Positions 1 to 64,000 of a stretch of DNA of 64,000 nucleotides are shown here, piece after piece. The notes beneath the pieces were generated by a model. That model did no database searches. It had not been told where the DNA came from and was given only the letters and a program-made list of their open reading frames with translations. A program made the position numbers and the translations under genes. The DNA lies in the NCBI RefSeq assembly GCF_012849095.1, contig NZ_CP051680.1, forward strand, positions 1,240,001 to 1,304,000, read 5' to 3'. Origin of the DNA: Cohnella herbarum (lineage in GTDB: Bacteria; Bacillota; Bacilli; Paenibacillales; Paenibacillaceae). The stretch's first letter is position 1; each line of letters begins with the position of its first letter.

Positions 1-1
1 T

Positions 2-445
2 GATCCGATCGGGCAACAGAAATTGTTGAACGAGTACGTTCAAGAGATTGACGCGAAATTGGAGGCTATCGGAGTGAAGCTTTCTGTGGCTGTTCCTCCC
101 CCCAATGGCGCATACAAAGGTTATGATTACGCCACTTTAGCGAAATACGCCGACGATCTTGTCATAATGGCTCATGACTACCATGCCAAAGGAACGCCGA
201 TCCGCACTCCCGAACCTAATGATAAAGTTGAGCAAGCCATCGAACTGCTCTTGAACAGCGGGATTCCGGCTGACAAGTTGATTCTTGGGATCAGCCTAGG
301 GAGCGAAACGGCGGAATCTGTCGACGATAAGCTGGGGTTAGCCAAGCGTTATGGACTGAAAGGCGCTTCATTCTGGCGATTGACATTGTATAACCAGGAA
401 TTCGCCAATGCCATCGATAGAGTCGTAGAGAAAGTAGGGAAGTAA
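2..445 (+). CDS. Glycoside hydrolase family 18 protein, C-terminal part (5' end outside window)
   Basis: The reading frame is open from base 2 and stops at 445, so only the last ~147 residues are present. The segment DLVIMAHDYH, followed by a helix, PADKLILGISLG and a final GASFWRLTLYN, matches the second half of a GH18 TIM barrel, where the D-x-V-x-x-M-x-Y/H-D strand lines the glycan-binding cleft. In Bacillales such domains occur in chitinases and in spore-cortex or cell-wall N-acetylglucosaminidases (SleL/YaaH type). The catalytic DxxDxDxE strand would lie upstream and cannot be seen, so activity and any LysM or SLH domains are unknown. The next gene starts one base after the stop, suggesting co-transcription. 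Confidence 0.75.
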   Translation, partial: DPIGQQKLLNEYVQEIDAKLEAIGVKLSVAVPPPNGAYKGYDYATLAKYADDLVIMAHDYHAKGTPIRTPEPNDKVEQAIELLLNSGIPADKLILGISLGSETAESVDDKLGLAKRYGLKGASFWRLTLYNQEFANAIDRVVEKVGK

Positions 446-446
446 G

Positions 447-1463
447 TTGCCGTTCGAGAACGTCTTGCGTAATTATTTTGCCAGCGGGGAATGGACGATC
501 GAAGAGGGGCAATCCGGCTGGAACAATACGACGCGATTCATTGAGGCCGAAGGGCGACGGTGGGTTCTTCGAATTTACGAGACTCATAAAGACGAGGATA
601 AAATCCGTTATGAGCACGGATTGTTAATGGCCTTAAATAAGGTGGACATGCCCTTTAAGGTTCCGATGCCTATTCGTTGCTTCGATGGGAGTACCATTGT
701 CCGGCTTGAGGATGGTAGCGAACGGATTGCTTGCCTCTTTAGCTATATCGAGGGGCAACGACCGGAAGAGGGGAAAGCGGAGATTGGGTATGCATTCGGT
801 GTTGCGGCAGGACAATTGAGCAGATCCTTGGCTCAGATAAGCGATGTTGGCAAACCGATCTATCCACCGTATTACGAGATGGATTCGGCACATCCTTTAT
901 GTACGCCCGACGCAGTCTCGGCGTTCTGCTTCGCGCCACCGATTGAGTTCCGGGAGGAAGCCCTAGTTGATGCATTACTTGCCATTGGCGAAGCCTTGCA
1001 GCGATACCGAAGTTACTTGCCGAGCTTCCGTACGCTTCCGCATCAGCTCATTCACGGAGACATTAATCACTCTAACTCGTTAGTCAGTGGCGATGGCAGC
1101 GATGATCGGCTTGCGGCCGTTCTTGACTTTGAATTCTGTACCTGGGATTTAAGAGCGATGGAGTTCGCGGTTATCGTATCGGGGTTATTGAGCGATGAAG
1201 AAGCTCTAGGCACAGTAGAACTGTTTCTGCGCGGAGTCGGAGAACAGTTGACGTTGGAGAAGGCGGAAGCGGAAGCGGTTCCGCTTCTTGTCCAGCTCAG
1301 AATACTGGACGTATTTCTGCATTTTCTTGGACGTTATCTCGATGGAGTGGACGGCGAGAATGTACTTGGGGAGCAGATCAGATCCGCGTATGAAGGGCTT
1401 CGGAGGCTGGAGCGGATTGAGGACGATTTGTTGCAGCTTAGCTTGAGACACCTTGTAAGGTGA
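447..1463 (+). CDS. Aminoglycoside phosphotransferase-fold kinase (APH/homoserine kinase-like)
   Basis: This 338-residue protein has the APH fold. An N-lobe with RRWVLRIYE supplies the nucleotide-binding Lys/Arg strand. Near residue 205 is the Brenner-type catalytic loop LIHGDINHSN (catalytic Asp, metal-binding Asn), and about 20 residues later comes the metal-binding DFEF motif. Members phosphorylate small molecules such as homoserine, choline or antibiotics; the substrate cannot be read from sequence. The start is TTG at 447, one base after the upstream stop, which implies translational coupling to the GH18 gene. A good hairpin terminator follows at 1485. Confidence 0.8.
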   Translation: MPFENVLRNYFASGEWTIEEGQSGWNNTTRFIEAEGRRWVLRIYETHKDEDKIRYEHGLLMALNKVDMPFKVPMPIRCFDGSTIVRLEDGSERIACLFSYIEGQRPEEGKAEIGYAFGVAAGQLSRSLAQISDVGKPIYPPYYEMDSAHPLCTPDAVSAFCFAPPIEFREEALVDALLAIGEALQRYRSYLPSFRTLPHQLIHGDINHSNSLVSGDGSDDRLAAVLDFEFCTWDLRAMEFAVIVSGLLSDEEALGTVELFLRGVGEQLTLEKAEAEAVPLLVQLRILDVFLHFLGRYLDGVDGENVLGEQIRSAYEGLRRLERIEDDLLQLSLRHLVR

Positions 1464-1484
1464 AAGATCAATGGTTTATGGCGG

Positions 1485-1521
1485 GACGCATTCGGCTCTT
1501 TTTGAGCGGATGCGTCTTTTT
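1485..1521 (+). terminator. Rho-independent terminator after the APH-like gene
   Basis: GACGCAT at 1485 pairs with ATGCGTC ending at 1516, with further GGCTC/GAG pairing around a T-rich loop, followed by TTTTTA. Confidence 0.75.
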
Positions 1522-1626
1522 ATTTGCGGGTGCGAGATATCCATAAAAGGGAATGTTGGGTAAATCGTCGAAATGTAGGGGAAGAGGTTGGGTGGATAAC
1601 GGGATTGTACTCATACTGTTTTTCTT

Positions 1627-1647
1627 TAACGGAGCCAGTAGCCGTTA
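1627..1647. repeat. Dispersed palindromic repeat, copy left of the IS110 element
   Basis: TAACGG (1627-1632) and CCGTTA (1642-1647) form an interrupted palindrome with a 9-base centre. It resembles the palindromes at 3521 and 3571 and the 51-bp array near 15.2 kb. No gene was seen from 1522 to 1721. Confidence 0.5.
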
Positions 1648-1723
1648 TATTGCTCAAAAAGGCTCTTTTCAAAATCTAAACATTCCTGTAGGGCCTAGGA
1701 TTTGGACTTAGACAAAAACAGGA

Positions 1724-1781
1724 GCGCCTCGTATGATGGGGGTGTCACGGGTCAATGCCCTAAAACCCATCATGGAGGCGC
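1724..1781 (+). promoter_or_regulatory. Hairpin sequestering the transposase ribosome binding site
   Basis: GCGCCTC (1724-1730) pairs perfectly with GAGGCGC (1775-1781), and GATGGG (1735-1740) pairs with CCCATC (1766-1771), enclosing a 25-base loop. The right arm contains the GGAGG ribosome binding site used by the ATG at 1787, so a transcript entering from outside would be poorly translated. This is a known strategy of insertion sequences; its use here is inferred from the pairing. Confidence 0.55.
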
Positions 1782-1786
1782 TTAAA

Positions 1787-3064
1787 ATGAAGTCTACTCG
1801 AAACGACGCTACAAATCAACGTATTGAACGAATTACCAGTCATCATGCAATCGTAGGGATCGATATCGCTAAAGATGTACATGCCGCACAGGTTACGGAT
1901 TTTCGCGGGCGGACGCTAACGCCGCGCCACGTTTCCTTTACGAACACAGAAGCCGGATTCCAGAAGCTGCTCCATTGGATGCAGGAGGCGGGGGCCAAAC
2001 ATGGCAAAACTTCTTTCCTTGTCGGCATGGAGCCCACAGGCCACTACTGGCATAATCTCGCTGACTGGCTGCTAAAGCAAGGCATCGAGGTCGTGCTGGT
2101 GAACCCGGTAACGACGCATCGCAATAAGGAAAACCGCGACAACAGTCCATCTAAGAACGACCCGAAGGACGCGCTCGTCATCGCCGATGTCGTCAGCCGA
2201 GGCTACTACACAAACTACGCGCCGCAAGAGCCTGTATTTGACGGAATCAAGGCCGCGATGAGCGCTCGGGAATACTGGGTGGGGCAGTCCATCGCCTTAG
2301 GTAATCGCATCGTGCGTTGGATAGACTTGTACTTTCCTGAGTTCCGAAGCGTATTCCTAGAATGGGACGGTGTCCGGTCGTTAGCAACATTAAAGGCTTT
2401 TCCACTGCCTGTCGATCTACAGCAACTGAATGCTGACGAGGTGATGGAGGGATGGCGAAGCCAGGGGATGCGACGCGTAGCTGGAGCCAGTGGCAAAGCA
2501 AAGGCTGTAGAACTGCTGAACGCGGCAGCACACAGTGTTGGGAAATCCAATACAAACGATGCCGCGCGGCACGATATCTTTCGCCTTTTGCATGTCTACA
2601 AAGAGACGCAACTCATACTCGAAGAGATGCAGCGAGAGATAGAGGCGCTCTTGGAGCAGGTGCCCGTTGTGCAGCAACTCCGCAGCTTACACGGTCTAGG
2701 CACGATCACCATTGCCTCTTTGCTTGGCTGCGCAGGCGGTCTGCATCACTACGCCCATGGAAGGCAACTGCTGCGCCGAGCCGGTCTCAATCTGGCGGAA
2801 CGAACATCGGGAAAACACAAGGGCCAGATTAAGCTCTCCAAGCGGGGCGACAGCATGCTGCGCAAGTATTTGTACTTAGGGATGCTGAGCTTAGTGCGGC
2901 AGAATTCAGACTTCAAACATTGGCACGCCCGTAACCAGCTTAAAGGCATGTCGAAGATGTATTCCATCTTCAAGCTCATTGGAAAGCTCGCACGCATTTT
3001 AATTGGCATGATTCAACGTGGAGAAATGTATAGCAGCGGATCGCAAGATACGTTGGTCGCGTAG
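1787..3064 (+). CDS. IS110-family DEDD transposase/recombinase
   Basis: The 425-residue protein is full length for the family. The N-terminal RuvC-like DEDD domain shows D26 in GIDIAKD, E82 in GMEPTGH, and D125 and D128 in NDPKDALVIAD. The C-terminal Transposase_20 region holds HGLGTITIASLLG and the Ser-containing TSGKHKGQIKLSKRG segment near residue 350. These enzymes cut and rejoin DNA at sites chosen by a bridge (seek) RNA from the element's own non-coding end. I place the start at ATG 1787, behind GGAGGCG at 1774. An in-frame ATG at 1733 lies inside the hairpin and has no good ribosome binding site. The gene appears intact, so the element may still be active. Confidence 0.9.
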   Translation: MKSTRNDATNQRIERITSHHAIVGIDIAKDVHAAQVTDFRGRTLTPRHVSFTNTEAGFQKLLHWMQEAGAKHGKTSFLVGMEPTGHYWHNLADWLLKQGIEVVLVNPVTTHRNKENRDNSPSKNDPKDALVIADVVSRGYYTNYAPQEPVFDGIKAAMSAREYWVGQSIALGNRIVRWIDLYFPEFRSVFLEWDGVRSLATLKAFPLPVDLQQLNADEVMEGWRSQGMRRVAGASGKAKAVELLNAAAHSVGKSNTNDAARHDIFRLLHVYKETQLILEEMQREIEALLEQVPVVQQLRSLHGLGTITIASLLGCAGGLHHYAHGRQLLRRAGLNLAERTSGKHKGQIKLSKRGDSMLRKYLYLGMLSLVRQNSDFKHWHARNQLKGMSKMYSIFKLIGKLARILIGMIQRGEMYSSGSQDTLVA

Positions 3065-3454
3065 TCACAAGCAACACCCAGCACACCGAACAACTTACGA
3101 ATACTGACCCATTCGTGGGACTTCAATGACAAAGAACGCACAGAGAACCGAGTATCAGTTCCGTCAGGGCAATTGACCCGTCTTCTAAACGTAATCGGTC
3201 TCCACGCCTTGGACAGGTACAACGAAGGAATGTAAGGGCAAAGACCCGTTGAGTCATGGGAGGGTGAACCTCCAAGGGGACAAGTGGAGCGTGCAGCAGA
3301 GCGTTAATGCGAAGTGCGATATAACGCGACTTCTGTTCCCGCATACCCGAACGTGTCATCGACGGCCGTCAGCCCTACGCCCCTATCGACCCACCTGACA
3401 TCTAAGTCATTGAAATCCTGCGAATGAGTGAGCATTCGTGAGAAAAACCCTTAA
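3065..3454 (+). ncRNA. Candidate IS110 guide (bridge/seek) RNA region in the 3' non-coding end
   Basis: About 390 non-coding bases lie between the transposase stop and the right sub-terminal repeat. Several local hairpins can be drawn: GGGAGG/CCTCC near 3260, GCGTTA/TAACGC near 3301-3327, and CGAATG/CATTCG near 3420-3438. No credible protein frame is present. IS1111-type elements encode their guide RNA in this position. The exact RNA ends and the loops that recognise target and donor cannot be assigned by eye. Confidence 0.35.
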
Positions 3455-3467
3455 ATACGAGGGACGG

Positions 3468-3599
3468 AAATGAGCGCTCTTATTTGCTTGTTTTCTAGTA
3501 AAAACATGCCCTTTGAGCATAAATAGAGGCGCACAGCTCCGTTAGAAATTAATTACACTAGATTTCGTCAAAATAGCGGCCGTGGCAGCCGTTAGAAAA
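3468..3599. repeat. Degenerate tandem array of palindromic repeats right of the IS110 element
   Basis: Three units start with AAAT at 3468, 3521 and 3571, so the periods are 53 and 50 bases. Units two and three share the form AAATAG-GG, a 7-9 base centre, then CCGTTAGAAA. The palindromic arms and period match the 4 x 51-bp array at 15.2 kb and the single copy at 1627. The rest of the gap up to 3673 holds nothing recognisable apart from AGACAAAAACA near 3632, which also occurs at 1710-1720. Confidence 0.5.
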
Positions 3600-3673
3600 T
3601 GACACCCGCGTGCAGAAGGGGTCGGAATTAAGACAAAAACACATTTCAGTTCAAGCTTAAGACACAGCTAGAC

Positions 3674-4531
3674 CTATCTGCTGTAAGACCGACTTCTCCA
3701 CTGAGTCGGCGTTAAACCGTAAAAACGTTTGAAGACGGTGGCAAAATGCTGGCTGGAAGGGTAGCCGAGGGAAAAAGCGATATCCGTGATCGGTTCCTTC
3801 GTTTCCGATAACAGACGGCATGCTTGCTTGTGACGTTGTCTCTCCATAAACGCGGTGGGAGGGAAACCTGTATAGGCTCGGAAGGTGCGATGGAAATGAG
3901 AAACGCTGATCCCTACGGATTCGGCGAGTTGTTCAACCGTCGGTCTCCATTCCGGCTCCGTTTCCATTCGTCGGATCAATCTATCGAATTGGCCGAGCAA
4001 ATCGCTTGCAATCGCTATATCGCCGGAGTAGGGCACGGTAATTTGAAGCAGCAATTGCTGGATTGCCTGCCGAACAGCCATGCTGCGGAGATTCATTCCG
4101 GATTCAAGCGCATAACGCAGTCCGCGAAAAGCCTCAAGAGGTTGAAAGCCCGCATGTTGCACACGCGGCAAAGCGCTCATAGTCTCGGCGAGGTCTCGAT
4201 TCTCTGCCTCGGTAAGCCGGAGCCAATCCCGCGGATTCGGTTCGCGAATGATCAACCACCAGAATTTGCATGGCTCGATAACATGGAATCCGCCGCGATG
4301 AATTTCATCCGGACGGCTATGAAATACGTCCCCTGCTTGAGTATCGAAACGTTCGTCCCCGACTTCCCAACTGGCTTTGCCTCGTTCGATAAATACGAAT
4401 TCGTAACAGCCGGGATGAGCGTGATCGACTAGAGGCATCGCTCTTAGGAGGTCGTCATGCCCAAGCATAACAAATTCAGGGACCTCGTTCACTGCTTCCC
4501 CCCAAGTCCATCTTCTTTCCGCTATTCGCAC
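3674..4531 (-). CDS. AraC-family transcriptional regulator with cupin-type sensor domain
   Basis: The N-terminal part has the short beta-strand pattern of an AraC cupin (HPGCYEFVFIERG, GDVFHSRPDEIHRG). The last ~100 residues hold two helix-turn-helix motifs: VGISVSHFHRTFRAYTGFPP and the second-helix signature ITDIAFSLGYPSSQHFATVF. I favour the GTG start at 4531, behind GGGGGC; a TTG at 4549 is also in frame. It is divergent from the dioxygenase gene, and such pairs are common in Paenibacillus, where an AraC regulator controls a PhyH-family enzyme. It probably binds the 135-base shared promoter region. The ligand is unknown. Confidence 0.88.
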   Translation of the reverse strand: MRIAERRWTWGEAVNEVPEFVMLGHDDLLRAMPLVDHAHPGCYEFVFIERGKASWEVGDERFDTQAGDVFHSRPDEIHRGGFHVIEPCKFWWLIIREPNPRDWLRLTEAENRDLAETMSALPRVQHAGFQPLEAFRGLRYALESGMNLRSMAVRQAIQQLLLQITVPYSGDIAIASDLLGQFDRLIRRMETEPEWRPTVEQLAESVGISVSHFHRTFRAYTGFPPTAFMERQRHKQACRLLSETKEPITDIAFSLGYPSSQHFATVFKRFYGLTPTQWRSRSYSR

Positions 4532-4666
4532 TGCCGTGCCCCCGTCCAATGTTTTTCTAACTATCCATGTTTCTAAATCTACTTTCCAATCGTGCGAACG
4601 TCAATAGGGGCTGAGTGGCTTATGATGAGAACGAAACCACTCGAATTTAGGAGGCCTGAAACGATC

Positions 4667-5509
4667 ATGACGCTAGCAAACAGGCAATACCGCATAACCG
4701 AACAGGATAAGATTACGTTTAACCGCGATGGTTACTGGATAAGTCCGAGGTTGTTATCCGATGATCAGATCGAACGTCTGCGCGAAACTCACGAACGAAT
4801 CTGGTCGGGGGATTACGATGGCGACGGATACCCGATGCATGCCTATAAGCCCGGAGCGAACCCGGACGCCCTGCGCAAATTCGATAATGGATGGTGGATT
4901 AACGACGAGGTACGCGACACGGTAACGGATCCGCTTATGGGGGAATGGGCGGCAGATCTACTCGAAGTGGAAGAAATTCGATTGTGGCACGATCAGGTTA
5001 TCTATAAGCCCGGTATCGGAAAAAGAACTTCAGGAGTTGGAAACGTCGGTTGGCATCAAGACTTTGGCTATTGGCAATGTGCCAGCACGACGAATATGGT
5101 AACCGTGTGGATCGCGCTGCAAGATACGGATTTGACTAATGGCGGGATGATGACCATTCTCGGTTCTCATAAATGGGGTCTTGTGCCGGACAGCGACGCT
5201 TTCTTTAATCAGGACATGGACCACTTACGGAATAAATACTCCGACGGAAGAGATTGGGTGGAGGAGCCCTGCATACTTAAGGCCGGTCAAGCAAGCTTTC
5301 ACCACGCATTAACGTTCCACGGCTCCGGAGCAAACTCTACCGATGACCCGAGATTGTCTATCGTCGCTCATCTAATGCCTGGAGAAACCGCTTATAATGG
5401 AAGAGTCCAAGCTCACGATAATGCTAAATTCCTCGGCCCCCGTCCTAAGAAAGGACAGAAATTCGAGGGTCCATATTTTCCGACGTTGTTTTCTAGAAAT
5501 CAAGGTTAA
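4667..5509 (+). CDS. Phytanoyl-CoA dioxygenase (PhyH) family protein
   Basis: The 280-residue protein has the PhyH double-stranded beta-helix. The iron facial triad is visible as H130 and D132 in GWHQDFGYW and H218 in TFHGSGAN; R229 in DDPRLS is positioned to bind 2-oxoglutarate. These are non-haem Fe(II)/2-oxoglutarate oxygenases that hydroxylate diverse small substrates, and the substrate is not evident here. The start is ATG 4667, preceded by TAGGAGG at 4649; an upstream in-frame ATG at 4592 lacks a ribosome binding site. A bidirectional terminator follows. The divergent AraC gene is the likely regulator. Confidence 0.88.
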   Translation: MTLANRQYRITEQDKITFNRDGYWISPRLLSDDQIERLRETHERIWSGDYDGDGYPMHAYKPGANPDALRKFDNGWWINDEVRDTVTDPLMGEWAADLLEVEEIRLWHDQVIYKPGIGKRTSGVGNVGWHQDFGYWQCASTTNMVTVWIALQDTDLTNGGMMTILGSHKWGLVPDSDAFFNQDMDHLRNKYSDGRDWVEEPCILKAGQASFHHALTFHGSGANSTDDPRLSIVAHLMPGETAYNGRVQAHDNAKFLGPRPKKGQKFEGPYFPTLFSRNQG

Positions 5510-5532
5510 CGACTGAATCAAACGCCCATACA

Positions 5533-5580
5533 ACAAAAGCCTAATCCCTTCCGCATAATGGCGGTGGATTAGGCTTTTGT
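5533..5580. terminator. Bidirectional terminator between PhyH gene and yidC
   Basis: A perfect 15-bp stem, ACAAAAGCCTAATCC (5533-5547) with GGATTAGGCTTTTGT (5566-5580), serves the two convergent genes. Confidence 0.9.
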
Positions 5581-5593
5581 TATTACTAATCGT

Positions 5594-6424
5594 CTACTCC
5601 GCTAGAGAGGCTTTTACTTGCGGCATCGGCTTTGCGTACATTTTATTGAGTACAATCGTTTGTACGATAATAAATATACCGCCAACCGCCCAATATAACG
5701 GCAACGCGGCCGGCATTGCAAAAGAGAACATACCCATCATAATCGGGGACAACAATCCAATGAAAGCCAATTGGTTGTTCTGATTTTGCTGATATTGCGA
5801 CGAAACGGACTGCGATACGCGGAATTGAACGTAATAAACCGCAGCTGCAATAAACGGCAATATCATATCCGGTTTCCCCAAGCTAAACCATAAAAAGTCA
5901 TGGGCTGCAATCTCTGGCGTACGACGAATAGCGTAATAGAATGCGAGAGTGATCGGCCATTGGATAAGCATCGGCAAACAGCCTATATTTAAGGGATTGA
6001 ATTGGTGCTTCTGGTAGAGCTGCATCATCTCGGCTTGCTGTTGCTTTTTGGCTTCGGCGCTAACGTCGTTCTTATACTTCATCTTAAGTTCGTTTAACTC
6101 CGGCTGGAGGACGGCCATTTTTTCCTTCATGGCTATTTGTTTCTTCGTTTGATTCATCATGAGCGGCATAATCGCGAATCTAATGATCAAGGTCATCAGA
6201 ACGATCGATAAACCGTAGTCTCCGTGAAACGCATTCGCGAAAAATTTGATCAATATCGAAAACGGATAAATAAAGTAGTGGTTAAATATCCCATGCGATT
6301 CGGAATTAATCGGGTTTGACGGGGATCCTGCCGAGCATCCGCTGAGCAGAAAGACCGGAATCATTCCGATTAATAGGACGAGAATATGTTTCGCCATTTT
6401 TTGTAGCTTCAATATCTTTTTCAC
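5594..6424 (-). CDS. yidC: Membrane protein insertase YidC/Oxa1 family (lipoprotein form)
   Basis: This 276-residue protein inserts and folds membrane proteins, alone or with SecYEG. A lipoprotein signal ends in LLSGC with the modified Cys at residue 30. The insertase core of five membrane segments begins around residue 55 (DYGLSIVLMTLIIRFAIMPL), followed by the charged cytoplasmic hairpin rich in Lys and Gln (KEKMAVLQPELNELKMKYK). The start is GTG 6424-6422, with AGGGAGG at 6431-6437. That ribosome binding site and the start codon are buried in a stem formed with the end of the upstream small ORF. The set-up resembles B. subtilis yidC2 (yqjG), which is induced when the main insertase SpoIIIJ is impaired. 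Confidence 0.93.
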   Translation of the reverse strand: MKKILKLQKMAKHILVLLIGMIPVFLLSGCSAGSPSNPINSESHGIFNHYFIYPFSILIKFFANAFHGDYGLSIVLMTLIIRFAIMPLMMNQTKKQIAMKEKMAVLQPELNELKMKYKNDVSAEAKKQQQAEMMQLYQKHQFNPLNIGCLPMLIQWPITLAFYYAIRRTPEIAAHDFLWFSLGKPDMILPFIAAAVYYVQFRVSQSVSSQYQQNQNNQLAFIGLLSPIMMGMFSFAMPAALPLYWAVGGIFIIVQTIVLNKMYAKPMPQVKASLAE

Positions 6425-6476
6425 AATAGTCCTCCCTAATTGAATGTATGAATATCAATGTGGGAAAGGACTATTG
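6424..6476 (-). promoter_or_regulatory. Translation-control stem-loop covering the yidC ribosome binding site and start
   Basis: On the transcript the 5' arm (6476-6462) is CAATAGTCC, then UU as a bulge, then UCCC. The 3' arm (6436-6424) is GGGA followed by GGACUAUUG. That makes 13 base pairs with one 2-base bulge and a 25-base loop. The 3' arm includes the yidC Shine-Dalgarno and the G of the GTG start. The 5' arm consists of the last sense codons (Asn-Ser-Pro-Phe-Pro) of the upstream ORF, so a ribosome halted a few codons earlier would open it. Confidence 0.8.
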
Positions 6477-6703
6477 GCATCTTCATCAGGCGCTTCTTTT
6501 CGTCGGGCGGCGCGTGCTATCCAGCGCTGAATACCGTTGGGGTGCGCTTGTCTGGCAGGTACAAACAAAGTTGAACCGGCGGCGGCAGCTTTACGACTCC
6601 AGCGAATCTCTTGCGTAGAAAAGGAATTGATCGGAAGAAACAATACGGAAGAGATGAGTCCGATCGAGAGTGCTAGGTGAAGCAAGTCGAATAAATTGTC
6701 CAG
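6455..6703 (-). CDS. Small membrane-anchored upstream ORF, candidate MifM-type arrest peptide controlling yidC
   Basis: Read from a CTG at 6703 the product is 82 residues. This start sits 7 bases behind a consensus GGAGGTG (6711-6717); the next in-frame start, TTG at 6685, has no ribosome binding site. Residues ~7-25 (LLHLALSIGLISSVLFLPI) form one membrane segment. A basic, Ala/Arg-rich linker follows (RWIARAARRKEAP), then an acidic Asp-Glu-Asp at residues 73-75, 8-10 codons before the stop. In B. subtilis MifM, a 95-residue N-anchored protein upstream of yidC2, translation arrests at an acidic patch 7-10 codons before its stop, which frees the yidC2 ribosome binding site. The gap to yidC is 30 bases. 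Overall sequence similarity to MifM is not evident, so the assignment rests on architecture and pairing. Confidence 0.72.
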   Translation of the reverse strand: MDNLFDLLHLALSIGLISSVLFLPINSFSTQEIRWSRKAAAAGSTLFVPARQAHPNGIQRWIARAARRKEAPDEDANSPFPH

Positions 6704-6918
6704 CCAAGTTCACCTCCATCTGAGCCGTTTTGACAAGATTACGAATATTATATCATGTTTCAGAATTAAAAAAATCCGCAATAATCGGTAAAAGCAGAGC
6801 CTGCGCTGTTAGCATTTTCCAATAAACGTTAATGTTAAATATAGACAAAATAATTGTCGCTAGTGTAGATTATTAGATACCGAATTTGGAGAAGAGCATT
6901 ACAAGCGAGGAGGAGACT

Positions 6919-7629
6919 ATGTACAAGGCGATCATATTTGACTTAGACAATACTCTGTTAGATTATTCGTTCAGCGAGTTGGATTCAATGAAGAGAACCG
7001 TTCGCGATCACAATCTATTCGTGGACGAAGACACCATGTGGGAAGCGTTTTGGGAGTCATTCACCAAACATAACTTTAGACATTGGATGGATTTCACGAA
7101 TAAGAGAGGTTCCCACAAATCGATTGAAGAGGTGCTAATAAGCTCATTCCGCGATTCGATTAATCTGTCTCCTTCTCAGCATGAATTGCTTACCAACACC
7201 TATTGGAATTATTTTTGCAATACTTGTTATTTCGAAGACGGGGCCCAAGAAGTGCTTCATTCTCTGGGATCCCAATATAAGCTTGGTATTATCTCCAATG
7301 GGATTAGCGTAGCGCAAAAGAAGAGGCTGACGGCAGGGAATGTCTATGAGTTATTTCATTCCATCGTAGTCTCAGACGAAGTTGGGGTTGGCAAGCCGAG
7401 AAAAGAAATTTTTGATATTTCATTGCGCGAGCTCGGTTTAAGCAACAGGGAAGTTCTGTTCATCGGAGATTCCTTGGCCTACGATTATCAAGGCGCGAAA
7501 AATGCTGACGTCGATTTCTGCTTCTATAACAGAACGGACGAACGAATGACCGATGAGCATAATCCTAAGTTTACGATTAGGAAACTGCAGGATCTTATTC
7601 GAGTTCTTTCAACCCCTTTGATCCCGTAA
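6919..7629 (+). CDS. HAD-superfamily hydrolase (YjjG/YfnB-like phosphatase)
   Basis: The 236-residue protein carries all HAD motifs: motif I DLDNT with nucleophile D8 and general acid D10, motif II IISNG, motif III Lys in VGKPRKEIF, and motif IV FIGDSLAYDYQGA. A helical C1 cap occupies roughly residues 17-95. Relatives are nucleotide or sugar-phosphate phosphatases used in house-cleaning. The start is ATG 6919 behind GAGGAGGAG; an in-frame ATG at 6886 lacks a ribosome binding site. A second, broken HAD gene follows directly. Confidence 0.88.
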   Translation: MYKAIIFDLDNTLLDYSFSELDSMKRTVRDHNLFVDEDTMWEAFWESFTKHNFRHWMDFTNKRGSHKSIEEVLISSFRDSINLSPSQHELLTNTYWNYFCNTCYFEDGAQEVLHSLGSQYKLGIISNGISVAQKKRLTAGNVYELFHSIVVSDEVGVGKPRKEIFDISLRELGLSNREVLFIGDSLAYDYQGAKNADVDFCFYNRTDERMTDEHNPKFTIRKLQDLIRVLSTPLIP

Positions 7630-7651
7630 GGTCCGCCTGGAGGTTATTAAT

Positions 7652-7981
7652 ATGGTTAAATATAATCTCGTCATAGATGTCGCAGGAGTTCTCCTATCGA
7701 ATCTTTCTCCAGGCTTTTGGGATGAACTCGCACAAACCGCAGGGGTTTCTTATGAACGGCTTAAATCCAAATTCAAACAAGAAGTCAGAGATTCATTATG
7801 GTGCGGGAAAATAAAAGAAGAAGACTTCTGGGAATGGATTTCTATTCGTTGACGATCAAGAGAAGAATCTGCTCCCCCAAGAGACCTGCAATGGGACACT
7901 TTAATTGCCGATGATAAAGGACTCTGGATTCAACGGTTGAATGAACGGTTAGCCGATCCCCTTACGGGTGATAATAAATGA
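7652..7981 (+). pseudogene. HAD-family hydrolase pseudogene with internal deletion and frameshift
   Basis: The first 66 codons (7652-7849) read as a normal HAD start: VIDVAGVLLSN holds the nucleophile region, then cap helices up to EEDFWEW. The frame then ends in TGA at 7850-7852. In the next frame, directly after, comes the family's motif IV, LFVDDQEKNLLPQE. A further frame change gives LIADDKGLWIQRLNERL, the usual C-terminal end, stopping at 7979-7981. About 100 residues of cap and core, including motifs II and III, are missing between the first two pieces. Both a deletion and at least one indel are needed, so this is a decayed gene and not a sequencing error. Confidence 0.75.
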
Positions 7982-7993
7982 AGCGTTAAGAAG

Positions 7994-8851
7994 GTGCCGA
8001 CACTGTTCAATCTCGCCGTTGGTCTCGTTATTTTATCGGGCTTAGCCCATTCAGTATGGAATCTCTTTACGAAGAAGAGCATCAACAAAAACGTCTTTCT
8101 CTGGTTTTGCCAGTGGGCGGCTATCCTTATTTTTCTTCCATTCGTCCTTGTCGAACTTCCCACGATCGGTCAAGTGCCCTTCGTTGGTTGGCTGTTACTC
8201 GCGGCGAGTATGATCCTTCATGGCGTTTACATCCTGTTGCTGGCTAAATCGTATACGATCGGAGACCTATCGCAGGTGTTTCCGATTATTAGAGGGACGA
8301 GTCCCTTGCTTGTGCCCATATTTGGCGTTCTTCTGCTCAACGAATCCCTTTCTCTGCTTGGTTGGATCGGAATCGTGTGCATTGTTTCCGGCATTTTTCT
8401 TATTGGCGAAGCGAAGGGGAGAATCTTTCGTAAAATTGTCGATAAAACGATCTTAATCGCATTACTAGTCGGAGTGATGACGACTTCCTATACGATCGTG
8501 GACAAGGTAACGCTGCAGTATTTTCCGTCCTTTACGCTTAACTGGGCGTCCAACGTGGGTAATTTGTTAGCTTTGACGACTATCGTGATGAGATCGCAAG
8601 GTATTCGCCAAGAATGGAAGGTAAATTGGAAAACCATTTTGTTAGGCGGATTGCTTGCACCGGGGAGTTATATTCTGTTCCTAAAGGCGCTTGAGCTTAT
8701 GCCTGTCTCGCAGATAGCGCCAATGAGGGAGATCGGAACCGTCTTCGGTACGTTGATGGGGGTCTTTATTTTACATGAACGTCAAGGAAAAGGTCGCATC
8801 CTCGCTTCGGTATCGATAACCGCAGGTATTATTATGTTAGCCCAAACATAA
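7994..8851 (+). CDS. EamA/DMT-family transporter
   Basis: The 285-residue protein has about ten hydrophobic helices arranged as two EamA repeats (roughly 3-138 and 150-284), typical of the drug/metabolite transporter superfamily. The segment SYTIGDLSQVFPIIRGTSPLL is the conserved helix pair of the first repeat, and APMREIGTVFGTLMG is its counterpart in the second. It sits in the cytoplasmic membrane and probably exports a metabolite. The substrate is unknown. The start is GTG 7994 behind AAGAAGG, 12 bases after the HAD pseudogene. Confidence 0.85.
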   Translation: MPTLFNLAVGLVILSGLAHSVWNLFTKKSINKNVFLWFCQWAAILIFLPFVLVELPTIGQVPFVGWLLLAASMILHGVYILLLAKSYTIGDLSQVFPIIRGTSPLLVPIFGVLLLNESLSLLGWIGIVCIVSGIFLIGEAKGRIFRKIVDKTILIALLVGVMTTSYTIVDKVTLQYFPSFTLNWASNVGNLLALTTIVMRSQGIRQEWKVNWKTILLGGLLAPGSYILFLKALELMPVSQIAPMREIGTVFGTLMGVFILHERQGKGRILASVSITAGIIMLAQT

Positions 8852-8868
8852 TAAAATTCAACTGGGTA

Positions 8869-8896
8869 TTTACATTTCTATAAAAATAGATATACT
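8869..8896 (+). promoter_or_regulatory. Sigma-A promoter giving a leaderless arsR-type transcript
   Basis: The -35 TTTACA (8869-8874), a 16-base spacer and the -10 TATACT (8891-8896) place the start of transcription at about 8903, the A of the next gene's ATG. No ribosome binding site precedes that ATG. Confidence 0.6.
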
Positions 8897-8902
8897 CTGT
8901 TT

Positions 8903-9214
8903 ATGGATACTTTATTGATTATCAAAGCACTCTCGAACGAGACGCGACTAAAGATTCTGGAATGGCTGAAGGAACCCGAGGTTCATTTCGGTCCTCAAAG
9001 CCATTTGCCGAGCGATTGCGATTTTCCAGGCGGAATCTGCGTAGGCTCTATCGCGGATAAAGCAGGATTAGCGCAGTCCGTGATATCCGGATACTTAGTC
9101 AAAATGCAGAAGTCCGGTTTGTTGGAGTCCAGGCGACATTGCCAATGGACTTATTACCGGCGCGACGAGAAGGGTATTCAGCAATTCAAGGATCGACTCC
9201 TCGAGGAGATATAG
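8903..9214 (+). CDS. ArsR/SmtB-family winged-helix repressor
   Basis: The 103-residue protein has the ArsR fold: IIKALSNETRLKILEWL, a recognition-helix region VGSIADKAGLAQSVISGYLVKM, and a beta-wing ending in WTYYRRDEKG. Between helices 2 and 3 is an insert with Cys39 and Cys46, and Cys80 lies in the wing. These are candidates for a thiol-based or metal sensor, although the classical CxC of arsenic sensors is absent. It precedes an Old Yellow Enzyme gene. A perfect inverted repeat over that gene's promoter is its likely operator. Sensing of an electrophile or quinone is inference from this pairing. Confidence 0.88.
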   Translation: MDTLLIIKALSNETRLKILEWLKEPEVHFGPQSHLPSDCDFPGGICVGSIADKAGLAQSVISGYLVKMQKSGLLESRRHCQWTYYRRDEKGIQQFKDRLLEEI

Positions 9215-9248
9215 CTTGGAATTCATTCTAAGCTAATTTCTTTAAGAA

Positions 9249-9282
9249 CGTATATCTATAATTATGTATATTTGGATATACG
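9249..9282 (+). promoter_or_regulatory. Promoter and inverted-repeat operator for the Old Yellow Enzyme gene
   Basis: CGTATATC (9249-9256) and GATATACG (9275-9282) are perfect inverted repeats. They enclose a perfect -10 hexamer TATAAT (9257-9262). A related half-site, GATATAC, overlaps the -10 region of the arsR-type gene (8889-8895). Binding there would block both promoters. Confidence 0.55.
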
Positions 9283-9313
9283 ATAAACAGAAAACCAATT
9301 TGGAGGGAAATAC

Positions 9314-10441
9314 GTGGAGAAATCGAACTCTGTTGTACAATCGCAAACCGTTGACGCATTGTTTAAACCCTTTATATCGGAGAAATTGAAGCTAGCTAAC
9401 CGAATTGTTATGCCGCCGATGACTCGCAGCTTCTCGCCAGGCGGAGTGCCGGGTCCCGATGTGGCAGCCTATTACAAACGTCGGGCCGAGAACGGAGTAG
9501 GTCTTATCGTTACCGAAGGGACTTTAATTAATCATCCCGCGGCTTCCGGAGATCCTAACGTACCGAATTTCCATGGCGAGAAGGCGCTTGAAGGCTGGGC
9601 ACATGTCGTTGCCGCCGTTCACGAGGCGGGTGGCAAAATCGTTCCTCAGCTATGGCATGTCGGAATGACTCGAAGCAACGGATCTTTACCGCATCCGGAT
9701 GCGCCGTCCATCGGCCCTTCCGGTCTTAACCTCAACGGCGAGAAAGTGAACGATCCGATGACGAAAGAGGAGATCGACTACATCGTTCAAGCGTTCGCGC
9801 AAGCGGCTGCGGATGCGAAGAGAATCGGATTTGACGGAATCGAGCTGCACGGCGCGCACGGTTACTTGATCGATCAGTTTCTCTGGGAAAGAACGAATCA
9901 ACGTACGGACGAATACGGCGGAGACATGTTAGCGCGTGCCCGCTTCGCGGTCGAGATCGTCAAAGCTTGCCGCCTAGCGGTTGGACCGGACTTTCCGATT
10001 ATTCTTAGGATGTCGCAATGGAAGTCGGCCCAATACGATGCTAAACTTGCCGAAACTCCAGTACTACTGGCTCAGCTCTTGCAACCGCTGGTCGACGCGG
10101 GCGTCGATATTTTCCACTGCTCGACTCGTCGCTTCTGGGAACCCGAGTTCGAAGGCTCAACCCTTAACTTCGCGGGCTGGGTCAAGAAGTTGACCGGCAA
10201 ACCGACGATTACAGTAGGTTCGGTCGGGCTGGATGAGGAATTCCTTGGCGCATTCAGAGGGAATAACGCCGGCGTTTCGGATATTAACGAGCTATTGACC
10301 CGCTTGGAGAACGAAGAATTCGATCTGGTCGCGGTCGGACGCGCTTTGCTGGTGGATCCGGCGTGGGCGGAGAAGGTCCGTACGGGGAAATTCGAGGAAC
10401 TCGTTCCGTTTAGCGCGGATGCGCTTAAGAAATTGTACTAA
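9314..10441 (+). CDS. NADH:flavin oxidoreductase, Old Yellow Enzyme family
   Basis: The 375-residue FMN-dependent TIM barrel starts with FKPFISEKLKLANRIVMPPMTRS, the canonical OYE opening. The substrate-binding His pair appears in the ELHGAHGYLIDQFL segment, and the phosphate-binding end DLVAVGRALLVDPAW closes the barrel. Such enzymes reduce activated alkenes, quinones and nitro compounds with NAD(P)H. The start is GTG 9314 behind TTGGAGGGA. Transcription probably begins at the operator-covered promoter at 9257 under control of the preceding ArsR protein. The pair looks like an electrophile-detoxification unit. Confidence 0.92.
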   Translation: MEKSNSVVQSQTVDALFKPFISEKLKLANRIVMPPMTRSFSPGGVPGPDVAAYYKRRAENGVGLIVTEGTLINHPAASGDPNVPNFHGEKALEGWAHVVAAVHEAGGKIVPQLWHVGMTRSNGSLPHPDAPSIGPSGLNLNGEKVNDPMTKEEIDYIVQAFAQAAADAKRIGFDGIELHGAHGYLIDQFLWERTNQRTDEYGGDMLARARFAVEIVKACRLAVGPDFPIILRMSQWKSAQYDAKLAETPVLLAQLLQPLVDAGVDIFHCSTRRFWEPEFEGSTLNFAGWVKKLTGKPTITVGSVGLDEEFLGAFRGNNAGVSDINELLTRLENEEFDLVAVGRALLVDPAWAEKVRTGKFEELVPFSADALKKLY

Positions 10442-10446
10442 GCAGC

Positions 10447-10474
10447 AAGGGGTCACTTCGGTGGCTCCTTTTTT
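10447..10474 (+). terminator. Terminator of the Old Yellow Enzyme gene
   Basis: A 10-bp stem, AAGGGGTCAC with GTGGCTCCTT, is closed by a TTCG tetraloop and followed by a T run. Confidence 0.88.
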
Positions 10475-10589
10475 GTATTTCCGAAGCCCATTTTCGGTTA
10501 GACCCCCTAAATCCGGAGTATTACTGATGAAATACGTTGCTGTCGTAAAAATACTTGGTTTACTAGCGTTTTCCTCAGGATTTCGATTC

Positions 10590-11564
10590 TTAAACGGCTC
10601 GAGTGTACTTTTCTAAAGAATCAGTCGTTTGCTCCACCCACTTCATGAAAGCCGTTGGGGACCGTTTTCCCAGGCTTCTGTGCATGCGGCGGTTGTTGTA
10701 AAAATCAATGTAATTCCGTACAGCTTCGTGTGCCTCCTGAAAAGATTCAAAGCTCTCTTTTCCAAGCAGATCTCGCTCAAGGGTGGCATGAAAGGACTCG
10801 ATGTATGCATTCATATTAGGTGTCTTTGGAGGAATGCGCTCATGCATAATTCCCTCTGCTTCGCATAACTCTCCAAACGCCTTGCTGATAAATTGGGGGC
10901 CGTTATCGGTGCGAATGATCGGCTTGCTCTCTTCGGGCTTTAGACGTGACTGTAACGCCTTTTTCACAGCTTCGCATACGTGTTTGGCTTCGCAATTCGT
11001 ACCGATATGGATGCCGACGATACTGCGATCGTAAACGTCGATCATATCTGCGATGTAGAAAAACTGATCATACCCCGCAACGTATCCATACTTAATATCG
11101 AGCTGCCAGACTTGGTTGGAACCTGTTATCGTGTGATTGCGTGCTAGGCGCCTTGGATAGTGAACCTTCTTACGTCGTTGCGGATGAAGAATACCGAGCT
11201 TCTTACAGAGGCGGTACACTTTTTTCTTATTGATGATGAGTTGGCGCTGTACGTGTAAGCATTCTGTTAACAACAGATAGCCGTAGCTATGCTCTTCGCC
11301 AGACACCAGCTCCATTAACCACTCTTCAATCTGTGCATTACTTATTACGTTTCCGCAAACCGTTAGAGAATGCTTAGTTACAGGGCGTCCTCGGAGTGGC
11401 ATTTTTGTTTCTGTAGTTGTATCCTCACGTGATGCTTTCTTTCGTTCGTAGTACGTCGAAGACGCGGCCCCCACAATGCTTAAGATGTTAGCTACTGTAT
11501 GTCCCTGCTCAATGAACGTCTGGGCAACGTCGAGTTTGTCATTGAGGCAGGGTTCGTCTTTTTT
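10590..11564 (-). CDS. IS3-family transposase OrfB (integrase catalytic domain), made by -1 frameshift
   Basis: The frame encodes the DDE integrase core: first Asp in WQLDIKYG, second Asp in IRTDNGPQF, Glu in AYIESFH, and the closing NRRMHRSLGKRSP typical of IS3 OrfB. An HTH_21-like region (HSYGYLLLTECL, VYRLCKKLGI) precedes the core. No good independent start is visible at its 5' end. The frame is entered from orfA by -1 slippage at A6G on the minus strand (11564-11558), the usual IS3 signal, giving an OrfAB fusion. Confidence 0.9.
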   Translation of the reverse strand, partial: KKDEPCLNDKLDVAQTFIEQGHTVANILSIVGAASSTYYERKKASREDTTTETKMPLRGRPVTKHSLTVCGNVISNAQIEEWLMELVSGEEHSYGYLLLTECLHVQRQLIINKKKVYRLCKKLGILHPQRRKKVHYPRRLARNHTITGSNQVWQLDIKYGYVAGYDQFFYIADMIDVYDRSIVGIHIGTNCEAKHVCEAVKKALQSRLKPEESKPIIRTDNGPQFISKAFGELCEAEGIMHERIPPKTPNMNAYIESFHATLERDLLGKESFESFQEAHEAVRNYIDFYNNRRMHRSLGKRSPTAFMKWVEQTTDSLEKYTRAV

Positions 11565-11851
11565 ACGAGTTCGCGCAGCACCTCGATCTCTAACTCTTTT
11601 TGCCCTAACGCCTTTAATGCACGCTCGTACTTTTCTTCCAGATCTGCAAGTCGCTTGGACTCCATAACTCGTTCGTCGATCGTTGGCAATGAATCTGCCC
11701 CAAACGTCTCTTGATATTCCACTACCCATGCTCTAATTGTTTTCGGAGTCACGTCATACTTTCTGGCCAGCACGCCTGCTTTCATTCCCGCAAGAGCCTC
11801 TTGTGCTGCTTTGTAACGTACTTCCTTAAAGGCATTATTTCGCTGTCTCAT
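11492..11851 (-). CDS. IS3-family OrfA (helix-turn-helix and leucine zipper)
   Basis: The 119-residue protein has an N-terminal helix-turn-helix (GMKAGVLARKYDVTPKTIRAW) and a C-terminal coiled coil (LADLEEKYERALKALGQKEL) that mediates multimerisation. It binds the element's ends and acts as regulator on its own or as the N-terminal half of OrfAB. The AAAAAAG slippery heptamer lies in the codons for Val-Lys-Lys near residue 98. The start ATG 11851 follows GGGGGGCGAGCGGAA. Confidence 0.88.
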   Translation of the reverse strand: MRQRNNAFKEVRYKAAQEALAGMKAGVLARKYDVTPKTIRAWVVEYQETFGADSLPTIDERVMESKRLADLEEKYERALKALGQKELEIEVLRELVKKTNPASMTNSTLPRRSLSRDIQ

Positions 11852-12117
11852 TTCCGCTCGCCCCCCTAATGAAATACTACCTTATTTCCCTAGCCATTCT
11901 CCAATTCATTTAGGGGGCTTAATAGTTTTAATACGAAACGATTTGTGCGCTGAAAATAAAGACTTAGACTCACGCGGCGGCCTCTCCAAACTGGCAAGTT
12001 GATAGGGAGCGGTGAGGTCGTTCATAAACAGAAGATAATATCCATGGTATCATGTGGTAAATAGGTCAAAGTCAGGTGAGCAGATTTACTATATTGCAAG
12101 GGAGTCGATAAAGGGAT

Positions 12118-13032
12118 ATGGGAAGTTCGAATCAATGGGATGCAGAATGGGAAGTGTCGGATGATTTGGCGCATAAATTAATAACCAGTCAGTTCCCGCA
12201 GTTAGCTTCAAAAAGCGTAAAAAAGCTAGGGCATGGCTGGGATAACACGGTTTATCTTGTAGGAACCGAATATGTATTTCGATTTCCAAGAAGAGAAGTT
12301 GCCATTCATTCTTTAAGGATGGAAGGAAAGATACTGCCTAAGCTTAAAGATTATTTATCCATTGCATACTCGAAGCCCATATTTTTTGGTGCAGGGAATT
12401 ATGATTTTCCAGCACCCTTCCTAGGCTACCCTTATTTATCCGGAAAATTTCCAATCGGATTGACTGACAAGCAGCGTAAGCTTTCAGCATCAACGCTCGC
12501 GATATTCTTAAAAAGCTTGCATGCATTCCCCGTGCAAATTGCCCAAGAAAACGGAGTGCAACATGACCATAGAAATCTAACCGATATTGCGACTCGTAAG
12601 GAAAAGATGCAGAAATTCCTTTCCGACATTGCCCTTCATTTCAGCGAAGAAGAATATCGTGCATTATCGAATTATCTGGAACAGCTAACGACTGAAAAGG
12701 TGAAGCAAAAGGATGTATTTCTTCACGGTGACCTTCATTTTAAAAATATGCTGGTCGATGAGAATGGCAAAGTCTCGGGGATTATTGACTGGGGAGATAT
12801 CAATATAGGACATCCCGCTTGCGATTTGAATGTCGTATATAGCTTTTTACCTCCGGATGCGCGTTCAAGCTTTTTCGAAGAATACGGGGAAGTTGATGAA
12901 GAAACGAAGATATTAGCTCGATTAATTGCCATATATATCCCGATTTTAATCATGATGCAGGCAATAGATGATCATGATGAAAGGTTAATCGATGAAGCAA
13001 AAGCGAACATAAAACGTGCTCTCGCTGATTAA
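12118..13032 (+). CDS. APH-family phosphotransferase (macrolide/aminoglycoside kinase-like)
   Basis: The 304-residue protein shows the APH catalytic loop FLHGDLHFKNML near residue 205 and the metal-binding IIDWGDINIGHPACDL about 20 residues later. The N-lobe has GHGWDNTVYLV as the glycine-rich strand and FRFPRRE with the nucleotide-binding basic residue. The form resembles macrolide 2'-phosphotransferases (Mph) and related enzymes, but resistance cannot be claimed from sequence. The start ATG 12118 has AAAGGG ahead of it. The gene is more AT-rich than its neighbours and lies next to an IS3 element, which hints at acquisition. Confidence 0.8.
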   Translation: MGSSNQWDAEWEVSDDLAHKLITSQFPQLASKSVKKLGHGWDNTVYLVGTEYVFRFPRREVAIHSLRMEGKILPKLKDYLSIAYSKPIFFGAGNYDFPAPFLGYPYLSGKFPIGLTDKQRKLSASTLAIFLKSLHAFPVQIAQENGVQHDHRNLTDIATRKEKMQKFLSDIALHFSEEEYRALSNYLEQLTTEKVKQKDVFLHGDLHFKNMLVDENGKVSGIIDWGDINIGHPACDLNVVYSFLPPDARSSFFEEYGEVDEETKILARLIAIYIPILIMMQAIDDHDERLIDEAKANIKRALAD

Positions 13033-13191
13033 GAAAGTCATACCAATAACAGGCACGCTAGTTCAACTTTGGAGCGACAGTCTTGGACATTATTTTTCCA
13101 TATATGGCTGCCGCTGCTTCGATTCTAAGGTACAATTGGTCTAATACTTGCATTAGTCGGATAGATAGTAAAAAATGGGAGGTCCAATCTA

Positions 13192-14040
13192 ATGGTGCGT
13201 CTTCAGCAGATTAGCCTTGTTTTTCCGAACACGAATGAAAAAGAGCGGCAATGGAATAGCTTGTTTCTTCGATTACTTTCCGGAATTCCTTCTTATCGCA
13301 ACCAAGGATTTGAACCTTCATTCGCGGAAACCGCTTTGCCAAGTACCCGGTTTGAAGGAGGAACCCATCCGTTCCCGCTAATCCAACTAGCTGTTGATCA
13401 GAACATTCATTTAAGCTTCGGCAACATAGCCATAACGAGTAAGGGCTCTAATTTCAGCTTAATAGAAACCGAGAATGCACCAATAACTCCTATTGCTGGC
13501 ACCTCAAACGTAGCAAGTGGTAATACGCTTCCTTATCTCTACGAACAATTGAAAGGAAGAATCACCGGAATCGATCATACCGGCGTTAACATTCCGGCCA
13601 CAATCATTTCGCCTACTGTCTGGGACGAATTCATAAACGGGCTTTCGGAGGTATGCAACCTCTATTATTATCCGGATGCGCCTTGGCCTTTCATCATTCC
13701 AGCGGACGAAACCGAATATGCTACGGAGATCACTGAGTTCAATGTGAAAAGAACGCCCAAATTCGAGCTGGTCTATGACACGTATACGAATAAACCGATC
13801 TTCCAATTCGCCTTAGAAACAGATGTCACTAGGGAGGAAATGGAGCTTATTTTACCGGAACCGATCGGATTTGCAATTCCTGGACTAGCGGATATCTTCC
13901 GGTCAGTCGTTGTTCGCCACCCTTGGGAGGACGACATCGGCTTTAGATTCGACTTGTATTATCGACCGACGTCCGCCGAGCTTACGGATTGGGAAACCGG
14001 GGAATGGTTGGTTAGAACCGGAGGTAGGGTGAAGGGTTAA
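13192..14040 (+). CDS. Hypothetical protein, 282 residues
   Basis: I do not recognise this protein. It has no signal peptide or membrane segment. The central part has ITGIDHTGVNI, which recalls the opening strand of VOC (glyoxalase-like) modules, and the N-terminal half contains alternating strands (LAVDQNIHLSFGNIAITS). Acidic and aromatic residues dominate the second half (YYYPDAPWPFIIPADETEY). The start ATG 13192 follows GGGAGG. The stop is 11 bases before the next gene, so the two may form an operon. Confidence 0.7.
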   Translation: MVRLQQISLVFPNTNEKERQWNSLFLRLLSGIPSYRNQGFEPSFAETALPSTRFEGGTHPFPLIQLAVDQNIHLSFGNIAITSKGSNFSLIETENAPITPIAGTSNVASGNTLPYLYEQLKGRITGIDHTGVNIPATIISPTVWDEFINGLSEVCNLYYYPDAPWPFIIPADETEYATEITEFNVKRTPKFELVYDTYTNKPIFQFALETDVTREEMELILPEPIGFAIPGLADIFRSVVVRHPWEDDIGFRFDLYYRPTSAELTDWETGEWLVRTGGRVKG

Positions 14041-14050
14041 GGAGGCTTGG

Positions 14051-14623
14051 ATGAGAAACATAAAGTTTCGTACGTACGTGCTCGCCATCGCGACTCTTAT
14101 GTCCGTGGTTATCTACTTTTGGTCGCAGACTAGCAAACCCATAACCACTCAATTGAATGAAGTGCTTGCCAAAAAGGTTCCGAATTTTAATCAGTTATTA
14201 CACGTCCATAAAGATAATGAGAAGACATTGGCATTCTATACGACAACAACAACGCAAGGCGTGTATGTTGCATCCGTGAGCAAACGGTTTTATCGTTATT
14301 CGGCGATTGAACATGTGGGATTCGTTGTTCCTTACCCGGATAGCGGCATAGCATGGTCTGGCATAGTTCAAGCGCAGGAGAAGATTCACTTGCTCTTCGG
14401 AATCGTCCAGGACGATGAGATCTCTCGGATTACGATCGTAAGCGAAAATAACAAACAAGCGACTGTCATAGACGCCGGTAGCGAGAAGATCTGGTATGCG
14501 TTCATGGAAGAGAGTCTACATAGTCCAGTAACGTTTACGGCAGTGAATCAAGAGGGGAATCGTGTATTTGAATATGGTGATTTAGACTATTGGAACGACT
14601 TGGAGTCCCGGGACAACGGATAA
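14051..14623 (+). CDS. Hypothetical membrane-anchored protein, 190 residues
   Basis: An N-terminal hydrophobic segment (VLAIATLMSVVIYFW) after a basic start (MRNIKFR) suggests a single membrane anchor or uncleaved signal, with the remaining ~165 residues outside the cell. The exported part is beta-rich without Cys and shows no recognised domain. The start ATG 14051 follows AAGGAGG. It follows the previous gene closely and precedes a GNAT gene. Confidence 0.7.
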   Translation: MRNIKFRTYVLAIATLMSVVIYFWSQTSKPITTQLNEVLAKKVPNFNQLLHVHKDNEKTLAFYTTTTTQGVYVASVSKRFYRYSAIEHVGFVVPYPDSGIAWSGIVQAQEKIHLLFGIVQDDEISRITIVSENNKQATVIDAGSEKIWYAFMEESLHSPVTFTAVNQEGNRVFEYGDLDYWNDLESRDNG

Positions 14624-14667
14624 TTATTGTAACTTCTAAGCTTAAATCTATCGAAACAGGTGATCGC

Positions 14668-15099
14668 ATGATTGAAGTTCAATTCAATGAATACAGCATC
14701 TCGAACGATAAAAGCAAACTCGATACCCAAGTCATCCTTGATTTTCTTGCAACGAGTTACTGGGCGAATAAGAGAGCGCCGGAAAGAACGTTAAAAGCGA
14801 TAGCAGCGTGCGATTGTTACGGCGTATATCATGGCGATAATCAGGTAGGCTTCGCGCGAATCATTACGGACGGAGCTACGATGTTTTATTTGTGCGATGT
14901 TTTTATTTTAAAAGAGTATCAAGGACATGGGCTTGGCAAAAAGTTGATCGAAACGATTGTCGGCAACGAGGACTACGAGTGGATGCTTGGTTTACTGGGA
15001 ACATTGGATGCGCACGGTTTATATGAACAATATGGTTTCGAACATGATCCGAATCGATTCATGAAGAGACTGCCGCAAGGAAGAGCTGCAGGAAGTTGA
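14668..15099 (+). CDS. GNAT-family N-acetyltransferase
   Basis: The 143-residue protein has the acetyl-CoA pyrophosphate-binding loop of GNATs in YQGHGLGKKLIETIV (Q/R-x-x-G-x-G/A), preceded by strand FYLCDVFILKEY and followed by the final LDAHGLYEQYGFE. It acetylates an amine of unknown identity in the cytosol. I chose ATG 14668, behind AACAGGTG. An ATG at 14590 in the same frame would overlap the previous gene by 34 bases and lacks a ribosome binding site. Confidence 0.85.
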   Translation: MIEVQFNEYSISNDKSKLDTQVILDFLATSYWANKRAPERTLKAIAACDCYGVYHGDNQVGFARIITDGATMFYLCDVFILKEYQGHGLGKKLIETIVGNEDYEWMLGLLGTLDAHGLYEQYGFEHDPNRFMKRLPQGRAAGS

Positions 15100-15107
15100 T
15101 CGGATAT

Positions 15108-15130
15108 AAGGAGGATTCATGCGTCCATAA
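15108..15130 (+). other. Orphan ribosome binding site and start codon (three-codon frame)
   Basis: A strong AAGGAGG (15108-15114) is correctly spaced before ATG at 15119. The frame reads Met-Arg-Pro and stops at 15128-15130. This looks like the surviving front of a gene lost when the following repeat region arose. Confidence 0.45.
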
Positions 15131-15184
15131 GCCAGGGGAATCGCTTACGAAATCGAAACAACCCACCACTGGTTAGTTCCGCGA

Positions 15185-15381
15185 GTGAGTTTCTGGAAAT
15201 AAGGGTGCTGGGCACCGCTATTTCGCTTCGTGAGCGGGTTTCTGGAGAAATAAGGGTGCTGGGCACCGCTATTTCGCTTCGTGAGCGGGTTTCTGGAGAA
15301 ATAAGGGTGCTGAGCACCGCTATTTCGTTCCGTGAGCGGGTTTCTGGAGGAATAAGGGTGCTGGGCACCGCTATTTCGCTT
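15185..15381. repeat. Tandem array of four 51-bp units containing a palindrome
   Basis: The motif AAGGGTGCTG recurs at 15201, 15252, 15303 and 15354, exactly 51 bases apart, with few mismatches. Each unit has an interrupted palindrome: AAATAAGGGTGC, a short centre, GCACCGCTATTT. Because 51 is a multiple of three, both strands have open frames made of 17-residue repeats; I do not regard these as genes. The rest of the 15131-15562 gap shows nothing beyond the cysK upstream region. Confidence 0.9.
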
Positions 15382-15518
15382 GTTCTCCAGCTAGGAGGGA
15401 ACAGTTACAGTTATCCCTTCGAGGATGACTCATCTTTTAAACAGTGTCATAAGCGATTGCCCTGTCCATAACCGCAGGTTCATTGATTAGGTCCGCCTAC
15501 AATGCTACACTGATATTA

Positions 15519-15541
15519 TAACCGACTAAAATAGTTGGAAT
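15519..15541 (+). promoter_or_regulatory. Possible CymR-like site upstream of cysK
   Basis: TAA (15519-15521) and GGAAT (15537-15541) flank an AT-rich spacer, loosely like the Bacillus CymR box that ends in GGAATT. The match is partial and the spacing is one base off what I recall, so this is only a lead. Confidence 0.2.
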
Positions 15542-15562
15542 AATTTCGGACGGAGTAGACAC

Positions 15563-16498
15563 ATGACTAAAATCGCTAAGAATCTAACGGACTTGATCGG
15601 CAACACGCCTTTATTGGAGTTATTCAACTTCTCAAATCGTCATGAAATAGAGGCAACTCTCATCGCAAAGCTGGAGTACTTCAATCCGGCCGGAAGCGTT
15701 AAAGATAGAATCGGATTCGCGATGATTAAAGATGCCGAGGATAGAGGGGTCATTAACAAAGAGTCCGTTATCGTTGAACCGACTAGCGGTAACACTGGGG
15801 TTGGACTTGCTTTCGCGGCTGCCGCCCTCGGTTATAAGCTCATTATTACTTTACCCGAGAGCTTCAGCGTGGAACGTCGGAAGCTCTTGTTAGCTCTTGG
15901 CGCCCAATTGGTTCTTACCCCGGCTACGGAGGGAATGGCGGGCGCGATTCGAAAAGCGGATGAAATCGCAGCCTCGCTTCCTAACGCTTACGTGCCGCAA
16001 CAATTCAAGAATCCGGCTAACCCGTCCATTCATAGAACGACGACCGCGGAAGAAATCTGGAGAGATACGGACGGGGAAGTAGATATCTTCGTCGCCGGAG
16101 TTGGCTCTGGAGGAACGATCTCGGGCGTTGGAGAAACTCTGAAATCGCGCAAAAGCTCCGTTCAGATCATTGCGGTTGAGCCAAGCGATTCCGCCGTGTT
16201 ATCCGGCGGGACCAAAGGCGTTCACAAGATTCAGGGCATCGGCGCCGGTTTTATCCCGGACAACTATGATGCATCGGTCGTCGACGAGGTTTATCCCGTC
16301 AAAAACGAGGATGCTTTCGAAACCGCCAGACAGCTAGCTAGAAGCGAAGGATTATTGGTCGGCATTTCATCCGGCGCCGCGGTATTCGCCGCTCTGCAAA
16401 TTGCCAAGAGACCTGCCAACAAGGGCAAGAAGATCGTCGTGCTGCTACCGGATACGGGGGAACGATACCTGTCGACACCGCTTTTCCCGGAAGCCTAA
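15563..16498 (+). CDS. cysK: Cysteine synthase A (O-acetylserine sulfhydrylase)
   Basis: This 311-residue PLP enzyme makes L-cysteine from O-acetyl-L-serine and sulfide. The PLP lysine is K47 in [11 protein letters not shown]. The substrate loop [12 protein letters not shown] and the phosphate-binding [12 protein letters not shown] are both intact, and the C-terminal [14 protein letters not shown] is diagnostic of CysK. The length matches the family. The start ATG 15563 follows GGACGGAG. A GNAT gene follows 35 bases downstream and may be co-transcribed. Confidence 0.95.
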
Positions 16499-16533
16499 TG
16501 TAAGTCAGAAAGGAGGAGACTCCGATATCGTAT

Positions 16534-16947
16534 TTGATACGTTTCGCCGATAGTTCGGATCTTAACGCAGTAATAGAGACGGATACCGCTCTAAGCGCGG
16601 AGCAGATACAATGGAAGCTGCAGAACAAGGAATTCGTTATCGCGCTTTTCCGGAACGAGCTGGTTGGATTTATTCGTTTAGAGTATCTTTGGTCCAAGTT
16701 CCCGTACATCGGCTTAATTCGAGTCAGCCCGACTCATCAGAAACAAGGGATCGGCAAGCGGCTATTAGCCTTCGTCGAGAAAGACTTAGTAGAGCGCGGA
16801 ATCAGCAAGCTATATAGTTCTTCGCAAGCGGATGAAGCCGACCCGCAACATTGGCATCGGCATGCAGGGTTCAAGGAATGCGGTATTATTAATGGCATTA
16901 ATGATGGCATTGGCGAACTATTTTTCGTTAAGGAATTAAACGTATAA
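16534..16947 (+). CDS. GNAT-family N-acetyltransferase
   Basis: The 137-residue GNAT has the acetyl-CoA loop HQKQGIGKRLLAFVEKDL after strand YIGLIRVSPT, and ends with the HAGFKECG segment typical of the fold. The substrate is unknown. The start is uncertain: TTG 16534 begins the domain, but the AGGAGGAG ribosome binding site at 16511 is about 15 bases away, and an in-frame ATA at 16525 would be better spaced. A terminator follows. Confidence 0.8.
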   Translation: MIRFADSSDLNAVIETDTALSAEQIQWKLQNKEFVIALFRNELVGFIRLEYLWSKFPYIGLIRVSPTHQKQGIGKRLLAFVEKDLVERGISKLYSSSQADEADPQHWHRHAGFKECGIINGINDGIGELFFVKELNV

Positions 16948-16965
16948 ACTTGAACAAAATTCAAT

Positions 16966-17002
16966 AAACCGCCGATTTCTTCTATGAAGAAGTGGGCGGT
17001 TT
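16966..17002. terminator. Terminator after the GNAT gene
   Basis: AAACCGCC (16966-16973) pairs with GGCGGTTT (16995-17002), with an inner CTTC/GAAG extension; TTATTCG follows. Confidence 0.75.
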
Positions 17003-17054
17003 ATTCGTTATGCGTTCAACTCGGCTTATCCGCAGGTTTGCCCCATTTCGTCGC

Positions 17055-17282
17055 TCAAATGTCCATTTCCTTTAACACGGATTGAAACCCGATCCCGCTT
17101 TGCGTTAGCGAGTACTCAACCGTAACCGGGACGGTTGGGAATACTTCTCTTCGAATGACTCCCGTTTCCTCTAGAAGCCTTAATGTGTCCGTTCGAGACT
17201 GTGTTTTGATCTTTGAAGCTGCTTAAATCTTACCGGCTCTTTGGTGAGCTCCGCGATCACGAGAAAAGCCCACCGGTAACCG
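17055..17282 (-). pseudogene. HxlR-family regulator remnant, frameshifted and truncated
   Basis: On the minus strand, RWAFLVIAELTKEPVRF is the first helix region of an HxlR winged helix. After a frame change near 17210 it continues as SRTDTLRLLEETGVIRREVF and PTVPVTVEYSLTQSG, the wing and signature of HxlR proteins, and ends at TGA 17055-17057. The first ~25 residues and the clean junction are missing. HxlR proteins often control a divergent transporter, which fits the MFS tail directly to the right. Confidence 0.75.
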
Positions 17283-17287
17283 AATGG

Positions 17288-17368
17288 ATGAATTGGCAGA
17301 TTAGCTTTGCCGGGTTAGCCTTACTCGCTGTGTTAGTTATCGCGTTCTCGCCGATAAAACCTAGTTGA
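17288..17368 (+). pseudogene. MFS transporter remnant (C-terminal ~26 residues)
   Basis: The plus-strand frame MNWQISFAGLALLAVLV, then IAFSPIKPS and a stop at 17366-17368, reads like the last transmembrane helix and tail of an MFS efflux protein. It joins directly onto the broken HxlR gene, as if one deletion removed the start of the regulator, the shared promoter and nearly all of the transporter. The evidence is short, so the family call is tentative. From 17369 to 17451 nothing else is visible. Confidence 0.5.
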
Positions 17369-17451
17369 TCTTGAAGGGATATTCCATTCGACATTGAATA
17401 ATTTATGAAGAGGTTATTAATATCATTAATAGAGAAAGAGGAGAGGCCGCC

Positions 17452-17943
17452 ATGTTTCAGTATCGCGATGCGACGCTATCGGATTTTCATCGAATCGCCT
17501 CTTTTCCGCGAAATCGAGATGAACTATTTTACATGTATCCTAAGGGAAATTATCCGCTAACAGCCGAACAATTGACCGCCGCGGCAACCGAGAGAAAGTC
17601 TCTGACTGTCGTTACGGATTCGAACGAGGTTGTTGGTTATAGCAATCTGTACGATGTGAACGCAGGTGTAGATTGCTGGATCGGCAATGTTATCGTATGT
17701 TCGGAGAGCAGAGGAACAGGTGCCGCAAGTTATCTCATCCAAGCGATGCTCAACAGGGCAGCGGTGGAGCACCAAGCTAAGACGGTTAACTTGGTATGCC
17801 ATAACACGAATACGAGAGCGTTATTATTTTACCATAAGCTTGGGTTTACGCCGTTCGATCTCAGAATCATAGAGAGTTATGATCAAGGTAAAATTGCCGG
17901 AGTCGGAATGAGAAAAGCGGTCGAGGGACAGGTGAGCCTATGA
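17452..17943 (+). CDS. GNAT-family N-acetyltransferase
   Basis: The 163-residue GNAT has strand DCWIGNVIVCSESRGTGAAS, carrying the acetyl-CoA pyrophosphate loop, followed by helix YLIQAMLNRA, strand TVNLVCHNTNTRALLFYHKL and GFTPF. The full fold is present. The start ATG 17452 lies behind AGGAGAGG. Its stop overlaps the next gene's start by four bases (ATGA), implying coupled translation with the phosphoesterase. Confidence 0.88.
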   Translation: MFQYRDATLSDFHRIASFPRNRDELFYMYPKGNYPLTAEQLTAAATERKSLTVVTDSNEVVGYSNLYDVNAGVDCWIGNVIVCSESRGTGAASYLIQAMLNRAAVEHQAKTVNLVCHNTNTRALLFYHKLGFTPFDLRIIESYDQGKIAGVGMRKAVEGQVSL

Positions 17944-18662
17944 CGCGAACGATCATGATTAGCGACATTCACGGTTGTATTGTCCCGTTAAATCGGTTAC
18001 TGGAAGAAATCGCGTTCGATAGCTCGTCCGATCAGCTTGTTCTATTAGGGGATTACGTGGACAGAGGCCCTAGGAGCAGAGAGGTCGTCGAGCGGGTCAT
18101 GGAGCTGGTTCAAGATTACGGCGCGGTTGCCTTACGGGGAAACCATGATCAGAGATTGGTAGATCTCATTCTGACGGAAGACGCGCATGTCCAAGCCAAA
18201 TTCATGGAGCATGGCGGGCTGCAGACCTTACATAGTTATTGCGATTTCATAGGCGATAATATGAACGTAGAGCGGATGTTGCAAGCTAGAAGTCATATCC
18301 GAGCCCACTACGAGCATCATATCCATTTCCTGAATGAGCTTCCTTACTATTACGAAGACGAGAACCACATTTGCGTCCATGCAGGTCTGAATCCCCATTA
18401 TCCGAATTGGAAGGATCAGCCGCTACTGGACTTCATGTACATTAAGAATGATTTTATACGCGCGAAGACTAAGGTGGATAAGAAAGTCGTCTTCGGTCAT
18501 ACGAGAGCGATGGAAATTCACGGCGTTTCCGATATTTGGTTTCAAGAGGATAAGATCGGCATTGACGGCGGATGCGCTTACGGCATGCAATTGAACTGCC
18601 TCATTTACGAGAATGGCCATTACTCTACGCAAGCGATAAAAAATAAGTCGTCATCTCTTTAA
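17940..18662 (+). CDS. Metallophosphoesterase (serine/threonine phosphatase-like, PrpE/ApaH type)
   Basis: The 240-residue calcineurin-like phosphoesterase shows the five metal-site blocks in order: D9 and H11 in ISDIHG, D38 in LLGDYVDRG, ALRGNHDQ, HICVHAGLNPHY, and VVFGHTRAMEIHG. Close relatives act as protein Ser/Thr phosphatases or diadenosine tetraphosphatases in the cytosol. The start overlaps the GNAT stop. No regulation is visible of its own. Confidence 0.9.
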   Translation: MTRTIMISDIHGCIVPLNRLLEEIAFDSSSDQLVLLGDYVDRGPRSREVVERVMELVQDYGAVALRGNHDQRLVDLILTEDAHVQAKFMEHGGLQTLHSYCDFIGDNMNVERMLQARSHIRAHYEHHIHFLNELPYYYEDENHICVHAGLNPHYPNWKDQPLLDFMYIKNDFIRAKTKVDKKVVFGHTRAMEIHGVSDIWFQEDKIGIDGGCAYGMQLNCLIYENGHYSTQAIKNKSSSL

Positions 18663-18674
18663 TTTAAAGGGGGT

Positions 18675-18746
18675 ATGATTCTGACGGACCCATTCGGGAA
18701 TAGGCTTACTTTCTATGAAAGGATAGCGGAGGCGGACACGAATTAA
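18675..18746 (+). pseudogene. Tail of a VOC (glyoxalase/bleomycin-resistance) protein behind an intact ribosome binding site
   Basis: ATG 18675 follows AAAGGGGG and opens a 23-codon frame, whose LTDPFGNRLTFYERI is the stock C-terminal strand of VOC proteins (DPFGN then an aromatic-acidic end). Everything upstream in the domain is missing. Either an internal deletion fused the start signals to the tail, or the ATG is fortuitous in a gene remnant. It ends inside the convergent DUF3889 gene's last codon region. Confidence 0.45.
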
Positions 18747-19105
18747 CTCGACGTTTCTTGATCGCTAATGAAGATTACCTGGTCGTTCGCCGAATAGAAT
18801 CGAATAGTTACCCGAACGCCGAACTCGCGCGAACCGTCTTTTAACCACAATTGGAATACTTCTTCCGCGATAGCAGGGCTCACTTGCGTACGTCCGACAT
18901 GCAAATAATCGACGATGTCGGCGGTTCGATATTTTTCCTTCGTATGCATCATCGCGATCCGGCCCCACTTGGCATATTCAGGTTGGAGCGCGCGAGCCGC
19001 TGCGGCAACGGGAATCCCTTGAATGCTCGCACTCTTATCCAATGGCCATAGAGAACAGAAGACTAGGAGTAGGCATAGAATCCTTATCATCTTAATTCTG
19101 TTCAT
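18743..19105 (-). CDS. Exported DUF3889 domain protein
   Basis: The 120-residue protein has a signal peptide (basic MNRIKMIR, then hydrophobic ILCLLLVFCSLWPL) followed by the DUF3889 module: YAKWGRIAMMHTKEKYRTA, DIVDYLHVGR, then a beta-rich VRVTIRFYSANDQVIFISD. DUF3889 proteins are small secreted proteins of Bacillales without known function. It probably lies outside the membrane or in the spore coat layer. It is convergent with the phosphoesterase and shares its strand with fumC downstream, though a terminator hairpin and its own start signals separate them. Confidence 0.8.
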   Translation of the reverse strand: MNRIKMIRILCLLLVFCSLWPLDKSASIQGIPVAAAARALQPEYAKWGRIAMMHTKEKYRTADIVDYLHVGRTQVSPAIAEEVFQLWLKDGSREFGVRVTIRFYSANDQVIFISDQETSS

Positions 19106-19149
19106 GCGGTTCAGGTCACCTTCAATCTCTAAAAGTCATCTATGTAGGT

Positions 19150-19175
19150 AAAGCGAGGGGCATCAGCCCCTCGCT

Positions 19176-19177
<2 letters not shown>
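19150..19177. terminator. Terminator of fumC
   Basis: A perfect 12-bp stem, AAAGCGAGGGGC with GCCCCTCGCTTT and a 4-base loop, overlaps the fumC stop codon by two bases. Confidence 0.85.
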
Positions 19178-20561
<1,384 letters not shown>

Positions 20562-20708
20562 AGCGCACCTCGATTCGGCTTTATATTTCATTCCTATTCT
20601 TCGGATGTTTTCTGTAATCCATGGGATATTTTGCGTCTGAGCCCCAAGCTATAATCAGGGAGAGACAGTCGATTTAAGTCGAAACCATTTCCCTTCAGGA
20701 GGCATTCC

Positions 20709-21725
20709 ATGCAAATCACAAGACATCCGAACAATCCGATCGTTGTTCCCGGCCTATTCGAATGGCGTAAAGTAACCGTATTCAACCCTGCCGTAATTAT
20801 CGATAACGATAAGTTCTATATGATCGAGAGAACCGCGGGCTCGCTTACTCCTTGCAAGAATTTCCTTGGTCTATTGGAAAGCGACGACGGAGTTAACTTC
20901 ACCCACGTGAAGGATGAGCCGATCGTAACGCCGGATATGTTAGGTTTTCCCTACGGAAGCGTTCAAGATCCGCGAATCGTAAAAATCGACGATACTTTCT
21001 ATTTGAACTATGCGCTCCGTCCTTGCGCGATGAATTATTATCCAACCGGCGCCGGCATTCCGGAACGTTCTATCCCGCAATATCCGGACGGGTGGGGTGA
21101 GAAGGAAGAGCATTGGTTAACGCGCTCCGGGATTATGACTTCCAAGGATCTTATCCATTGGGAGTATCTGTGCGATACGACCCCGCTCGAGATTAATGAT
21201 CGCGACAACATCCTGTTCCCCGAGAAGATCAACGGAAGATACGCTCTTCTGCGTCGTCCCGAAGAATATGTCGGCGAAGCTTACGGTACGGAAAAAGCGG
21301 CCATGTGGATTAGCTATTCGGACGACCTTATCAACTGGGACGAACCGAAATTGCTAGCCAAAGCCGAGAATCAAAGCTGGGAATCCAAGAAAATCGGAGG
21401 TTCTACGCCGCCGGTCCGCACGGACAAAGGTTGGTTGGTTCTATACCACGGAGTGGATAGCAACACGGTCTACAGAGTCGGCGCTTTGTTGCTCGATCTG
21501 GACAATCCCGAGAAAGTGATCGCGAGAACGAATAACTTCATCATGGAGCCAGAAACCTATTACGAGAAGTTCGGTTTCCAAATTCCTAACGTCATTTTCC
21601 CGACCGGCAATGTCGTTAAGGACGGGTTGCTCTATATTTATTACGGCGTTACGGATACGGCGATCGCGCTTGCTACCGTGCCGCTGGACGAGCTGGTCGA
21701 GTACATCTTGAACGAGCCGCAATAA
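20709..21725 (+). CDS. Glycoside hydrolase family 130 protein (mannoside phosphorylase-like)
   Basis: The 338-residue five-bladed beta-propeller has the GH130 landmarks HPNNPIVVPG, FNPAVIIDNDKFYMIER, GSVQDPRIVKID with the candidate catalytic Asp, and GGSTPPVRTDKGWLVLYHGV. GH130 enzymes mostly phosphorolyse beta-1,2- or beta-1,4-mannosides; some are hydrolases. There is no signal peptide, so it acts in the cytosol. It opens a glycan-use cluster with an ABC importer, a sensor pair and a GH3 enzyme. The start ATG 20709 lies behind CAGGAGG. Confidence 0.9.
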   Translation: MQITRHPNNPIVVPGLFEWRKVTVFNPAVIIDNDKFYMIERTAGSLTPCKNFLGLLESDDGVNFTHVKDEPIVTPDMLGFPYGSVQDPRIVKIDDTFYLNYALRPCAMNYYPTGAGIPERSIPQYPDGWGEKEEHWLTRSGIMTSKDLIHWEYLCDTTPLEINDRDNILFPEKINGRYALLRRPEEYVGEAYGTEKAAMWISYSDDLINWDEPKLLAKAENQSWESKKIGGSTPPVRTDKGWLVLYHGVDSNTVYRVGALLLDLDNPEKVIARTNNFIMEPETYYEKFGFQIPNVIFPTGNVVKDGLLYIYYGVTDTAIALATVPLDELVEYILNEPQ

Positions 21726-21730
21726 ACGAG

Positions 21731-21767
21731 AAGAGAGGGATAGCGTTCGATTACGCTATTTTCTCTT
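21731..21767 (+). terminator. Terminator after the GH130 gene
   Basis: AAGAGA plus ATAGCG pair with CGCTAT plus TCTCTT around an 8-base loop; it ends in a T-rich stretch. Confidence 0.7.
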
Positions 21768-21777
21768 AAGTCGACGA

Positions 21778-21791
21778 TGTAAGCGATTTCG
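21778..21791 (+). promoter_or_regulatory. cre-like palindromic operator upstream of the sugar ABC genes
   Basis: TGTAAGCGATTTCG agrees with the CcpA cre consensus TGWAANCGNTNWCA at 13 of 14 positions. Inside it, AAGCGA and TCGCTT form a perfect palindrome with TT between. A LacI-family regulator such as CcpA could bind. The remaining 220 bases to the next gene show no other clear signal. Confidence 0.4.
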
Positions 21792-22012
21792 CTTTGGAAA
21801 AGGACCGGATGCCAGTTAAGGTATCCATGAATATCCGATAATATCTAATTCCTCAAGAATCACTTAAATAATTCGGATGTTATCTTGATCTCGTCGGATA
21901 TGGCAGGAAAAGAAAGCGCATTATAATAAGCTTGTCACAAGGTTCGACAGATAATAGGCCATCGTTTGTAACCTTTATCGGCAGTGAACAACAACAGAGA
22001 AGAGGGTAAAAC

Positions 22013-23320
22013 ATGAGAACATCGAAAAAGATGAAAAAGGTCATGCTGGTCGGTACGGTCGCTTTAACCACGTTAGTCAGCTCTGCATGCGGCAACGGAA
22101 ACAACGCAGCGGAGAGCTCCGGGGATTCCGGAGACAAAGTCACTCTTAGCTTCATGCATCCTTGGACTTCGCCGAACGTGGACAACGAAGTCTACAAAGC
22201 TCGTATCGCCGAATTCGAGAAAACCCATCCGAATATCGTCATAAAACAGGACGGCGTTGCTTCCGCTCAGTATAAAACCAAGCTTCGTACGCTAGCGGCG
22301 GCTAACAGCTTGTCGGATATTAACGTCGTATGGCCGGGCGCGGATCTGCAACCGCTCGTAGCCGGCGATTTGCTCTTGCCGATCGATTCCGAGATGGCGA
22401 ATTGGAGCTCTATCCTGCCGGAAGACGCTCTAGCCGGGTTTAATCAAGGCGGAAAGCAATATGCGATCCCAACGAAACAAACCTTCGTCGACATTGTGTA
22501 CTACAACAAAGAAATGTTCTCAAGCATCGGTTACGAAGCATTCCCGGACGCCTACGATAAATTCATTGATGCCGTTAAGAAATTGAAGGAAAAAAATATT
22601 ACGCCGATTTCGCTCGGAAATAAAGAGAAATGGCCGCTTCAATCCTCCATCTTGTCCACGTTGCAAGAACGTTTCGTAGGTAGCGATTTCTTGCAGAAGG
22701 TGCTGAACAAAGAAGCGAAATTCACGGATCCGCAATACGTCAAAGCGCTTAGCGTCATCGAAGAATTAACGAAACTGAAAGCGTTCAACACGGACGCGAA
22801 CAACATGGACTCCGTGCAAGCGCAAGATTACTTCATTCAAGGCAAAGCCGCGATGCATATTTCTTCCTCCACGGTCGACTCCCGTATTCGGATTACGAAC
22901 GAGGAAGGCGACAAATTCGGTATCGCATTGATGCCAAGCGTCGAAGGCGGTTTGGGCGACGCCAAGAAAAGCGCCGGTGTTGTACAATTCGGAATCGCGA
23001 TCAACAGCGAATTAGACGAGAAGAAGAAACAAGCCGCCCTTGAATTCATGAAATTTTTCGTGAACGAAGAGCTCTATAAAGAGCTGATCAGCAAAGGCGT
23101 AGTCGTTCCCGCTAAAGTCGACATTCCGGAAGACGCCAGTAAGTATCTGAAGGAAATGATCGCATTGACGGGCAACGGTACGTCCCCGGTATTCGATAGC
23201 GTCATTCCTACGCAAATAACGGACGTCATGCAGAACGGACTTCAAGCGATTACGGTCGGCGTCTCGACTGCGGAGAAAGTCGCTCAGGACGTTCAAACGG
23301 CGCTAGATAACCTAAAGTAA
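22013..23320 (+). CDS. ABC transporter sugar-binding lipoprotein (family 1 extracellular solute-binding)
   Basis: The 435-residue lipoprotein signal ends at LVSSAC with Cys26, followed by a Gly/Asn/Ser linker. The mature part is a family 1 solute-binding protein: FMHPWTSPNVDNEVYKARI, EKTHPNIVIKQDG, and the hinge regions AIPTKQTFVDIVYYN and FFVNEELYKELIS. It captures an oligosaccharide at the membrane surface for the two permeases downstream. An ATPase is not encoded here, as usual for Gram-positive CUT1 systems that share MsmX. A hairpin separates it from the permeases. Confidence 0.92.
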   Translation: MRTSKKMKKVMLVGTVALTTLVSSACGNGNNAAESSGDSGDKVTLSFMHPWTSPNVDNEVYKARIAEFEKTHPNIVIKQDGVASAQYKTKLRTLAAANSLSDINVVWPGADLQPLVAGDLLLPIDSEMANWSSILPEDALAGFNQGGKQYAIPTKQTFVDIVYYNKEMFSSIGYEAFPDAYDKFIDAVKKLKEKNITPISLGNKEKWPLQSSILSTLQERFVGSDFLQKVLNKEAKFTDPQYVKALSVIEELTKLKAFNTDANNMDSVQAQDYFIQGKAAMHISSSTVDSRIRITNEEGDKFGIALMPSVEGGLGDAKKSAGVVQFGIAINSELDEKKKQAALEFMKFFVNEELYKELISKGVVVPAKVDIPEDASKYLKEMIALTGNGTSPVFDSVIPTQITDVMQNGLQAITVGVSTAEKVAQDVQTALDNLK

Positions 23321-23364
23321 TTTAACCCAGTCGCACTGTTCTGAATCGTTCAAAAACAATGGTA

Positions 23365-23393
23365 GAAGAAAACCCGTAACCCGGGTTTTCTTC
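23365..23393 (+). terminator. Intercistronic hairpin between binding protein and permease genes
   Basis: GAAGAAAACCCG (23365-23376) pairs with CGGGTTTTCTTC (23382-23393) around a 5-base loop. It would trim or stabilise transcripts so that the binding protein is made in excess of the permeases. Confidence 0.7.
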
Positions 23394-23444
23394 ATTCCAT
23401 AGGCCAATCCACTAAGGCTGTTAAAGAGAAGGAGGAATCTCGTT

Positions 23445-24320
23445 GTGCATACGCTTAAAGGAACGAAATACGCTATTTTTTTCGGTCTGTTGCCCGCGTT
23501 AATTATATACTTGGGAATTGCCGTCGTCCCAATAGGGATGTCAGCCTATTACTCGGTGATGAACTGGGACGGGATCCAGCCGATGGCATTCGTAGGCATC
23601 GACAATTACACGGAAATCTTCAAAGATGACATCTTCTGGATGACCGTTAAGAATAACGTATTCATCATGTTAACCGGGATTGTCGGTCAAATTCCGGCGG
23701 GTTTATTTTTGGCGTTACTACTGAATCGCAAGATGAGAGGCGCGGGATTTTTCCGTACGATCGGGTTTCTGCCCGTCGTCATTTCGTCCGTAATGGTTTC
23801 CCTCATCTGGGGGATGGTGTACAACACGGAATACGGGATGTTAAACAGCATTCTTAGTTCGATCGGCTTGGAGAGCTGGCGTCAGAACTGGCTAGGCGAT
23901 ACTTCATGGTCGCTAATCTCGATCAGCATCACGTACATTTGGCAGAACTGCGGGTTGTTCATGGTTATTTTTCTTGCCGCGTTGCAGAACATTCCTACAG
24001 AAGTTAACGAGGCTGCCGAATTAGACGGGGCAACCGGGTTTAAGAAATCAATGCTTATTACGATTCCGATGATTCGCGGGACGATTCTAGTTACGGCCGT
24101 ATACAGCATCAGCAACTCCTTCCGCGTGTTCGATCTGATTCAAATCATGACAGGCGGCGGCCCTGCGCACGTCACGGAAGTCATGACGATCTACATGTAC
24201 AACAACGCGTTCATGAATATGCGTTTCGGATACGGTAGCGCCGTATCGGTCTTGATTCTTCTATTCAGCCTGATCGTCGTAAGCATCGTAAACCGGGTGG
24301 CCAAAGAGAAGGATGCTTGA
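23445..24320 (+). CDS. Sugar ABC transporter permease (MalF/UgpA type)
   Basis: The 291-residue protein has six membrane segments, beginning with FFGLLPALIIYLGIAVVPIG. The cytoplasmic EAA loop EVNEAAELDGATGFKKSMLI docks the ATPase. It pairs with the following permease to form the channel of a CUT1-type importer. The start is GTG 23445 behind AAGGAGGAA. The stop overlaps the region of the next gene's ribosome binding site. Confidence 0.92.
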   Translation: MHTLKGTKYAIFFGLLPALIIYLGIAVVPIGMSAYYSVMNWDGIQPMAFVGIDNYTEIFKDDIFWMTVKNNVFIMLTGIVGQIPAGLFLALLLNRKMRGAGFFRTIGFLPVVISSVMVSLIWGMVYNTEYGMLNSILSSIGLESWRQNWLGDTSWSLISISITYIWQNCGLFMVIFLAALQNIPTEVNEAAELDGATGFKKSMLITIPMIRGTILVTAVYSISNSFRVFDLIQIMTGGGPAHVTEVMTIYMYNNAFMNMRFGYGSAVSVLILLFSLIVVSIVNRVAKEKDA

Positions 24321-24337
24321 AGAAAGGGGGATTCCCA

Positions 24338-25168
24338 GTGGAAAAAAAGTCTTTGACGTTCAAAGTATTCGTATATTCGTTTCTGAGTTTGTTCGCGATC
24401 GTTAACGTATTCCCGCTATTCTGGATGGTTGTCGATTCCTTCAAGACGGAGCAGGAGTACGCCGCTAACCCGTTCTCGTTCCCTAAAATACTGCAATTCT
24501 CGAACTACTCCAAAGCTTGGGAAGTCGCGAATATGAGCACTTATTTCGTAAATAGTATTATCATTACTTTCGTATCTTTGATCGTTACGGTATTATTGGG
24601 AGCGCTGGCGGCGTATTTCTTGGCACGATTTCAGTTTAAGCTTCGCGGATTTACGTATGCGTTGTTCTTGTTGGGTATGCTAGTACCGATTCATGCGACG
24701 CTTATTCCGATCTTCATGATCATGAAAGAAATCAATTTGCTAGATACTCACCTATCGCTCATTTTACCTTATACGGCGTTCCATCTTTCCTTGACCGTTT
24801 TTATTTTGGAAGGGTTCATGAGAGGATTTCCGAAAGACTTGGAAGAATCCGGGGTCATGGACGGCGCAGGCGTATTCCGGATCTTCTGGTCGATTATTCT
24901 ACCGATTACGAGACCGGCTCTCGCGACGGTTATCATCTTGAACTTCATCTACAATTGGAACGAATACTTGTTCGCGCTAGTACTGCTTAGCTCATCCGCG
25001 CTGAAGACGTTGCCGCTTGGATTGTCCAATTTCGTCGGCGTCGAGACGGCAAGCCTTACGTTGCAGATGGCGGCAATAACGATTGCGCTTATTCCGATTC
25101 TTATTTTCTACTTGCTGTTACAGAAGCAATTGGTGAACGGAATGACTGCAGGCTCCGTTAAGGGTTGA
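24338..25168 (+). CDS. Sugar ABC transporter permease (MalG/UgpE type)
   Basis: The 276-residue protein with six membrane segments has the EAA loop PKDLEESGVMDGAGVFRIFW and the usual ending LQKQLVNGMTAGSVKG of MalG-like permeases. I use GTG 24338, behind AAAGGGGGA; a TTG at 24317 in frame lies at the end of the previous gene. It forms the second half of the importer channel. Confidence 0.92.
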   Translation: MEKKSLTFKVFVYSFLSLFAIVNVFPLFWMVVDSFKTEQEYAANPFSFPKILQFSNYSKAWEVANMSTYFVNSIIITFVSLIVTVLLGALAAYFLARFQFKLRGFTYALFLLGMLVPIHATLIPIFMIMKEINLLDTHLSLILPYTAFHLSLTVFILEGFMRGFPKDLEESGVMDGAGVFRIFWSIILPITRPALATVIILNFIYNWNEYLFALVLLSSSALKTLPLGLSNFVGVETASLTLQMAAITIALIPILIFYLLLQKQLVNGMTAGSVKG

Positions 25169-25211
25169 TCGTCAGATCCCCGTATTGGCCGAAGCAGAAG
25201 GGAATCAGGCA

Positions 25212-27005
25212 ATGCGGGTTACTCCTTGGAAAAACAGAAATTTCGGTCTGCAGAAGAAAGCGTTCTTCATCTTTTTGCTTTTCATCATCTTACCTACGTT
25301 AGGCGTCGGAGTTCTCGTTCAGCTTCGATTTAATCAAGTGTTGCTCGATCAATTCATAACAAGCACGAAGCGGAACTTGGATTCCGTGACAAGACGGCTG
25401 GAAGAACAGACTAGCCTGGTCGAGAATATCGCCGACTATATGATCCTTAATCCGGACATGCAGGAGTTACTGCGGATCGATCCTCCGTTAAGCGCGGAGA
25501 GAGCGGTTCATCACAAACGCAATATCGAGAATTTCCTTACTTTTCAATTAATGAACAAAAATTATATCAAGTCGATCTCCATTACCGGGTTTAACGGCAA
25601 TACCGTCGAGATGGGCGAGCCGATCATCGGACAAGAAGATCAATGGTTTCGCAAGGCGGAAACCCGCAGGGGCGGAATCGTATGGAGCGAGGGATACCCT
25701 AGTTATAGCGGCTGGACCGGGGATGTCAGGCTCGTCTCCATGTTCAGAATACTAAATTCCTACAATCAAATTACGCTTCCGCTCGGCCGTCTAGTCATTC
25801 GACTCGACGAATCCAATGTCATTCAGTTGCTGGAAAGCGGGATAGCGAAGGAATCCGGTTATTTGTACGTGATTGGAGAGAACGGAGAAAATATCCTCCA
25901 ATCCCGTTCAACCGGCGATTTGAATTATAGGCCGGACGAGAAGCTTCTCGGATTATTTAATGACAATAACAAAGATTTCGTAACTTCCTCCGTTAACGGA
26001 CAGAAGATGCTAACCTTCTACCATCCGATGGAGAATACGAATTGGAAAATTTTCGCGATGATCCCGGAGAAGATCGTTAACGATCAATTCCGCAGCGTTA
26101 AGCTCATTATGAACTTGATTTTGGCGGCGATACTTCTCTTCGGATGGCTTGGTTTGATCGGCTTCCAATATACGATCATCCGTCCCATTCTTCGTCTTAA
26201 GATCGAGACGAATCGCGTCAAGCTCGGCGACTTCAACGCTCATGTGCCGATCAAATCCAATGACGAAATTTCCGAGCTTAACCGGAAGTTCAATGAAATG
26301 GTGCTCACGATTAAAGAACTGATCGAACACAAATTCAAGCTCGAGCTTAGGGAACGCGAATCCGAGCTTAAGCTTCTGCAGAACCAGATGGATCCACACT
26401 TCCTATACAATACATTAGATATGATCCGCTGGACGGCGCGGTTAGAGAAAGCGAAGCAATCGAGTCATCTCATCGAGATGTTTTCCAAATTCTTCAGGTT
26501 AGGTCTCAGTAACGGTAATTACGAATCGACGATTCTGCAGGAATTGGAGTTCGTTCATGCTTATTTGTTCTTACAGCAAAAGCGATTAGGGGCTGCCAAG
26601 TTCCGATATTCGCTCTTCACCGAATCTACGATCTCGCAAGCGGTCACGCTTAAAGCGACGATACAGCCTTTGGTCGAGAACTTCCTTAAACACGGGTATG
26701 ACAGAAAAAAACCGTTAAACGTCATCACGGTGAAATGTTATGTCGTTAACGATACGATATGGATCGACGTTCAAGATAACGGCAAAGGCTTCCGTCAGGA
26801 TACGGTTCATACGATTCGCAACTTGAATCCGCATGCGGAAGAGGACGAAGGCAGATCTGGAGCAATGAGAAATATCCATGAACGGTTATCGATACATTTC
26901 GGCGAAAGCTACGGCCTCGAGGTCGTAGAGCATTCGGGAGTCGGAGGATGGATTCGATTAAAGATTCCCTACAAGGAATTCAATGGAGGCGATGATCTTG
27001 AGTAA
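25212..27005 (+). CDS. YesM-type sensor histidine kinase
   Basis: The 597-residue kinase has membrane segment one near residue 20 (FFIFLLFIILPTLGVGVLV), a ~270-residue extracellular Cache-like sensor, membrane segment two (LILAAILLFGWLGLIG), then HAMP and His_kinase (LytS/YesM) domains with the phospho-His in QMDPHFLYNTLDMIRW, and an HATPase with DNGKGF. In Paenibacillus such kinases sense extracellular glycans or the loaded binding protein. The start is probably ATG 25212; TTG 25185 is in frame. Its end overlaps the regulator gene by 8 bases. Confidence 0.92.
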   Translation: MRVTPWKNRNFGLQKKAFFIFLLFIILPTLGVGVLVQLRFNQVLLDQFITSTKRNLDSVTRRLEEQTSLVENIADYMILNPDMQELLRIDPPLSAERAVHHKRNIENFLTFQLMNKNYIKSISITGFNGNTVEMGEPIIGQEDQWFRKAETRRGGIVWSEGYPSYSGWTGDVRLVSMFRILNSYNQITLPLGRLVIRLDESNVIQLLESGIAKESGYLYVIGENGENILQSRSTGDLNYRPDEKLLGLFNDNNKDFVTSSVNGQKMLTFYHPMENTNWKIFAMIPEKIVNDQFRSVKLIMNLILAAILLFGWLGLIGFQYTIIRPILRLKIETNRVKLGDFNAHVPIKSNDEISELNRKFNEMVLTIKELIEHKFKLELRERESELKLLQNQMDPHFLYNTLDMIRWTARLEKAKQSSHLIEMFSKFFRLGLSNGNYESTILQELEFVHAYLFLQQKRLGAAKFRYSLFTESTISQAVTLKATIQPLVENFLKHGYDRKKPLNVITVKCYVVNDTIWIDVQDNGKGFRQDTVHTIRNLNPHAEEDEGRSGAMRNIHERLSIHFGESYGLEVVEHSGVGGWIRLKIPYKEFNGGDDLE

Positions 27006-28578
27006 TACGCGCTCCGCGGACGCCGATAAGATCAAGATGCTTATCGTTGACGACGAGCCGATCATTTGCGAAGGACTAAGATATACGATCGACTGGGACA
27101 GCTTGGGAATCCACGTCGTCGGAGAAGCTTATGATGGCGAAGAAGCGTTGCGGAAGGTCGAAAGCGAAGAGGTCGACCTGCTGTTAACCGACATCCGGAT
27201 GGATGGAATGGACGGACTAAAGCTGACGGAGCAATTAAACGAGAAGTTCCCCGGCGTACATGTCATCGTCATAAGCGGATACGAAAATTTCGAATACGCG
27301 CGACAAGCGTTACGCATGAACGTCGACGATTACTTGCTCAAGCCGGTAGAAATCGATGAACTCATCGGTACGGTCAGCCGAGTCTTGGAACGTATTCGCG
27401 ACGAGAAGGGTTCGAGTTCGGAGAAAGAGGACGAGCTGTGGCTATCCAATTGCATTCACAACTCGTTATCTTACGTCAAGGAATCTCCGCCCGCCTTTTT
27501 AGCGGGGAAACCGTATCGAATCTTAACGACGCAAATCGCGGAATTCAATGACTGGCAAGCCGAATTGTCCGCCTTGCAATACGAGAACATTCAGCAGCAA
27601 TGGATCAACCATGTGCAGAGCTGCCTGAAGAGCTTTGCCATCCGAAGCATATCCGTATTCGACCATCCGAATCTTCTGTATACGTTGGCGGTATCGAACG
27701 AAGAACTCAGCGCGGCCAAATGGAATCAAGCGCTCGAAGAAATGCTCCGGTCATGGCAGGGAGAACATTCTCTCTACTGCGGGGTGTCCGAAATTAGCGA
27801 ACATTCGGAAACGACCGGACTAGCTTGTAAAGAAGCGGAGGAAATCCTCCGTTATCATGTACTCGAAGACGTAGCTCTGTTGTTGCCGGAATACCGCGAT
27901 CCGATGGACAGCAGTCGCGTTCTGCCTAACTATAATCATGCCAAGAGTGTTCAACTGCTCGTTCCGTTGTTATTCAAACAAGATTTAAGCGAATTGAAGT
28001 CGCTTAACGAGATCATGTTTACGTACTACCGCGAAAATCGCTTTCTACTAAACGAAATCATTGCCGGATGCGATGAGCTCTTCACCCTATTGCGCCAGAG
28101 ATTGCGCCAAAGCGGAATAATGGATGTGGAGCACGGGCGCTGGGATCCTCCCGATCTCAATTCGTACAACTCCTATGAACTCGTTGAAGCGGTCGTTATG
28201 GCCGAGATGGAACAACTGTTTCGGCTCATCGACAAGAACGGCGTCGATAGGTCCTATTGGATCATCGAGAAAGTAAAGAAATATTTGGCCGACCAGTACC
28301 GCAACGACTTGAAAGCGTTCGAAGTCGCCGCATGGCTGAAAATCACCCCTAGTTATTTCAGCTATATTTTCAAACAAGGCACGGGAAAGAGCTTCTCGGA
28401 ATATATGAACGAGCTTCGGATCGAGCATGCCAAGCAATTGCTGACGACTACCCAAGACAAGGTGTTCGAGATCGCCGAACAGGTCGGCTATAAGGAATAC
28501 AAGTACTTCGTTACGGTATTCAAGACCTATACGGGAATGACGCCCAAAGACTATAGGATGTTAAAAGCGAACCACTAA
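26998..28578 (+). CDS. YesN-type response regulator (REC plus AraC DNA-binding domain)
   Basis: The 526-residue protein has an N-terminal receiver with acidic DDEP and phospho-acceptor D65 in LLTDIRMDGMDGL, and a conserved Lys in LLKPVEI. A ~270-residue linker without recognised fold follows. The C-terminal AraC domain has two helix-turn-helix motifs (FEVAAWLKITPSYFSYIFK and VFEIAEQVGYKEYKYFVTVF). It is the partner of the preceding kinase and probably activates the glycan cluster. I favour TTG 26998, well spaced from GGAGG; ATGs at 26983 and 26992 are too close to it. Confidence 0.9.
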   Translation: MSNTRSADADKIKMLIVDDEPIICEGLRYTIDWDSLGIHVVGEAYDGEEALRKVESEEVDLLLTDIRMDGMDGLKLTEQLNEKFPGVHVIVISGYENFEYARQALRMNVDDYLLKPVEIDELIGTVSRVLERIRDEKGSSSEKEDELWLSNCIHNSLSYVKESPPAFLAGKPYRILTTQIAEFNDWQAELSALQYENIQQQWINHVQSCLKSFAIRSISVFDHPNLLYTLAVSNEELSAAKWNQALEEMLRSWQGEHSLYCGVSEISEHSETTGLACKEAEEILRYHVLEDVALLLPEYRDPMDSSRVLPNYNHAKSVQLLVPLLFKQDLSELKSLNEIMFTYYRENRFLLNEIIAGCDELFTLLRQRLRQSGIMDVEHGRWDPPDLNSYNSYELVEAVVMAEMEQLFRLIDKNGVDRSYWIIEKVKKYLADQYRNDLKAFEVAAWLKITPSYFSYIFKQGTGKSFSEYMNELRIEHAKQLLTTTQDKVFEIAEQVGYKEYKYFVTVFKTYTGMTPKDYRMLKANH

Positions 28579-28607
28579 AACGACGTCGATTGGAGGCCAA
28601 CCGAATC

Positions 28608-30944
28608 GTGTTACCTAAATACAAGATCAGCACGTATTCCACGGAGGAACGGATCGCCGACCTCCTTCCCAGGATGACGTTGAAGGAGAAGGTCGGACAG
28701 CTCAACCAGCAAATGTACGGATGGAATGCTTACCGACGGAATGCAGACGGGATCGAATTAACGGAACAATTCAAGGACCAAGTGAAATTCGGAGACGGTA
28801 TGGGGGCGCTCTACGGTTTATTCCGCGCCGATCCGTGGTCCGAGGTTCATTTCGAGAACGGAATTCCGACTCCCGACAATGCCAAAATCGCCAATCGGGT
28901 GCAACGATACGTCATGGAAAATACGCGTCTGGGCATTCCCGTTCTGCTGTCGGAAGAAAGCCCGCATGGCCATCAAGCGCTTGACGGAACTCTGCTGCCC
29001 GTGAATCTGGGAATCGGTTCTACGTGGAATCCGGATTTGATCGCGCAAGCCTATGCGCATGTCGCCGCGGAGATTCGCGCGCGCGGCGCCCATCTCGGTT
29101 TGGTGTCGACGTTGGATATTTTGCATGATCCGCGATGGGGGCGAACGGAAGAATGTTATGGGGAAGACCCCTATCTGGCGTCGCGAATGACCTCGGCTGT
29201 CGTAATAGGCATGCAAGGGACGGATAGCGAGCAATTGAAGTCCCCCGATAAAGTAGCGGTGATTCTTAAGCATCTATGCGCGCAAGGGACTGGCCTCGGA
29301 GGTCGCAACGCCGGTCCGGCTTCGATCGGAGAGCGGGAGCTGAGGGAAATTCATTTGCCGGCAGCGAAGGCGGGAATCGAAGCCGGTGCTGCCGGATGCA
29401 TGGCCGCTTACAATGAAATCGACGGCATACCATGCCATGTGAACGAGAAGCTGCTTACCGGTATCCTCCGCGAAGAGTGGGGATTCGAAGGTATCGTGAT
29501 GGCGGACGGTTGCGCGCTGGATAGATTGCTTGCGCTAACCGGCAATTACGAAGCCGCGGCGGCTCTGGCGCTGACGTCCGGGGTTGATCTGAGCTTGTGG
29601 GATACCGCCTTCACGACGTTGGAGCAAGCCGTGAAGCAGGGCGAAGTTGAAGAAACGTACATTGATCGCGCGGTCGAGCGGGTGTTGCGTTTGAAGTTCA
29701 GACTCGGGCTGTTCGATCAGCCCTATACGGATGAGCGACTGGCTGAATCGGTAGTAGGCAATCCCGATTTTCGCAGAATTAATCTTCAGGTCGCTCGCGA
29801 GTCTATCGTGTTGCTGAAGAACGAAAATCATCTATTACCGCTCAACGGTTCGCACAAAAGAATAGCAGTAATTGGCCCTAACGCGGATCGTATCTATAAT
29901 CAACTCGGGGACTATACGAGCGTTCAACGCAAAGACGCCGGATCTACCATATTGCAAGGGATTAAGAATAACGCTCCTTCAGATGCCATTATCGAGTATA
30001 GACTTGGGTGCGGAATACGGGATAAGTCGGACAGCGGAATACAAGATAAAGCGGAAAGCGATATAGCGGAAGCCGTTGCAGCCGCTAACCATGCGGATGT
30101 CGCGATACTGGTACTCGGAGGCAGCAGTGCTCGTCAATTCGGCGGCGAGTTCGATAGTAACGGGGAAGCTATCGTTTCGGAGAACGATCGTTCCGAGATG
30201 GATTGCGGCGAAGGCGTAGACTTGGCCGATCTCCGGCTAGGAGGTTGGCAAGTAAGATTGGTCCGTGAAGTGAAGGCAACCGGAACGCCCGTCATCGTCG
30301 TGCTGATCCAAGGACGACCTCACGCGCTGACCGATATCGTCGATTCTTGTGATGCTCTGCTGTGCGCTTGGTATCCGGGGCAGGAAGGCGGACAGGCAAT
30401 CGGGGAAATATTATTCGGCAAGGTCGCTCCGAGCGGGAAGCTTCCCGTATCGCTCCCGCGTTCTTCGGGGCAGTTGCCCGTCTACTATAATCAGAAAAAT
30501 CCGGGGCGGCCTAGACCCTACGTCGATATGCCATCCGAGGCACTGTTTCCCTTTGGATACGGACTGGGTTATACGTCTTATGAATACGGCGACATTCGCG
30601 TAAACAAGCCGTCGATGACCGTGAAGGAACTGCAAGAAGGAGAAGCGTTCGAGCTAAGCGTAGAAGTGACGAATACCGGAGATAGGGCGGGAGCGGAGAC
30701 CGTTCAACTTTACATCCAATCCCGGAAATCCGGCATAACCCGTCGTCTGTTGGAGCTCAAAGCTTTCGAGAAAGTTGTAATAGAAGCGGGAGCCGTCAGA
30801 ACGGTTACGTTCCGTCTTGATCAAGAGCAGCTCTCGATCTGGAATCGCGACATGAAGTTCATGCTTGAGCCCTGCGAATTGACCGCATACGTAGGGACGG
30901 ATTCCACATCGAAGAGCGGAATCGATATCCATGTTACCAAATAA
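28608..30944 (+). CDS. Glycoside hydrolase family 3 (beta-glucosidase/beta-xylosidase type)
   Basis: The 778-residue enzyme without signal peptide has a GH3 N-terminal TIM barrel with ILKHLCAQG and the nucleophile D300 in GIVMADGC, a C-terminal alpha/beta sandwich (NADVAILVLGGSSARQFGGE, LPVSLPRSSGQLPVYYNQK), and a final fibronectin type III-like domain (VEVTNTGDRAGAETVQLYIQ). It removes non-reducing beta-linked sugars in the cytosol from imported oligosaccharides. Start GTG 28608 is preceded by TTGGAGG; an in-frame TTG at 28590 is part of that site. A terminator follows. Confidence 0.92.
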   Translation: MLPKYKISTYSTEERIADLLPRMTLKEKVGQLNQQMYGWNAYRRNADGIELTEQFKDQVKFGDGMGALYGLFRADPWSEVHFENGIPTPDNAKIANRVQRYVMENTRLGIPVLLSEESPHGHQALDGTLLPVNLGIGSTWNPDLIAQAYAHVAAEIRARGAHLGLVSTLDILHDPRWGRTEECYGEDPYLASRMTSAVVIGMQGTDSEQLKSPDKVAVILKHLCAQGTGLGGRNAGPASIGERELREIHLPAAKAGIEAGAAGCMAAYNEIDGIPCHVNEKLLTGILREEWGFEGIVMADGCALDRLLALTGNYEAAAALALTSGVDLSLWDTAFTTLEQAVKQGEVEETYIDRAVERVLRLKFRLGLFDQPYTDERLAESVVGNPDFRRINLQVARESIVLLKNENHLLPLNGSHKRIAVIGPNADRIYNQLGDYTSVQRKDAGSTILQGIKNNAPSDAIIEYRLGCGIRDKSDSGIQDKAESDIAEAVAAANHADVAILVLGGSSARQFGGEFDSNGEAIVSENDRSEMDCGEGVDLADLRLGGWQVRLVREVKATGTPVIVVLIQGRPHALTDIVDSCDALLCAWYPGQEGGQAIGEILFGKVAPSGKLPVSLPRSSGQLPVYYNQKNPGRPRPYVDMPSEALFPFGYGLGYTSYEYGDIRVNKPSMTVKELQEGEAFELSVEVTNTGDRAGAETVQLYIQSRKSGITRRLLELKAFEKVVIEAGAVRTVTFRLDQEQLSIWNRDMKFMLEPCELTAYVGTDSTSKSGIDIHVTK

Positions 30945-30969
30945 TCGCAATCAAATCATCGATAACGAG

Positions 30970-30996
30970 CTGTCGCAACTTGCGGCAGTTTTTTTT
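30970..30996 (+). terminator. Terminator of the glycan-use cluster
   Basis: CTGTCGC and GCGGCAG form a stem around AACTT, followed by eight Ts. Confidence 0.9.
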
Positions 30997-31129
30997 GTTG
31001 AAGTATCCGACCTAACGAAGAGGTTTCTTCGTAAGAGCATTTCTATCACCTTGACTGATATTTTACAGATATTACGCAACGAATCCCCTAATGCTATAAT
31101 TGGGCTGGATTATTAAGGAGGCATTAGTT

Positions 31130-31813
31130 ATGACAAGCGTACTCGTAGTTGAAGATGATTCGCATTTGCTGGAAATGATTTCAATCCTATTAAGACACGA
31201 AGGATATCGCGTACGTGGCGCGATAAACGGCAAAGAGGCGCTTGCGGAAATGGAAAGCTCGCCTGCGGATTTGGTCGTGCTTGATGTCATGATGCCCGTA
31301 ATGGACGGATGGGATTTATGTCGCGAGCTGCGGCTTATGAACTCCGAATTACCGATTATCATGATCACGGCCAAGCATGAAACGAGTCAGAAGGTGAAGG
31401 GATTCGGCTTAGGCGCCGACGATTATCTGGTTAAACCTTTCGATCCGCAGGAGCTGGTGGTCCGAATTAAAGCAGTGATGCGCCGATACCGGATTACGGC
31501 CGAGAAGATGGTGAAATTAGGCGGTTTTAAGCTGGACCGGCTTCGGGGAACCGTATCGGACGGCAACGCGAGTTGGAATTTGCCGCTTAAGGAATTCGAG
31601 TTGTTATATCAGCTTGCAAGCTATCCCGGCCAAATCTTTATGCGAGATCAGATCATCGAAGCGGTATGGGGATTCGACCACGAAGGGGACGAGAGGACGG
31701 TCGATGTTCATATCAAGCGGCTGCGTGAGCGGTTTGCCGACTATACCCATCATTTTCGAATTGTAACGGTTCGCGGTCTCGGATACCGGTTAGAGATGGA
31801 AAACTATGATTAA
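31130..31813 (+). CDS. OmpR-family response regulator
   Basis: The 227-residue protein has a receiver with acidic VEDD, phospho-acceptor D52 in LVVLDVMMPVMDG, Lys in DDYLVKPFDP, and a winged-helix Trans_reg_C domain (LPLKEFELLYQLASYPGQIF, RTVDVHIKRLRERF). It starts at ATG 31130 behind AAGGAGG; a perfect -10 TATAAT lies at 31095. It overlaps the kinase gene by 8 bases. Its likely targets include the esterase and ABC genes downstream, whose promoter region carries two GTTCA repeats one helical turn apart. Confidence 0.92.
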   Translation: MTSVLVVEDDSHLLEMISILLRHEGYRVRGAINGKEALAEMESSPADLVVLDVMMPVMDGWDLCRELRLMNSELPIIMITAKHETSQKVKGFGLGADDYLVKPFDPQELVVRIKAVMRRYRITAEKMVKLGGFKLDRLRGTVSDGNASWNLPLKEFELLYQLASYPGQIFMRDQIIEAVWGFDHEGDERTVDVHIKRLRERFADYTHHFRIVTVRGLGYRLEMENYD

Positions 31814-33158
31814 GAGCTTATACTTAAAAATCGTATTGCTCTTTTTCGTCGCGGTGGCGATAGGTCTCGGAAGTGCCATTCCGATTACCGTTTATTTGTT
31901 TAAAGATCAAATCACGCAATCCATACATCACGATTACTCGGTGCGTAACGGGTTAATATCGGAAGTTTTTTCCCGATTGGAGCCGAACGAACGCGGCCGC
32001 TTTCTTAAACATTTGTCCGACGAGCAGAAGATATCCTTATGGGTATACGATCGGAACGGATTGCGCTACGCATATGGCTCCACAAGCAAGCCCAACCTTT
32101 CCGACGAGGATATAGGCCGCGTACAGGACGGTGCCGAAGTCGTTAGGCGCACATCCGTTCTGCCCCTACCGACAAGCTTGCATATGGGTTTCCCTTTACA
32201 AACGGCCGACGAGCAGATGGCACTCGTGATCCATCCGGAAGGTTCTCAAATTTCTCTGCTGTTCATGATTTTGGGCGTATTGATTTTGGTCACGATTGTG
32301 ATTGCCAATACCAAGTTCATTCTCTTTACAAGCGTAGTGGTGAAGCCCTTAAAAGCATTGACGGCCGCAACCAGAAAAATCGCCAAAGGAGACTTTAGCA
32401 TCGCTCTTCAGACGAAAAGCAAAGATGAATTGGGCGTTTTGTCGGAGCAATTTCAGCAAATGGCCGACGAGCTGAACCAAGTCGAGAGGATGCGGCAGGA
32501 GTTCGTTTCCAACGTGTCCCACGAATTACAAACGCCTTTGGCGTCCATTTCGGGTTTTGTCTCCATCTTGCAAACAAACGGTCTCGATGAAGCCGAACAA
32601 CGGCGCTGCCTGAACATCATTCGGCACGAAAGCATGCGGCTGTCACGGCTTAGCGAGAACATGCTCCGTTTGACCACGATGGATTCGAACCCTCATCCGT
32701 TCCATCCGTCGCTCGTTCGGCTTGACAGGCAGCTGCGGGGTATAGTCGTAGCCATGGAGCCGCAATGGGCAGCCAAACGCCTAAATATTCACCTCGAGCT
32801 GCCCAAAACGGCAATCCATGCGGACGAAGATCTGCTGAGCCAGGTATGGCTCAATATTTTCGGCAACTGCATTAAATTTACTCCGGAGGACGGCGATATC
32901 TCCATCGAGCTTCAATCCGGAAACGGCGAAATCGGAGTCGTCGTTCGGGATACGGGAATCGGAATTGCCGTTGATGACCGCAAGCGAATTTTCGAACGTT
33001 TCTATAAGGCCGATAAATCACGCAACCGCGAAGCGGGGGGAAGCGGGCTTGGACTCGCGATCGTAAAGCGCGTTGTCGAATTGCACGGAGGCCGGGTCGA
33101 GATAGACAGCACCGCAGGCAAAGGCACGGAGGTTTCCGTTTATCTGCCGGCCATGTAA
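31806..33158 (+). CDS. Sensor histidine kinase, partner of the OmpR-type regulator
   Basis: The 450-residue kinase has two membrane segments (residues ~8-32 and ~150-178) enclosing a ~115-residue extracellular sensor, then HAMP (VVKPLKALTAATRKIAKGDF), HisKA with H239 in SNVSHELQTPLASI, and an HATPase with N (WLNIFGNCIKFT), G1 (VRDTGIGIA) and G2 (GGSGLGLAIVKRVVELHGG) boxes. It forms a complete two-component system with the preceding gene. The signal is unknown. Confidence 0.92.
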   Translation: MIKSLYLKIVLLFFVAVAIGLGSAIPITVYLFKDQITQSIHHDYSVRNGLISEVFSRLEPNERGRFLKHLSDEQKISLWVYDRNGLRYAYGSTSKPNLSDEDIGRVQDGAEVVRRTSVLPLPTSLHMGFPLQTADEQMALVIHPEGSQISLLFMILGVLILVTIVIANTKFILFTSVVVKPLKALTAATRKIAKGDFSIALQTKSKDELGVLSEQFQQMADELNQVERMRQEFVSNVSHELQTPLASISGFVSILQTNGLDEAEQRRCLNIIRHESMRLSRLSENMLRLTTMDSNPHPFHPSLVRLDRQLRGIVVAMEPQWAAKRLNIHLELPKTAIHADEDLLSQVWLNIFGNCIKFTPEDGDISIELQSGNGEIGVVVRDTGIGIAVDDRKRIFERFYKADKSRNREAGGSGLGLAIVKRVVELHGGRVEIDSTAGKGTEVSVYLPAM

Positions 33159-33190
33159 CTCGACCCCTACAATCGAATTCCGACTGAGAG

Positions 33191-33217
33191 AAAAGGCGAA
33201 CAATCCGTTCGTCTTTT
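33191..33217 (+). terminator. Terminator after the two-component genes
   Basis: AAAGGCGAAC pairs with GTTCGTCTTT (one G-T wobble) around AATCC, followed by TTAA. Confidence 0.65.
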
Positions 33218-33236
33218 TAACATTTAATCCCATTTG

Positions 33237-33252
33237 GTTCATGTTAAGTTCA
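33237..33252 (+). promoter_or_regulatory. Direct-repeat site, possible OmpR-type operator
   Basis: GTTCA occurs at 33237-33241 and again at 33248-33252, 11 bases apart, with GTTAA between. Tandem half-sites on one DNA face are what OmpR-family dimers bind. The site lies 100 bases upstream of the esterase gene. Confidence 0.35.
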
Positions 33253-33354
33253 CATAGGCTCCGTAGTATCGGTTGCGAAAGGAGACTTTAATCCACGATT
33301 TCTATCCGTAATCGCGGAACGTCTATATCATTTTAAGAAAAGGAGCACCCTTCT

Positions 33355-34836
33355 ATGAAAAACGAATCATGTATCGTACAAACTTCTCTTGGCTCGCTTC
33401 AAGGGATTCGAAAAAATGAGGTCATTCAGTTTCGCGGAGTTCCATATGCCGACGCGCCCGAGAGAGAGTATCGCTTTTCGCAGGCACGCCCTGTTTCTGC
33501 ATGGACCGGAATTCGAGATGCAAGTCATCATGGCTTTATCGCTCCGCAACCGCCTTCTCCATTACGTCAAGCCATCGGAGAATCTTCCGAGCCGCCTCAA
33601 GGGGAAGATTGCTTATCGCTCACGATCACAACCCCTGCCATAGATCATGAGAAACGTCCCGTTGTCGTTTGGTTGCATGGCGGACATTATATGACCGGGG
33701 CCGGGTCGCTGGACTGGTACGATGGAGAGGAGCTTTCCAAGGATGGAAATCTAGTTACCGTAGGCGTCAATTACAGGCTCGGCGCTTTTGGATTCTTGCA
33801 TTTTCCGGGGGTTAGCGATGGGAAAATGGGAATTTCCGATATCCTCGAGGCTCTCAAATGGGTTCAGGATCATATTGCGCATTTTGGCGGCGATCCCGAT
33901 CGGGTTACGGTCATGGGGCAATCCGCGGGAGCCCATGCCATTATGTGCCTGTTGGCCATGGGAGAGGCGCGAGGTCTTTTCCAAAGAGCGATTTTACAGA
34001 GCGCGCCCGCGAGTCTTGCTCCATTATCGGTAGCAAAAGCAACTGAAAATGGGAGCCGGTTGCTGGAAATCTTAAATGTGAATCAGAGTAATCCGCAAGA
34101 AATTATCGCTCAATTGAATACCTTGTCACCTACTCGGATCATCCAAGCAACGGTAAAATTGGCTCAGGAAATTGAGCGCTTCGGTCAAATTAATCTCCCT
34201 TTTATGCCTGTAATCGATTCCCTTTCTACGGTAGATCGATTTATCGAGATGTCGGCAATAGGTGCCGGCGAAGCAGGTATTGATCTCATTTTGGGTACCA
34301 ATAGAGAGGAAGCAAATATTCTTCTGGGAAACGTTAAAGTCCTCGATCCGGCTTTGGTTAACGAGCGTTTCGTTGCTTTGACCGGGAAAGCAGAAGTAAT
34401 CGAGCGATACCGCCGTCGACGACCCGGCAGTACGACTATCGATCTGGTATCTGACTTGATTACTGACTATACTTTCCTGCTTCCCTCTCTAAGGTTAGCG
34501 GATGCCATTCATAATACCGGCTCGCGTACTTGGGTGTATCAGTTGGATTGGGCACCGTTCGGTTCTCCTTTTAAAGCCTGCCATGGGCTAGAACTGCCGT
34601 TTATATTCGGGAATTTCGAATCCTACAAGAATGTACCGATATTGCAAGGCGCTAATCCTGAGGTTGTTGCTGATTTAACGTCCGTTATTCAAAGCGCTTG
34701 GATTGGATTTATTCGAACCGGCAACCCGGGCGTCTCCATCCCATGGCCGTCTTATGAGCCGATTCAGAGACAAACCATGCGATACGCTTCCGTTATTGGC
34801 GCCGTAGGCGACTTAGCCGAGTTAAACCGCCGCTGA
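33355..34836 (+). CDS. Type-B carboxylesterase
   Basis: The 493-residue alpha/beta hydrolase of the cholinesterase-like family has the nucleophile S190 in VMGQSAGAHA, the oxyanion-hole strand WLHGGHYMTGAG, the acidic triad member probably in GTNREEANILL (~319), and the triad His in CHGLELPFIFGN (~410). It has no signal peptide, so the esterase is cytosolic; relatives include the p-nitrobenzyl esterase PnbA. It directly precedes two ABC half-transporter genes (14-base gap). A link with cleaving an imported ester, for example a siderophore, is only a possibility. Confidence 0.88.
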   Translation: MKNESCIVQTSLGSLQGIRKNEVIQFRGVPYADAPEREYRFSQARPVSAWTGIRDASHHGFIAPQPPSPLRQAIGESSEPPQGEDCLSLTITTPAIDHEKRPVVVWLHGGHYMTGAGSLDWYDGEELSKDGNLVTVGVNYRLGAFGFLHFPGVSDGKMGISDILEALKWVQDHIAHFGGDPDRVTVMGQSAGAHAIMCLLAMGEARGLFQRAILQSAPASLAPLSVAKATENGSRLLEILNVNQSNPQEIIAQLNTLSPTRIIQATVKLAQEIERFGQINLPFMPVIDSLSTVDRFIEMSAIGAGEAGIDLILGTNREEANILLGNVKVLDPALVNERFVALTGKAEVIERYRRRRPGSTTIDLVSDLITDYTFLLPSLRLADAIHNTGSRTWVYQLDWAPFGSPFKACHGLELPFIFGNFESYKNVPILQGANPEVVADLTSVIQSAWIGFIRTGNPGVSIPWPSYEPIQRQTMRYASVIGAVGDLAELNRR

Positions 34837-34850
34837 GGGGAAAGAGAATA

Positions 34851-36683
34851 ATGTCAAATAAAACGGGGATGACCCGATTGCTGGAAATCGCCGGAGAGAA
34901 GCGCGGACTGATGATCGTCTCCGGTTTGTTATGTTCGCTTAGCGCCGTTTGCATGCTGGTGCCTTACGCTTCCGTCTTTTTCATTCTGAAAGAGTTGTTG
35001 GAACACGCGGCGTTCCCGGCTTCGGCGGACGGAGAGAAAATGATCCGTTGGGGCATTATCGCTCTAATCGGCTTTGCAACCGGCTTGATCACGACGTACG
35101 CGGGAGGAATGATTGCGCACATCGCCGCTTTTCGTATTCTTTACGGTCTCAGAGTCAAGCTTGCCGACCATATCGGCAAACTTCCGCTTGGCTGGCTAAA
35201 CGGCAAATCGACGGGTGCCATCAAGAAAACGCTGGAACAAAACGTGGAGAAAACGGAAACGTTCATTGCCCATCATTTGCCGGATCTCGTTCATGCTGCC
35301 GTGACCATGATGTTGATGTTCGTCGTAATGTTTACGCTGAATGTTTGGCTGGCGCTGGCGTGCATCTTGCCGATTATCGTCGGTTTCACGGTTCAGATCG
35401 CGCTGATCAGCGGGTCAACGACGAGAGAAAATCTCAAACAATGCCATGATTCGTTGGAACGGATGAATGCTTCCGCCGTCCAATATGTGCGGGGGATGCC
35501 GGCTGTCAAAGTGTTCGGGCAAACCGTGCACTCGTTTCGACAGTTTTATCAGGACATGATTCGCTATCGTGACTATGGCGTGAAATTAACGAATCAGTTT
35601 CAAACGGGAACTTTGATTTTCAAAGTGATGCTCGGCTCGATTGCCGCGTTTATTTTGCCTGTCGGGGTGTTTCTGTTGAGCCGCGATCCGGGGGGCGTCG
35701 CCTTCGCCTCCGTTCTGCTGTTTTTCTTGGTCATGGCTCCGAGTATATCTACCCCGATGTTCAAAATCATGTTCCTTGCCGAAACGCTCAGGGATATTCA
35801 TGAAGGCGTTCAGCGCGTCGACCGCATATTGTCGGAAGGGCAAGTTCCGGAACCTGAACGTTCGCGGCAACCGACTTCATTCGATGTTTCATTCGATCAT
35901 GTCTATTTTTCGTATGGAAAGGACTTGGGGAATAACGATGCCCTTACGGACATTTCCTTCACCGCCCGCCAAGGGGAAGTGACGGCGCTCGTCGGCCCGT
36001 CCGGAGCGGGAAAGTCGACCGTGGCCAACCTAGTGCCTCGTTTTTGGAACGTGAACTCGGGGGAGATTCGCATCGGCGATGTGGATATCCGCGAAATCGC
36101 GACTTCTGATCTGATGAACACCGTCGCGTTCGTGTTTCAGGAATCGTTTTTGTTTTACGACACCGTGTACAACAATATCGCGATCGGAAGGCCGGACGCG
36201 TCGACGGAAGATGTGTACGCCGCGGCGAAGGCGGCGCAGTGCCAAGCGTTCATCGGGAACCTCCCGCTCGGATATGACACCTTGATTGGAGAAGGAGGCG
36301 TGTATTTGTCCGGCGGAGAAGAACAGCGAATCTCCGTGGCCAGAGCGATCCTGAAAAACGCTCCCGTCCTTATGCTCGATGAAGCTACGGCATTTGCCGA
36401 TCCCGAGAACGAGCATGAGATGCAACTGGCGTTGAAAGCGTTGATGAAAAACAAGACGGTCATCGTTATCGCTCACCGCCTGTCCACCATTCGGGATGCG
36501 GAGCAAATTCTCGTGATGGAAAGCGGGAGAATCGTCGAGCGGGGAAGGCATGAAACCCTCATCTCGGCTAACGGCTTGTACGGACGTATGTGGCGTTCCT
36601 ATAGCCAAGCGGCACAATGGCATATGGGTAAAGAGGAGGTGGAAGATGAACATGAGCGTGCTAAACAACATTACGGCGGATAA
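34851..36683 (+). CDS. ABC half-transporter, membrane and ATPase domains fused (first of pair)
   Basis: The 610-residue protein has six membrane helices in residues ~15-310 (GLMIVSGLLCSLSAVCMLV, then IIALIGFATGLITTYAG) and an ATPase domain with Walker A GPSGAGKST, Q-loop VFQESFLF, signature LSGGEEQRISVARAIL and Walker B VLMLDEATAFAD. It forms a heterodimer with the next gene product, overlapping it by 38 bases. The arrangement resembles YbtPQ/IrtAB, exporter-fold systems that import siderophores, but drug or peptide exporters look the same. Confidence 0.9.
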   Translation: MSNKTGMTRLLEIAGEKRGLMIVSGLLCSLSAVCMLVPYASVFFILKELLEHAAFPASADGEKMIRWGIIALIGFATGLITTYAGGMIAHIAAFRILYGLRVKLADHIGKLPLGWLNGKSTGAIKKTLEQNVEKTETFIAHHLPDLVHAAVTMMLMFVVMFTLNVWLALACILPIIVGFTVQIALISGSTTRENLKQCHDSLERMNASAVQYVRGMPAVKVFGQTVHSFRQFYQDMIRYRDYGVKLTNQFQTGTLIFKVMLGSIAAFILPVGVFLLSRDPGGVAFASVLLFFLVMAPSISTPMFKIMFLAETLRDIHEGVQRVDRILSEGQVPEPERSRQPTSFDVSFDHVYFSYGKDLGNNDALTDISFTARQGEVTALVGPSGAGKSTVANLVPRFWNVNSGEIRIGDVDIREIATSDLMNTVAFVFQESFLFYDTVYNNIAIGRPDASTEDVYAAAKAAQCQAFIGNLPLGYDTLIGEGGVYLSGGEEQRISVARAILKNAPVLMLDEATAFADPENEHEMQLALKALMKNKTVIVIAHRLSTIRDAEQILVMESGRIVERGRHETLISANGLYGRMWRSYSQAAQWHMGKEEVEDEHERAKQHYGG

Positions 36684-38385
36684 TCCGCGCTCGTTGATCA
36701 AACCTGTTTTTTACACGACCACTGCCAATCTGGCTGGCGTAATCCCATTTATGCTGCTCGTAGGAGCTGCAAAATTGATCTTTAACCCGTTTGTCCATCC
36801 CGATCTGCCGCTCGATACGGCACGGCTTTGGTGGGTGTGCGGCGGTCTGGCGGTTTCGCTTATTCTCTTGTTCGTTTGCGAAATTCCCGCCTATCGTGCC
36901 CAATACCGCGATGCGTATAGCGCGGCGGCGGACGGACGATCGCTGCTTGCAGAGCATTTGCGCAAGTTGTCGCTCGGGTACCTGAACAAGCGAGATCCGG
37001 GCGAGCTATCCAATATGCTGGTGGGCGACTTCGCGATGCTGGAACATGGCATCTCCCACTTGGTTCCGCAGATGATCGGAGCCGCCGTCATGCCGGTTCT
37101 GGCCTTGATCGGCCTGTTTTTCCTCGACTGGCGCCTGGCGCTTTGCCTGTTCGCGGCGCTTCCGGTAGCCATCCTGCTTGTGCTCTTGACTTCGGGGATT
37201 CAGCGCAAACTCGGTAAGCGGCATATGCGAGCCAAGATAGAAGCATCCAATAGGCTGCAAGAATATTTGAACGGAATCCGGGTGATCAAAGCTTATAACT
37301 TGACCGGTGTACGGTTTGCCCGACTTGAAAGGTCTTTCAGGGAATTGATGCGGCAGAGCATCCGCCTCGAAGGAATGTTGGGTCCGATCGTAATAGGGGC
37401 GGTTACCTGTATTCGTGCCGGGTTGACCTTGATGGTCATGGCCGGCGTTCATCTGCTGCTCGTCGGAAGTCTGGATGTCGTCACCTTCGTGGCATTCCTG
37501 ATCATCGGAACCCGAATATTCGATCCGCTGACGACAGCGCTCGCCGGATATGCGGAGATTCGCTATCTCGAGCAAGCGGGCGAACGCATCGTGCGGCTTT
37601 TGCGGGAGCCGATCATGCAAGGAGAGCGGCAGCCCCCAGCGGATCATGATGTCGAATTGAAACAGGTTACGTTTGGCTATCGGGATCAACCGGTCTTGAG
37701 AAACGTGAGCGTAAGCATGCCTGCAGGCTCCTTCACCGCATTGGTCGGACCTTCGGGTAGCGGTAAAAGTACGATTCTTCGGCTTATTGCCCGGTTTTAC
37801 GACCCGGAAAAGGGGACAGTGACGATGGGCGGAGAGGATATTCAAGCCATGGACCCGGAAGCGTTGCTGCGCAAAGTATCCATGGTGTTTCAGGATGTGT
37901 ATCTCTTTCAGGATACGATCGAAGGCAATATCCGGTTCGGACGAAGCGACGCTACGCGCGAGGAAATCGAGGAGGCGGCGCGCCTTGCATGTTGTCACGA
38001 TTTTATCCTAAAGTTGCCAAACGGTTACGACACGAGGGTAGGAGAAGGCGGAAGCACGCTTTCGGGCGGCGAAAAACAGCGAATTTCCATTGCCAGGGCG
38101 ATACTGAAAAACGCGCCGATCATTCTACTCGATGAAGCAACGGCTTCTCTCGATCCCGAAAACGAAGCGGAGATTCAGAAAGCGATAGATCGGCTTGTTC
38201 GAGGCCGAACCGTCATCGTTGTCGCTCACCGGCTCAAGACCGTGCAGAATGCCGACCGGATTGTCGTGCTGGATCAGGGGCGGATCGTGGAGCAGGGCCG
38301 TCATGACGAATTGCTTACGTATAATAGCCTGTATGCCCGGCTGTGGAGACGGCAGCAGGATGCAGGGGGAACGGCGGATGACTGA
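36646..38385 (+). CDS. ABC half-transporter, membrane and ATPase domains fused (second of pair)
   Basis: The 579-residue partner of the preceding gene has six helices in residues ~15-300 and an ATPase with GPSGSGKST, MVFQDVYLFQDT, LSGGEKQRISIARAIL and IILLDEATASLD. All catalytic elements are intact, as in its partner, so both nucleotide sites are probably active. The start is ATG 36646 behind GAGGAGGTGG; ATG 36652 is equally possible. There is no terminator before the next gene. Confidence 0.9.
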   Translation: MNMSVLNNITADNPRSLIKPVFYTTTANLAGVIPFMLLVGAAKLIFNPFVHPDLPLDTARLWWVCGGLAVSLILLFVCEIPAYRAQYRDAYSAAADGRSLLAEHLRKLSLGYLNKRDPGELSNMLVGDFAMLEHGISHLVPQMIGAAVMPVLALIGLFFLDWRLALCLFAALPVAILLVLLTSGIQRKLGKRHMRAKIEASNRLQEYLNGIRVIKAYNLTGVRFARLERSFRELMRQSIRLEGMLGPIVIGAVTCIRAGLTLMVMAGVHLLLVGSLDVVTFVAFLIIGTRIFDPLTTALAGYAEIRYLEQAGERIVRLLREPIMQGERQPPADHDVELKQVTFGYRDQPVLRNVSVSMPAGSFTALVGPSGSGKSTILRLIARFYDPEKGTVTMGGEDIQAMDPEALLRKVSMVFQDVYLFQDTIEGNIRFGRSDATREEIEEAARLACCHDFILKLPNGYDTRVGEGGSTLSGGEKQRISIARAILKNAPIILLDEATASLDPENEAEIQKAIDRLVRGRTVIVVAHRLKTVQNADRIVVLDQGRIVEQGRHDELLTYNSLYARLWRRQQDAGGTADD

Positions 38386-38496
38386 GTGAAAACTATGGCC
38401 GCAGCGGCAGGAAAGAAATGATTTCTGGTCGAAATTAGAGATCGAGCATCTTTATATCTCATCTTTCTATATATTCTTTTTCATTAAGGAGCGATT

Positions 38497-38886
38497 ATGA
38501 CTTTCATTTGTTCAGAGACCAAAGAAATCATTGATACCTATGTCGAGGCCTATAATTCGTTAGATGTCCCGGGGATGATTAATCTCTTACATAAGGATAT
38601 CTTGTTCAGAAATTTTTCGAATGGTGTAGTGAACGTGGAGACCCATGGTGTCCAAGAGTTTAGAAAGCTCGCGGAAAATTCGACTAAGATTTTCTCAAGC
38701 CGTCGTCAGACAATCATAGATTGGCGTGCCATAGACGGCAAAATTGAAGCGATAATTGATTATGAAGGTATACTGGCCGTTGATTTGCCGAATGGATTAA
38801 TAGCGGGGGATAGGATGCAACTGAAAGGGAAATCCGTATTTCGAATTGAAGAAGGAAAAATATCGCTAATCGAAGATTACGGTTAA
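38497..38886 (+). CDS. SnoaL-like (NTF2-fold) protein
   Basis: The 129-residue protein opens with the helix EIIDTYVEAYNSLDVPGMINLL, then DILFRNFSNGV and a beta sheet ending in GKSVFRIEEGKISLIEDYG, the cone-shaped NTF2/SnoaL fold. Many are small-molecule isomerases, hydrolases or binding proteins; no catalytic residues can be named. The start ATG 38497 follows TAAGGAGCG. It is not clearly tied to the ABC genes 110 bases upstream. Confidence 0.8.
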   Translation: MTFICSETKEIIDTYVEAYNSLDVPGMINLLHKDILFRNFSNGVVNVETHGVQEFRKLAENSTKIFSSRRQTIIDWRAIDGKIEAIIDYEGILAVDLPNGLIAGDRMQLKGKSVFRIEEGKISLIEDYG

Positions 38887-38919
38887 CTGACAAGGAGGCC
38901 CGCCGCCGGATGCGGGTCG

Positions 38920-38954
38920 GAGGGCAGCAACAGGTTGTAGTTGCTGCCCTCTTT
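38920..38954 (+). terminator. Terminator after the SnoaL-like gene
   Basis: A perfect 12-bp stem, GAGGGCAGCAAC with GTTGCTGCCCTC and an 8-base loop, is followed by TTT. Confidence 0.88.
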
Positions 38955-39046
38955 GGCTTTTCCGTTCAACAGTTTGCAATCAAGAAGTCGGGGAAAGCAG
39001 TTGCAAGTAACACTGAGTCGGCCTTATAGAGGTAAGCGGGTCATGT

Positions 39047-39679
39047 CTAGTTCTTGGAACGTTGGCGTTTACGGAAAGCCGCCACGCTCTCACGGTGAGC
39101 GCATGCCTCGGAACAGTAACGCTTGGATTTATTTTTGGATGTATCGATATAGGCTTTCTGGCAAGAAGCAGAGGCGCAAATTCCGAATCTCTCCGTTCCG
39201 AATTCAATCAATACAAAAGCGAGCCCCATTGCGGTCGTCGTAGCCAACCAATGAGCGCACCCATCCTCCGCCGATTCGAAATGCAGATGGTAGGGCCCAT
39301 GGTGCCAGCTAATTCTTGGCGTCGCCCCGCTCAAACGCAACCGCTCGTTCAAGAGCACCGCAATATCCTGTGCTTTCTGTTCTTTGGCCAGCTCGAACGC
39401 CGTGCGCAAGGATTTTCTGAGAGCTCGCACGTTCTCAACATCCTCTGAACGAACGTGCCACGATTGAACGGTATTTCGAAGGACAGCGATGACGGCATCC
39501 CCATCCAAGCCTCTATTCTTTTCCGATACCAAATCCAGCACATGCTTCTCGCTCTCGACGAGAAATTGCGTTAATTGTTCAGGCGTCGACAAATTATCCG
39601 TATCCGTGACGGGACAAAGCGTATTAATGAGGTCGACCGCGAGATTTACGGATAACGACTCGTAATAGGTAAAATGCAT
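39047..39679 (-). CDS. CGNR zinc-finger transcriptional regulator (ABATE domain)
   Basis: The 210-residue protein has an N-terminal ABATE region (SLSVNLAVDLINTLCPVTD) and a C-terminal CGNR zinc finger with four Cys in FGICASASCQKAYIDTSKNK and RYCSEACAHRESVAAFRKR. It is a predicted DNA-binding stress regulator of Actinobacteria and Firmicutes. The start ATG 39679 is spaced 8 bases from GGTGGTGAC; an upstream ATG at 39697 lies in the operator. It is divergent from a multidrug exporter, and the palindrome over that gene's promoter is its likely binding site. Confidence 0.88.
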   Translation of the reverse strand: MHFTYYESLSVNLAVDLINTLCPVTDTDNLSTPEQLTQFLVESEKHVLDLVSEKNRGLDGDAVIAVLRNTVQSWHVRSEDVENVRALRKSLRTAFELAKEQKAQDIAVLLNERLRLSGATPRISWHHGPYHLHFESAEDGCAHWLATTTAMGLAFVLIEFGTERFGICASASCQKAYIDTSKNKSKRYCSEACAHRESVAAFRKRQRSKN

Positions 39680-39739
39680 TTGACATGTCACCACCATTTT
39701 TTTATAATCGATACATGCAATTTCATTTTAGCATGTCAC
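39680..39739 (+). promoter_or_regulatory. Consensus sigma-A promoter with palindromic operator for the exporter gene
   Basis: TTGACA (39680-39685), a 17-base spacer and TATAAT (39703-39708) match the consensus exactly. The palindrome TGACATGTCA (39681-39690) covers the -35. CATGTCAC at 39684-39691 recurs at 39732-39739 near the expected transcript start. A repressor, probably the CGNR protein, would be needed to hold such a promoter off. Confidence 0.7.
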
Positions 39740-39775
39740 ACATTTGATTTAAAGCGGGGATGAGGAGGAATGGTT

Positions 39776-41365
39776 ATGCCGACGACTGGTAAGGCGGATA
39801 AGGACGCGGAGAAAAAATGGTGGGCGCTCGTCGCCGTATGTCTCGGATTATTCATGGCTTTGCTGGACGTTACGATCGTGAATGTCGCTTTGCCAGCTAT
39901 ACAAAGCGATCTTCAAACGGATTTCTCCGGGTTGGAATGGATACTTAACGCTTATACCTTAGTATTTGCCGTGGCGCTGGTTACAACGAGCCGGATGGGC
40001 GATATATTCGGACGGAAGACGCTATTTATGTTGGGTATAGCCGTATTCACAATCGGATCGCTGTTATGCGGATTATCAGACGATATTACGATGCTGAATT
40101 TGTCGAGAGGCATTCAAGGTCTAGGAGCTTCCGCAATGACGCCGTTATCGCTGGCGATAATCTCGGCGACGTTCAGCGGGAAGCAGCGCGGAATCGCAAT
40201 CGGAATATGGGGCGGCGTAAGCGGATTGGCTACGGGGATCGGCCCGGTAATTGGCGGTATTCTGGTTAAGCATATCGGGTGGGAATCCATCTTCTATGTG
40301 AACATTCCCGTCGGTATCGTGGCGATTCTACTCTCGTTATGGGCCGTCAAGCAGTCCAAGGACGAGACTGCAGCTCGCCGAATCGATCTGTTCGGGTTCA
40401 TTGCCTTCACCGTCTTCATGTTTTGTCTCATCTACGGATTGATACAGGTCAATCATAAAGGCAACGACTGGACCTCTCCGGAGGTGTGGCGGCTGCTCGG
40501 AGTTTCCATTCTTGCTCTCGTCGTATTCATCCTAGGCGAACTGCGATTAAAGCACCCGATGGTCGATCCTCGCTTATTCAAAATTCCCAGCTTTACGGGT
40601 TCCGCGATTGCCGCCTTTTGTCTGAGCGCCGGTATGTATGCGTTGTTGTTCAATCTCAGCATTTACCTGCAAAGCTTTCTTGGCTTGGATGCGCTGGAGA
40701 CAGGCGTTAAGCTCATCGCGTTTACCGCAATGGCTCTGCTATTCGGTCCGTTGTCCGGCGCATTGATGGGCAAAACAAGCCCGAAACGGCTCGTCGTTGT
40801 CTCTATGGCATTGCTGGCGATCGGGGTTTATTCGATGTCATTCCTATCGCATCATAACGATCCCGCCCATTGGATTGTTCTATTGCCCGGATTTATTATT
40901 GCCGGAATCGGGAGCGGATTGATTAATCCGCCTATCTCTAACTTGGCAATCGGAACGGTACCGGCGCAACGTGCGGGTATGGCATCCGGCATGAGCAATG
41001 TGGCTCGGCAGATGGGCGGCGCATTCGGCATTGCCCTCTATGGGGCCATACTGTCCAGTCGATTCACTTCTCTTGTTACGGACCGAATCCAATCTTTGCA
41101 GAACGGCCAGCTTGATGAATCGGCGAAGGAGCAAGCGATTCAAGCGATCGAGTCGGCAGGCCCGATTGCAGGCAGCAACGGTCTGGCGGGCATGGAGTTT
41201 GCCGCTATCTTCCAGAAAGACCCGCTGTTTGACACATACCGCGACATTGCTCGCGAATCCTTCGTGGACGGAACGATCGATATTATCAAGATCGCCTCTT
41301 TGATTCTGGCAATCGGCGCCGTGCTTTGTCTGGTTCTGATTCGCAAGAAAGATTTGCGGCATTAG
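39776..41365 (+). CDS. MFS drug exporter, DHA2 family (14 membrane segments)
   Basis: The 529-residue protein of the EmrB/QacA type opens with WALVAVCLGLFMALLDVTIVN (motif D1 region of DHA2), followed by the SRMGDIFGRKTLF loop motif A and SGLATGIGPVIGGIL motif C of antiporters. Fourteen hydrophobic helices are countable, with a long final loop before helix 14. It exports toxic compounds against protons. The start is ATG 39776, 7 bases behind GAGGAGGA; an ATG at 39770 is too close. It is controlled by the consensus promoter at 39680. Confidence 0.92.
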   Translation: MPTTGKADKDAEKKWWALVAVCLGLFMALLDVTIVNVALPAIQSDLQTDFSGLEWILNAYTLVFAVALVTTSRMGDIFGRKTLFMLGIAVFTIGSLLCGLSDDITMLNLSRGIQGLGASAMTPLSLAIISATFSGKQRGIAIGIWGGVSGLATGIGPVIGGILVKHIGWESIFYVNIPVGIVAILLSLWAVKQSKDETAARRIDLFGFIAFTVFMFCLIYGLIQVNHKGNDWTSPEVWRLLGVSILALVVFILGELRLKHPMVDPRLFKIPSFTGSAIAAFCLSAGMYALLFNLSIYLQSFLGLDALETGVKLIAFTAMALLFGPLSGALMGKTSPKRLVVVSMALLAIGVYSMSFLSHHNDPAHWIVLLPGFIIAGIGSGLINPPISNLAIGTVPAQRAGMASGMSNVARQMGGAFGIALYGAILSSRFTSLVTDRIQSLQNGQLDESAKEQAIQAIESAGPIAGSNGLAGMEFAAIFQKDPLFDTYRDIARESFVDGTIDIIKIASLILAIGAVLCLVLIRKKDLRH

Positions 41366-41435
41366 CCTTCAGAGCTTTTATGCAATTCGGTAAAATTCGG
41401 GTAATTTACAGTAAGGTAAGAAGGGATCGGATGGA

Positions 41436-42953
41436 ATGAAAACGAGAAAGAGAATAATTGCTATAATCTTATGCGGTCTGTTCGTTTTCCCTCTATTCGC
41501 CTCGACGCGAAGCGATGGAAACATGCAAGTAGAGCGACCAGGAACTCCAGTCTACTCCGAGTTAGATGCATATATCGCTCGTGAAATGAAACGACAACGC
41601 ATTCCGGGGCTGGCTCTCGCGATTGTACAGAAGGATCGCATTCTTTACCTTAAGGGATATGGTAAAGCCGATTCATCGGGCCGTCCCGTAACAGTCGAAA
41701 CCCCTTTCGGATTAGGTTCGATAGGCAAGTCGATTACCGCTATGGCCGTTCTGCAACTTGCCGAAGCAGGAAAAATCGACTTGGATGCGCCCATACAACG
41801 CTACATCCCCACTAAATATAACGGTGCAGCGTTCATTACGGTACGTCAATTACTTAACCAAACAAGCGGATTCACCCAAATCTCGACTTTTAGCAACACG
41901 CTGTCAAGCGTCAACGGTCAAAAAGAAGATGCTATTGAGAATAACGCTTTGTCTTACGCTGAAAAGTTTTTAAAACACGCCAAGCAAACCGAACACCCCT
42001 ACAGGTATTCGAACGCGAATTATGTTCTGCTCGGCTATATCGTGCAACAAGTATCCGGACAGTCCTATGGCGACTATGTGAAGGAGCATATATTCAGTCC
42101 TTTGTCTATGAATAACAGCTTCGTCACGCTGGATGAAGCATCCGAACATGGACTGGCTACGCCATACAGACGAATATTCGGTTACAATGTTCCCTACGAC
42201 GGCCCCTATGTTTATATTCCGGGGGATGCGCCGGCCGGTTATCTCTATACAAGCGCGGAGGACATGAGCCATTTCTTGATTGCTCAAATGAACGGCGGCC
42301 GATATGAAGATCATACCGTGCTTTCTTCTGAGGGTATTCGACTTATGCAGACCGAGCCTGTTCCGGGAACGTACGCCATGGGTTGGATGACAGGTCGCAT
42401 TAACGGGATGCCGGTTATCGGTCAACCGGGGGGCTCGATCGGTTTCCAAGCCCAAACGTATATCGTACCCGAACAACAATTGGGAGTTATCGTGTTCGCT
42501 AACGTGCTAGACGCGATCGATTCCACTTTATTCAAATCGCACATCATCACGTCTACGCACATCGCTTCCGGGGTGATAAACATGCTGAATGATCAACCGA
42601 CGGGAGGATCTTTTCTAAGCATTTCGCAGAAATATTGGCTTGTAAACGGTTTAATATTCTTACTTAGCGCATGGTTACTGTACACGACCGCACGAACTGC
42701 GAAGCGCTGCCTTGGACCGTTGAGCTCTGACAATTCCGGCTATTATAAATTATCGATCCAAGTGATATCAAAAATTGTTCTGAATTTTGCAGGTCTGTTT
42801 ATTATTCTGACATTGAGCATGACTCAAGTCGTGCCGGTATGGCATATTGCAACCATCTATCAGCCGGACGTGATCTCTTGGCTGAAGATAATGATTGTAC
42901 TTATGGCGCTGAAGGGAAGCTTGGAAATGATCCGGTTGGTTCGGGCGATCTGA
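41436..42953 (+). CDS. Beta-lactamase-fold serine hydrolase with C-terminal membrane segments
   Basis: The 505-residue protein has an N-terminal signal or anchor (IIAIILCGLFVFPLFAS), then a class C beta-lactamase/D-aminopeptidase domain with S95 and K98 in GSIGKSITAM (SxxK) and the Tyr-x-Asn box in YRYSNANYVLLG. Three hydrophobic segments follow (LVNGLIFLLSAWLLYTTA, IVLNFAGLFIILTLSM, and a last one near the end). Relatives include penicillin-binding-like esterases (FmtA, EstB, PbpE types), and real beta-lactamase action is not implied. The active site would face outside. Confidence 0.87.
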   Translation: MKTRKRIIAIILCGLFVFPLFASTRSDGNMQVERPGTPVYSELDAYIAREMKRQRIPGLALAIVQKDRILYLKGYGKADSSGRPVTVETPFGLGSIGKSITAMAVLQLAEAGKIDLDAPIQRYIPTKYNGAAFITVRQLLNQTSGFTQISTFSNTLSSVNGQKEDAIENNALSYAEKFLKHAKQTEHPYRYSNANYVLLGYIVQQVSGQSYGDYVKEHIFSPLSMNNSFVTLDEASEHGLATPYRRIFGYNVPYDGPYVYIPGDAPAGYLYTSAEDMSHFLIAQMNGGRYEDHTVLSSEGIRLMQTEPVPGTYAMGWMTGRINGMPVIGQPGGSIGFQAQTYIVPEQQLGVIVFANVLDAIDSTLFKSHIITSTHIASGVINMLNDQPTGGSFLSISQKYWLVNGLIFLLSAWLLYTTARTAKRCLGPLSSDNSGYYKLSIQVISKIVLNFAGLFIILTLSMTQVVPVWHIATIYQPDVISWLKIMIVLMALKGSLEMIRLVRAI

Positions 42954-42984
42954 GTCATTCAATAGTTCTAGCATGAAGACAACA

Positions 42985-43012
42985 TATGATCATAATTTTA
43001 ATTATGTAAACT
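42985..43012 (+). other. dif-like Xer recombination site A
   Basis: The 28-bp site has left arm TATGATCATAA, centre TTTTAA and right arm TTATGTAAACT. The right arm equals the right arm of B. subtilis dif, and CATAA-N6-TTATG is the inner core of E. coli dif. It lies 148 bases beyond the 3' end of xerS. The rest of 43013-43113 has only short palindromes such as CGTATTAATACG. Confidence 0.6.
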
Positions 43013-43113
43013 ATGGTGCGGTAATTGAGTAATAAAGGTGTGCTTTATCGCACAGTTGCGTTTATGCATAATCGTATTAATACGTCAATCTATCAAAGAA
43101 AACCCACACCCAA

Positions 43114-43146
43114 AGAACCCACTTCTATAAATCGGAAGTGGGTTCT
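43114..43146. terminator. Terminator of xerS
   Basis: AGAACCCACTTC (43114-43125) pairs with GAAGTGGGTTCT (43135-43146). Confidence 0.85.
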
Positions 43147-43160
43147 CTAAAAAATCAAAC

Positions 43161-44255
43161 TCAGCGCTGACCATCCTCCGCTTTGCGGCGATCGATCGCT
43201 TCGGCCATCGTTTTGTCGGTGAGATGCGCGTAGATCTGGGTTGTTTCCGGAGAAGCATGGCCTAGCTGCTCCTGCGTCTTGTAGAGATCATTGCTTAAAT
43301 AGTAGTCGGTGGCGAAAGAATGCCGTAGCTTATGTACCGAAAGGTAGGGCTTGCCGAACCGTCTCGCGTATTTCATGACCATCTCCTGAATAGCGCGTTT
43401 GGTCATGCGAGAACCTTCTTTTTTCCCGTTAGCGATCGCTAAGAACAGCGCTTTTTCTCTCTTCGGGGCTTTATAACGCGACTCCCGTTGATTTAGATAT
43501 TCCTCTAAATCGCTGATGGCATCTTGTCGAAAGTAGACGGGCGTCTTGAACGTATCGTCGTTCTTCCCTTTGCGATAGACGTAAACTAGCCGTTTCTTGA
43601 AATCGACGTCATCCAAGTTCAGATTGACGAGCTCGGACACCCGAAGCCCCGAGTTAAGAATGAGACTGACGATGCAGCAATCGCGGATCCGGTTGAGTTC
43701 ATGGGAATAGATGGCTTGTTTGTTCGTAGCCACATCGTGCGCGTAATCTTGTTTAATGTAGTTAATAAATTCGATGATTTCTTGTTCTTGCAGCAATTTT
43801 CCTTCCAGCTTAGCGGCGGTATCCTTAGGCTTCTGCGTTCGTTTAACGGATACTTTAGCCATGACGTTGCGCTTGAGGAGCGGATAAAACTCCTCGTCTT
43901 CGGCAATTTGGCTTAAATAATGGAACAACGAACGCAGGGAGGAGAGCTTGCGAGAGATCGTCGTCTTCGTGTTGGCATTGTCCCGTTTCGTCGCGAGGAA
44001 CATACGGAAGTTATCGACGCTGTCCATATGCAGTCGTTCCAGATCGATAAGCGGGATCTCGGACATTTTATCGGCAGCAGTTAAGCCTTCCGCCATTAAC
44101 CACGACAGAAAGGCTTCGTAATCTCTGATATACTCCAATAAGGAGGAGGGGGAGAGATCGGGAAGCTTATAATTCATGAACTTCTCTACGTACCAAGGCA
44201 TCCTCGGAATTCGTTGGTCGAGTTCTTCTCGGTCTTTGCGCTTCTGCAGATTCAT
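43161..44255 (-). CDS. xerS: Tyrosine recombinase XerS
   Basis: The 364-residue site-specific recombinase has an N-terminal SAM-like DNA-binding domain, opening with the XerS hallmark MPWYVEKFMNYKL and ADKMSEIPLIDLERL, and a catalytic domain with R205 (SGLRVSEL), K229 or K231 (YRKGKND), H308 and R311 (HKLRHSFAT), H333 (LGHAS) and nucleophile Y342 (QIYAHL). All active-site residues are present. XerS of streptococci and lactococci resolves chromosome dimers alone at difSL, a site unlike classical dif. Here dif-like sites lie on both sides of the gene. The upstream interval 44256-44448 has no difSL-like sequence that I could see. Confidence 0.9.
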   Translation of the reverse strand: MNLQKRKDREELDQRIPRMPWYVEKFMNYKLPDLSPSSLLEYIRDYEAFLSWLMAEGLTAADKMSEIPLIDLERLHMDSVDNFRMFLATKRDNANTKTTISRKLSSLRSLFHYLSQIAEDEEFYPLLKRNVMAKVSVKRTQKPKDTAAKLEGKLLQEQEIIEFINYIKQDYAHDVATNKQAIYSHELNRIRDCCIVSLILNSGLRVSELVNLNLDDVDFKKRLVYVYRKGKNDDTFKTPVYFRQDAISDLEEYLNQRESRYKAPKREKALFLAIANGKKEGSRMTKRAIQEMVMKYARRFGKPYLSVHKLRHSFATDYYLSNDLYKTQEQLGHASPETTQIYAHLTDKTMAEAIDRRKAEDGQR

Positions 44256-44448
44256 TGGTTCGGTTCACCTCGTTCGGTATATTTTAACTGTAAAGGGTGT
44301 TATAGAAATATTCAAGAGTAGTGGCCCCCAATAATAATCGGACTATTGACGATATTTCATCATTACCCATGATCCGATGCGACGCATGCTCGATTTTGAT
44401 ACAATGAAGGGGACCTGCGATTCCGCAAGACGAAAGGGCGGAGATACG

Positions 44449-44724
44449 ATGAACGGTCCTGTATACGTCGTGACGTGGATGATTATGTTGTTGTTACCCT
44501 TGATTGCCGCATGGAAAAGAAAATGGTGGCCATTCTTGATCTATGCGATCGGGATCGTAGTGCTTCTTAACGCGGTGTTGCGGAATACGGGGGAATGGGA
44601 TGACCTCGGAGACTTCGCGACGTTAATCGTTATCGTTTTTCCAATCTACATCGCAGGTACGATCCTGTGGATCCTTCTTAGTTACTGGGATCGACGAAAA
44701 CTTAAGAAAAACCAAAACAGATAA
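44449..44724 (+). CDS. Small three-helix membrane protein
   Basis: The 91-residue protein has three hydrophobic segments (VYVVTWMIMLLLPLIAAW, FLIYAIGIVVLLNAVL, LIVIVFPIYIAGTILWILL) and a basic tail RRKLKKNQNR. I recognise no family. The start ATG 44449 follows GGGCGGAG; an in-frame ATG at 44377 lacks such a site. It lies between xerS and the dif-like sites B and C. A -10-like TACAAT occurs near 44399. Confidence 0.7.
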   Translation: MNGPVYVVTWMIMLLLPLIAAWKRKWWPFLIYAIGIVVLLNAVLRNTGEWDDLGDFATLIVIVFPIYIAGTILWILLSYWDRRKLKKNQNR

Positions 44725-44750
44725 TGTTCATAATAAAAATTATGTTAACC
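44723..44750 (+). other. dif-like Xer recombination site B
   Basis: Left arm AATGTTCATAA, centre TAAAAA, right arm TTATGTTAACC. The right arm resembles the E. coli XerD arm TTATGTTAAAT. It overlaps the stop codon of the small membrane protein gene and is followed after one base by site C. Confidence 0.5.
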
Positions 44751-44751
44751 A

Positions 44752-44779
44752 ATAGATCATAACTTATGTTATGTAAACC
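44752..44779 (+). other. dif-like Xer recombination site C
   Basis: Left arm ATAGATCATAA, centre CTTATG, right arm TTATGTAAACC. It shares GATCATAA and TTATGTAAAC with site A, in the same orientation, 1.77 kb away. Recombination between A and C would excise xerS and the small membrane gene. Confidence 0.55.
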
Positions 44780-44795
44780 AACTGGAGACGACGAC

Positions 44796-45923
44796 ATGAT
44801 TAATGCCATTAATGATATGAATACCAACACTACAACGATAGAACGCGAAGCAGAACAATTTATTCGTTTGTTCCATGAAGAGACGGGGCGCAGCTCGGAA
44901 GATTGCGAGATCAGACTGACAGAAGTCGCGCGTTCGCTCAGAGAAACCGGAACATACCGCCATACGATCGAAGAAATTACCTATGGAGCACGATTGGCTT
45001 GGCGCAACAACAGCCGTTGTATCGGCAGATTGTTCTGGGAATCCTTAGAGGTGATCGACGAGAGAGGCGCGACTACGGAGGAAGCCGTAGCGGATGCCTT
45101 GTTAAGACATATAGCTTACGCCACGAACAACGGCCGAATAAAGCCGACTCTTACGGTATTCTCTCCCGAGCAAGCGCATGGCGAAAGCATTCGGATATGG
45201 AACCACCAGCTTATCCGATACGCGGGTTACAACACTCCGAGCGGCATCGTCGGAGATCCCGCTTCCATTGCTTTTACGAATGAAGCTTTGCGGCTCGGTT
45301 GGCGAGGACAAGGAACGAAATACGATATTTTGCCGCTTGTCGTGCAGATCAATGAGCGTGAGCCCCGTTGGTTCCCGATACCGGAAGCTTATATTAAAGA
45401 AGTTGAAATCGTGCATCCCGAGATCGCCAATTTCGTGGAATTGAACTTAAAGTGGTACGCCGTTCCGATTCTATCGGACCAAGTGCTGGATATCGGCGGT
45501 CTTCGTTATACGGCTGCGCCGTTTAACGGTTGGTACATGGGAACGGAGATCGGGGCGCGCAACTTGTCGGACGCCGATCGTTACGATGAACTGCCGGCTA
45601 TCGCCGATAAGCTCGGATTGGACCGGAGCACGAACACTACCTTGTGGAAAGACCGAGCGCTTCTTGAATTGAACGCGGCCGTCATTCACTCCTATAAGTC
45701 GAACGGAGTAAGTATCGTCGATCACCATACGGCCGCGGAGCAGTTCATGAGGTTCATGAAGCGCGAAGAAGAGAATGGCCGTAGCGTAAATGCGCGTTGG
45801 TCATGGCTAATTCCGCCGATGTCTCCGGCAGCGACTCCGATCTGGAATCGGGGCGAATTAAAGGAGAGAGAAGTTAAACCCGATTTTGTAGCCCGGCAAT
45901 GCCCGTATCATAATCAACAGTAG
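44796..45923 (+). CDS. nos: Bacterial nitric oxide synthase, oxygenase domain
   Basis: The 375-residue haem enzyme makes NO from L-arginine using external reductases, since no flavin domain is attached, as in B. subtilis. C75 in AWRNNSRCIGRLFW is the haem thiolate ligand and E251 in GWYMGTEIGARNL binds the substrate guanidinium. NWYAVP-like NLKWYAVP and the final MSPAATPIWNR are also conserved. In Bacillales NO protects against oxidative stress and some antibiotics. The start ATG 44796 lies behind CTGGAG; an ATG at 44766 falls in dif-like site C. A thiamine-binding-family gene follows by 21 bases. Confidence 0.95.
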   Translation: MINAINDMNTNTTTIEREAEQFIRLFHEETGRSSEDCEIRLTEVARSLRETGTYRHTIEEITYGARLAWRNNSRCIGRLFWESLEVIDERGATTEEAVADALLRHIAYATNNGRIKPTLTVFSPEQAHGESIRIWNHQLIRYAGYNTPSGIVGDPASIAFTNEALRLGWRGQGTKYDILPLVVQINEREPRWFPIPEAYIKEVEIVHPEIANFVELNLKWYAVPILSDQVLDIGGLRYTAAPFNGWYMGTEIGARNLSDADRYDELPAIADKLGLDRSTNTTLWKDRALLELNAAVIHSYKSNGVSIVDHHTAAEQFMRFMKREEENGRSVNARWSWLIPPMSPAATPIWNRGELKEREVKPDFVARQCPYHNQQ

Positions 45924-45944
45924 AGCGATAAAGGAGATTTAATC

Positions 45945-46256
45945 ATGGCCATCGTGCAAGTGACGATCGTTCCTTTAGGAACAGGTACTCCAAGCGTCAG
46001 CGATTACGTTGCTGCCGTACACCAGGTGTTAGAGCAAAATAGCGAAAGGGTCAAATTTCAATTAACGCCGATGAGCACGATTATCGAGGGAGACTTGGAG
46101 GATTTATTAAGCGTAGTTAGACGAATGCATGAAGTTCCGTTCGAGAATGGCGCTATGAGAGTATCCACTTCGATTACGATCGACGATCGCAGGGACAAGC
46201 ATGGGACGATGGAGCAAAAGCTGCAATCGGTGGAGCAAAAGCTCAAAGACCGTTGA
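45945..46256 (+). CDS. MTH1187/YkoF-type thiamine-binding family protein (YqgV-like)
   Basis: The 103-residue ferredoxin-like protein has opening strand AIVQVTIVPLGTGTPSVSDYV, middle STIIEGDLEDLLSVVRRMHE and closing RVSTSITIDDRRDK, typical of the DUF77/MTH1187 family, some of which bind thiamine. A C-terminal helix (MEQKLQSVEQKL) is added. The start ATG 45945 lies behind AAAGGAGA. It is likely in one transcript with nos; a functional link is not evident. Confidence 0.88.
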   Translation: MAIVQVTIVPLGTGTPSVSDYVAAVHQVLEQNSERVKFQLTPMSTIIEGDLEDLLSVVRRMHEVPFENGAMRVSTSITIDDRRDKHGTMEQKLQSVEQKLKDR

Positions 46257-46257
46257 T

Positions 46258-46293
46258 CCGCGTAATCGCCAATGTAGTTTGCCGACTACGCGG
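46258..46293. terminator. Possible bidirectional terminator stem
   Basis: CCGCGTA (46258-46264) pairs with TACGCGG (46287-46293) between convergent genes; there is no long T run. Confidence 0.4.
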
Positions 46294-46846
46294 TTAGGAC
46301 ACGTTGTCTTTCATTGTGAAATTGATTAAAATATCCCGAAACCGTGCCTCGGTAGATTTCATTCGATGATAACGTGTTCGCGAAGTCTTCCGGGGTCACG
46401 AAATGCGCCGGTTTATTCAACGGGCGAAAGCTGCTTTGCTCTAAGACCGAAGCGACGAAGTGCGAACAGAAATACGCATCCTGGCGCGGTATTCTTTTGT
46501 TGATCAGAACGCCTATCAATCCCAGCAGATGATACTTATACCGCTCCCGATTTTTCCTCATCTCGGTTACGAATTGATACATCCTCTCGTAGTTATGGGA
46601 TCCAACCTTGCAACGATATACTGCACAGTGCGCTTGATGTAAGAAAGGCGCTTGGAAATTCTCTTGTATGAAGCCGCTCAAGAACGGATTGTTGACCTTC
46701 TTTCTTCCGAAGCTATATACTTCCTTTAAATCTTGGTCGAACGAAAGGGAGGCATGGTTCAGAGGAGCTTTAGTAAACCATTTGATCGTCTGACTGAACA
46801 GAGTTCCCGTACCGGTCAACACGATATAGATATCTTCTTCTTTCAT
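46286..46846 (-). CDS. Permuted papain-fold (YiiX/NlpC-P60-like) protein
   Basis: The 186-residue protein has the circularly permuted NlpC/P60 order. His precedes Cys: H31 in KAPLNHASLSFDQDL and C127 in QDAYFCSHFVASVLEQ. The C-terminal FVTPEDFANTL fits relatives that deal with lipid or peptide amide bonds. There is no signal peptide or membrane segment. The start is ATG 46846 behind AAGGAG; an ATG at 46888 lacks a site. It is divergent from the bce-type regulator gene, whose leader has a CCCGAC/GTCGGG hairpin at 46962-46977. Confidence 0.75.
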   Translation of the reverse strand: MKEEDIYIVLTGTGTLFSQTIKWFTKAPLNHASLSFDQDLKEVYSFGRKKVNNPFLSGFIQENFQAPFLHQAHCAVYRCKVGSHNYERMYQFVTEMRKNRERYKYHLLGLIGVLINKRIPRQDAYFCSHFVASVLEQSSFRPLNKPAHFVTPEDFANTLSSNEIYRGTVSGYFNQFHNERQRVLTA

Positions 46847-47011
46847 TGAAGGCAACTCCTTCTTGGCGAACAATGGATATAACCTCATGTTAATGCAATC
46901 GCGTTAGCCGGATAACGCACCAAAGTTGAGTTATTTCTCAAGACGATAGTCGAGAAGAAACCCCGACCTCCGTCGGGACTTGCTCCTACATAGGAAAGGA
47001 TGGTGACCGCA

Positions 47012-47713
47012 TTGCATCGCATCATGATCTGCGAGGATGATCCGAAGCTCTCGGATATTCTGAAGACGAACTTGGAGAAGTACGGTTACGATACGGGCGT
47101 CGTCGAAGATTTCGGCAACGTTCTTGAGTTTTTCAAGTCCTATGATCCGCATCTCGTCTTGATGGACGTCAATTTGCCTAAATTCGACGGGTTCTATTGG
47201 TGCAGGCAAATCCGCTCCGTCTCCATGTGTCAGATCTTATTTCTATCCGCGCGATCGGGAGAAATGGATCAAGTGATGGCGCTCGAATACGGCGGAGACG
47301 ATTACGTCACGAAGCCGTTCCACTTGGAAGTCGTAATGGCTAAGATCCGCAGTCAATTAAGACGCTCCTACGGCGAATACGCGACGAATACGGAGGAGCG
47401 GGTGGTCAAGCACTCCGGTCTGGTGCTCTATCCGGAACGATTGGAGTTAGAGCTTAACGGTAACCGCTCGACGTTAACGAAGAAAGAATCCGTCCTGCTC
47501 GAGATTCTCTTATCCGAAACCCCGCGCGTCGTCAGTCGGGAAGTTTTGTTGGAGAAACTATGGGACGATCAGGCTTTCGTTGACGAGAATACGTTAAACG
47601 TGAACATTACCCGCTTGCGGAAGAGGCTTCAGGAATTCGGCATCGAGGATGGATTGGATACCGTCAGGGGATCCGGCTACAGACTTTTGCCCGTATGGGA
47701 GAATAGGAAGTAA
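47012..47713 (+). CDS. bceR: BceR-type response regulator
   Basis: The 233-residue OmpR-family regulator has a receiver with CEDDP, phospho-acceptor D52 in HLVLMDVNLPKFDG and Lys in DDYVTKPFH, and a winged helix LTKKESVLLEILLSETPRVVSRE. It is followed by an intramembrane-sensing kinase, an ABC ATPase and a large FtsX-like permease, the gene order of bceRSAB. I prefer TTG 47012; ATG 47000 abuts the GGAAAGG site. The BceR name reflects the module and not a proven substrate. Confidence 0.85.
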   Translation: MHRIMICEDDPKLSDILKTNLEKYGYDTGVVEDFGNVLEFFKSYDPHLVLMDVNLPKFDGFYWCRQIRSVSMCQILFLSARSGEMDQVMALEYGGDDYVTKPFHLEVVMAKIRSQLRRSYGEYATNTEERVVKHSGLVLYPERLELELNGNRSTLTKKESVLLEILLSETPRVVSREVLLEKLWDDQAFVDENTLNVNITRLRKRLQEFGIEDGLDTVRGSGYRLLPVWENRK

Positions 47714-47716
47714 CCG

Positions 47717-48703
47717 ATGAAGCTGTTCTTGCGCGAGCATCTGCCGCTTGTCTTTCTACATATCATTCAATTGTTCATCATTCTCCTGATTTACTGGTTG
47801 GACGGTTATCGCAATCTGTTAACGGGTCTTTATTCGATCTTCCTTGGACTCGTATTGCTCTCCGGTTATTTGATGTACCGATACGCGACGCACAAATCGC
47901 TCTACGTTAAACTTTCCTCTCCTATGGAAACGTTAGACGAATCCATTCACGGAGGCGGTACGGCGCCGTTATCCGAAGCGGTCGACGTGCTGCTTCAAGC
48001 GCAATACGGACATTACCAACAGCAGCTCAAGCAAGCGGAGAAATCCCGCAACGATCATCTGGCGTTCATGAATCAGTGGGTGCATCAGATGAAAACTCCG
48101 TTATCGGTCATTCGGTTAATGATGGAGGAAGGGAACGATCCGCGGGCGGCAAGCATTTTAGAGGAAACGGACAGATTAGAGAAGGGGTTCGAAACGGTTC
48201 TGTACGCGGCAAGGCTAGAAACGTTCGAACGCGACTTCAAGGTCGAACCTGTCAACCTGCGTGCGCTGATCGAGAATGTCATACATGAGAACAAACGTTT
48301 GTTTATCGTCAGCAAGGTGTACCCCGATCTGAAAGTGGACCCCGGGCTTTCCGTCGAGAGCGATGCGAAATGGCTCGGTTTCATGATCGGTCAGCTCGTC
48401 ACGAACGCGATCAAATACTCGGCCGAATCCCATCAGAAAGTTTTTTTTACTTCGGCCGTTACGGGCTCTGAAGCCTACCTGGAAGTCCGCGACTACGGGA
48501 TCGGCATTCCGCTATCCGACCGCAAACGCATTTTTCAACCTTTCTATACGGGGGATAACGGTCGCCAATATCGGGAATCTACCGGAATGGGACTCTATTT
48601 CGCGCAAGAGATCGCCAACCGCCTTGGCCACGGAATAGAGCTTGAGTCGGAGGTAGGAGAGGGAACGTTAGTTCGCATTACCTTCAATTCATACCTTACA
48701 TAG
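47717..48703 (+). CDS. bceS: BceS-type intramembrane-sensing histidine kinase
   Basis: The 328-residue kinase has two membrane helices within the first 55 residues (FLHIIQLFIILLIYWL and LLTGLYSIFLGLVLLSGYLM), separated by only a few residues, so no extracellular sensor exists; such kinases read the state of the BceAB-type transporter. The HisKA box NQWVHQMKTPLSVIRLM has H123, and the HATPase has RDYGIGIP and STGMGLYFAQEIANRLG. It lies 3 bases after the regulator gene. Confidence 0.9.
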   Translation: MKLFLREHLPLVFLHIIQLFIILLIYWLDGYRNLLTGLYSIFLGLVLLSGYLMYRYATHKSLYVKLSSPMETLDESIHGGGTAPLSEAVDVLLQAQYGHYQQQLKQAEKSRNDHLAFMNQWVHQMKTPLSVIRLMMEEGNDPRAASILEETDRLEKGFETVLYAARLETFERDFKVEPVNLRALIENVIHENKRLFIVSKVYPDLKVDPGLSVESDAKWLGFMIGQLVTNAIKYSAESHQKVFFTSAVTGSEAYLEVRDYGIGIPLSDRKRIFQPFYTGDNGRQYRESTGMGLYFAQEIANRLGHGIELESEVGEGTLVRITFNSYLT

Positions 48704-48809
48704 CTGTAAGGGAGATGAAAGGCAAATCGATAGAGCGGTTTTATTCCATCCGTTACACTCGGTTTAGAAGCGGACTACGAGCTGCTTAACGCTAGAGGAG
48801 AGAACGTAA

Positions 48810-49579
48810 ATGGAGATGCTTAAAGTACATCAGTTAAACAAAATCTACGGCGGTAAGATTCCTTCCAGAGCCCTGACCGATATTAGCTTATCGATTGAAC
48901 AAGGTGAATTCGTCGGCATCATGGGTCCGTCCGGAAGCGGGAAAACGACGCTGCTGAACCTGGTGGCCGCGATCGATACGCCTACGACCGGCGAAGTTCT
49001 CATTAACGGCAGTAACCCCCACAAGCTTAAGAAAGCCGAGCTTGCCCGTTTTCGCCGCAAGGAACTCGGCTTCGTATTCCAGGATTTCAATCTGCTGAAC
49101 ACGTTAACGGTGGAAGAAAATATCGTCTTGCCCCTTACGTTAGAGGGCGAACGGGTCAAGGTTATGGAGGAGAAAGTCGCAGCGATCGCCAAGAAGCTGG
49201 GGATTGAAGCGATTCTGAAGAAACGGACTTACGAAATATCGGGGGACAAGCTCAGCGGACCGCAATCGCCAGGGCAATGATTCATTCGCCGAAATTTTTG
49301 TTTGCGGATGAGCCAACCGGAAACTTGGATTCCAAAGCCGCCAAGGACGTCATGGAGACGTTAAGCTCAATTAATCGCGATGAAGGAACGGCGATGATGC
49401 TAGTCACGCATGATGCGGTTGCGGCGAGCTATTGTCATCGGGTTATTTTCATCAAAGACGGGCAGTTATTTAATGAGGTTAATCGTGGGGAAAGCCGGCA
49501 AGCGTTCTTCCAGAAGATTATCGACGTATTGTCGCTGATGGGAGGCAACGCGCATGACCTTTCGACAATTCGCGTTTAA
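48810..49579 (+). pseudogene. bceA: BceA-type ABC transporter ATPase, interrupted by a one-base frameshift
   Basis: Codons from 48810 encode Walker A GPSGSGKTTLLNL and Q-loop FVFQDFNLLNTL. Just inside the signature the frame breaks: ATATC is followed by five G at 49241-49245 and the frame ends at 49280. With six G the reading becomes ISGGQAQRTAIARAMIHSP, which joins exactly to the second frame with Walker B FLFADEPTGNLDS and the H-loop LVTHD. All other motifs are intact and the neighbours are whole. The cause is either a homopolymer sequencing error or a recent inactivating mutation. It overlaps bceB by 26 bases. Confidence 0.88.
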
Positions 49580-51428
49580 CAACGTCCTGCGCAACAAGCG
49601 AACGTACGCCGCCTATTTTCTAAGCAGCGCCTTCTCCGTCATGGCTTTCTTCGTCTATGCCGTGTTCGCTTTTCATCCGGATATGGAAAACGGGAACGTC
49701 CACAACAACGTCTCGACGGCTATGCATTTCGCCGAAGGATTGATCTACGCTTTCTCGTTTTTCTTCGTGCTGTTTTCGATGAGCGCATTTCTGAAGACGA
49801 GAAAAAAAGAATTCGGTTTGATGGTTATGCTCGGAATGACCGATACGCAGCTGAGGGGAATGGTTTTCCTTGAAAATGTTTTAATCGGTTTATCGGCTAC
49901 GGTTACGGGCATCGGGCTCGGGCTTGTTATGGCCAAACTCATGCTGCTCTCGGCCGAAAACTTGCTTGGTCTGGACGAATCGTTGCCGTTCTATATGCCT
50001 TTGGAAGCCTTGGGGCTCACCTTTGCCGCATTCCTCGTCTTGTTCGTCGTCATTTCGATGTTTACCGTGATCATCCTTCGCGGCAACAAGCTGATCGACT
50101 TGATTAAAGGCAGCAACATGCCGAAGAAAGAGCCGAAAGCATCGAGGCTCCTGAGTTTGTTCGCAATCGTATTGCTTGGCGCCGGTTACGCGATGGCCTT
50201 AATCGCCAAGGGAATGGTCGTATTCATGGTGATGATTCCCGTCACGTTAATGGTGATCGTAGGAACCTATTTCTTATTCACGCAGCTTAGCGTGTACGTT
50301 ATCGGCAAGAGCCGCAACAACCGCTCGTTCTTCTGGCGCAAAACGAATATGCTGTTCGTGTCCGATCTGGCCTATCGCATGAAGGATAATGCTAGAACGT
50401 TCTTCATGGTGTCGATCCTATCTACCGTTGCATTCTCGGCTATCGGTTCGCTGGTCGGCTTCAAGACGATGGTCACGAACACCTTCGCATCGGAACAACC
50501 GTTCGCGTTCGAATATACGGCATCCGGATCGACTAAAGATCAAGCGCAGAATGCTGTAAGCGAGATTGAGAAAGCGCTGAATGAAGCGGGTTACGATTAC
50601 AAGCTGCTGCAAGCTTCGATGTCTACTCAGTCGTTAGCCAATGCGAAGGGCAGCGTATATGCAGTCAAAGCGGCCGAATTCAACGCCATTGCGACTGCGG
50701 CTGGCGAGAAACCGGTCGACTTAAAGGGCGACGAGACGGTCATGGTGTATTATGATAATCCTTCGAAAGACGAACTTCTTACGAAGATGACCGTCGTGCT
50801 CGAGAATGGGCAAGAACTGGTGCCCGTCAGCATTCAACCTTCCGTCACTTATCCGATTTCGGAAAATTACTACGTCTTATCGGATGAGAGATTCGAACGA
50901 CTGAAGCACGAGAACATGGACACGTTCTATGCGTTCGACGTCGCAGAGTGGAAAAAAACGAAAAATATCGGCAAGATGCTGGAGGAGAAGTTCTCGGGAA
51001 GCAGCGACCGGTTTATATCCGCCGCCTATGAATTGGCCCAGATCAACCAAGTGTTCGGAATCATCCTCTTCATCGGTTTGTTTATCGGCGCGGTATTCTT
51101 CGTTGCTTCCGGCAGCTTCCTGTACTTCCGGTTATACGCCGATATGCCGGATGACAAGGCGAAATTCAAAGCGATTACGAAGTTAGGATTGACCGATCGG
51201 GAATTATCCTCCATTCTGACAAAACAACTGCTGATTTTATTCTTCGTACCGATCGGCGTCGCTTTCGTTCACGGCGCGGTTGCCCTGACCTCCATGCAAC
51301 GGATGTTCGAGTATTCGCTGATCAAGGAATCGTTTCTCGTATTGGGAACATTCGTTCTCATTCAAGCGATTTACTTCCTTTTGATCAGATCCCGCTATAT
51401 TAAGCAAGTATCTTCATTTTCAAGGTGA
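49554..51428 (+). CDS. bceB: BceB-type ABC transporter permease
   Basis: The 624-residue permease has ten membrane helices, with FtsX-type domains around residues 60-190 and 500-620, and a ~215-residue extracellular domain between helices 7 and 8 (from FASEQPFAFEYTAS to KMLEEKFSGSSDRF), the hallmark of peptide-antibiotic sensing and detoxification permeases such as BceB. With BceA it frees lipid II-cycle intermediates from bacitracin-like peptides. The specific peptide cannot be inferred. Confidence 0.9.
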   Translation: MTFRQFAFNNVLRNKRTYAAYFLSSAFSVMAFFVYAVFAFHPDMENGNVHNNVSTAMHFAEGLIYAFSFFFVLFSMSAFLKTRKKEFGLMVMLGMTDTQLRGMVFLENVLIGLSATVTGIGLGLVMAKLMLLSAENLLGLDESLPFYMPLEALGLTFAAFLVLFVVISMFTVIILRGNKLIDLIKGSNMPKKEPKASRLLSLFAIVLLGAGYAMALIAKGMVVFMVMIPVTLMVIVGTYFLFTQLSVYVIGKSRNNRSFFWRKTNMLFVSDLAYRMKDNARTFFMVSILSTVAFSAIGSLVGFKTMVTNTFASEQPFAFEYTASGSTKDQAQNAVSEIEKALNEAGYDYKLLQASMSTQSLANAKGSVYAVKAAEFNAIATAAGEKPVDLKGDETVMVYYDNPSKDELLTKMTVVLENGQELVPVSIQPSVTYPISENYYVLSDERFERLKHENMDTFYAFDVAEWKKTKNIGKMLEEKFSGSSDRFISAAYELAQINQVFGIILFIGLFIGAVFFVASGSFLYFRLYADMPDDKAKFKAITKLGLTDRELSSILTKQLLILFFVPIGVAFVHGAVALTSMQRMFEYSLIKESFLVLGTFVLIQAIYFLLIRSRYIKQVSSFSR

Positions 51429-51459
51429 ACATCACGCAAGGCGATGGAGGGGAATGTAG

Positions 51460-52776
51460 TTGCAAATCAAGATAGGCATTATCGGAACGCAGACGGTCGT
51501 GGACAAAACGCTTTCGGTCCTTAAATCATTTCCGACGTTCTTGCCCGTTGTCCGCATTGTGGAGCATGAGAAGTCGACGCCGCTCGTTGCCGAGCAACTG
51601 AGCTCCGAGGTTGAAGTCATCCTTCTGTCCGGGCCTTTGCCCCATCGAAGCGTAAAAGAGAAGCTGCCGCATTCGATGCCCGTACACTACATTCCGCTTA
51701 CGGGCGCAGGGTTATACAAAGCGTTATTCCGTGCCATGCAATTGGGAAAGCTTGAAGGCGGAATATCCGTGGATACGCTCACGAAAGCGATGGTCATAAG
51801 AACGTTGAAGGACTTAGGATTGGAAAATACGCGGGTCATTGTCCATGATGGACCTGCGTATTCTTCTCCCGAGAAGCTCGTCTCGTTTCATAAGCAACAG
51901 ATGGATGCCGGGAACTGCACCATCGCCTTGACCGGATCGGAGGATGTCGCCGATCGGTTAAACGACATGCAAGCGCCGAACGAATGGTTGGTGCCGTCCG
52001 AACAAGACATCATCGTAACGCTGGAACGAGCGTTGCTATCCACGGAGTCTCGCAGGGGGAAAGAATCGCAGATCGTCGTCGGGATGATTAACGTGGACGA
52101 CTTCGGCAAGCTGGTCATGCAGCGAGGGAGCGAACATGAGATTCAGAAGCTGAAGCTGGACATTCACCGAATGGTGCTAGGGTACGTCGAGTCTCTGGAC
52201 GGATATTTAACGTCGCTAGGCGGAGACGAGTACCTGTTCTTTACGACAAGGGGGATTTTCGAAAGGGAAACCGGCGGTTACAAGACGATTCCCCTAGCTA
52301 AGGATGCGAATAAATCTTACGGATTATCTCTAAGCTTGGGTATCGGGTTCGGTACTTCCGCGAACGAAGCGGGCACGAACGCTAGAAACGCGCTACGCAA
52401 AGCCAAGGAAGCGGGAGGGAACAGCTGCTTTATCGTACGGGAAGATTCGACGTTAATCGGCCCGCTCGAGATGGCGGACCCGGTGCAATCGATCTTATCC
52501 CCGACGGATGCGGAGCTGATCAAGAAGGCGGAGGATGCCGGAATGACTAGCGCTTATTTAAGCAAGCTGCTCACTCACATGGCCAAGTTCAGTAAATACG
52601 AGTATAAGGTGCATGATCTTGCTTCGATGCTGAACATCACCGTAAGAAGCGCCCATCGTCTGTTACTGTTGTGGACCGACAACGGATTAGTCGAGATCGC
52701 CGGAATAGAGAAAGTTCCGAAGGGGCGACCGCGGCAAATTTATCGTTTCTCCTTCCTGATGGATAAGTCTCTATAA
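51460..52776 (+). CDS. Uncharacterised one-component regulator: GGDEF/cyclase-like domain plus winged helix
   Basis: The 438-residue protein opens with ~190 residues that look like a Rossmann-type sensor (IKIGIIGTQTVVDKTL). Residues ~205-340 resemble a nucleotidyl-cyclase palm as in GGDEF or GTP cyclohydrolase III proteins: metal-site VGMINVDDFGKLV, then DGYLTSLGGDEYLFFTTR, then SLSLGIGFGTSANEAGTNA and ALRKAKEAGG. The last ~80 residues form a winged helix (VHDLASMLNITVRSAHRLLL, LVEIAGIEKVPKGRPRQI). The metal Asp residues and GGDE are kept, so nucleotide binding or catalysis is possible. The TTG 51460 start follows GGAGGGG. It precedes the serine-dehydratase operon, whose promoter has a 12-bp inverted repeat. 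Confidence 0.75.
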   Translation: MQIKIGIIGTQTVVDKTLSVLKSFPTFLPVVRIVEHEKSTPLVAEQLSSEVEVILLSGPLPHRSVKEKLPHSMPVHYIPLTGAGLYKALFRAMQLGKLEGGISVDTLTKAMVIRTLKDLGLENTRVIVHDGPAYSSPEKLVSFHKQQMDAGNCTIALTGSEDVADRLNDMQAPNEWLVPSEQDIIVTLERALLSTESRRGKESQIVVGMINVDDFGKLVMQRGSEHEIQKLKLDIHRMVLGYVESLDGYLTSLGGDEYLFFTTRGIFERETGGYKTIPLAKDANKSYGLSLSLGIGFGTSANEAGTNARNALRKAKEAGGNSCFIVREDSTLIGPLEMADPVQSILSPTDAELIKKAEDAGMTSAYLSKLLTHMAKFSKYEYKVHDLASMLNITVRSAHRLLLLWTDNGLVEIAGIEKVPKGRPRQIYRFSFLMDKSL

Positions 52777-52800
52777 AACGTCCCCGAGCTTTTCCTTGGC

Positions 52801-52835
52801 TATATAAAGACAACATAAAGACCTGTCTTTATATA
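52801..52835 (+). promoter_or_regulatory. Inverted-repeat operator in the promoter of the epimerase-serine dehydratase operon
   Basis: TATATAAAGACA (52801-52812) and TGTCTTTATATA (52824-52835) are perfect 12-bp inverted repeats. The 11-base spacer contains a third ATAAAGAC half-site (52815-52822). It lies 51 bases upstream of the epimerase start and just after the regulator gene. Confidence 0.7.
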
Positions 52836-52885
52836 AAACTTAGTCGTATCATAGGGCTATGAACGATCTATAGGGGGAATGAACG

Positions 52886-53902
52886 ATGAGAACGGTAGCG
52901 GAATTGGAAGCCAAACTAGCCGAGCCTTCGGAAGCGTTAATAAGAGACTTAGCTAAAGTGAATGGAGATATCGTTCTGTTAGGCGTTGGAGGCAAGATGG
53001 GCCCGAGCTTAGCCAGGCTCGCAATGAACGCCATTCGCGAAGGAGATCTAGCCAAACGCGTCATCGGGGTTTCCCGTTTCTCCAATGCGGAAGCGCGCCG
53101 AGAACTGGAAGAGGCAGGCGTCGAAACGATTTCCTGCGAGTTGTTGGACGATGAAGCATTGAAGGGACTTCCGAACGTCGAGAACGTCATCTACATGGCA
53201 GGCAATAAGTTCGGGACGACGGGCAACGAACATTTCACATGGGCGATGAATACGTATTTGCCCGGCAGGGTAGCGGAGAAGTTTAAGGAATCCCGGATCG
53301 TCGTTTTCTCGTCCGGCAATATTTACCCGTTCCTGCCCGTTAGCGGAGGAGGAGCCAGCGAATCCGTCTCGCCCGAGCCATTAGGCGAGTATGCGCAATC
53401 CTGTCTCGGAAGGGAGCGAATCTTCGAATATCACTCCAATAAGAACCAAACGCCGATGGTGATGTACCGTTTGAATTATGCGATCGATATGCGCTATGGC
53501 GTGCTTCTGGAATTGGCTAAAGCGATTAACGAAGGGCGGAGCATTAATCTATCGATGGGCTTCGCTAACGTAATCTGGCAAGGAGATGCCAACGCGATGG
53601 CGCTAAGGTGCTTAACGCAATGCACCAACCCGCCTTCCATTATGAACATTACCGGTCCGGAGACTTTGTCGATACGCTGGGCGGCTAATGAATTCGCGAA
53701 ACGAATCGGCAAGGAAGCGATCTTCGAAGGAGTCGAGTCGGATACCGCGTTGTTGAACAACGCATCGAAATCCCATCAACTATTCGGCTATCCGACCGTA
53801 TCTTTGCTGCAGATGATCGATTGGACGGCGGAATGGGTGAAACATGGCGGGTCGACATGGAACAAGCCGACTCATTTCCAAGAACGGAAGGGGAAATTCT
53901 AA
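52886..53902 (+). CDS. NAD-dependent epimerase/dehydratase family protein
   Basis: The 338-residue extended short-chain dehydrogenase has a Rossmann glycine motif in LLGVGGKMGPSLARLA (about residues 33-48). Strand IYMAGNKFGT follows, then VVFSSGNIYPF holding the catalytic Ser region. The usual YxxxK is not clearly present; YAQSCLGRERIFEY lies in its place, with Arg where Lys is expected. That could mean altered chemistry. It is the first gene of the operon, and its stop overlaps the next start by one base. Confidence 0.82.
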   Translation: MRTVAELEAKLAEPSEALIRDLAKVNGDIVLLGVGGKMGPSLARLAMNAIREGDLAKRVIGVSRFSNAEARRELEEAGVETISCELLDDEALKGLPNVENVIYMAGNKFGTTGNEHFTWAMNTYLPGRVAEKFKESRIVVFSSGNIYPFLPVSGGGASESVSPEPLGEYAQSCLGRERIFEYHSNKNQTPMVMYRLNYAIDMRYGVLLELAKAINEGRSINLSMGFANVIWQGDANAMALRCLTQCTNPPSIMNITGPETLSIRWAANEFAKRIGKEAIFEGVESDTALLNNASKSHQLFGYPTVSLLQMIDWTAEWVKHGGSTWNKPTHFQERKGKF

Positions 53903-54975
53903 TGGCTACGGGTAACGCATTGTCACGGGAATTGTTCGAAGCTCTTCATGACGGACTCGTTATTCCGGCTCATCCTCTAGCCTTGGATGAGAATCGTAAG
54001 CTGGACGCGAGACATCAACGGGCGCTAACCCGATACTATATGGCTTCCGGAGCGGGAGGAATCGCGGTAGGCGTACACTCCACGCAATTCGAGATTCGGG
54101 ACAAGGAACACGATCTTTACGAGACGATCTTGAGATTAGCGGCGGAAGAAGTGACGAAAGCTAATCTTGAGCGCCCGTTCATTAAAGTCGCGGGAATATG
54201 CGGACCGACGGAGCAAGCTTTAAACGAAACCCGGATCGCGTTAGAGCTTGGTTATGAAGCGGCGCTTCTCAGCATGGGCGGCCTCAAGGGCCTGAGCGAA
54301 CGGGATATTCTGGAGAGAACTCGGCGCGTCGCGGAATTGATTCCCGTCATCGGCTTCTACTTGCAACCTTCCGTCGGCGGCAGAATCTTCAGCTATGATT
54401 TTTGGCGCGAATTCGCAGAGATCCCTAACGTCGTCGCGATCAAGATGGCGCCGTTTAACCGCTACCAGACGATCGACGTCGTTCGCGCGGTCTGTTATTC
54501 GAGCAGGCGTGACGAGATTGCCCTCTATACGGGGAACGACGATAATATCATCGCCGATTTATTGACGACTTACCGTTTCGATATCGACGGCAGACCCGTG
54601 GAAAAAGCGATCGTGGGCGGATTGCTTGGACATTGGGCGGTATGGACGAACAAAGCCGTCGAGCTGATGGAAGAGATCAAGACGGTTCGGAACAACCCGG
54701 AATTATCCAAAGAATGGCTCACGCGTAATATTCAAGTCACAGACTCTAATGCGGCGTTCTTCGATCCCGCTCATCATTTCGAAGGATGCATACCCGGTAT
54801 ACACGAAGTATTGCGAAGGCAAGGCTTATTGAACGGGACATGGTGCCTTAATCCGGACGAGAAGCTGTCTCCGGGCCAATCGGAAGATATCGATCGCGTA
54901 TACGCGCAATATCCGCATCTGAATGACGATGAGTTTGTCGCCGCTCATCTGCAGGAATGGCTTGCCGACGAATAG
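53902..54975 (+). CDS. Dihydrodipicolinate synthase (DapA/NAL) family aldolase
   Basis: The 357-residue class I aldolase is longer than DapA (~290). The Schiff-base lysine is K181 in VVAIKMAPFNRY and the partner tyrosine is probably Y153 in VIGFYLQPSVGG. The opening GLVIPAHPLALDENRKLDARH is the usual first strand, and the C-terminal extension of ~60 residues (from FDPAHHFEGCIPGIHEVL) is unusual. Members make or break bonds to pyruvate or related 2-oxo acids. Context with serine dehydratase, which makes pyruvate, suggests a catabolic route and not lysine synthesis. The start ATG overlaps the previous stop (TAATG). Confidence 0.85.
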   Translation: MATGNALSRELFEALHDGLVIPAHPLALDENRKLDARHQRALTRYYMASGAGGIAVGVHSTQFEIRDKEHDLYETILRLAAEEVTKANLERPFIKVAGICGPTEQALNETRIALELGYEAALLSMGGLKGLSERDILERTRRVAELIPVIGFYLQPSVGGRIFSYDFWREFAEIPNVVAIKMAPFNRYQTIDVVRAVCYSSRRDEIALYTGNDDNIIADLLTTYRFDIDGRPVEKAIVGGLLGHWAVWTNKAVELMEEIKTVRNNPELSKEWLTRNIQVTDSNAAFFDPAHHFEGCIPGIHEVLRRQGLLNGTWCLNPDEKLSPGQSEDIDRVYAQYPHLNDDEFVAAHLQEWLADE

Positions 54976-55001
54976 TTCTTACTTGGGTGGGGGGTTCAGC
55001 A

Positions 55002-55685
55002 TTGCGATTCAAGGACGTCTTCTCCATTATCGGTCCGAGCATGATCGGACCCTCTAGCTCACATACCGCCGGCGCTGTTCGGTTAGGACGAATCGCGAGA
55101 CAAATCGTCGGCGGATTACCCGAGGAAGCGGATATTTACTTCTACGGATCATTCGCGGATACTTACCGGGGGCACGGCACGGACCTCGCCATAGCCGCCG
55201 GTTTATTGGATTGCGATACCGACGATCAGCGGATCAGGGAGGCTCTTCGGTTAGCCTCCGAAGCGGGAATCAACATAAGATTTCATAAGGAACAAGCGAT
55301 GGGAGTTCATCCGAATACCGCGAAAATGGTTCTGAAGCGCGATGATCGAACCGTAACAGTCACGGGATGCTCGATCGGCGGAGGCAACGTCGAAATCCTG
55401 AACGTCAATCATTTTGAAGTGAAATTCACGGCCGTGTATCCGACGTTGTTGATCTTTCACGCCGACAGGCCGGGCATGATCGCGGAGATGACGGAAATCG
55501 TCAAGGATGGGAAGATGAATATCGGGTATATGGAAGTCGATCGCAAATCCAGGAATGGCGACGTCTTGACCGTGATCGAGAGTGATGAAGCGATACCCGG
55601 CCCTGTGATCGAGCGAATTGAAAGTTTATCGAACGTGCAACGCGTATGCGTGATCGATCTTACGAACAGGGAGGGGTCATCTTGA
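55002..55685 (+). CDS. sdaAB: L-serine dehydratase, beta subunit
   Basis: The 227-residue beta chain of the iron-sulfur L-serine ammonia-lyase has opening segment FKDVFSIIGPSMIGPSSSHTAGAVRLGR (read in two parts: SIIGPSMIGPSSSHTAGA holds the SSSHT substrate loop) and a C-terminal ACT domain (LIFHADRPGMIAEMTEIV, MNIGYMEVDRK) that can bind serine. With SdaAA it converts L-serine to pyruvate and ammonia. The start is TTG 55002 behind GGGGGG. It overlaps sdaAA by four bases (TTGA). Confidence 0.92.
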   Translation: MRFKDVFSIIGPSMIGPSSSHTAGAVRLGRIARQIVGGLPEEADIYFYGSFADTYRGHGTDLAIAAGLLDCDTDDQRIREALRLASEAGINIRFHKEQAMGVHPNTAKMVLKRDDRTVTVTGCSIGGGNVEILNVNHFEVKFTAVYPTLLIFHADRPGMIAEMTEIVKDGKMNIGYMEVDRKSRNGDVLTVIESDEAIPGPVIERIESLSNVQRVCVIDLTNREGSS

Positions 55686-56575
55686 GATTCTCCACCTTGG
55701 AGCAACTGGTTGAGTTATGCCGGGAAGAATCGGTGTCCATCGGACGATTAATGGTCATGGAGCAAGCCCAGGAAACGGGAAAGACCGAGCTGCACGTGAT
55801 TGAACAGATGTCATCGTATTATCAAGTCATGAAGGAAGCGGTGCGCAAGGGACTCGAAGAAGACACGACATCCCGAAGCGGACTTACAGGCGGAGATGCG
55901 CAGCGCGTTATGAACCATTTGCAGAACAACACGTCTTCGTTAGGCTCGGAAGCCTGCTCGGCGCTGGCCTACGCGCTGGCCGTCTCCGAAGTGAACGCCT
56001 CGATGGGACGAATTATCGCTACGCCGACGGCGGGTTCCTGCGGAATCATCCCCGGCGTATTCGTCAGCTCTCAGATCCGATTCGGCTGGGACGATGCGAT
56101 CTTGGTGAATGGGCTATTCGCCGCCGGCGCTATCGGTTACGTGATCGCGAACAACTCCTTCGTGTCGGGAGCCGAAGGAGGCTGTCAAGCCGAAGTCGGT
56201 TCCGCAATCGGCATGGCGGCCGGAGCGCTTACCGAGCTTCGCGGAGGAACGCCCGAGCAAGCCGTTCATGCGGTAGGTTTGGCGCTCAAAAACTCGTTAG
56301 GTCTCATCTGCGACCCGGTCGGCGGACTCGTAGAGATCCCGTGCATCGTAAGAAACGGCTTCGGTGCGGTAACCGCGCTGGCCGCGACGGATATGGCGCT
56401 CGCCGGCGTGCGCAGCGTAATTCCCTCTGATGAAGTCATCGGGGTCATGCTTGAGGTCGGTACGGCCATGCCGGAGAAACATAGAGAAACCTCGAAAGGC
56501 GGTCTAGCCCAAACGCCCACAGGCCGTAAAATCATGAATCGACTATACGGTAAGGGAGGCACGACTAAGTCATGA
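55682..56575 (+). CDS. sdaAA: L-serine dehydratase, alpha subunit (iron-sulfur)
   Basis: The 297-residue catalytic chain has the loop TPTAGSCGIIPGVF and the cysteines of the [4Fe-4S] site: this Cys, GAEGGCQAEVGSAIGMAA, and GLICDPVGGLVEIPCIVRN. The C-terminal TAMPEKHRETSKGGLA is conserved. The start is TTG 55682 behind GGGAGGGG. It overlaps the M20 gene by four bases (ATGA). Placement in this operon suggests the substrate may be L-serine released by the aldolase or amidohydrolase, or a related 3-hydroxyamino acid. Confidence 0.93.
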   Translation: MRFSTLEQLVELCREESVSIGRLMVMEQAQETGKTELHVIEQMSSYYQVMKEAVRKGLEEDTTSRSGLTGGDAQRVMNHLQNNTSSLGSEACSALAYALAVSEVNASMGRIIATPTAGSCGIIPGVFVSSQIRFGWDDAILVNGLFAAGAIGYVIANNSFVSGAEGGCQAEVGSAIGMAAGALTELRGGTPEQAVHAVGLALKNSLGLICDPVGGLVEIPCIVRNGFGAVTALAATDMALAGVRSVIPSDEVIGVMLEVGTAMPEKHRETSKGGLAQTPTGRKIMNRLYGKGGTTKS

Positions 56576-57783
56576 GTATTTTGCTTAGAGGCCAGGCGAT
56601 CGCGGAAGAGTTGATCCAGTTCAGAAGAGATCTGCACCGCCATCCCGAATTAAGCTTTCAAGAGAGCGAAACGGCAGCCAAAGTCGCCGAACGGCTTACG
56701 CGAATCGGCGTTCCCTATCGAGAAGGAGTCGGCGGCCATGGAATCGTCGCGGACATTCGCGGCGAGCAGCCAGGCCCGATTGTTGCGCTGCGAGCCGATA
56801 TGGATGCGTTGCCTATTCAGGAGGAAACGGAACTCGACTATCGCTCGGTACGTCCGGGAATCATGCATGCTTGCGGACATGACGCGCACACGTCAATCCT
56901 GTTAGGAGCTGCGAAGCTGCTTGCGGAAGACAGAGGGAAACTGCACGGTTCGGTCCGCTTGATCTTTCAATCGGCGGAGGAAATCAATGCCGGGGCGAAA
57001 GCCATGATCGAGCAAGGGGTATTGGACGGCGTTAACGAGATCTACGGACTACATAATCTTCCGACTTTACCCGCGGGAATGGTCGCGACCCGACACGGGG
57101 CGATGATGGGCTCCGTCGATCGAATCGAAATTACTCTCGAAGGGAAAGGAGGACACGGGGCGATTCCCGATCAAAGCATTGATCCGATCGTATGCGCATC
57201 GGCCATCGTGATGTCGCTGCAAACGATCATCAGCAGAGAAGCTTCACCGTTCGAGCCTGTCGTCGTAACGATCGGAAGCATTCGTTCGGGAGACGCGAAT
57301 AACGTCATTCCGCAAACTTGCGAAATGACCGGAACCGTACGTACGTTCGATCCTCGCGTTCAAGAGCAAATACCCGAGAGAATCGAACGTATCGTCAATC
57401 GAATCGCTGAAGGATATCGATGCAAGGTCCGGTTAACCTACATTCGCCAAGTGCCTGTGTTGGTTAACCACGATGCCCCCGTTCTCCATGTAGATGCCGT
57501 CGTAGATACCGTGATCGGTTCGGACCGTAGAATGACCGCTCAGCCGACGTTGGCGGGAGAAGACTTTTCCGTCTATCTAGCCCTTGTGCCTGGATGCTTC
57601 TTCTGGTTGGGGTCCGGCCCCGAGACGAATGCGGATCGGGCTTACGGCCTGCATCATCCGAAATTCACGGTGAACGAGGAATGTATTCCGCTAGGATCCG
57701 CATTGTTAGCCGAGATAGCCTCCCAACGTCTAGTCGAACTGTCGAGTCGAAGCGGCAATCTCGATACCGAAATACGTTCGTAA
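56572..57783 (+). CDS. M20-family amidohydrolase/peptidase
   Basis: The 403-residue metalloenzyme of the hippurate-hydrolase/IAA-amino-acid type has opening [19 protein letters not shown] [14 protein letters not shown], metal sites [15 protein letters not shown] and [13 protein letters not shown], catalytic Glu pair in [13 protein letters not shown], and a lid dimerisation domain around residues 185-295. It removes acyl groups from N-acyl amino acids or splits dipeptides. As the last gene of the operon it may supply the amino acid degraded by the other enzymes. Its 3' end overlaps the convergent nat gene by 54 bases. Confidence 0.9.
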
Positions 57784-58536
57784 TGCCGAAGTAAACTCTT
57801 CTTGCGTTTGAGCGGTGTAAATGGTGGCGTCCGAGTCCGTAAATGTGCGGAATTCTTTACCGGTTAACGAATGACGGCCTTCAGGAGTGCGGATAGCGGC
57901 TATCGGTACCTTGTTGAAATTGGAATCCGGGGAGTTCTCGCACCAATAGGATGCCATAATGTAGTCCGTAGGGAATTGCGGTTCTTCCGTGAAGGAATAA
58001 ATCAATCTCCATTGCTCGTCTTTGCGTTCTTGCAACAACCAGCCGTAAGTCTCGTCTCTCATTAATCGATAGATTTCATCGCCTTGTTGCTGATTCAGCC
58101 CTTCGGTTAATCGAATCGGTTGGCGAGGGGCGACTCCGCCGACTCCAACGTCGCATAGATAACGGTGATCTTCCAATTGCACGACTAAGATTTGATGTCT
58201 GCGTTGAGGGGGAGTTACCGGCACATCTCGCCAGAAGCGGGAAAACAGATCGGTAACGGTAAAACCAAGCTCTCTTAACAACCAGCCGTACAGCGCATTT
58301 AGTTCGAAACAATAGCCTCCGCGGCGACGAAGAACGATTTTGTCATAGAGATCCGTTAGCTCTAAAGAAAGAGGAGTGCCGTTGATAATATCGAGATTCT
58401 CATAGGGCACTGCAAGCACATGACGCTCCTGAAGTCGAGTTAGCGTAGCCAGGCTGGCATCAACGGAGCCCGCATATTGTATTCGATCCAAATAAGCCCG
58501 TATTCGGGGTGAAACATCGTATGGTTCCGCGGTCAT
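57730..58536 (-). CDS. nat: Arylamine N-acetyltransferase
   Basis: The 268-residue NAT transfers acetyl from acetyl-CoA to arylamines or hydrazines. The catalytic triad is complete: C76 in RRRGGYCFELN, H114 in QRRHQILVV and D129 in LCDVGVGG. The opening VPYENLDI is the family hallmark. Start ATG 58536 lies behind GGGAGGAA. The last 18 codons overlap the M20 gene tail antisense, with no terminator visible between them. Confidence 0.93.
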   Translation of the reverse strand: MTAEPYDVSPRIRAYLDRIQYAGSVDASLATLTRLQERHVLAVPYENLDIINGTPLSLELTDLYDKIVLRRRGGYCFELNALYGWLLRELGFTVTDLFSRFWRDVPVTPPQRRHQILVVQLEDHRYLCDVGVGGVAPRQPIRLTEGLNQQQGDEIYRLMRDETYGWLLQERKDEQWRLIYSFTEEPQFPTDYIMASYWCENSPDSNFNKVPIAAIRTPEGRHSLTGKEFRTFTDSDATIYTAQTQEEFTSALRTYFGIEIAASTRQFD

Positions 58537-58655
58537 ATCAATTCCTCCCAGCTTTACGCTTCAGGTTAATGGGTTCTAGTTCCTTCTCTCATTATACGAT
58601 TAGCTACTATCGGATGAATACAATGATCTGATGGAGATGCTGTACCACTAAATAA

Positions 58656-58689
58656 TGCACTAAGCCAAAGTTTTGGCTTGGTGCATTTT
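58656..58689. terminator. Orphan terminator-like hairpin
   Basis: TGCACTAAGCCAAA (58656-58669) pairs with TTTGGCTTGGTGCA (58672-58685, one mismatch), followed by TTTTCT. No gene ends just before it: nat runs away from it on the other strand. The 300-base gap 58537-58837 otherwise contains only the kinase promoter. Confidence 0.6.
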
Positions 58690-58765
58690 CTATTTTGGCA
58701 CCCGAATTAGATAGGACTAAGCTGTGAAGATGTTTGACCACTCCGTACTTTCGTATTGTTGTTAA

Positions 58766-58774
58766 TGATATAAT
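58766..58774 (+). promoter_or_regulatory. Extended -10 promoter of the hybrid kinase gene
   Basis: TGATATAAT: a perfect TATAAT (58769-58774) with the TG extension one base upstream. The gene starts at 58838. No good -35 is visible. Confidence 0.5.
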
Positions 58775-58837
58775 ATAAACGGTCTTTGACCATAGCAAAG
58801 ATCATCATACCTGAGCGGCATAGGGGAGTAGAGTAGG

Positions 58838-61800
58838 ATGTTCAATACGAGATTCAGCATTCGTTCCAAAATCGTACTAGGTTATCTTGTTATCATCATT
58901 TGCCTGGGGTTATCTATTTTTATTCTAAGCGATCGAATCGATTCGATGGATAAAGAGATTAAGTTTATTACAAACCACGATATCGAAGTCCATAATTTAT
59001 CCAATCAAATTGAAAAACAAGTATTGGATATGGTATCGGGACATCGAGGATATATTATTTCGGGCGAAGAGAGGTATTTGGACCCCTATACGATGGCCAA
59101 GGAAATGTGGGTGGCCGATTATAAGCAGCTCTTCCAGCTCGTAACCGATAATCCGAGTCAACAAACGAACCTAGATGCAATCAAAACCAATATCGAACAG
59201 TGGATTGAAACGATGGGTGAGCCGATTATCGCACTCAAGAATGAAAACAAAGAGCAGGAAATCTTGAGCTTGTACAAGGCGGACACGGGAAAAGTAATTC
59301 TGGATCGGATTTCATCCCAACTGAACGATTTCCGCATGATAGAAAAGGCTTTAACCCAGCAACGGTCTGATATTCTGAATCAAAGAAATGCGGATCTGAA
59401 AGTAGTCCTGTTTCTCATTTTACTAATCGTAACCGTAATTTCCCTTGTGGTTTCCTATGTCATTTCAGGGACGATTGTTAAATCGATTAAACAAGTCGCC
59501 AAAACCATCGTAGACATTGCTTCCGCGGAAGGGAACTTAAGCGCAAGAAGAATCGTGATTACGACCCGAGACGAGATCCAGGATCTTGGGGAAGCGACGA
59601 ATCAGCTATTGCAAAGTCACGAAAGTCAGAATTGGCTTCAAACCGGCATTGCTGAAGTTGGAACGGCCTTCCAAGGACATTCGCAAATTTCTGAATTAGC
59701 GCAGTCGGCTATTACGAAGTTGGCCTACTTGTTGAATGTCTCGCATGGCGTATTTTATCGTCGTTCTGAAGATAATCTAACGATGATCGCTTCTTTTGCA
59801 GCTTCCGGAGACGTTCATTCGATAGCCGGATTTCGAATCGGCGAAGGGATCGTGGGACAAGCCGCGCTTGAGAAGCGTACCTTCCTGTTACATTCGGTTC
59901 CGGAAAATCACATTAAAATTACTACGGGATTAGGACAATCTTCACCGAAAAGCATTCTAATCGTGCCCATTGCGTTTGAAGGCAAAATAAAAGGCGTCAT
60001 CGAGTTAGCTTCTTTGGAAGCATTCACTCCCTTACAACAGCAACTGGTAGAGCAAACTTCGAAAACCTTGGGCATTGCGATGAACAGCGTCGTTACTCAG
60101 ATGGAAGTTCAGCGTTTATTGGAGGATTCGCAAGCCTTATCGGAAGAACTGCAAGCCCAGACCGAAGAGTTGCAGCAACAAGCAGAAGAGCTGCAAGCTC
60201 AGTCGGAGGAATTAATCGCCCAACAAGATGAGCTTAAAGCTTCCAATGATTCGCTAAAGCTGTCCGAAGAGCGCCTGAAACGCCAACAGGAACAATTGCT
60301 GCTGAGCAATCAGGAAACGGAAGAAAAAAACGAGCAGGTAGAAATACAAAATGCCGTTCTTGAAAAACAGAAAGCCGAACTTATTTCGGCAACCCGATAT
60401 AAATCCGAGTTTCTAGCTAATATGTCGCATGAACTGCGGACGCCATTAAATAGCTTGCTTATTTTGTCACAGCTGTTGGCTGATAATATCGAAGGCAATC
60501 TTCATCCGAAGCAAATCGATTTTGCTAAAACCATTCATACTTCAGGAAGCGATTTGCTTCGGCTTATTGATGAAATTCTGGATTTATCCAAAGTCGAATC
60601 CGGTCAAATGATCGTCGAAATGGAGCCCGTATTCCTTGAAGAGATTAAAGACAGCCTTTGGGGAGTTTTTCAACCGATGGCGAATGACAAGGGCATCGAT
60701 TTCCACATTCATCTCGAACAATCTTTGCCTGAAGCCATCTACACGGATGGTCATCGTCTCCGGCAAACTTGAAAAACTTATTATCTAATGCCGTTAAATT
60801 TACGAATCAAGGTCATGTCGCGCTACGAATACATAGATCGGGTACGTCCGTAGGCAACTCTTCCGAACACGATCATTTCATCGCTTTCTCCGTTACCGAT
60901 ACTGGAATTGGCATTTCTATGGATAAGAGAGAAGTCATCTTCGAAGCCTTCCAGCAGGCTGACGGTACGACGAGTCGAAAGTACGGCGGAACTGGCTTAG
61001 GACTTACGATCAGCCGCGAGCTTTCTGCCCTGTTAGGGGGAAGCATTGAGATAGAAAGCAATGAAGGAGAAGGAAGCACCTTCACCCTATATATACCGGA
61101 GTCCCGGATGAGTTCTCCTCATTTTGCTTCAGAGGAAGTGAGCACAGCCGCATCGGGATCCATTGTCGCTCCGCTTGCAGATGAAATACTACTTCCAAGA
61201 ATTGAACTAAACAACCCGGAACTGCTTCTGAGTTCGGAAGTGGAAGACGACCGAGCGGAGATCAAGCCAGGCGACAGAGTGCTGCTTATTATCGAGGACG
61301 ATATCCATTTTGCCAAGATTATTCTGGAAATGGCTCGATCCCGCGAGTTCAAGGGAATCGTCGCGTTGCAAGGCGATACGGGAATGGCGCTTGCCCATGC
61401 GTACAAACCAGACGCGATCATGCTGGATATTCAACTTCCGGTTATCGATGGCTGGTCGATTCTTGAACGTCTTAAGCAACACCCGGACACTCGGCATATT
61501 CCCATTCATGTCCTTTCCATTATTGATGAACCGCAGCAAGGACTGATGATGGGAGCGATGGCTTATCTGAAGAAACCGGTCAATAAAGAAACTATCGACA
61601 AGGCATTCACTCGAATCGAATCCTTCATGAAACGTGATCTCAAGCGTCTTCTTATCGTCGAAGACGATATTGTCTTGAGGGATAGCATGGTGGAACTGAT
61701 TGGACATGACGACGTAGTCATTACCGCCGTTTCCACTGGCCAGGAAGCGCTCAAGGAGCTTCAGACGGAACACTTTGATTGTATGGTCATGGATTTGGGA

Positions 61801-62445
61801 TTGTCTGATATTTCGGGCTTCGAGTTGCTCGATCTGATAAGACATACGGAGAGGTTGCTGCAGCTTCCGATCATTATATATACCGGCAAGGAATTGGATA
61901 GAAAAGAAGAAATCCAACTGAAGAAGTACGCGGAAAGTATTATTATCAAAAACGTAAAATCGCAAGAACGACTCTTTGACGAAACTGCTTTGTTCCTTCA
62001 TCGGGTGGAAGCGAACTTACCTGAGGAACGGCGTAAGATGTTGAAAAAGCTGTATAGCAACGAAACCGCTTTTGTCGGAAAACGAATTCTCTTGGTAGAA
62101 GACGACATGCGTAATATCTTCGCATTATCCAATGTATTGAGCGCTTATAACTTGGACGTTACTTTTGCTGAAAACGGTAAAGAATCATTAGAGATTCTGC
62201 GGCAAGATCAAAGTTTCGATTTGATCCTGATGGACATTATGATGCCGGAGATGGACGGGTACCAAACGATGAAGGAGATTCGGGCGATGCCCCATTTCGA
62301 GAAACTTCCGATTATCGCATTAACGGCCAAAGCAATGAAAGAGGATCGCCAGAAGTGTCTGGATGCTGGAGCGTCCGATTATATTAGTAAACCGATCGAT
62401 ACCGTGAAATTGCTATCTTTGTTGAAGGTATGGTTGTACGCGTAA
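58838..62445 (+). pseudogene. Hybrid histidine kinase (CHASE3-HAMP-GAF-HisKA-HATPase-3xREC), split by a one-base frameshift
   Basis: The first frame (58838-60772) has a membrane helix, CHASE3-like sensor (SGHRGYIISGEERYLDPY), second helix near 190, HAMP, GAF (~270-425), a Gln/Glu-rich coiled coil (~425-510) and HisKA with H531 in NMSHELRTPL. It ends in TGA right after GHRLRQT, and the second frame (60769-62445) resumes as LKNLLSNAVKFT, the N box. Adding one T at 60769-60770 joins them. Then come HATPase boxes (TDTGIGI, GGTGLGLTISREL) and three receivers with Asp in MLDIQLP, MDLGLSD and MDIMMPEMDG. All other motifs are intact, so this is a sequencing error, a recent mutation, or a split read by TTGA coupling. 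Confidence 0.85.
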
Positions 62446-62461
62446 GGAGGCCGTAGGAATT

Positions 62462-63304
62462 ATGAATGAATTGAAGACAATGGAAGAGGAGTACCGTGAA
62501 AAAATTGAAGTGGAGCTACTGTTGGAAGCCATCTACCGAATGTATGGCTATGACTTTCGGAACTACGCCTATGATTCGATAAGGCGCCGAATTCGACATG
62601 GAATGCGCAATATTGGAGTAAACAATATAGCTGCCCTTATCGAGCAGATCTTGCATAATTCGGATAAAATGCAGCTAATGCTTCCTAACTTGGTGGTGAA
62701 TGTCACGGAAATGTTCCGTGATCCTTCCCTCTTCCTGGCTTTCCGGGAAAAGGTTGTGCCGTTTCTTCATACGTATCCCCATATCCGAATATGGCACGCA
62801 GGTTGCTCAACAGGCGAAGAAGTGTTGTCCATGGCGATCCTTCTTCAAGAAGAAGGGCTTTACGATAAGGCGCGTATTTACGCCACCGATATTGATGAGA
62901 ACGTGTTAGAAAAAGCCAAATCGGGAATCTTTCCTTTACAAAATATGAAGGCATACACGCAAAATTACATTCAATCCGGAGGAACGGGATTCTTTTCGGA
63001 TTACTATACCGTACATTACAATGCGGCACGCTTTAACCCCTCCTTGATGAAAAATATCGTGTTTGCTCGGCATAATTTAGTGACCGATCAGTCATTTAAT
63101 GAGTTTAACGTCATTTTCTGCCGGAATGTGATGATTTATTTCGATAAGAACTTGCAGAACCGAGTCCATCGTTTATTTCATGAAAGTTTGAGCATGTTTG
63201 GCTTTCTAGCATTAGGCGACCGGGAGTCCATCCAATTCAGCGGATATGAGGATTGTTACGAATCGATCGATATTAAAGAAAAGCTATATCGGAAAGAGAA
63301 ATAA
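62462..63304 (+). CDS. cheR: CheR-family protein-glutamate methyltransferase
   Basis: The 280-residue protein has an all-helical N-terminal domain (YDFRNYAYDSIRRRIRHGM) and an SAM-binding Rossmann domain with RIWHAGCSTGEEVLSMAI, acidic ATDIDENVLEKA and NVIFCRNVMIYFDK. CheR methylates glutamates of chemoreceptors. This stand-alone copy next to a hybrid kinase and a REC-PAS protein lacks chemoreceptor genes nearby. It is more likely part of a CheR/CheB-like signalling cluster than of flagellar chemotaxis. The start is ATG 62462 behind AAGGAGG. Confidence 0.9.
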   Translation: MNELKTMEEEYREKIEVELLLEAIYRMYGYDFRNYAYDSIRRRIRHGMRNIGVNNIAALIEQILHNSDKMQLMLPNLVVNVTEMFRDPSLFLAFREKVVPFLHTYPHIRIWHAGCSTGEEVLSMAILLQEEGLYDKARIYATDIDENVLEKAKSGIFPLQNMKAYTQNYIQSGGTGFFSDYYTVHYNAARFNPSLMKNIVFARHNLVTDQSFNEFNVIFCRNVMIYFDKNLQNRVHRLFHESLSMFGFLALGDRESIQFSGYEDCYESIDIKEKLYRKEK

Positions 63305-63323
63305 TAGGAGGGGGGCGACGGCT

Positions 63324-64000
63324 ATGCAACGTGACTATCCCATTAATATTTTGTTAGTCGATGATCATCCCGAAAACTTGCTGGCCATTGAAGCAGTGCT
63401 GGAGAGCGAACCCTATCGATTGATACGCGCTTACTCCGGTCCCGAAGCTCTTCGTTGTTTGTTAAGGAATGAAATTGCAGTTATTTTACTCGATGTCCAG
63501 ATGCCGGGAATGGACGGCTTCGAAACGGCGCGTCATATTAAAGCTTACGACAATTCTAAAAGTATTCCGATCATTTTCATTACCGCGTCAAGCAATGAAT
63601 CCAAGCATTTTTCCGCCGGTTATTCTGCCGGGGCAATTGATTATATGGTCAAACCGTTTATCCCCTATGTGTTAAAATCCAAGATCCAAGGTTTCGTCCA
63701 GTTGTATGATGTACAAAAAACGTTAAAACAACAGTCTAACCAACTTGAGATCATTAACCGTGACTTGGTGCAAACAACCGAGCAATTGAGAAAGTCTGAA
63801 GCTCAAGCGCGCGTTATCATGGAAACATCCATCGATTCGATGATGATCTTTACTTCCAAAGGAACCATTTTACAAGCGAATCCTGCCGTAGAAGAAATGT
63901 TCGGATATTCCAGACAGGAATTGATTGGACAAGAGATCAAGCTATTACTTCCGACCTTAGGGAGCAATTATCAAGATTGGATCGGAACGGTAAGAGAAGT
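63324..64000 (+). CDS. REC-PAS signalling protein, N-terminal part (3' end outside window)
   Basis: ATG 63324 behind AGGAGGGGGG opens a frame that is still open at 64000 (225 codons). Residues ~8-125 form a receiver: LLVDDHPENL, phospho-acceptor Asp in ILLDVQMPGMDGF, and Lys in DYMVKPFIPYVL. A coiled coil (TLKQQSNQLEIINRDLVQT) and a PAS domain (MIFTSKGTILQANPAVEEMF, GYSRQELIGQ) follow. A histidine kinase or GGDEF output probably lies beyond the window. It belongs with the hybrid kinase and CheR. Confidence 0.85.
   Translation, partial: MQRDYPINILLVDDHPENLLAIEAVLESEPYRLIRAYSGPEALRCLLRNEIAVILLDVQMPGMDGFETARHIKAYDNSKSIPIIFITASSNESKHFSAGYSAGAIDYMVKPFIPYVLKSKIQGFVQLYDVQKTLKQQSNQLEIINRDLVQTTEQLRKSEAQARVIMETSIDSMMIFTSKGTILQANPAVEEMFGYSRQELIGQEIKLLLPTLGSNYQDWIGTVRE

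Follow-up and report, generated by a model that had tools for sequence, protein, structure and literature searches.

A candidate MifM-type arrest peptide, divergent in sequence, upstream of a second yidC gene in Cohnella herbarum and other Paenibacillaceae

The analysed stretch of DNA, referred to here as the window, comprises 64,000 nucleotides of the Cohnella herbarum contig NZ_CP051680.1 and carries on its minus strand a gene for a YidC/Oxa1 family protein of 276 amino acids (yidC2, 5594..6424), which starts with GTG and is the second yidC copy of the genome. Inspection of the frames places the other of the two copies elsewhere in the genome, in the order rpmH-rnpA-yidC-jag, which we take to be the typical spoIIIJ setting and on that basis call the copy spoIIIJ-type. 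Directly upstream of the secondary yidC lies a small open reading frame (uORF; minus strand, 6455..6703) of 82 codons, with a CTG start at 6703-6701 and a TGA stop at 6457-6455, as the preliminary description of the locus had proposed. Its Shine-Dalgarno (SD) site GGAGG (minus strand, 6713..6717) ends 9 nt before the CTG; the consensus ribosome binding site described earlier is therefore present, although the spacing of 7 bases given for it would apply only if GGAGGTG were counted. A candidate −10 box, TATAAT (minus strand, 6747..6752, within TGaTATAAT at 6755-6747), is seen in the sequence about 43 nt before the CTG, and the same hexamer occurs at most 80 nt upstream of the uORF in 10 of 11 Cohnella loci versus 34 of 85 loci overall. 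Elsewhere in the window, two frames (1733-3064 and 10590-11729) resemble insertion-sequence transposases by eye, and a 66-residue frame at 7652-7852 resembles the beginning of a longer gene that soon loses its reading frame.

The predicted peptide has a single hydrophobic stretch near its N-terminus, a basic linker and an acidic C-terminal region, an anatomy that agrees with the one first outlined for it. The hydropathy window places the membrane segment LLHLALSIGLISSVLFLPI at codons 7-25 (minus strand, 6629..6685; mean Kyte-Doolittle value 2.17), and the part between the end of the segment and the acidic patch carries a net charge of +7. Alignments and the substitution ratios of codons 57-76 delimit a conserved core IQRWIARAARRKEAPDEDA at codons 58-76 (minus strand, 6476..6532), with the strongly conserved consensus I..WI....RRKEAPD[DE]D, of which the Trp is lost in some genera. 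The acidic patch Asp-Glu-Asp occupies codons 73-75 (minus strand, 6479..6487), that is, positions 10 to 8 before the stop in the translation, and both D73 and D75 are invariant in all 11 aligned Cohnella sequences. The distance from the membrane segment to the patch is 50 residues in the window and varies within the narrow range of 44-56 (median 50) over 86 loci. The charge is −2 before the segment and +2 in the 25 residues that follow it; across the loci the N-terminal tail is negative in 86/86, and its charge is exceeded by that of the following 25 residues in only 62/86, so that an N-out/C-in topology set by these charges is not clear. Searches of Pfam and NCBIfam returned no match for the peptide above the cut-off, and a search against the PDB sequences likewise gave none.

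The end of the uORF is predicted to fold back onto the start of yidC2. The 5′ arm of the stem (minus strand, 6462..6476) consists of uORF codons 76-81, and the 3′ arm (minus strand, 6424..6436) holds the yidC2 SD sequence GGAGG (6431-6435) together with the initial G of the yidC2 GTG codon (6424). Positions 6476-6468 and 6465-6462 pair with 6436-6424 to give 13 base pairs with a 2-nt bulge, and five further pairs form within the loop, which bears out the 13-bp stem described previously. The 105-nt piece containing it folds with −23.9 kcal/mol (z −3.4), and none of 200 shuffled sequences is as stable. In single folds of the 86 loci, the yidC2 GGAGG is paired at no fewer than four of its five bases in 76. 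Among 38 loci from distant genera (alignment A3), the structure, drawn from A3's own consensus, has nine pairs, and 95.3% of the cells can pair; double changes are found at seven of the nine pairs and affect 50 cells, compared with 13.5 (sd 2.6) for shuffled data, and pairing falls to 28-69% when the partner is displaced. In the 29 loci of the window's own clade the stem is kept, with 97.1% of the cells pairing, and shows no covariation because the SD arm does not vary there, and the claim of covariation therefore rests on A3. The comparison of relatives that had been suggested as a check on the stem thus supports both its concealment of the SD and its covariation across distant genera, though not covariation within the clade of the window.

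A second YidC, 71-100% identical, is encoded in 11 of the 37 Cohnella genomes, and in each of these 11 the uORF is found directly upstream with an E-value of 4e-15 or better, whereas in the 26 genomes lacking the second yidC no match to the uORF better than E 0.004 was obtained. The expectation that relatives with the gene would keep the small frame and its acidic patch accordingly holds in 11/11 cases. The unit is thus patchy inside one genus, its yidC being absent from 26/37 genomes, and in the genome G008 the yidC2 frame contains one internal TAG. A profile built from the 11 Cohnella uORFs matches 195 of the 394 genomes of the family, spread over 14 of its 19 genera, at a cut-off of E up to 0.01, a count in which weak matches were inspected only in part. 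A yidC gene follows on the same strand in 88 of 90 parsed loci. The two exceptions are G205, where the uORF is broken and no yidC was found in the fetched stretch, and G181, where a whole uORF precedes an interrupted yidC2 in which similarity ends after about 20 codons. With a second profile and a cut-off of E up to 0.05, 58 of 398 genomes of the class are matched, 28 inside the family and 30 outside it; 13 of the outside loci were fetched, and yidC lies downstream in 11 of these, in one only partly. All such counts come from related genomes, and the conservation they record is not independent. The set of 86 loci is the 90 without G205 (broken frame) and G277, G368 and G392 (motif filter); G157 was re-framed for the counts, and G277 and G392 are included in the profile A2 used below.

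The closest known counterpart of the peptide is MifM of Bacillus subtilis. According to PMC4423224, its arrest occurs with D89 to S92 in the P-site and requires R69, I70, W73, I74, M80, N81 and the DEED stretch 86-89, and R79 and N81 contact Arg66 of uL4. When four Bacillus MifM sequences are compared by hhalign with the Paenibacillaceae profile A2, the resulting alignment begins at the linker Trp, extends as far as the acidic patch and covers 51 columns (P 8.7e-5, probability 60%); its score of 27.2 is reached by 0/400 column shuffles over the whole (maximum 19.9) and 0/400 within parts (maximum 21.9). In this alignment R68, P72 and D75 of the uORF face R79, P83 and D86 of MifM, and K69-E70 stands in place of M80-N81, where the Glu could, by its charge, contact Arg66 of uL4. 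Residues I58, W61 and I62 are the counterparts of I70, W73 and I74, the last aligned only with the wider profile A5, and MifM R69 has no counterpart in the window, where G57 is found. The A5 profile scores lower against the Bacillus sequences than A2 does (P 4.4e-4, probability 34%), and single-sequence comparisons are weaker (P 0.0014 and 0.0044).

A peptide that works like MifM without descending from it, having arisen independently as did CliM in Clostridia, is an unlikely origin, albeit one with several points in its favour. MifM ranks second in the PDB profile search with an E-value of only 0.68 and is missed there by the A5 profile, the hhalign probabilities are no higher than 60% and 34%, the acidic patch lies one or two residues closer to the Trp than that of MifM, and CliM is described in the excerpt of PMC13183943 as the same logic arising with a different motif. 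Against it stand the score of 27.2 when the maximum over 800 shuffles is 21.9, the fact that the linker Trp, I70, W73, R79, P83 and the acidic patch all align, and the linking sequences in other families of the Bacilli. Since the uORF is profile-similar to MifM, yet does not keep two arrest determinants and its homology is not certain, it is best filed as a divergent variant rather than a plain member, with a common origin that the sequences suggest but do not place beyond doubt. The earlier remark that the primary sequence looks different from MifM is apt as regards the loss of R69 and M80-N81, but the two are not wholly unlike, given that the A2 profile outscores every one of the 800 shuffles.

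The start codon of the uORF is unusual and appears to be the CTG. A TGA three codons upstream (TGA ACT TGG CTG) closes the frame, so that CTG is the sole NTG before the TTG at codon 7. Assigned by SD distance, the starts in the 86 loci are CTG in 39, TTG in 28, ATG in 15 and GTG in 4; in the sister genus g8 the start is CTG in 32 of 33, and 22 of the 32 g8 rows usable for this comparison have an in-frame stop immediately upstream. The 11 Cohnella loci divide into CTG 3, ATG 3, GTG 4 and TTG 1. In these start counts G025 was scored as GTG for its better SD distance and G250 as TTG by the script, yet both have a CTG at the homologous place. The yidC2 genes behind begin with ATG in 75/86 by a rough rule, the first NTG after the SD, which misplaces some Cohnella starts, including that of the window. 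Codon 1 is NTG in 38/38 aligned sequences, with all four NTG codons occurring, and such retention of TG beside a variable first base is characteristic of a start codon. The pattern does not extend to codon 7, which is NTG in 31/38.

Translation from the TTG at codon 7 instead is improbable. In its favour are entries of the public databases, in which this branch is scarcely represented: a g8 peptide query retrieved 9 proteins out of 5.8 billion, 6 of which have 76 residues, and the three of these that were examined (P0007, P0019 and P0021) begin at codon 7. Besides the less constant NTG there, such a start is opposed by the constraint on codons 2-6 (pN/pS 0.34, and 0.16 in g8), by an SD 27 nt away compared with 9 nt for codon 1, and by the position of codon 7, with which the membrane segment already begins. 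A mini-ORF with a TTG start, lying out of frame in the leader, was also considered and rejected, as it is absent from many rows. A weak start codon such as CTG probably keeps the traffic over the uORF low and the stem mostly closed. With so unusual a start codon, gene finders tend to miss or shorten the frame, and the CTG-started uORFs show how peptides of this kind escape annotation; a genus-wide CTG start with a stop directly before it would furthermore offer a clear natural example of bacterial initiation at a codon other than AUG.

Selection acts unevenly along the frame. Over 38 gap-free sequences of the 44 g1 and g8 members, pN/pS is 0.24 for codons 57-76, 0.38 for codons 2-26, 0.59 for the linker and 1.47 for the tail at codons 77-82; the first of these values, together with the yidC found behind the uORF in 88/90 loci, indicates that the frame is more than a chance one. 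Synonymous change is low in the tail (pS 0.17 versus 0.40 for codons 2-76), which is what control by RNA pairing would produce. Within Cohnella alone the core has a pN/pS of 0.14 and the tail 0.88, and the pS of 0.43 versus 0.57 makes the tail signal less telling there. The same figures bear on the view that no nascent chain jams the ribosome, the rate of uORF translation alone opening the stem and the conserved residues serving some other purpose. A stem and an overlap would indeed suffice for plain translational coupling, but amino-acid constraint is strongest precisely in the core at codons 57-76 while the stem-forming tail has a pN/pS of 1.47 (0.88 within Cohnella), and the spacer length is narrowly kept, which leaves this view highly improbable. 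That the uORF encodes a small membrane protein with a function of its own beside YidC2 would fit the conserved membrane segment and C-terminal core but is scarcely credible for a peptide whose tail is free to vary and reads into yidC2 in 40/86 loci, and which occurs and decays together with that gene.

Two layouts of the junction are found among the 86 loci. In 46, the window included, the uORF ends before the end of the yidC2 SD, and in the other 40 it crosses the stem, the SD and the yidC2 start to end 9-53 codons inside the gene, always in frame +1 or +2 relative to yidC2 and never in the yidC frame itself. As a count of stops for the overlapping class is circular in frame 0, the openness of the path from the core to the SD is the fairer measure, though still one taken over related and not independent genomes: 34 of the 38 distant loci have this path open in the uORF frame, compared with 17 and 4 in the other two frames. 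We infer that the overlap may stop finishing ribosomes from restarting at yidC2.

On the ribosome side, the excerpt of the B. subtilis study names Met90 of uL22 as setting the species specificity of MifM arrest, and poor arrest is anticipated there for lineages in which this position is R, Q, K or H (PMC4423224). By alignment, position 90 is Gln in every one of the 19 Cohnella genomes examined, of which 8 possess yidC2 and 11 lack it. The uL22 hairpin of these 19 genomes is altered in common, reading QPRSQGRAF in place of the RPRAMGRA of most of the other genomes, whether yidC2 is present or not. Among 30 other uORF-bearing genomes the residue is Met in 25 and Gln in 5, and no simple match between it and the type of core was seen in the 30. 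Two g8 genomes that were examined combine uL22 Met90 with uORF cores close to those of Cohnella. Either this branch of uORFs does not need Met90, or the arrest in Cohnella is weak. A near-identical core, if functional, on ribosomes with Gln90 in Cohnella and Met90 in the two g8 genomes would provide a natural test of species specificity.

Taken together, the uORF very probably encodes a divergent sensor of the MifM type that monitors membrane insertion by YidC. When YidC capacity falls short, the membrane segment of the peptide would stay uninserted and exert no pull on the chain, and the core would then bring the ribosome to a halt around codons 75-80; thus stalled, it would block pairing of the 5′ arm, allowing yidC2 to be translated. 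With insertion working, the pull would end the jam, and the ribosome would leave and the stem close. This reading is favoured because the uORF co-occurs with the second yidC in 11/11 versus 0/26 genomes of the genus, is matched in 195/394 family genomes and has yidC behind it in 88/90 loci, because the core is the most constrained part, the spacer is confined to 44-56 residues, the SD is paired in 76/86 loci and the stem covaries in 38, and because the profile resembles MifM (P 8.7e-5) and a spoIIIJ-type copy is present besides yidC2. Counted against it are the loss of R69 and M80-N81, the loss of the Trp in some genera, the PDB E-value of 0.68 and the miss with A5, as well as Gln90 in Cohnella uL22, the unclear N-out charges, the lack of covariation in the clade of the window and the kinship of the genomes. 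The preliminary description, which saw a divergent arrest peptide of MifM logic, is supported as far as conservation of the frame, the patch and the stem can show, with the amendment that the peptide would be a relative of MifM and not an unrelated one.

More tentatively, and with the balance of probability against the combination as a whole, these features may be parts of one arrangement. The branch would have changed its hold on the tunnel, with K-E for M-N at the constriction, making the arrest free of uL22 position 90, and control would be exerted at both ends, the conserved CTG or TTG start keeping the traffic low and the out-of-frame run through the hidden SD, seen in many genera, leaving the hand-over to yidC2 to jammed ribosomes alone and denying it to those that finish the frame. 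Owing to its CTG starts, much of the branch would also have been missed by annotation-based surveys. The survey of 2024 (PMC10987492) took its ORFs from annotation and gives 572 sequences for MifM, drawn from 592 Firmicutes genomes, and because it began from annotated ORFs, CTG-started frames would be absent from it or shortened, while Paenibacillaceae members with ordinary starts may be included. Compared by hand with the MifM filter in the excerpt of that survey (PMC10987492), the uORF lies upstream of yidC, has an N-terminal localization signal and shows a strong local negative charge at residues 70-100. The literature search found no paper joining MifM with Paenibacillus and none joining "arrest peptide" with "CTG start codon", and a search on Cohnella, YidC and leader peptide gave no Cohnella paper among the matches listed. 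What is new here are the CTG start kept in the sister genus, the out-of-frame run into yidC2 in 40/86 loci and the Gln90 of Cohnella uL22, and co-occurrence, constraint and covariation would extend the MifM-like ribosome-jamming sensor to the Paenibacillaceae.

Several known arrest peptides share the general position of the uORF. ApcA of Actinobacteria is likewise found upstream of a second yidC and has an N-terminal membrane segment, but the RAPx, RGPx, RAPP and RAGP motifs near the C-terminus of ApcA and the RAPP-like (RQH) peptides, as excerpted from PMC10987492, are missing from the uORF of the window. CliM (uC_KYxIW) of Clostridia also precedes a secondary yidC, has an N-terminal membrane segment and shares the stem over the yidC2 start, whereas its KYxIW motif, given in the excerpt of PMC10987492, does not occur in the translated uORF. 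The likeness is greatest to B. subtilis MifM (YqzJ), which similarly lies upstream of a second yidC (yqjG, the yidC2 of B. subtilis), begins with a membrane segment, has a stem that hides the yidC2 SD and possesses in I70, W73, R79, P83 and its acidic patch residues with counterparts in the uORF. The spacers are also similar, the 50 residues of the uORF (44-56 in 86 loci) lying close to the median of 54 from segment to arrest site that the excerpted survey reports for MifM (PMC10987492). The two differ in that the uORF has 82 codons and a CTG start versus 95 codons for MifM, in that its acidic patch follows directly after the Pro and is shifted towards the Trp by the one or two residues noted above, and in that many of its relatives, unlike B. 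subtilis MifM, overlap yidC2.
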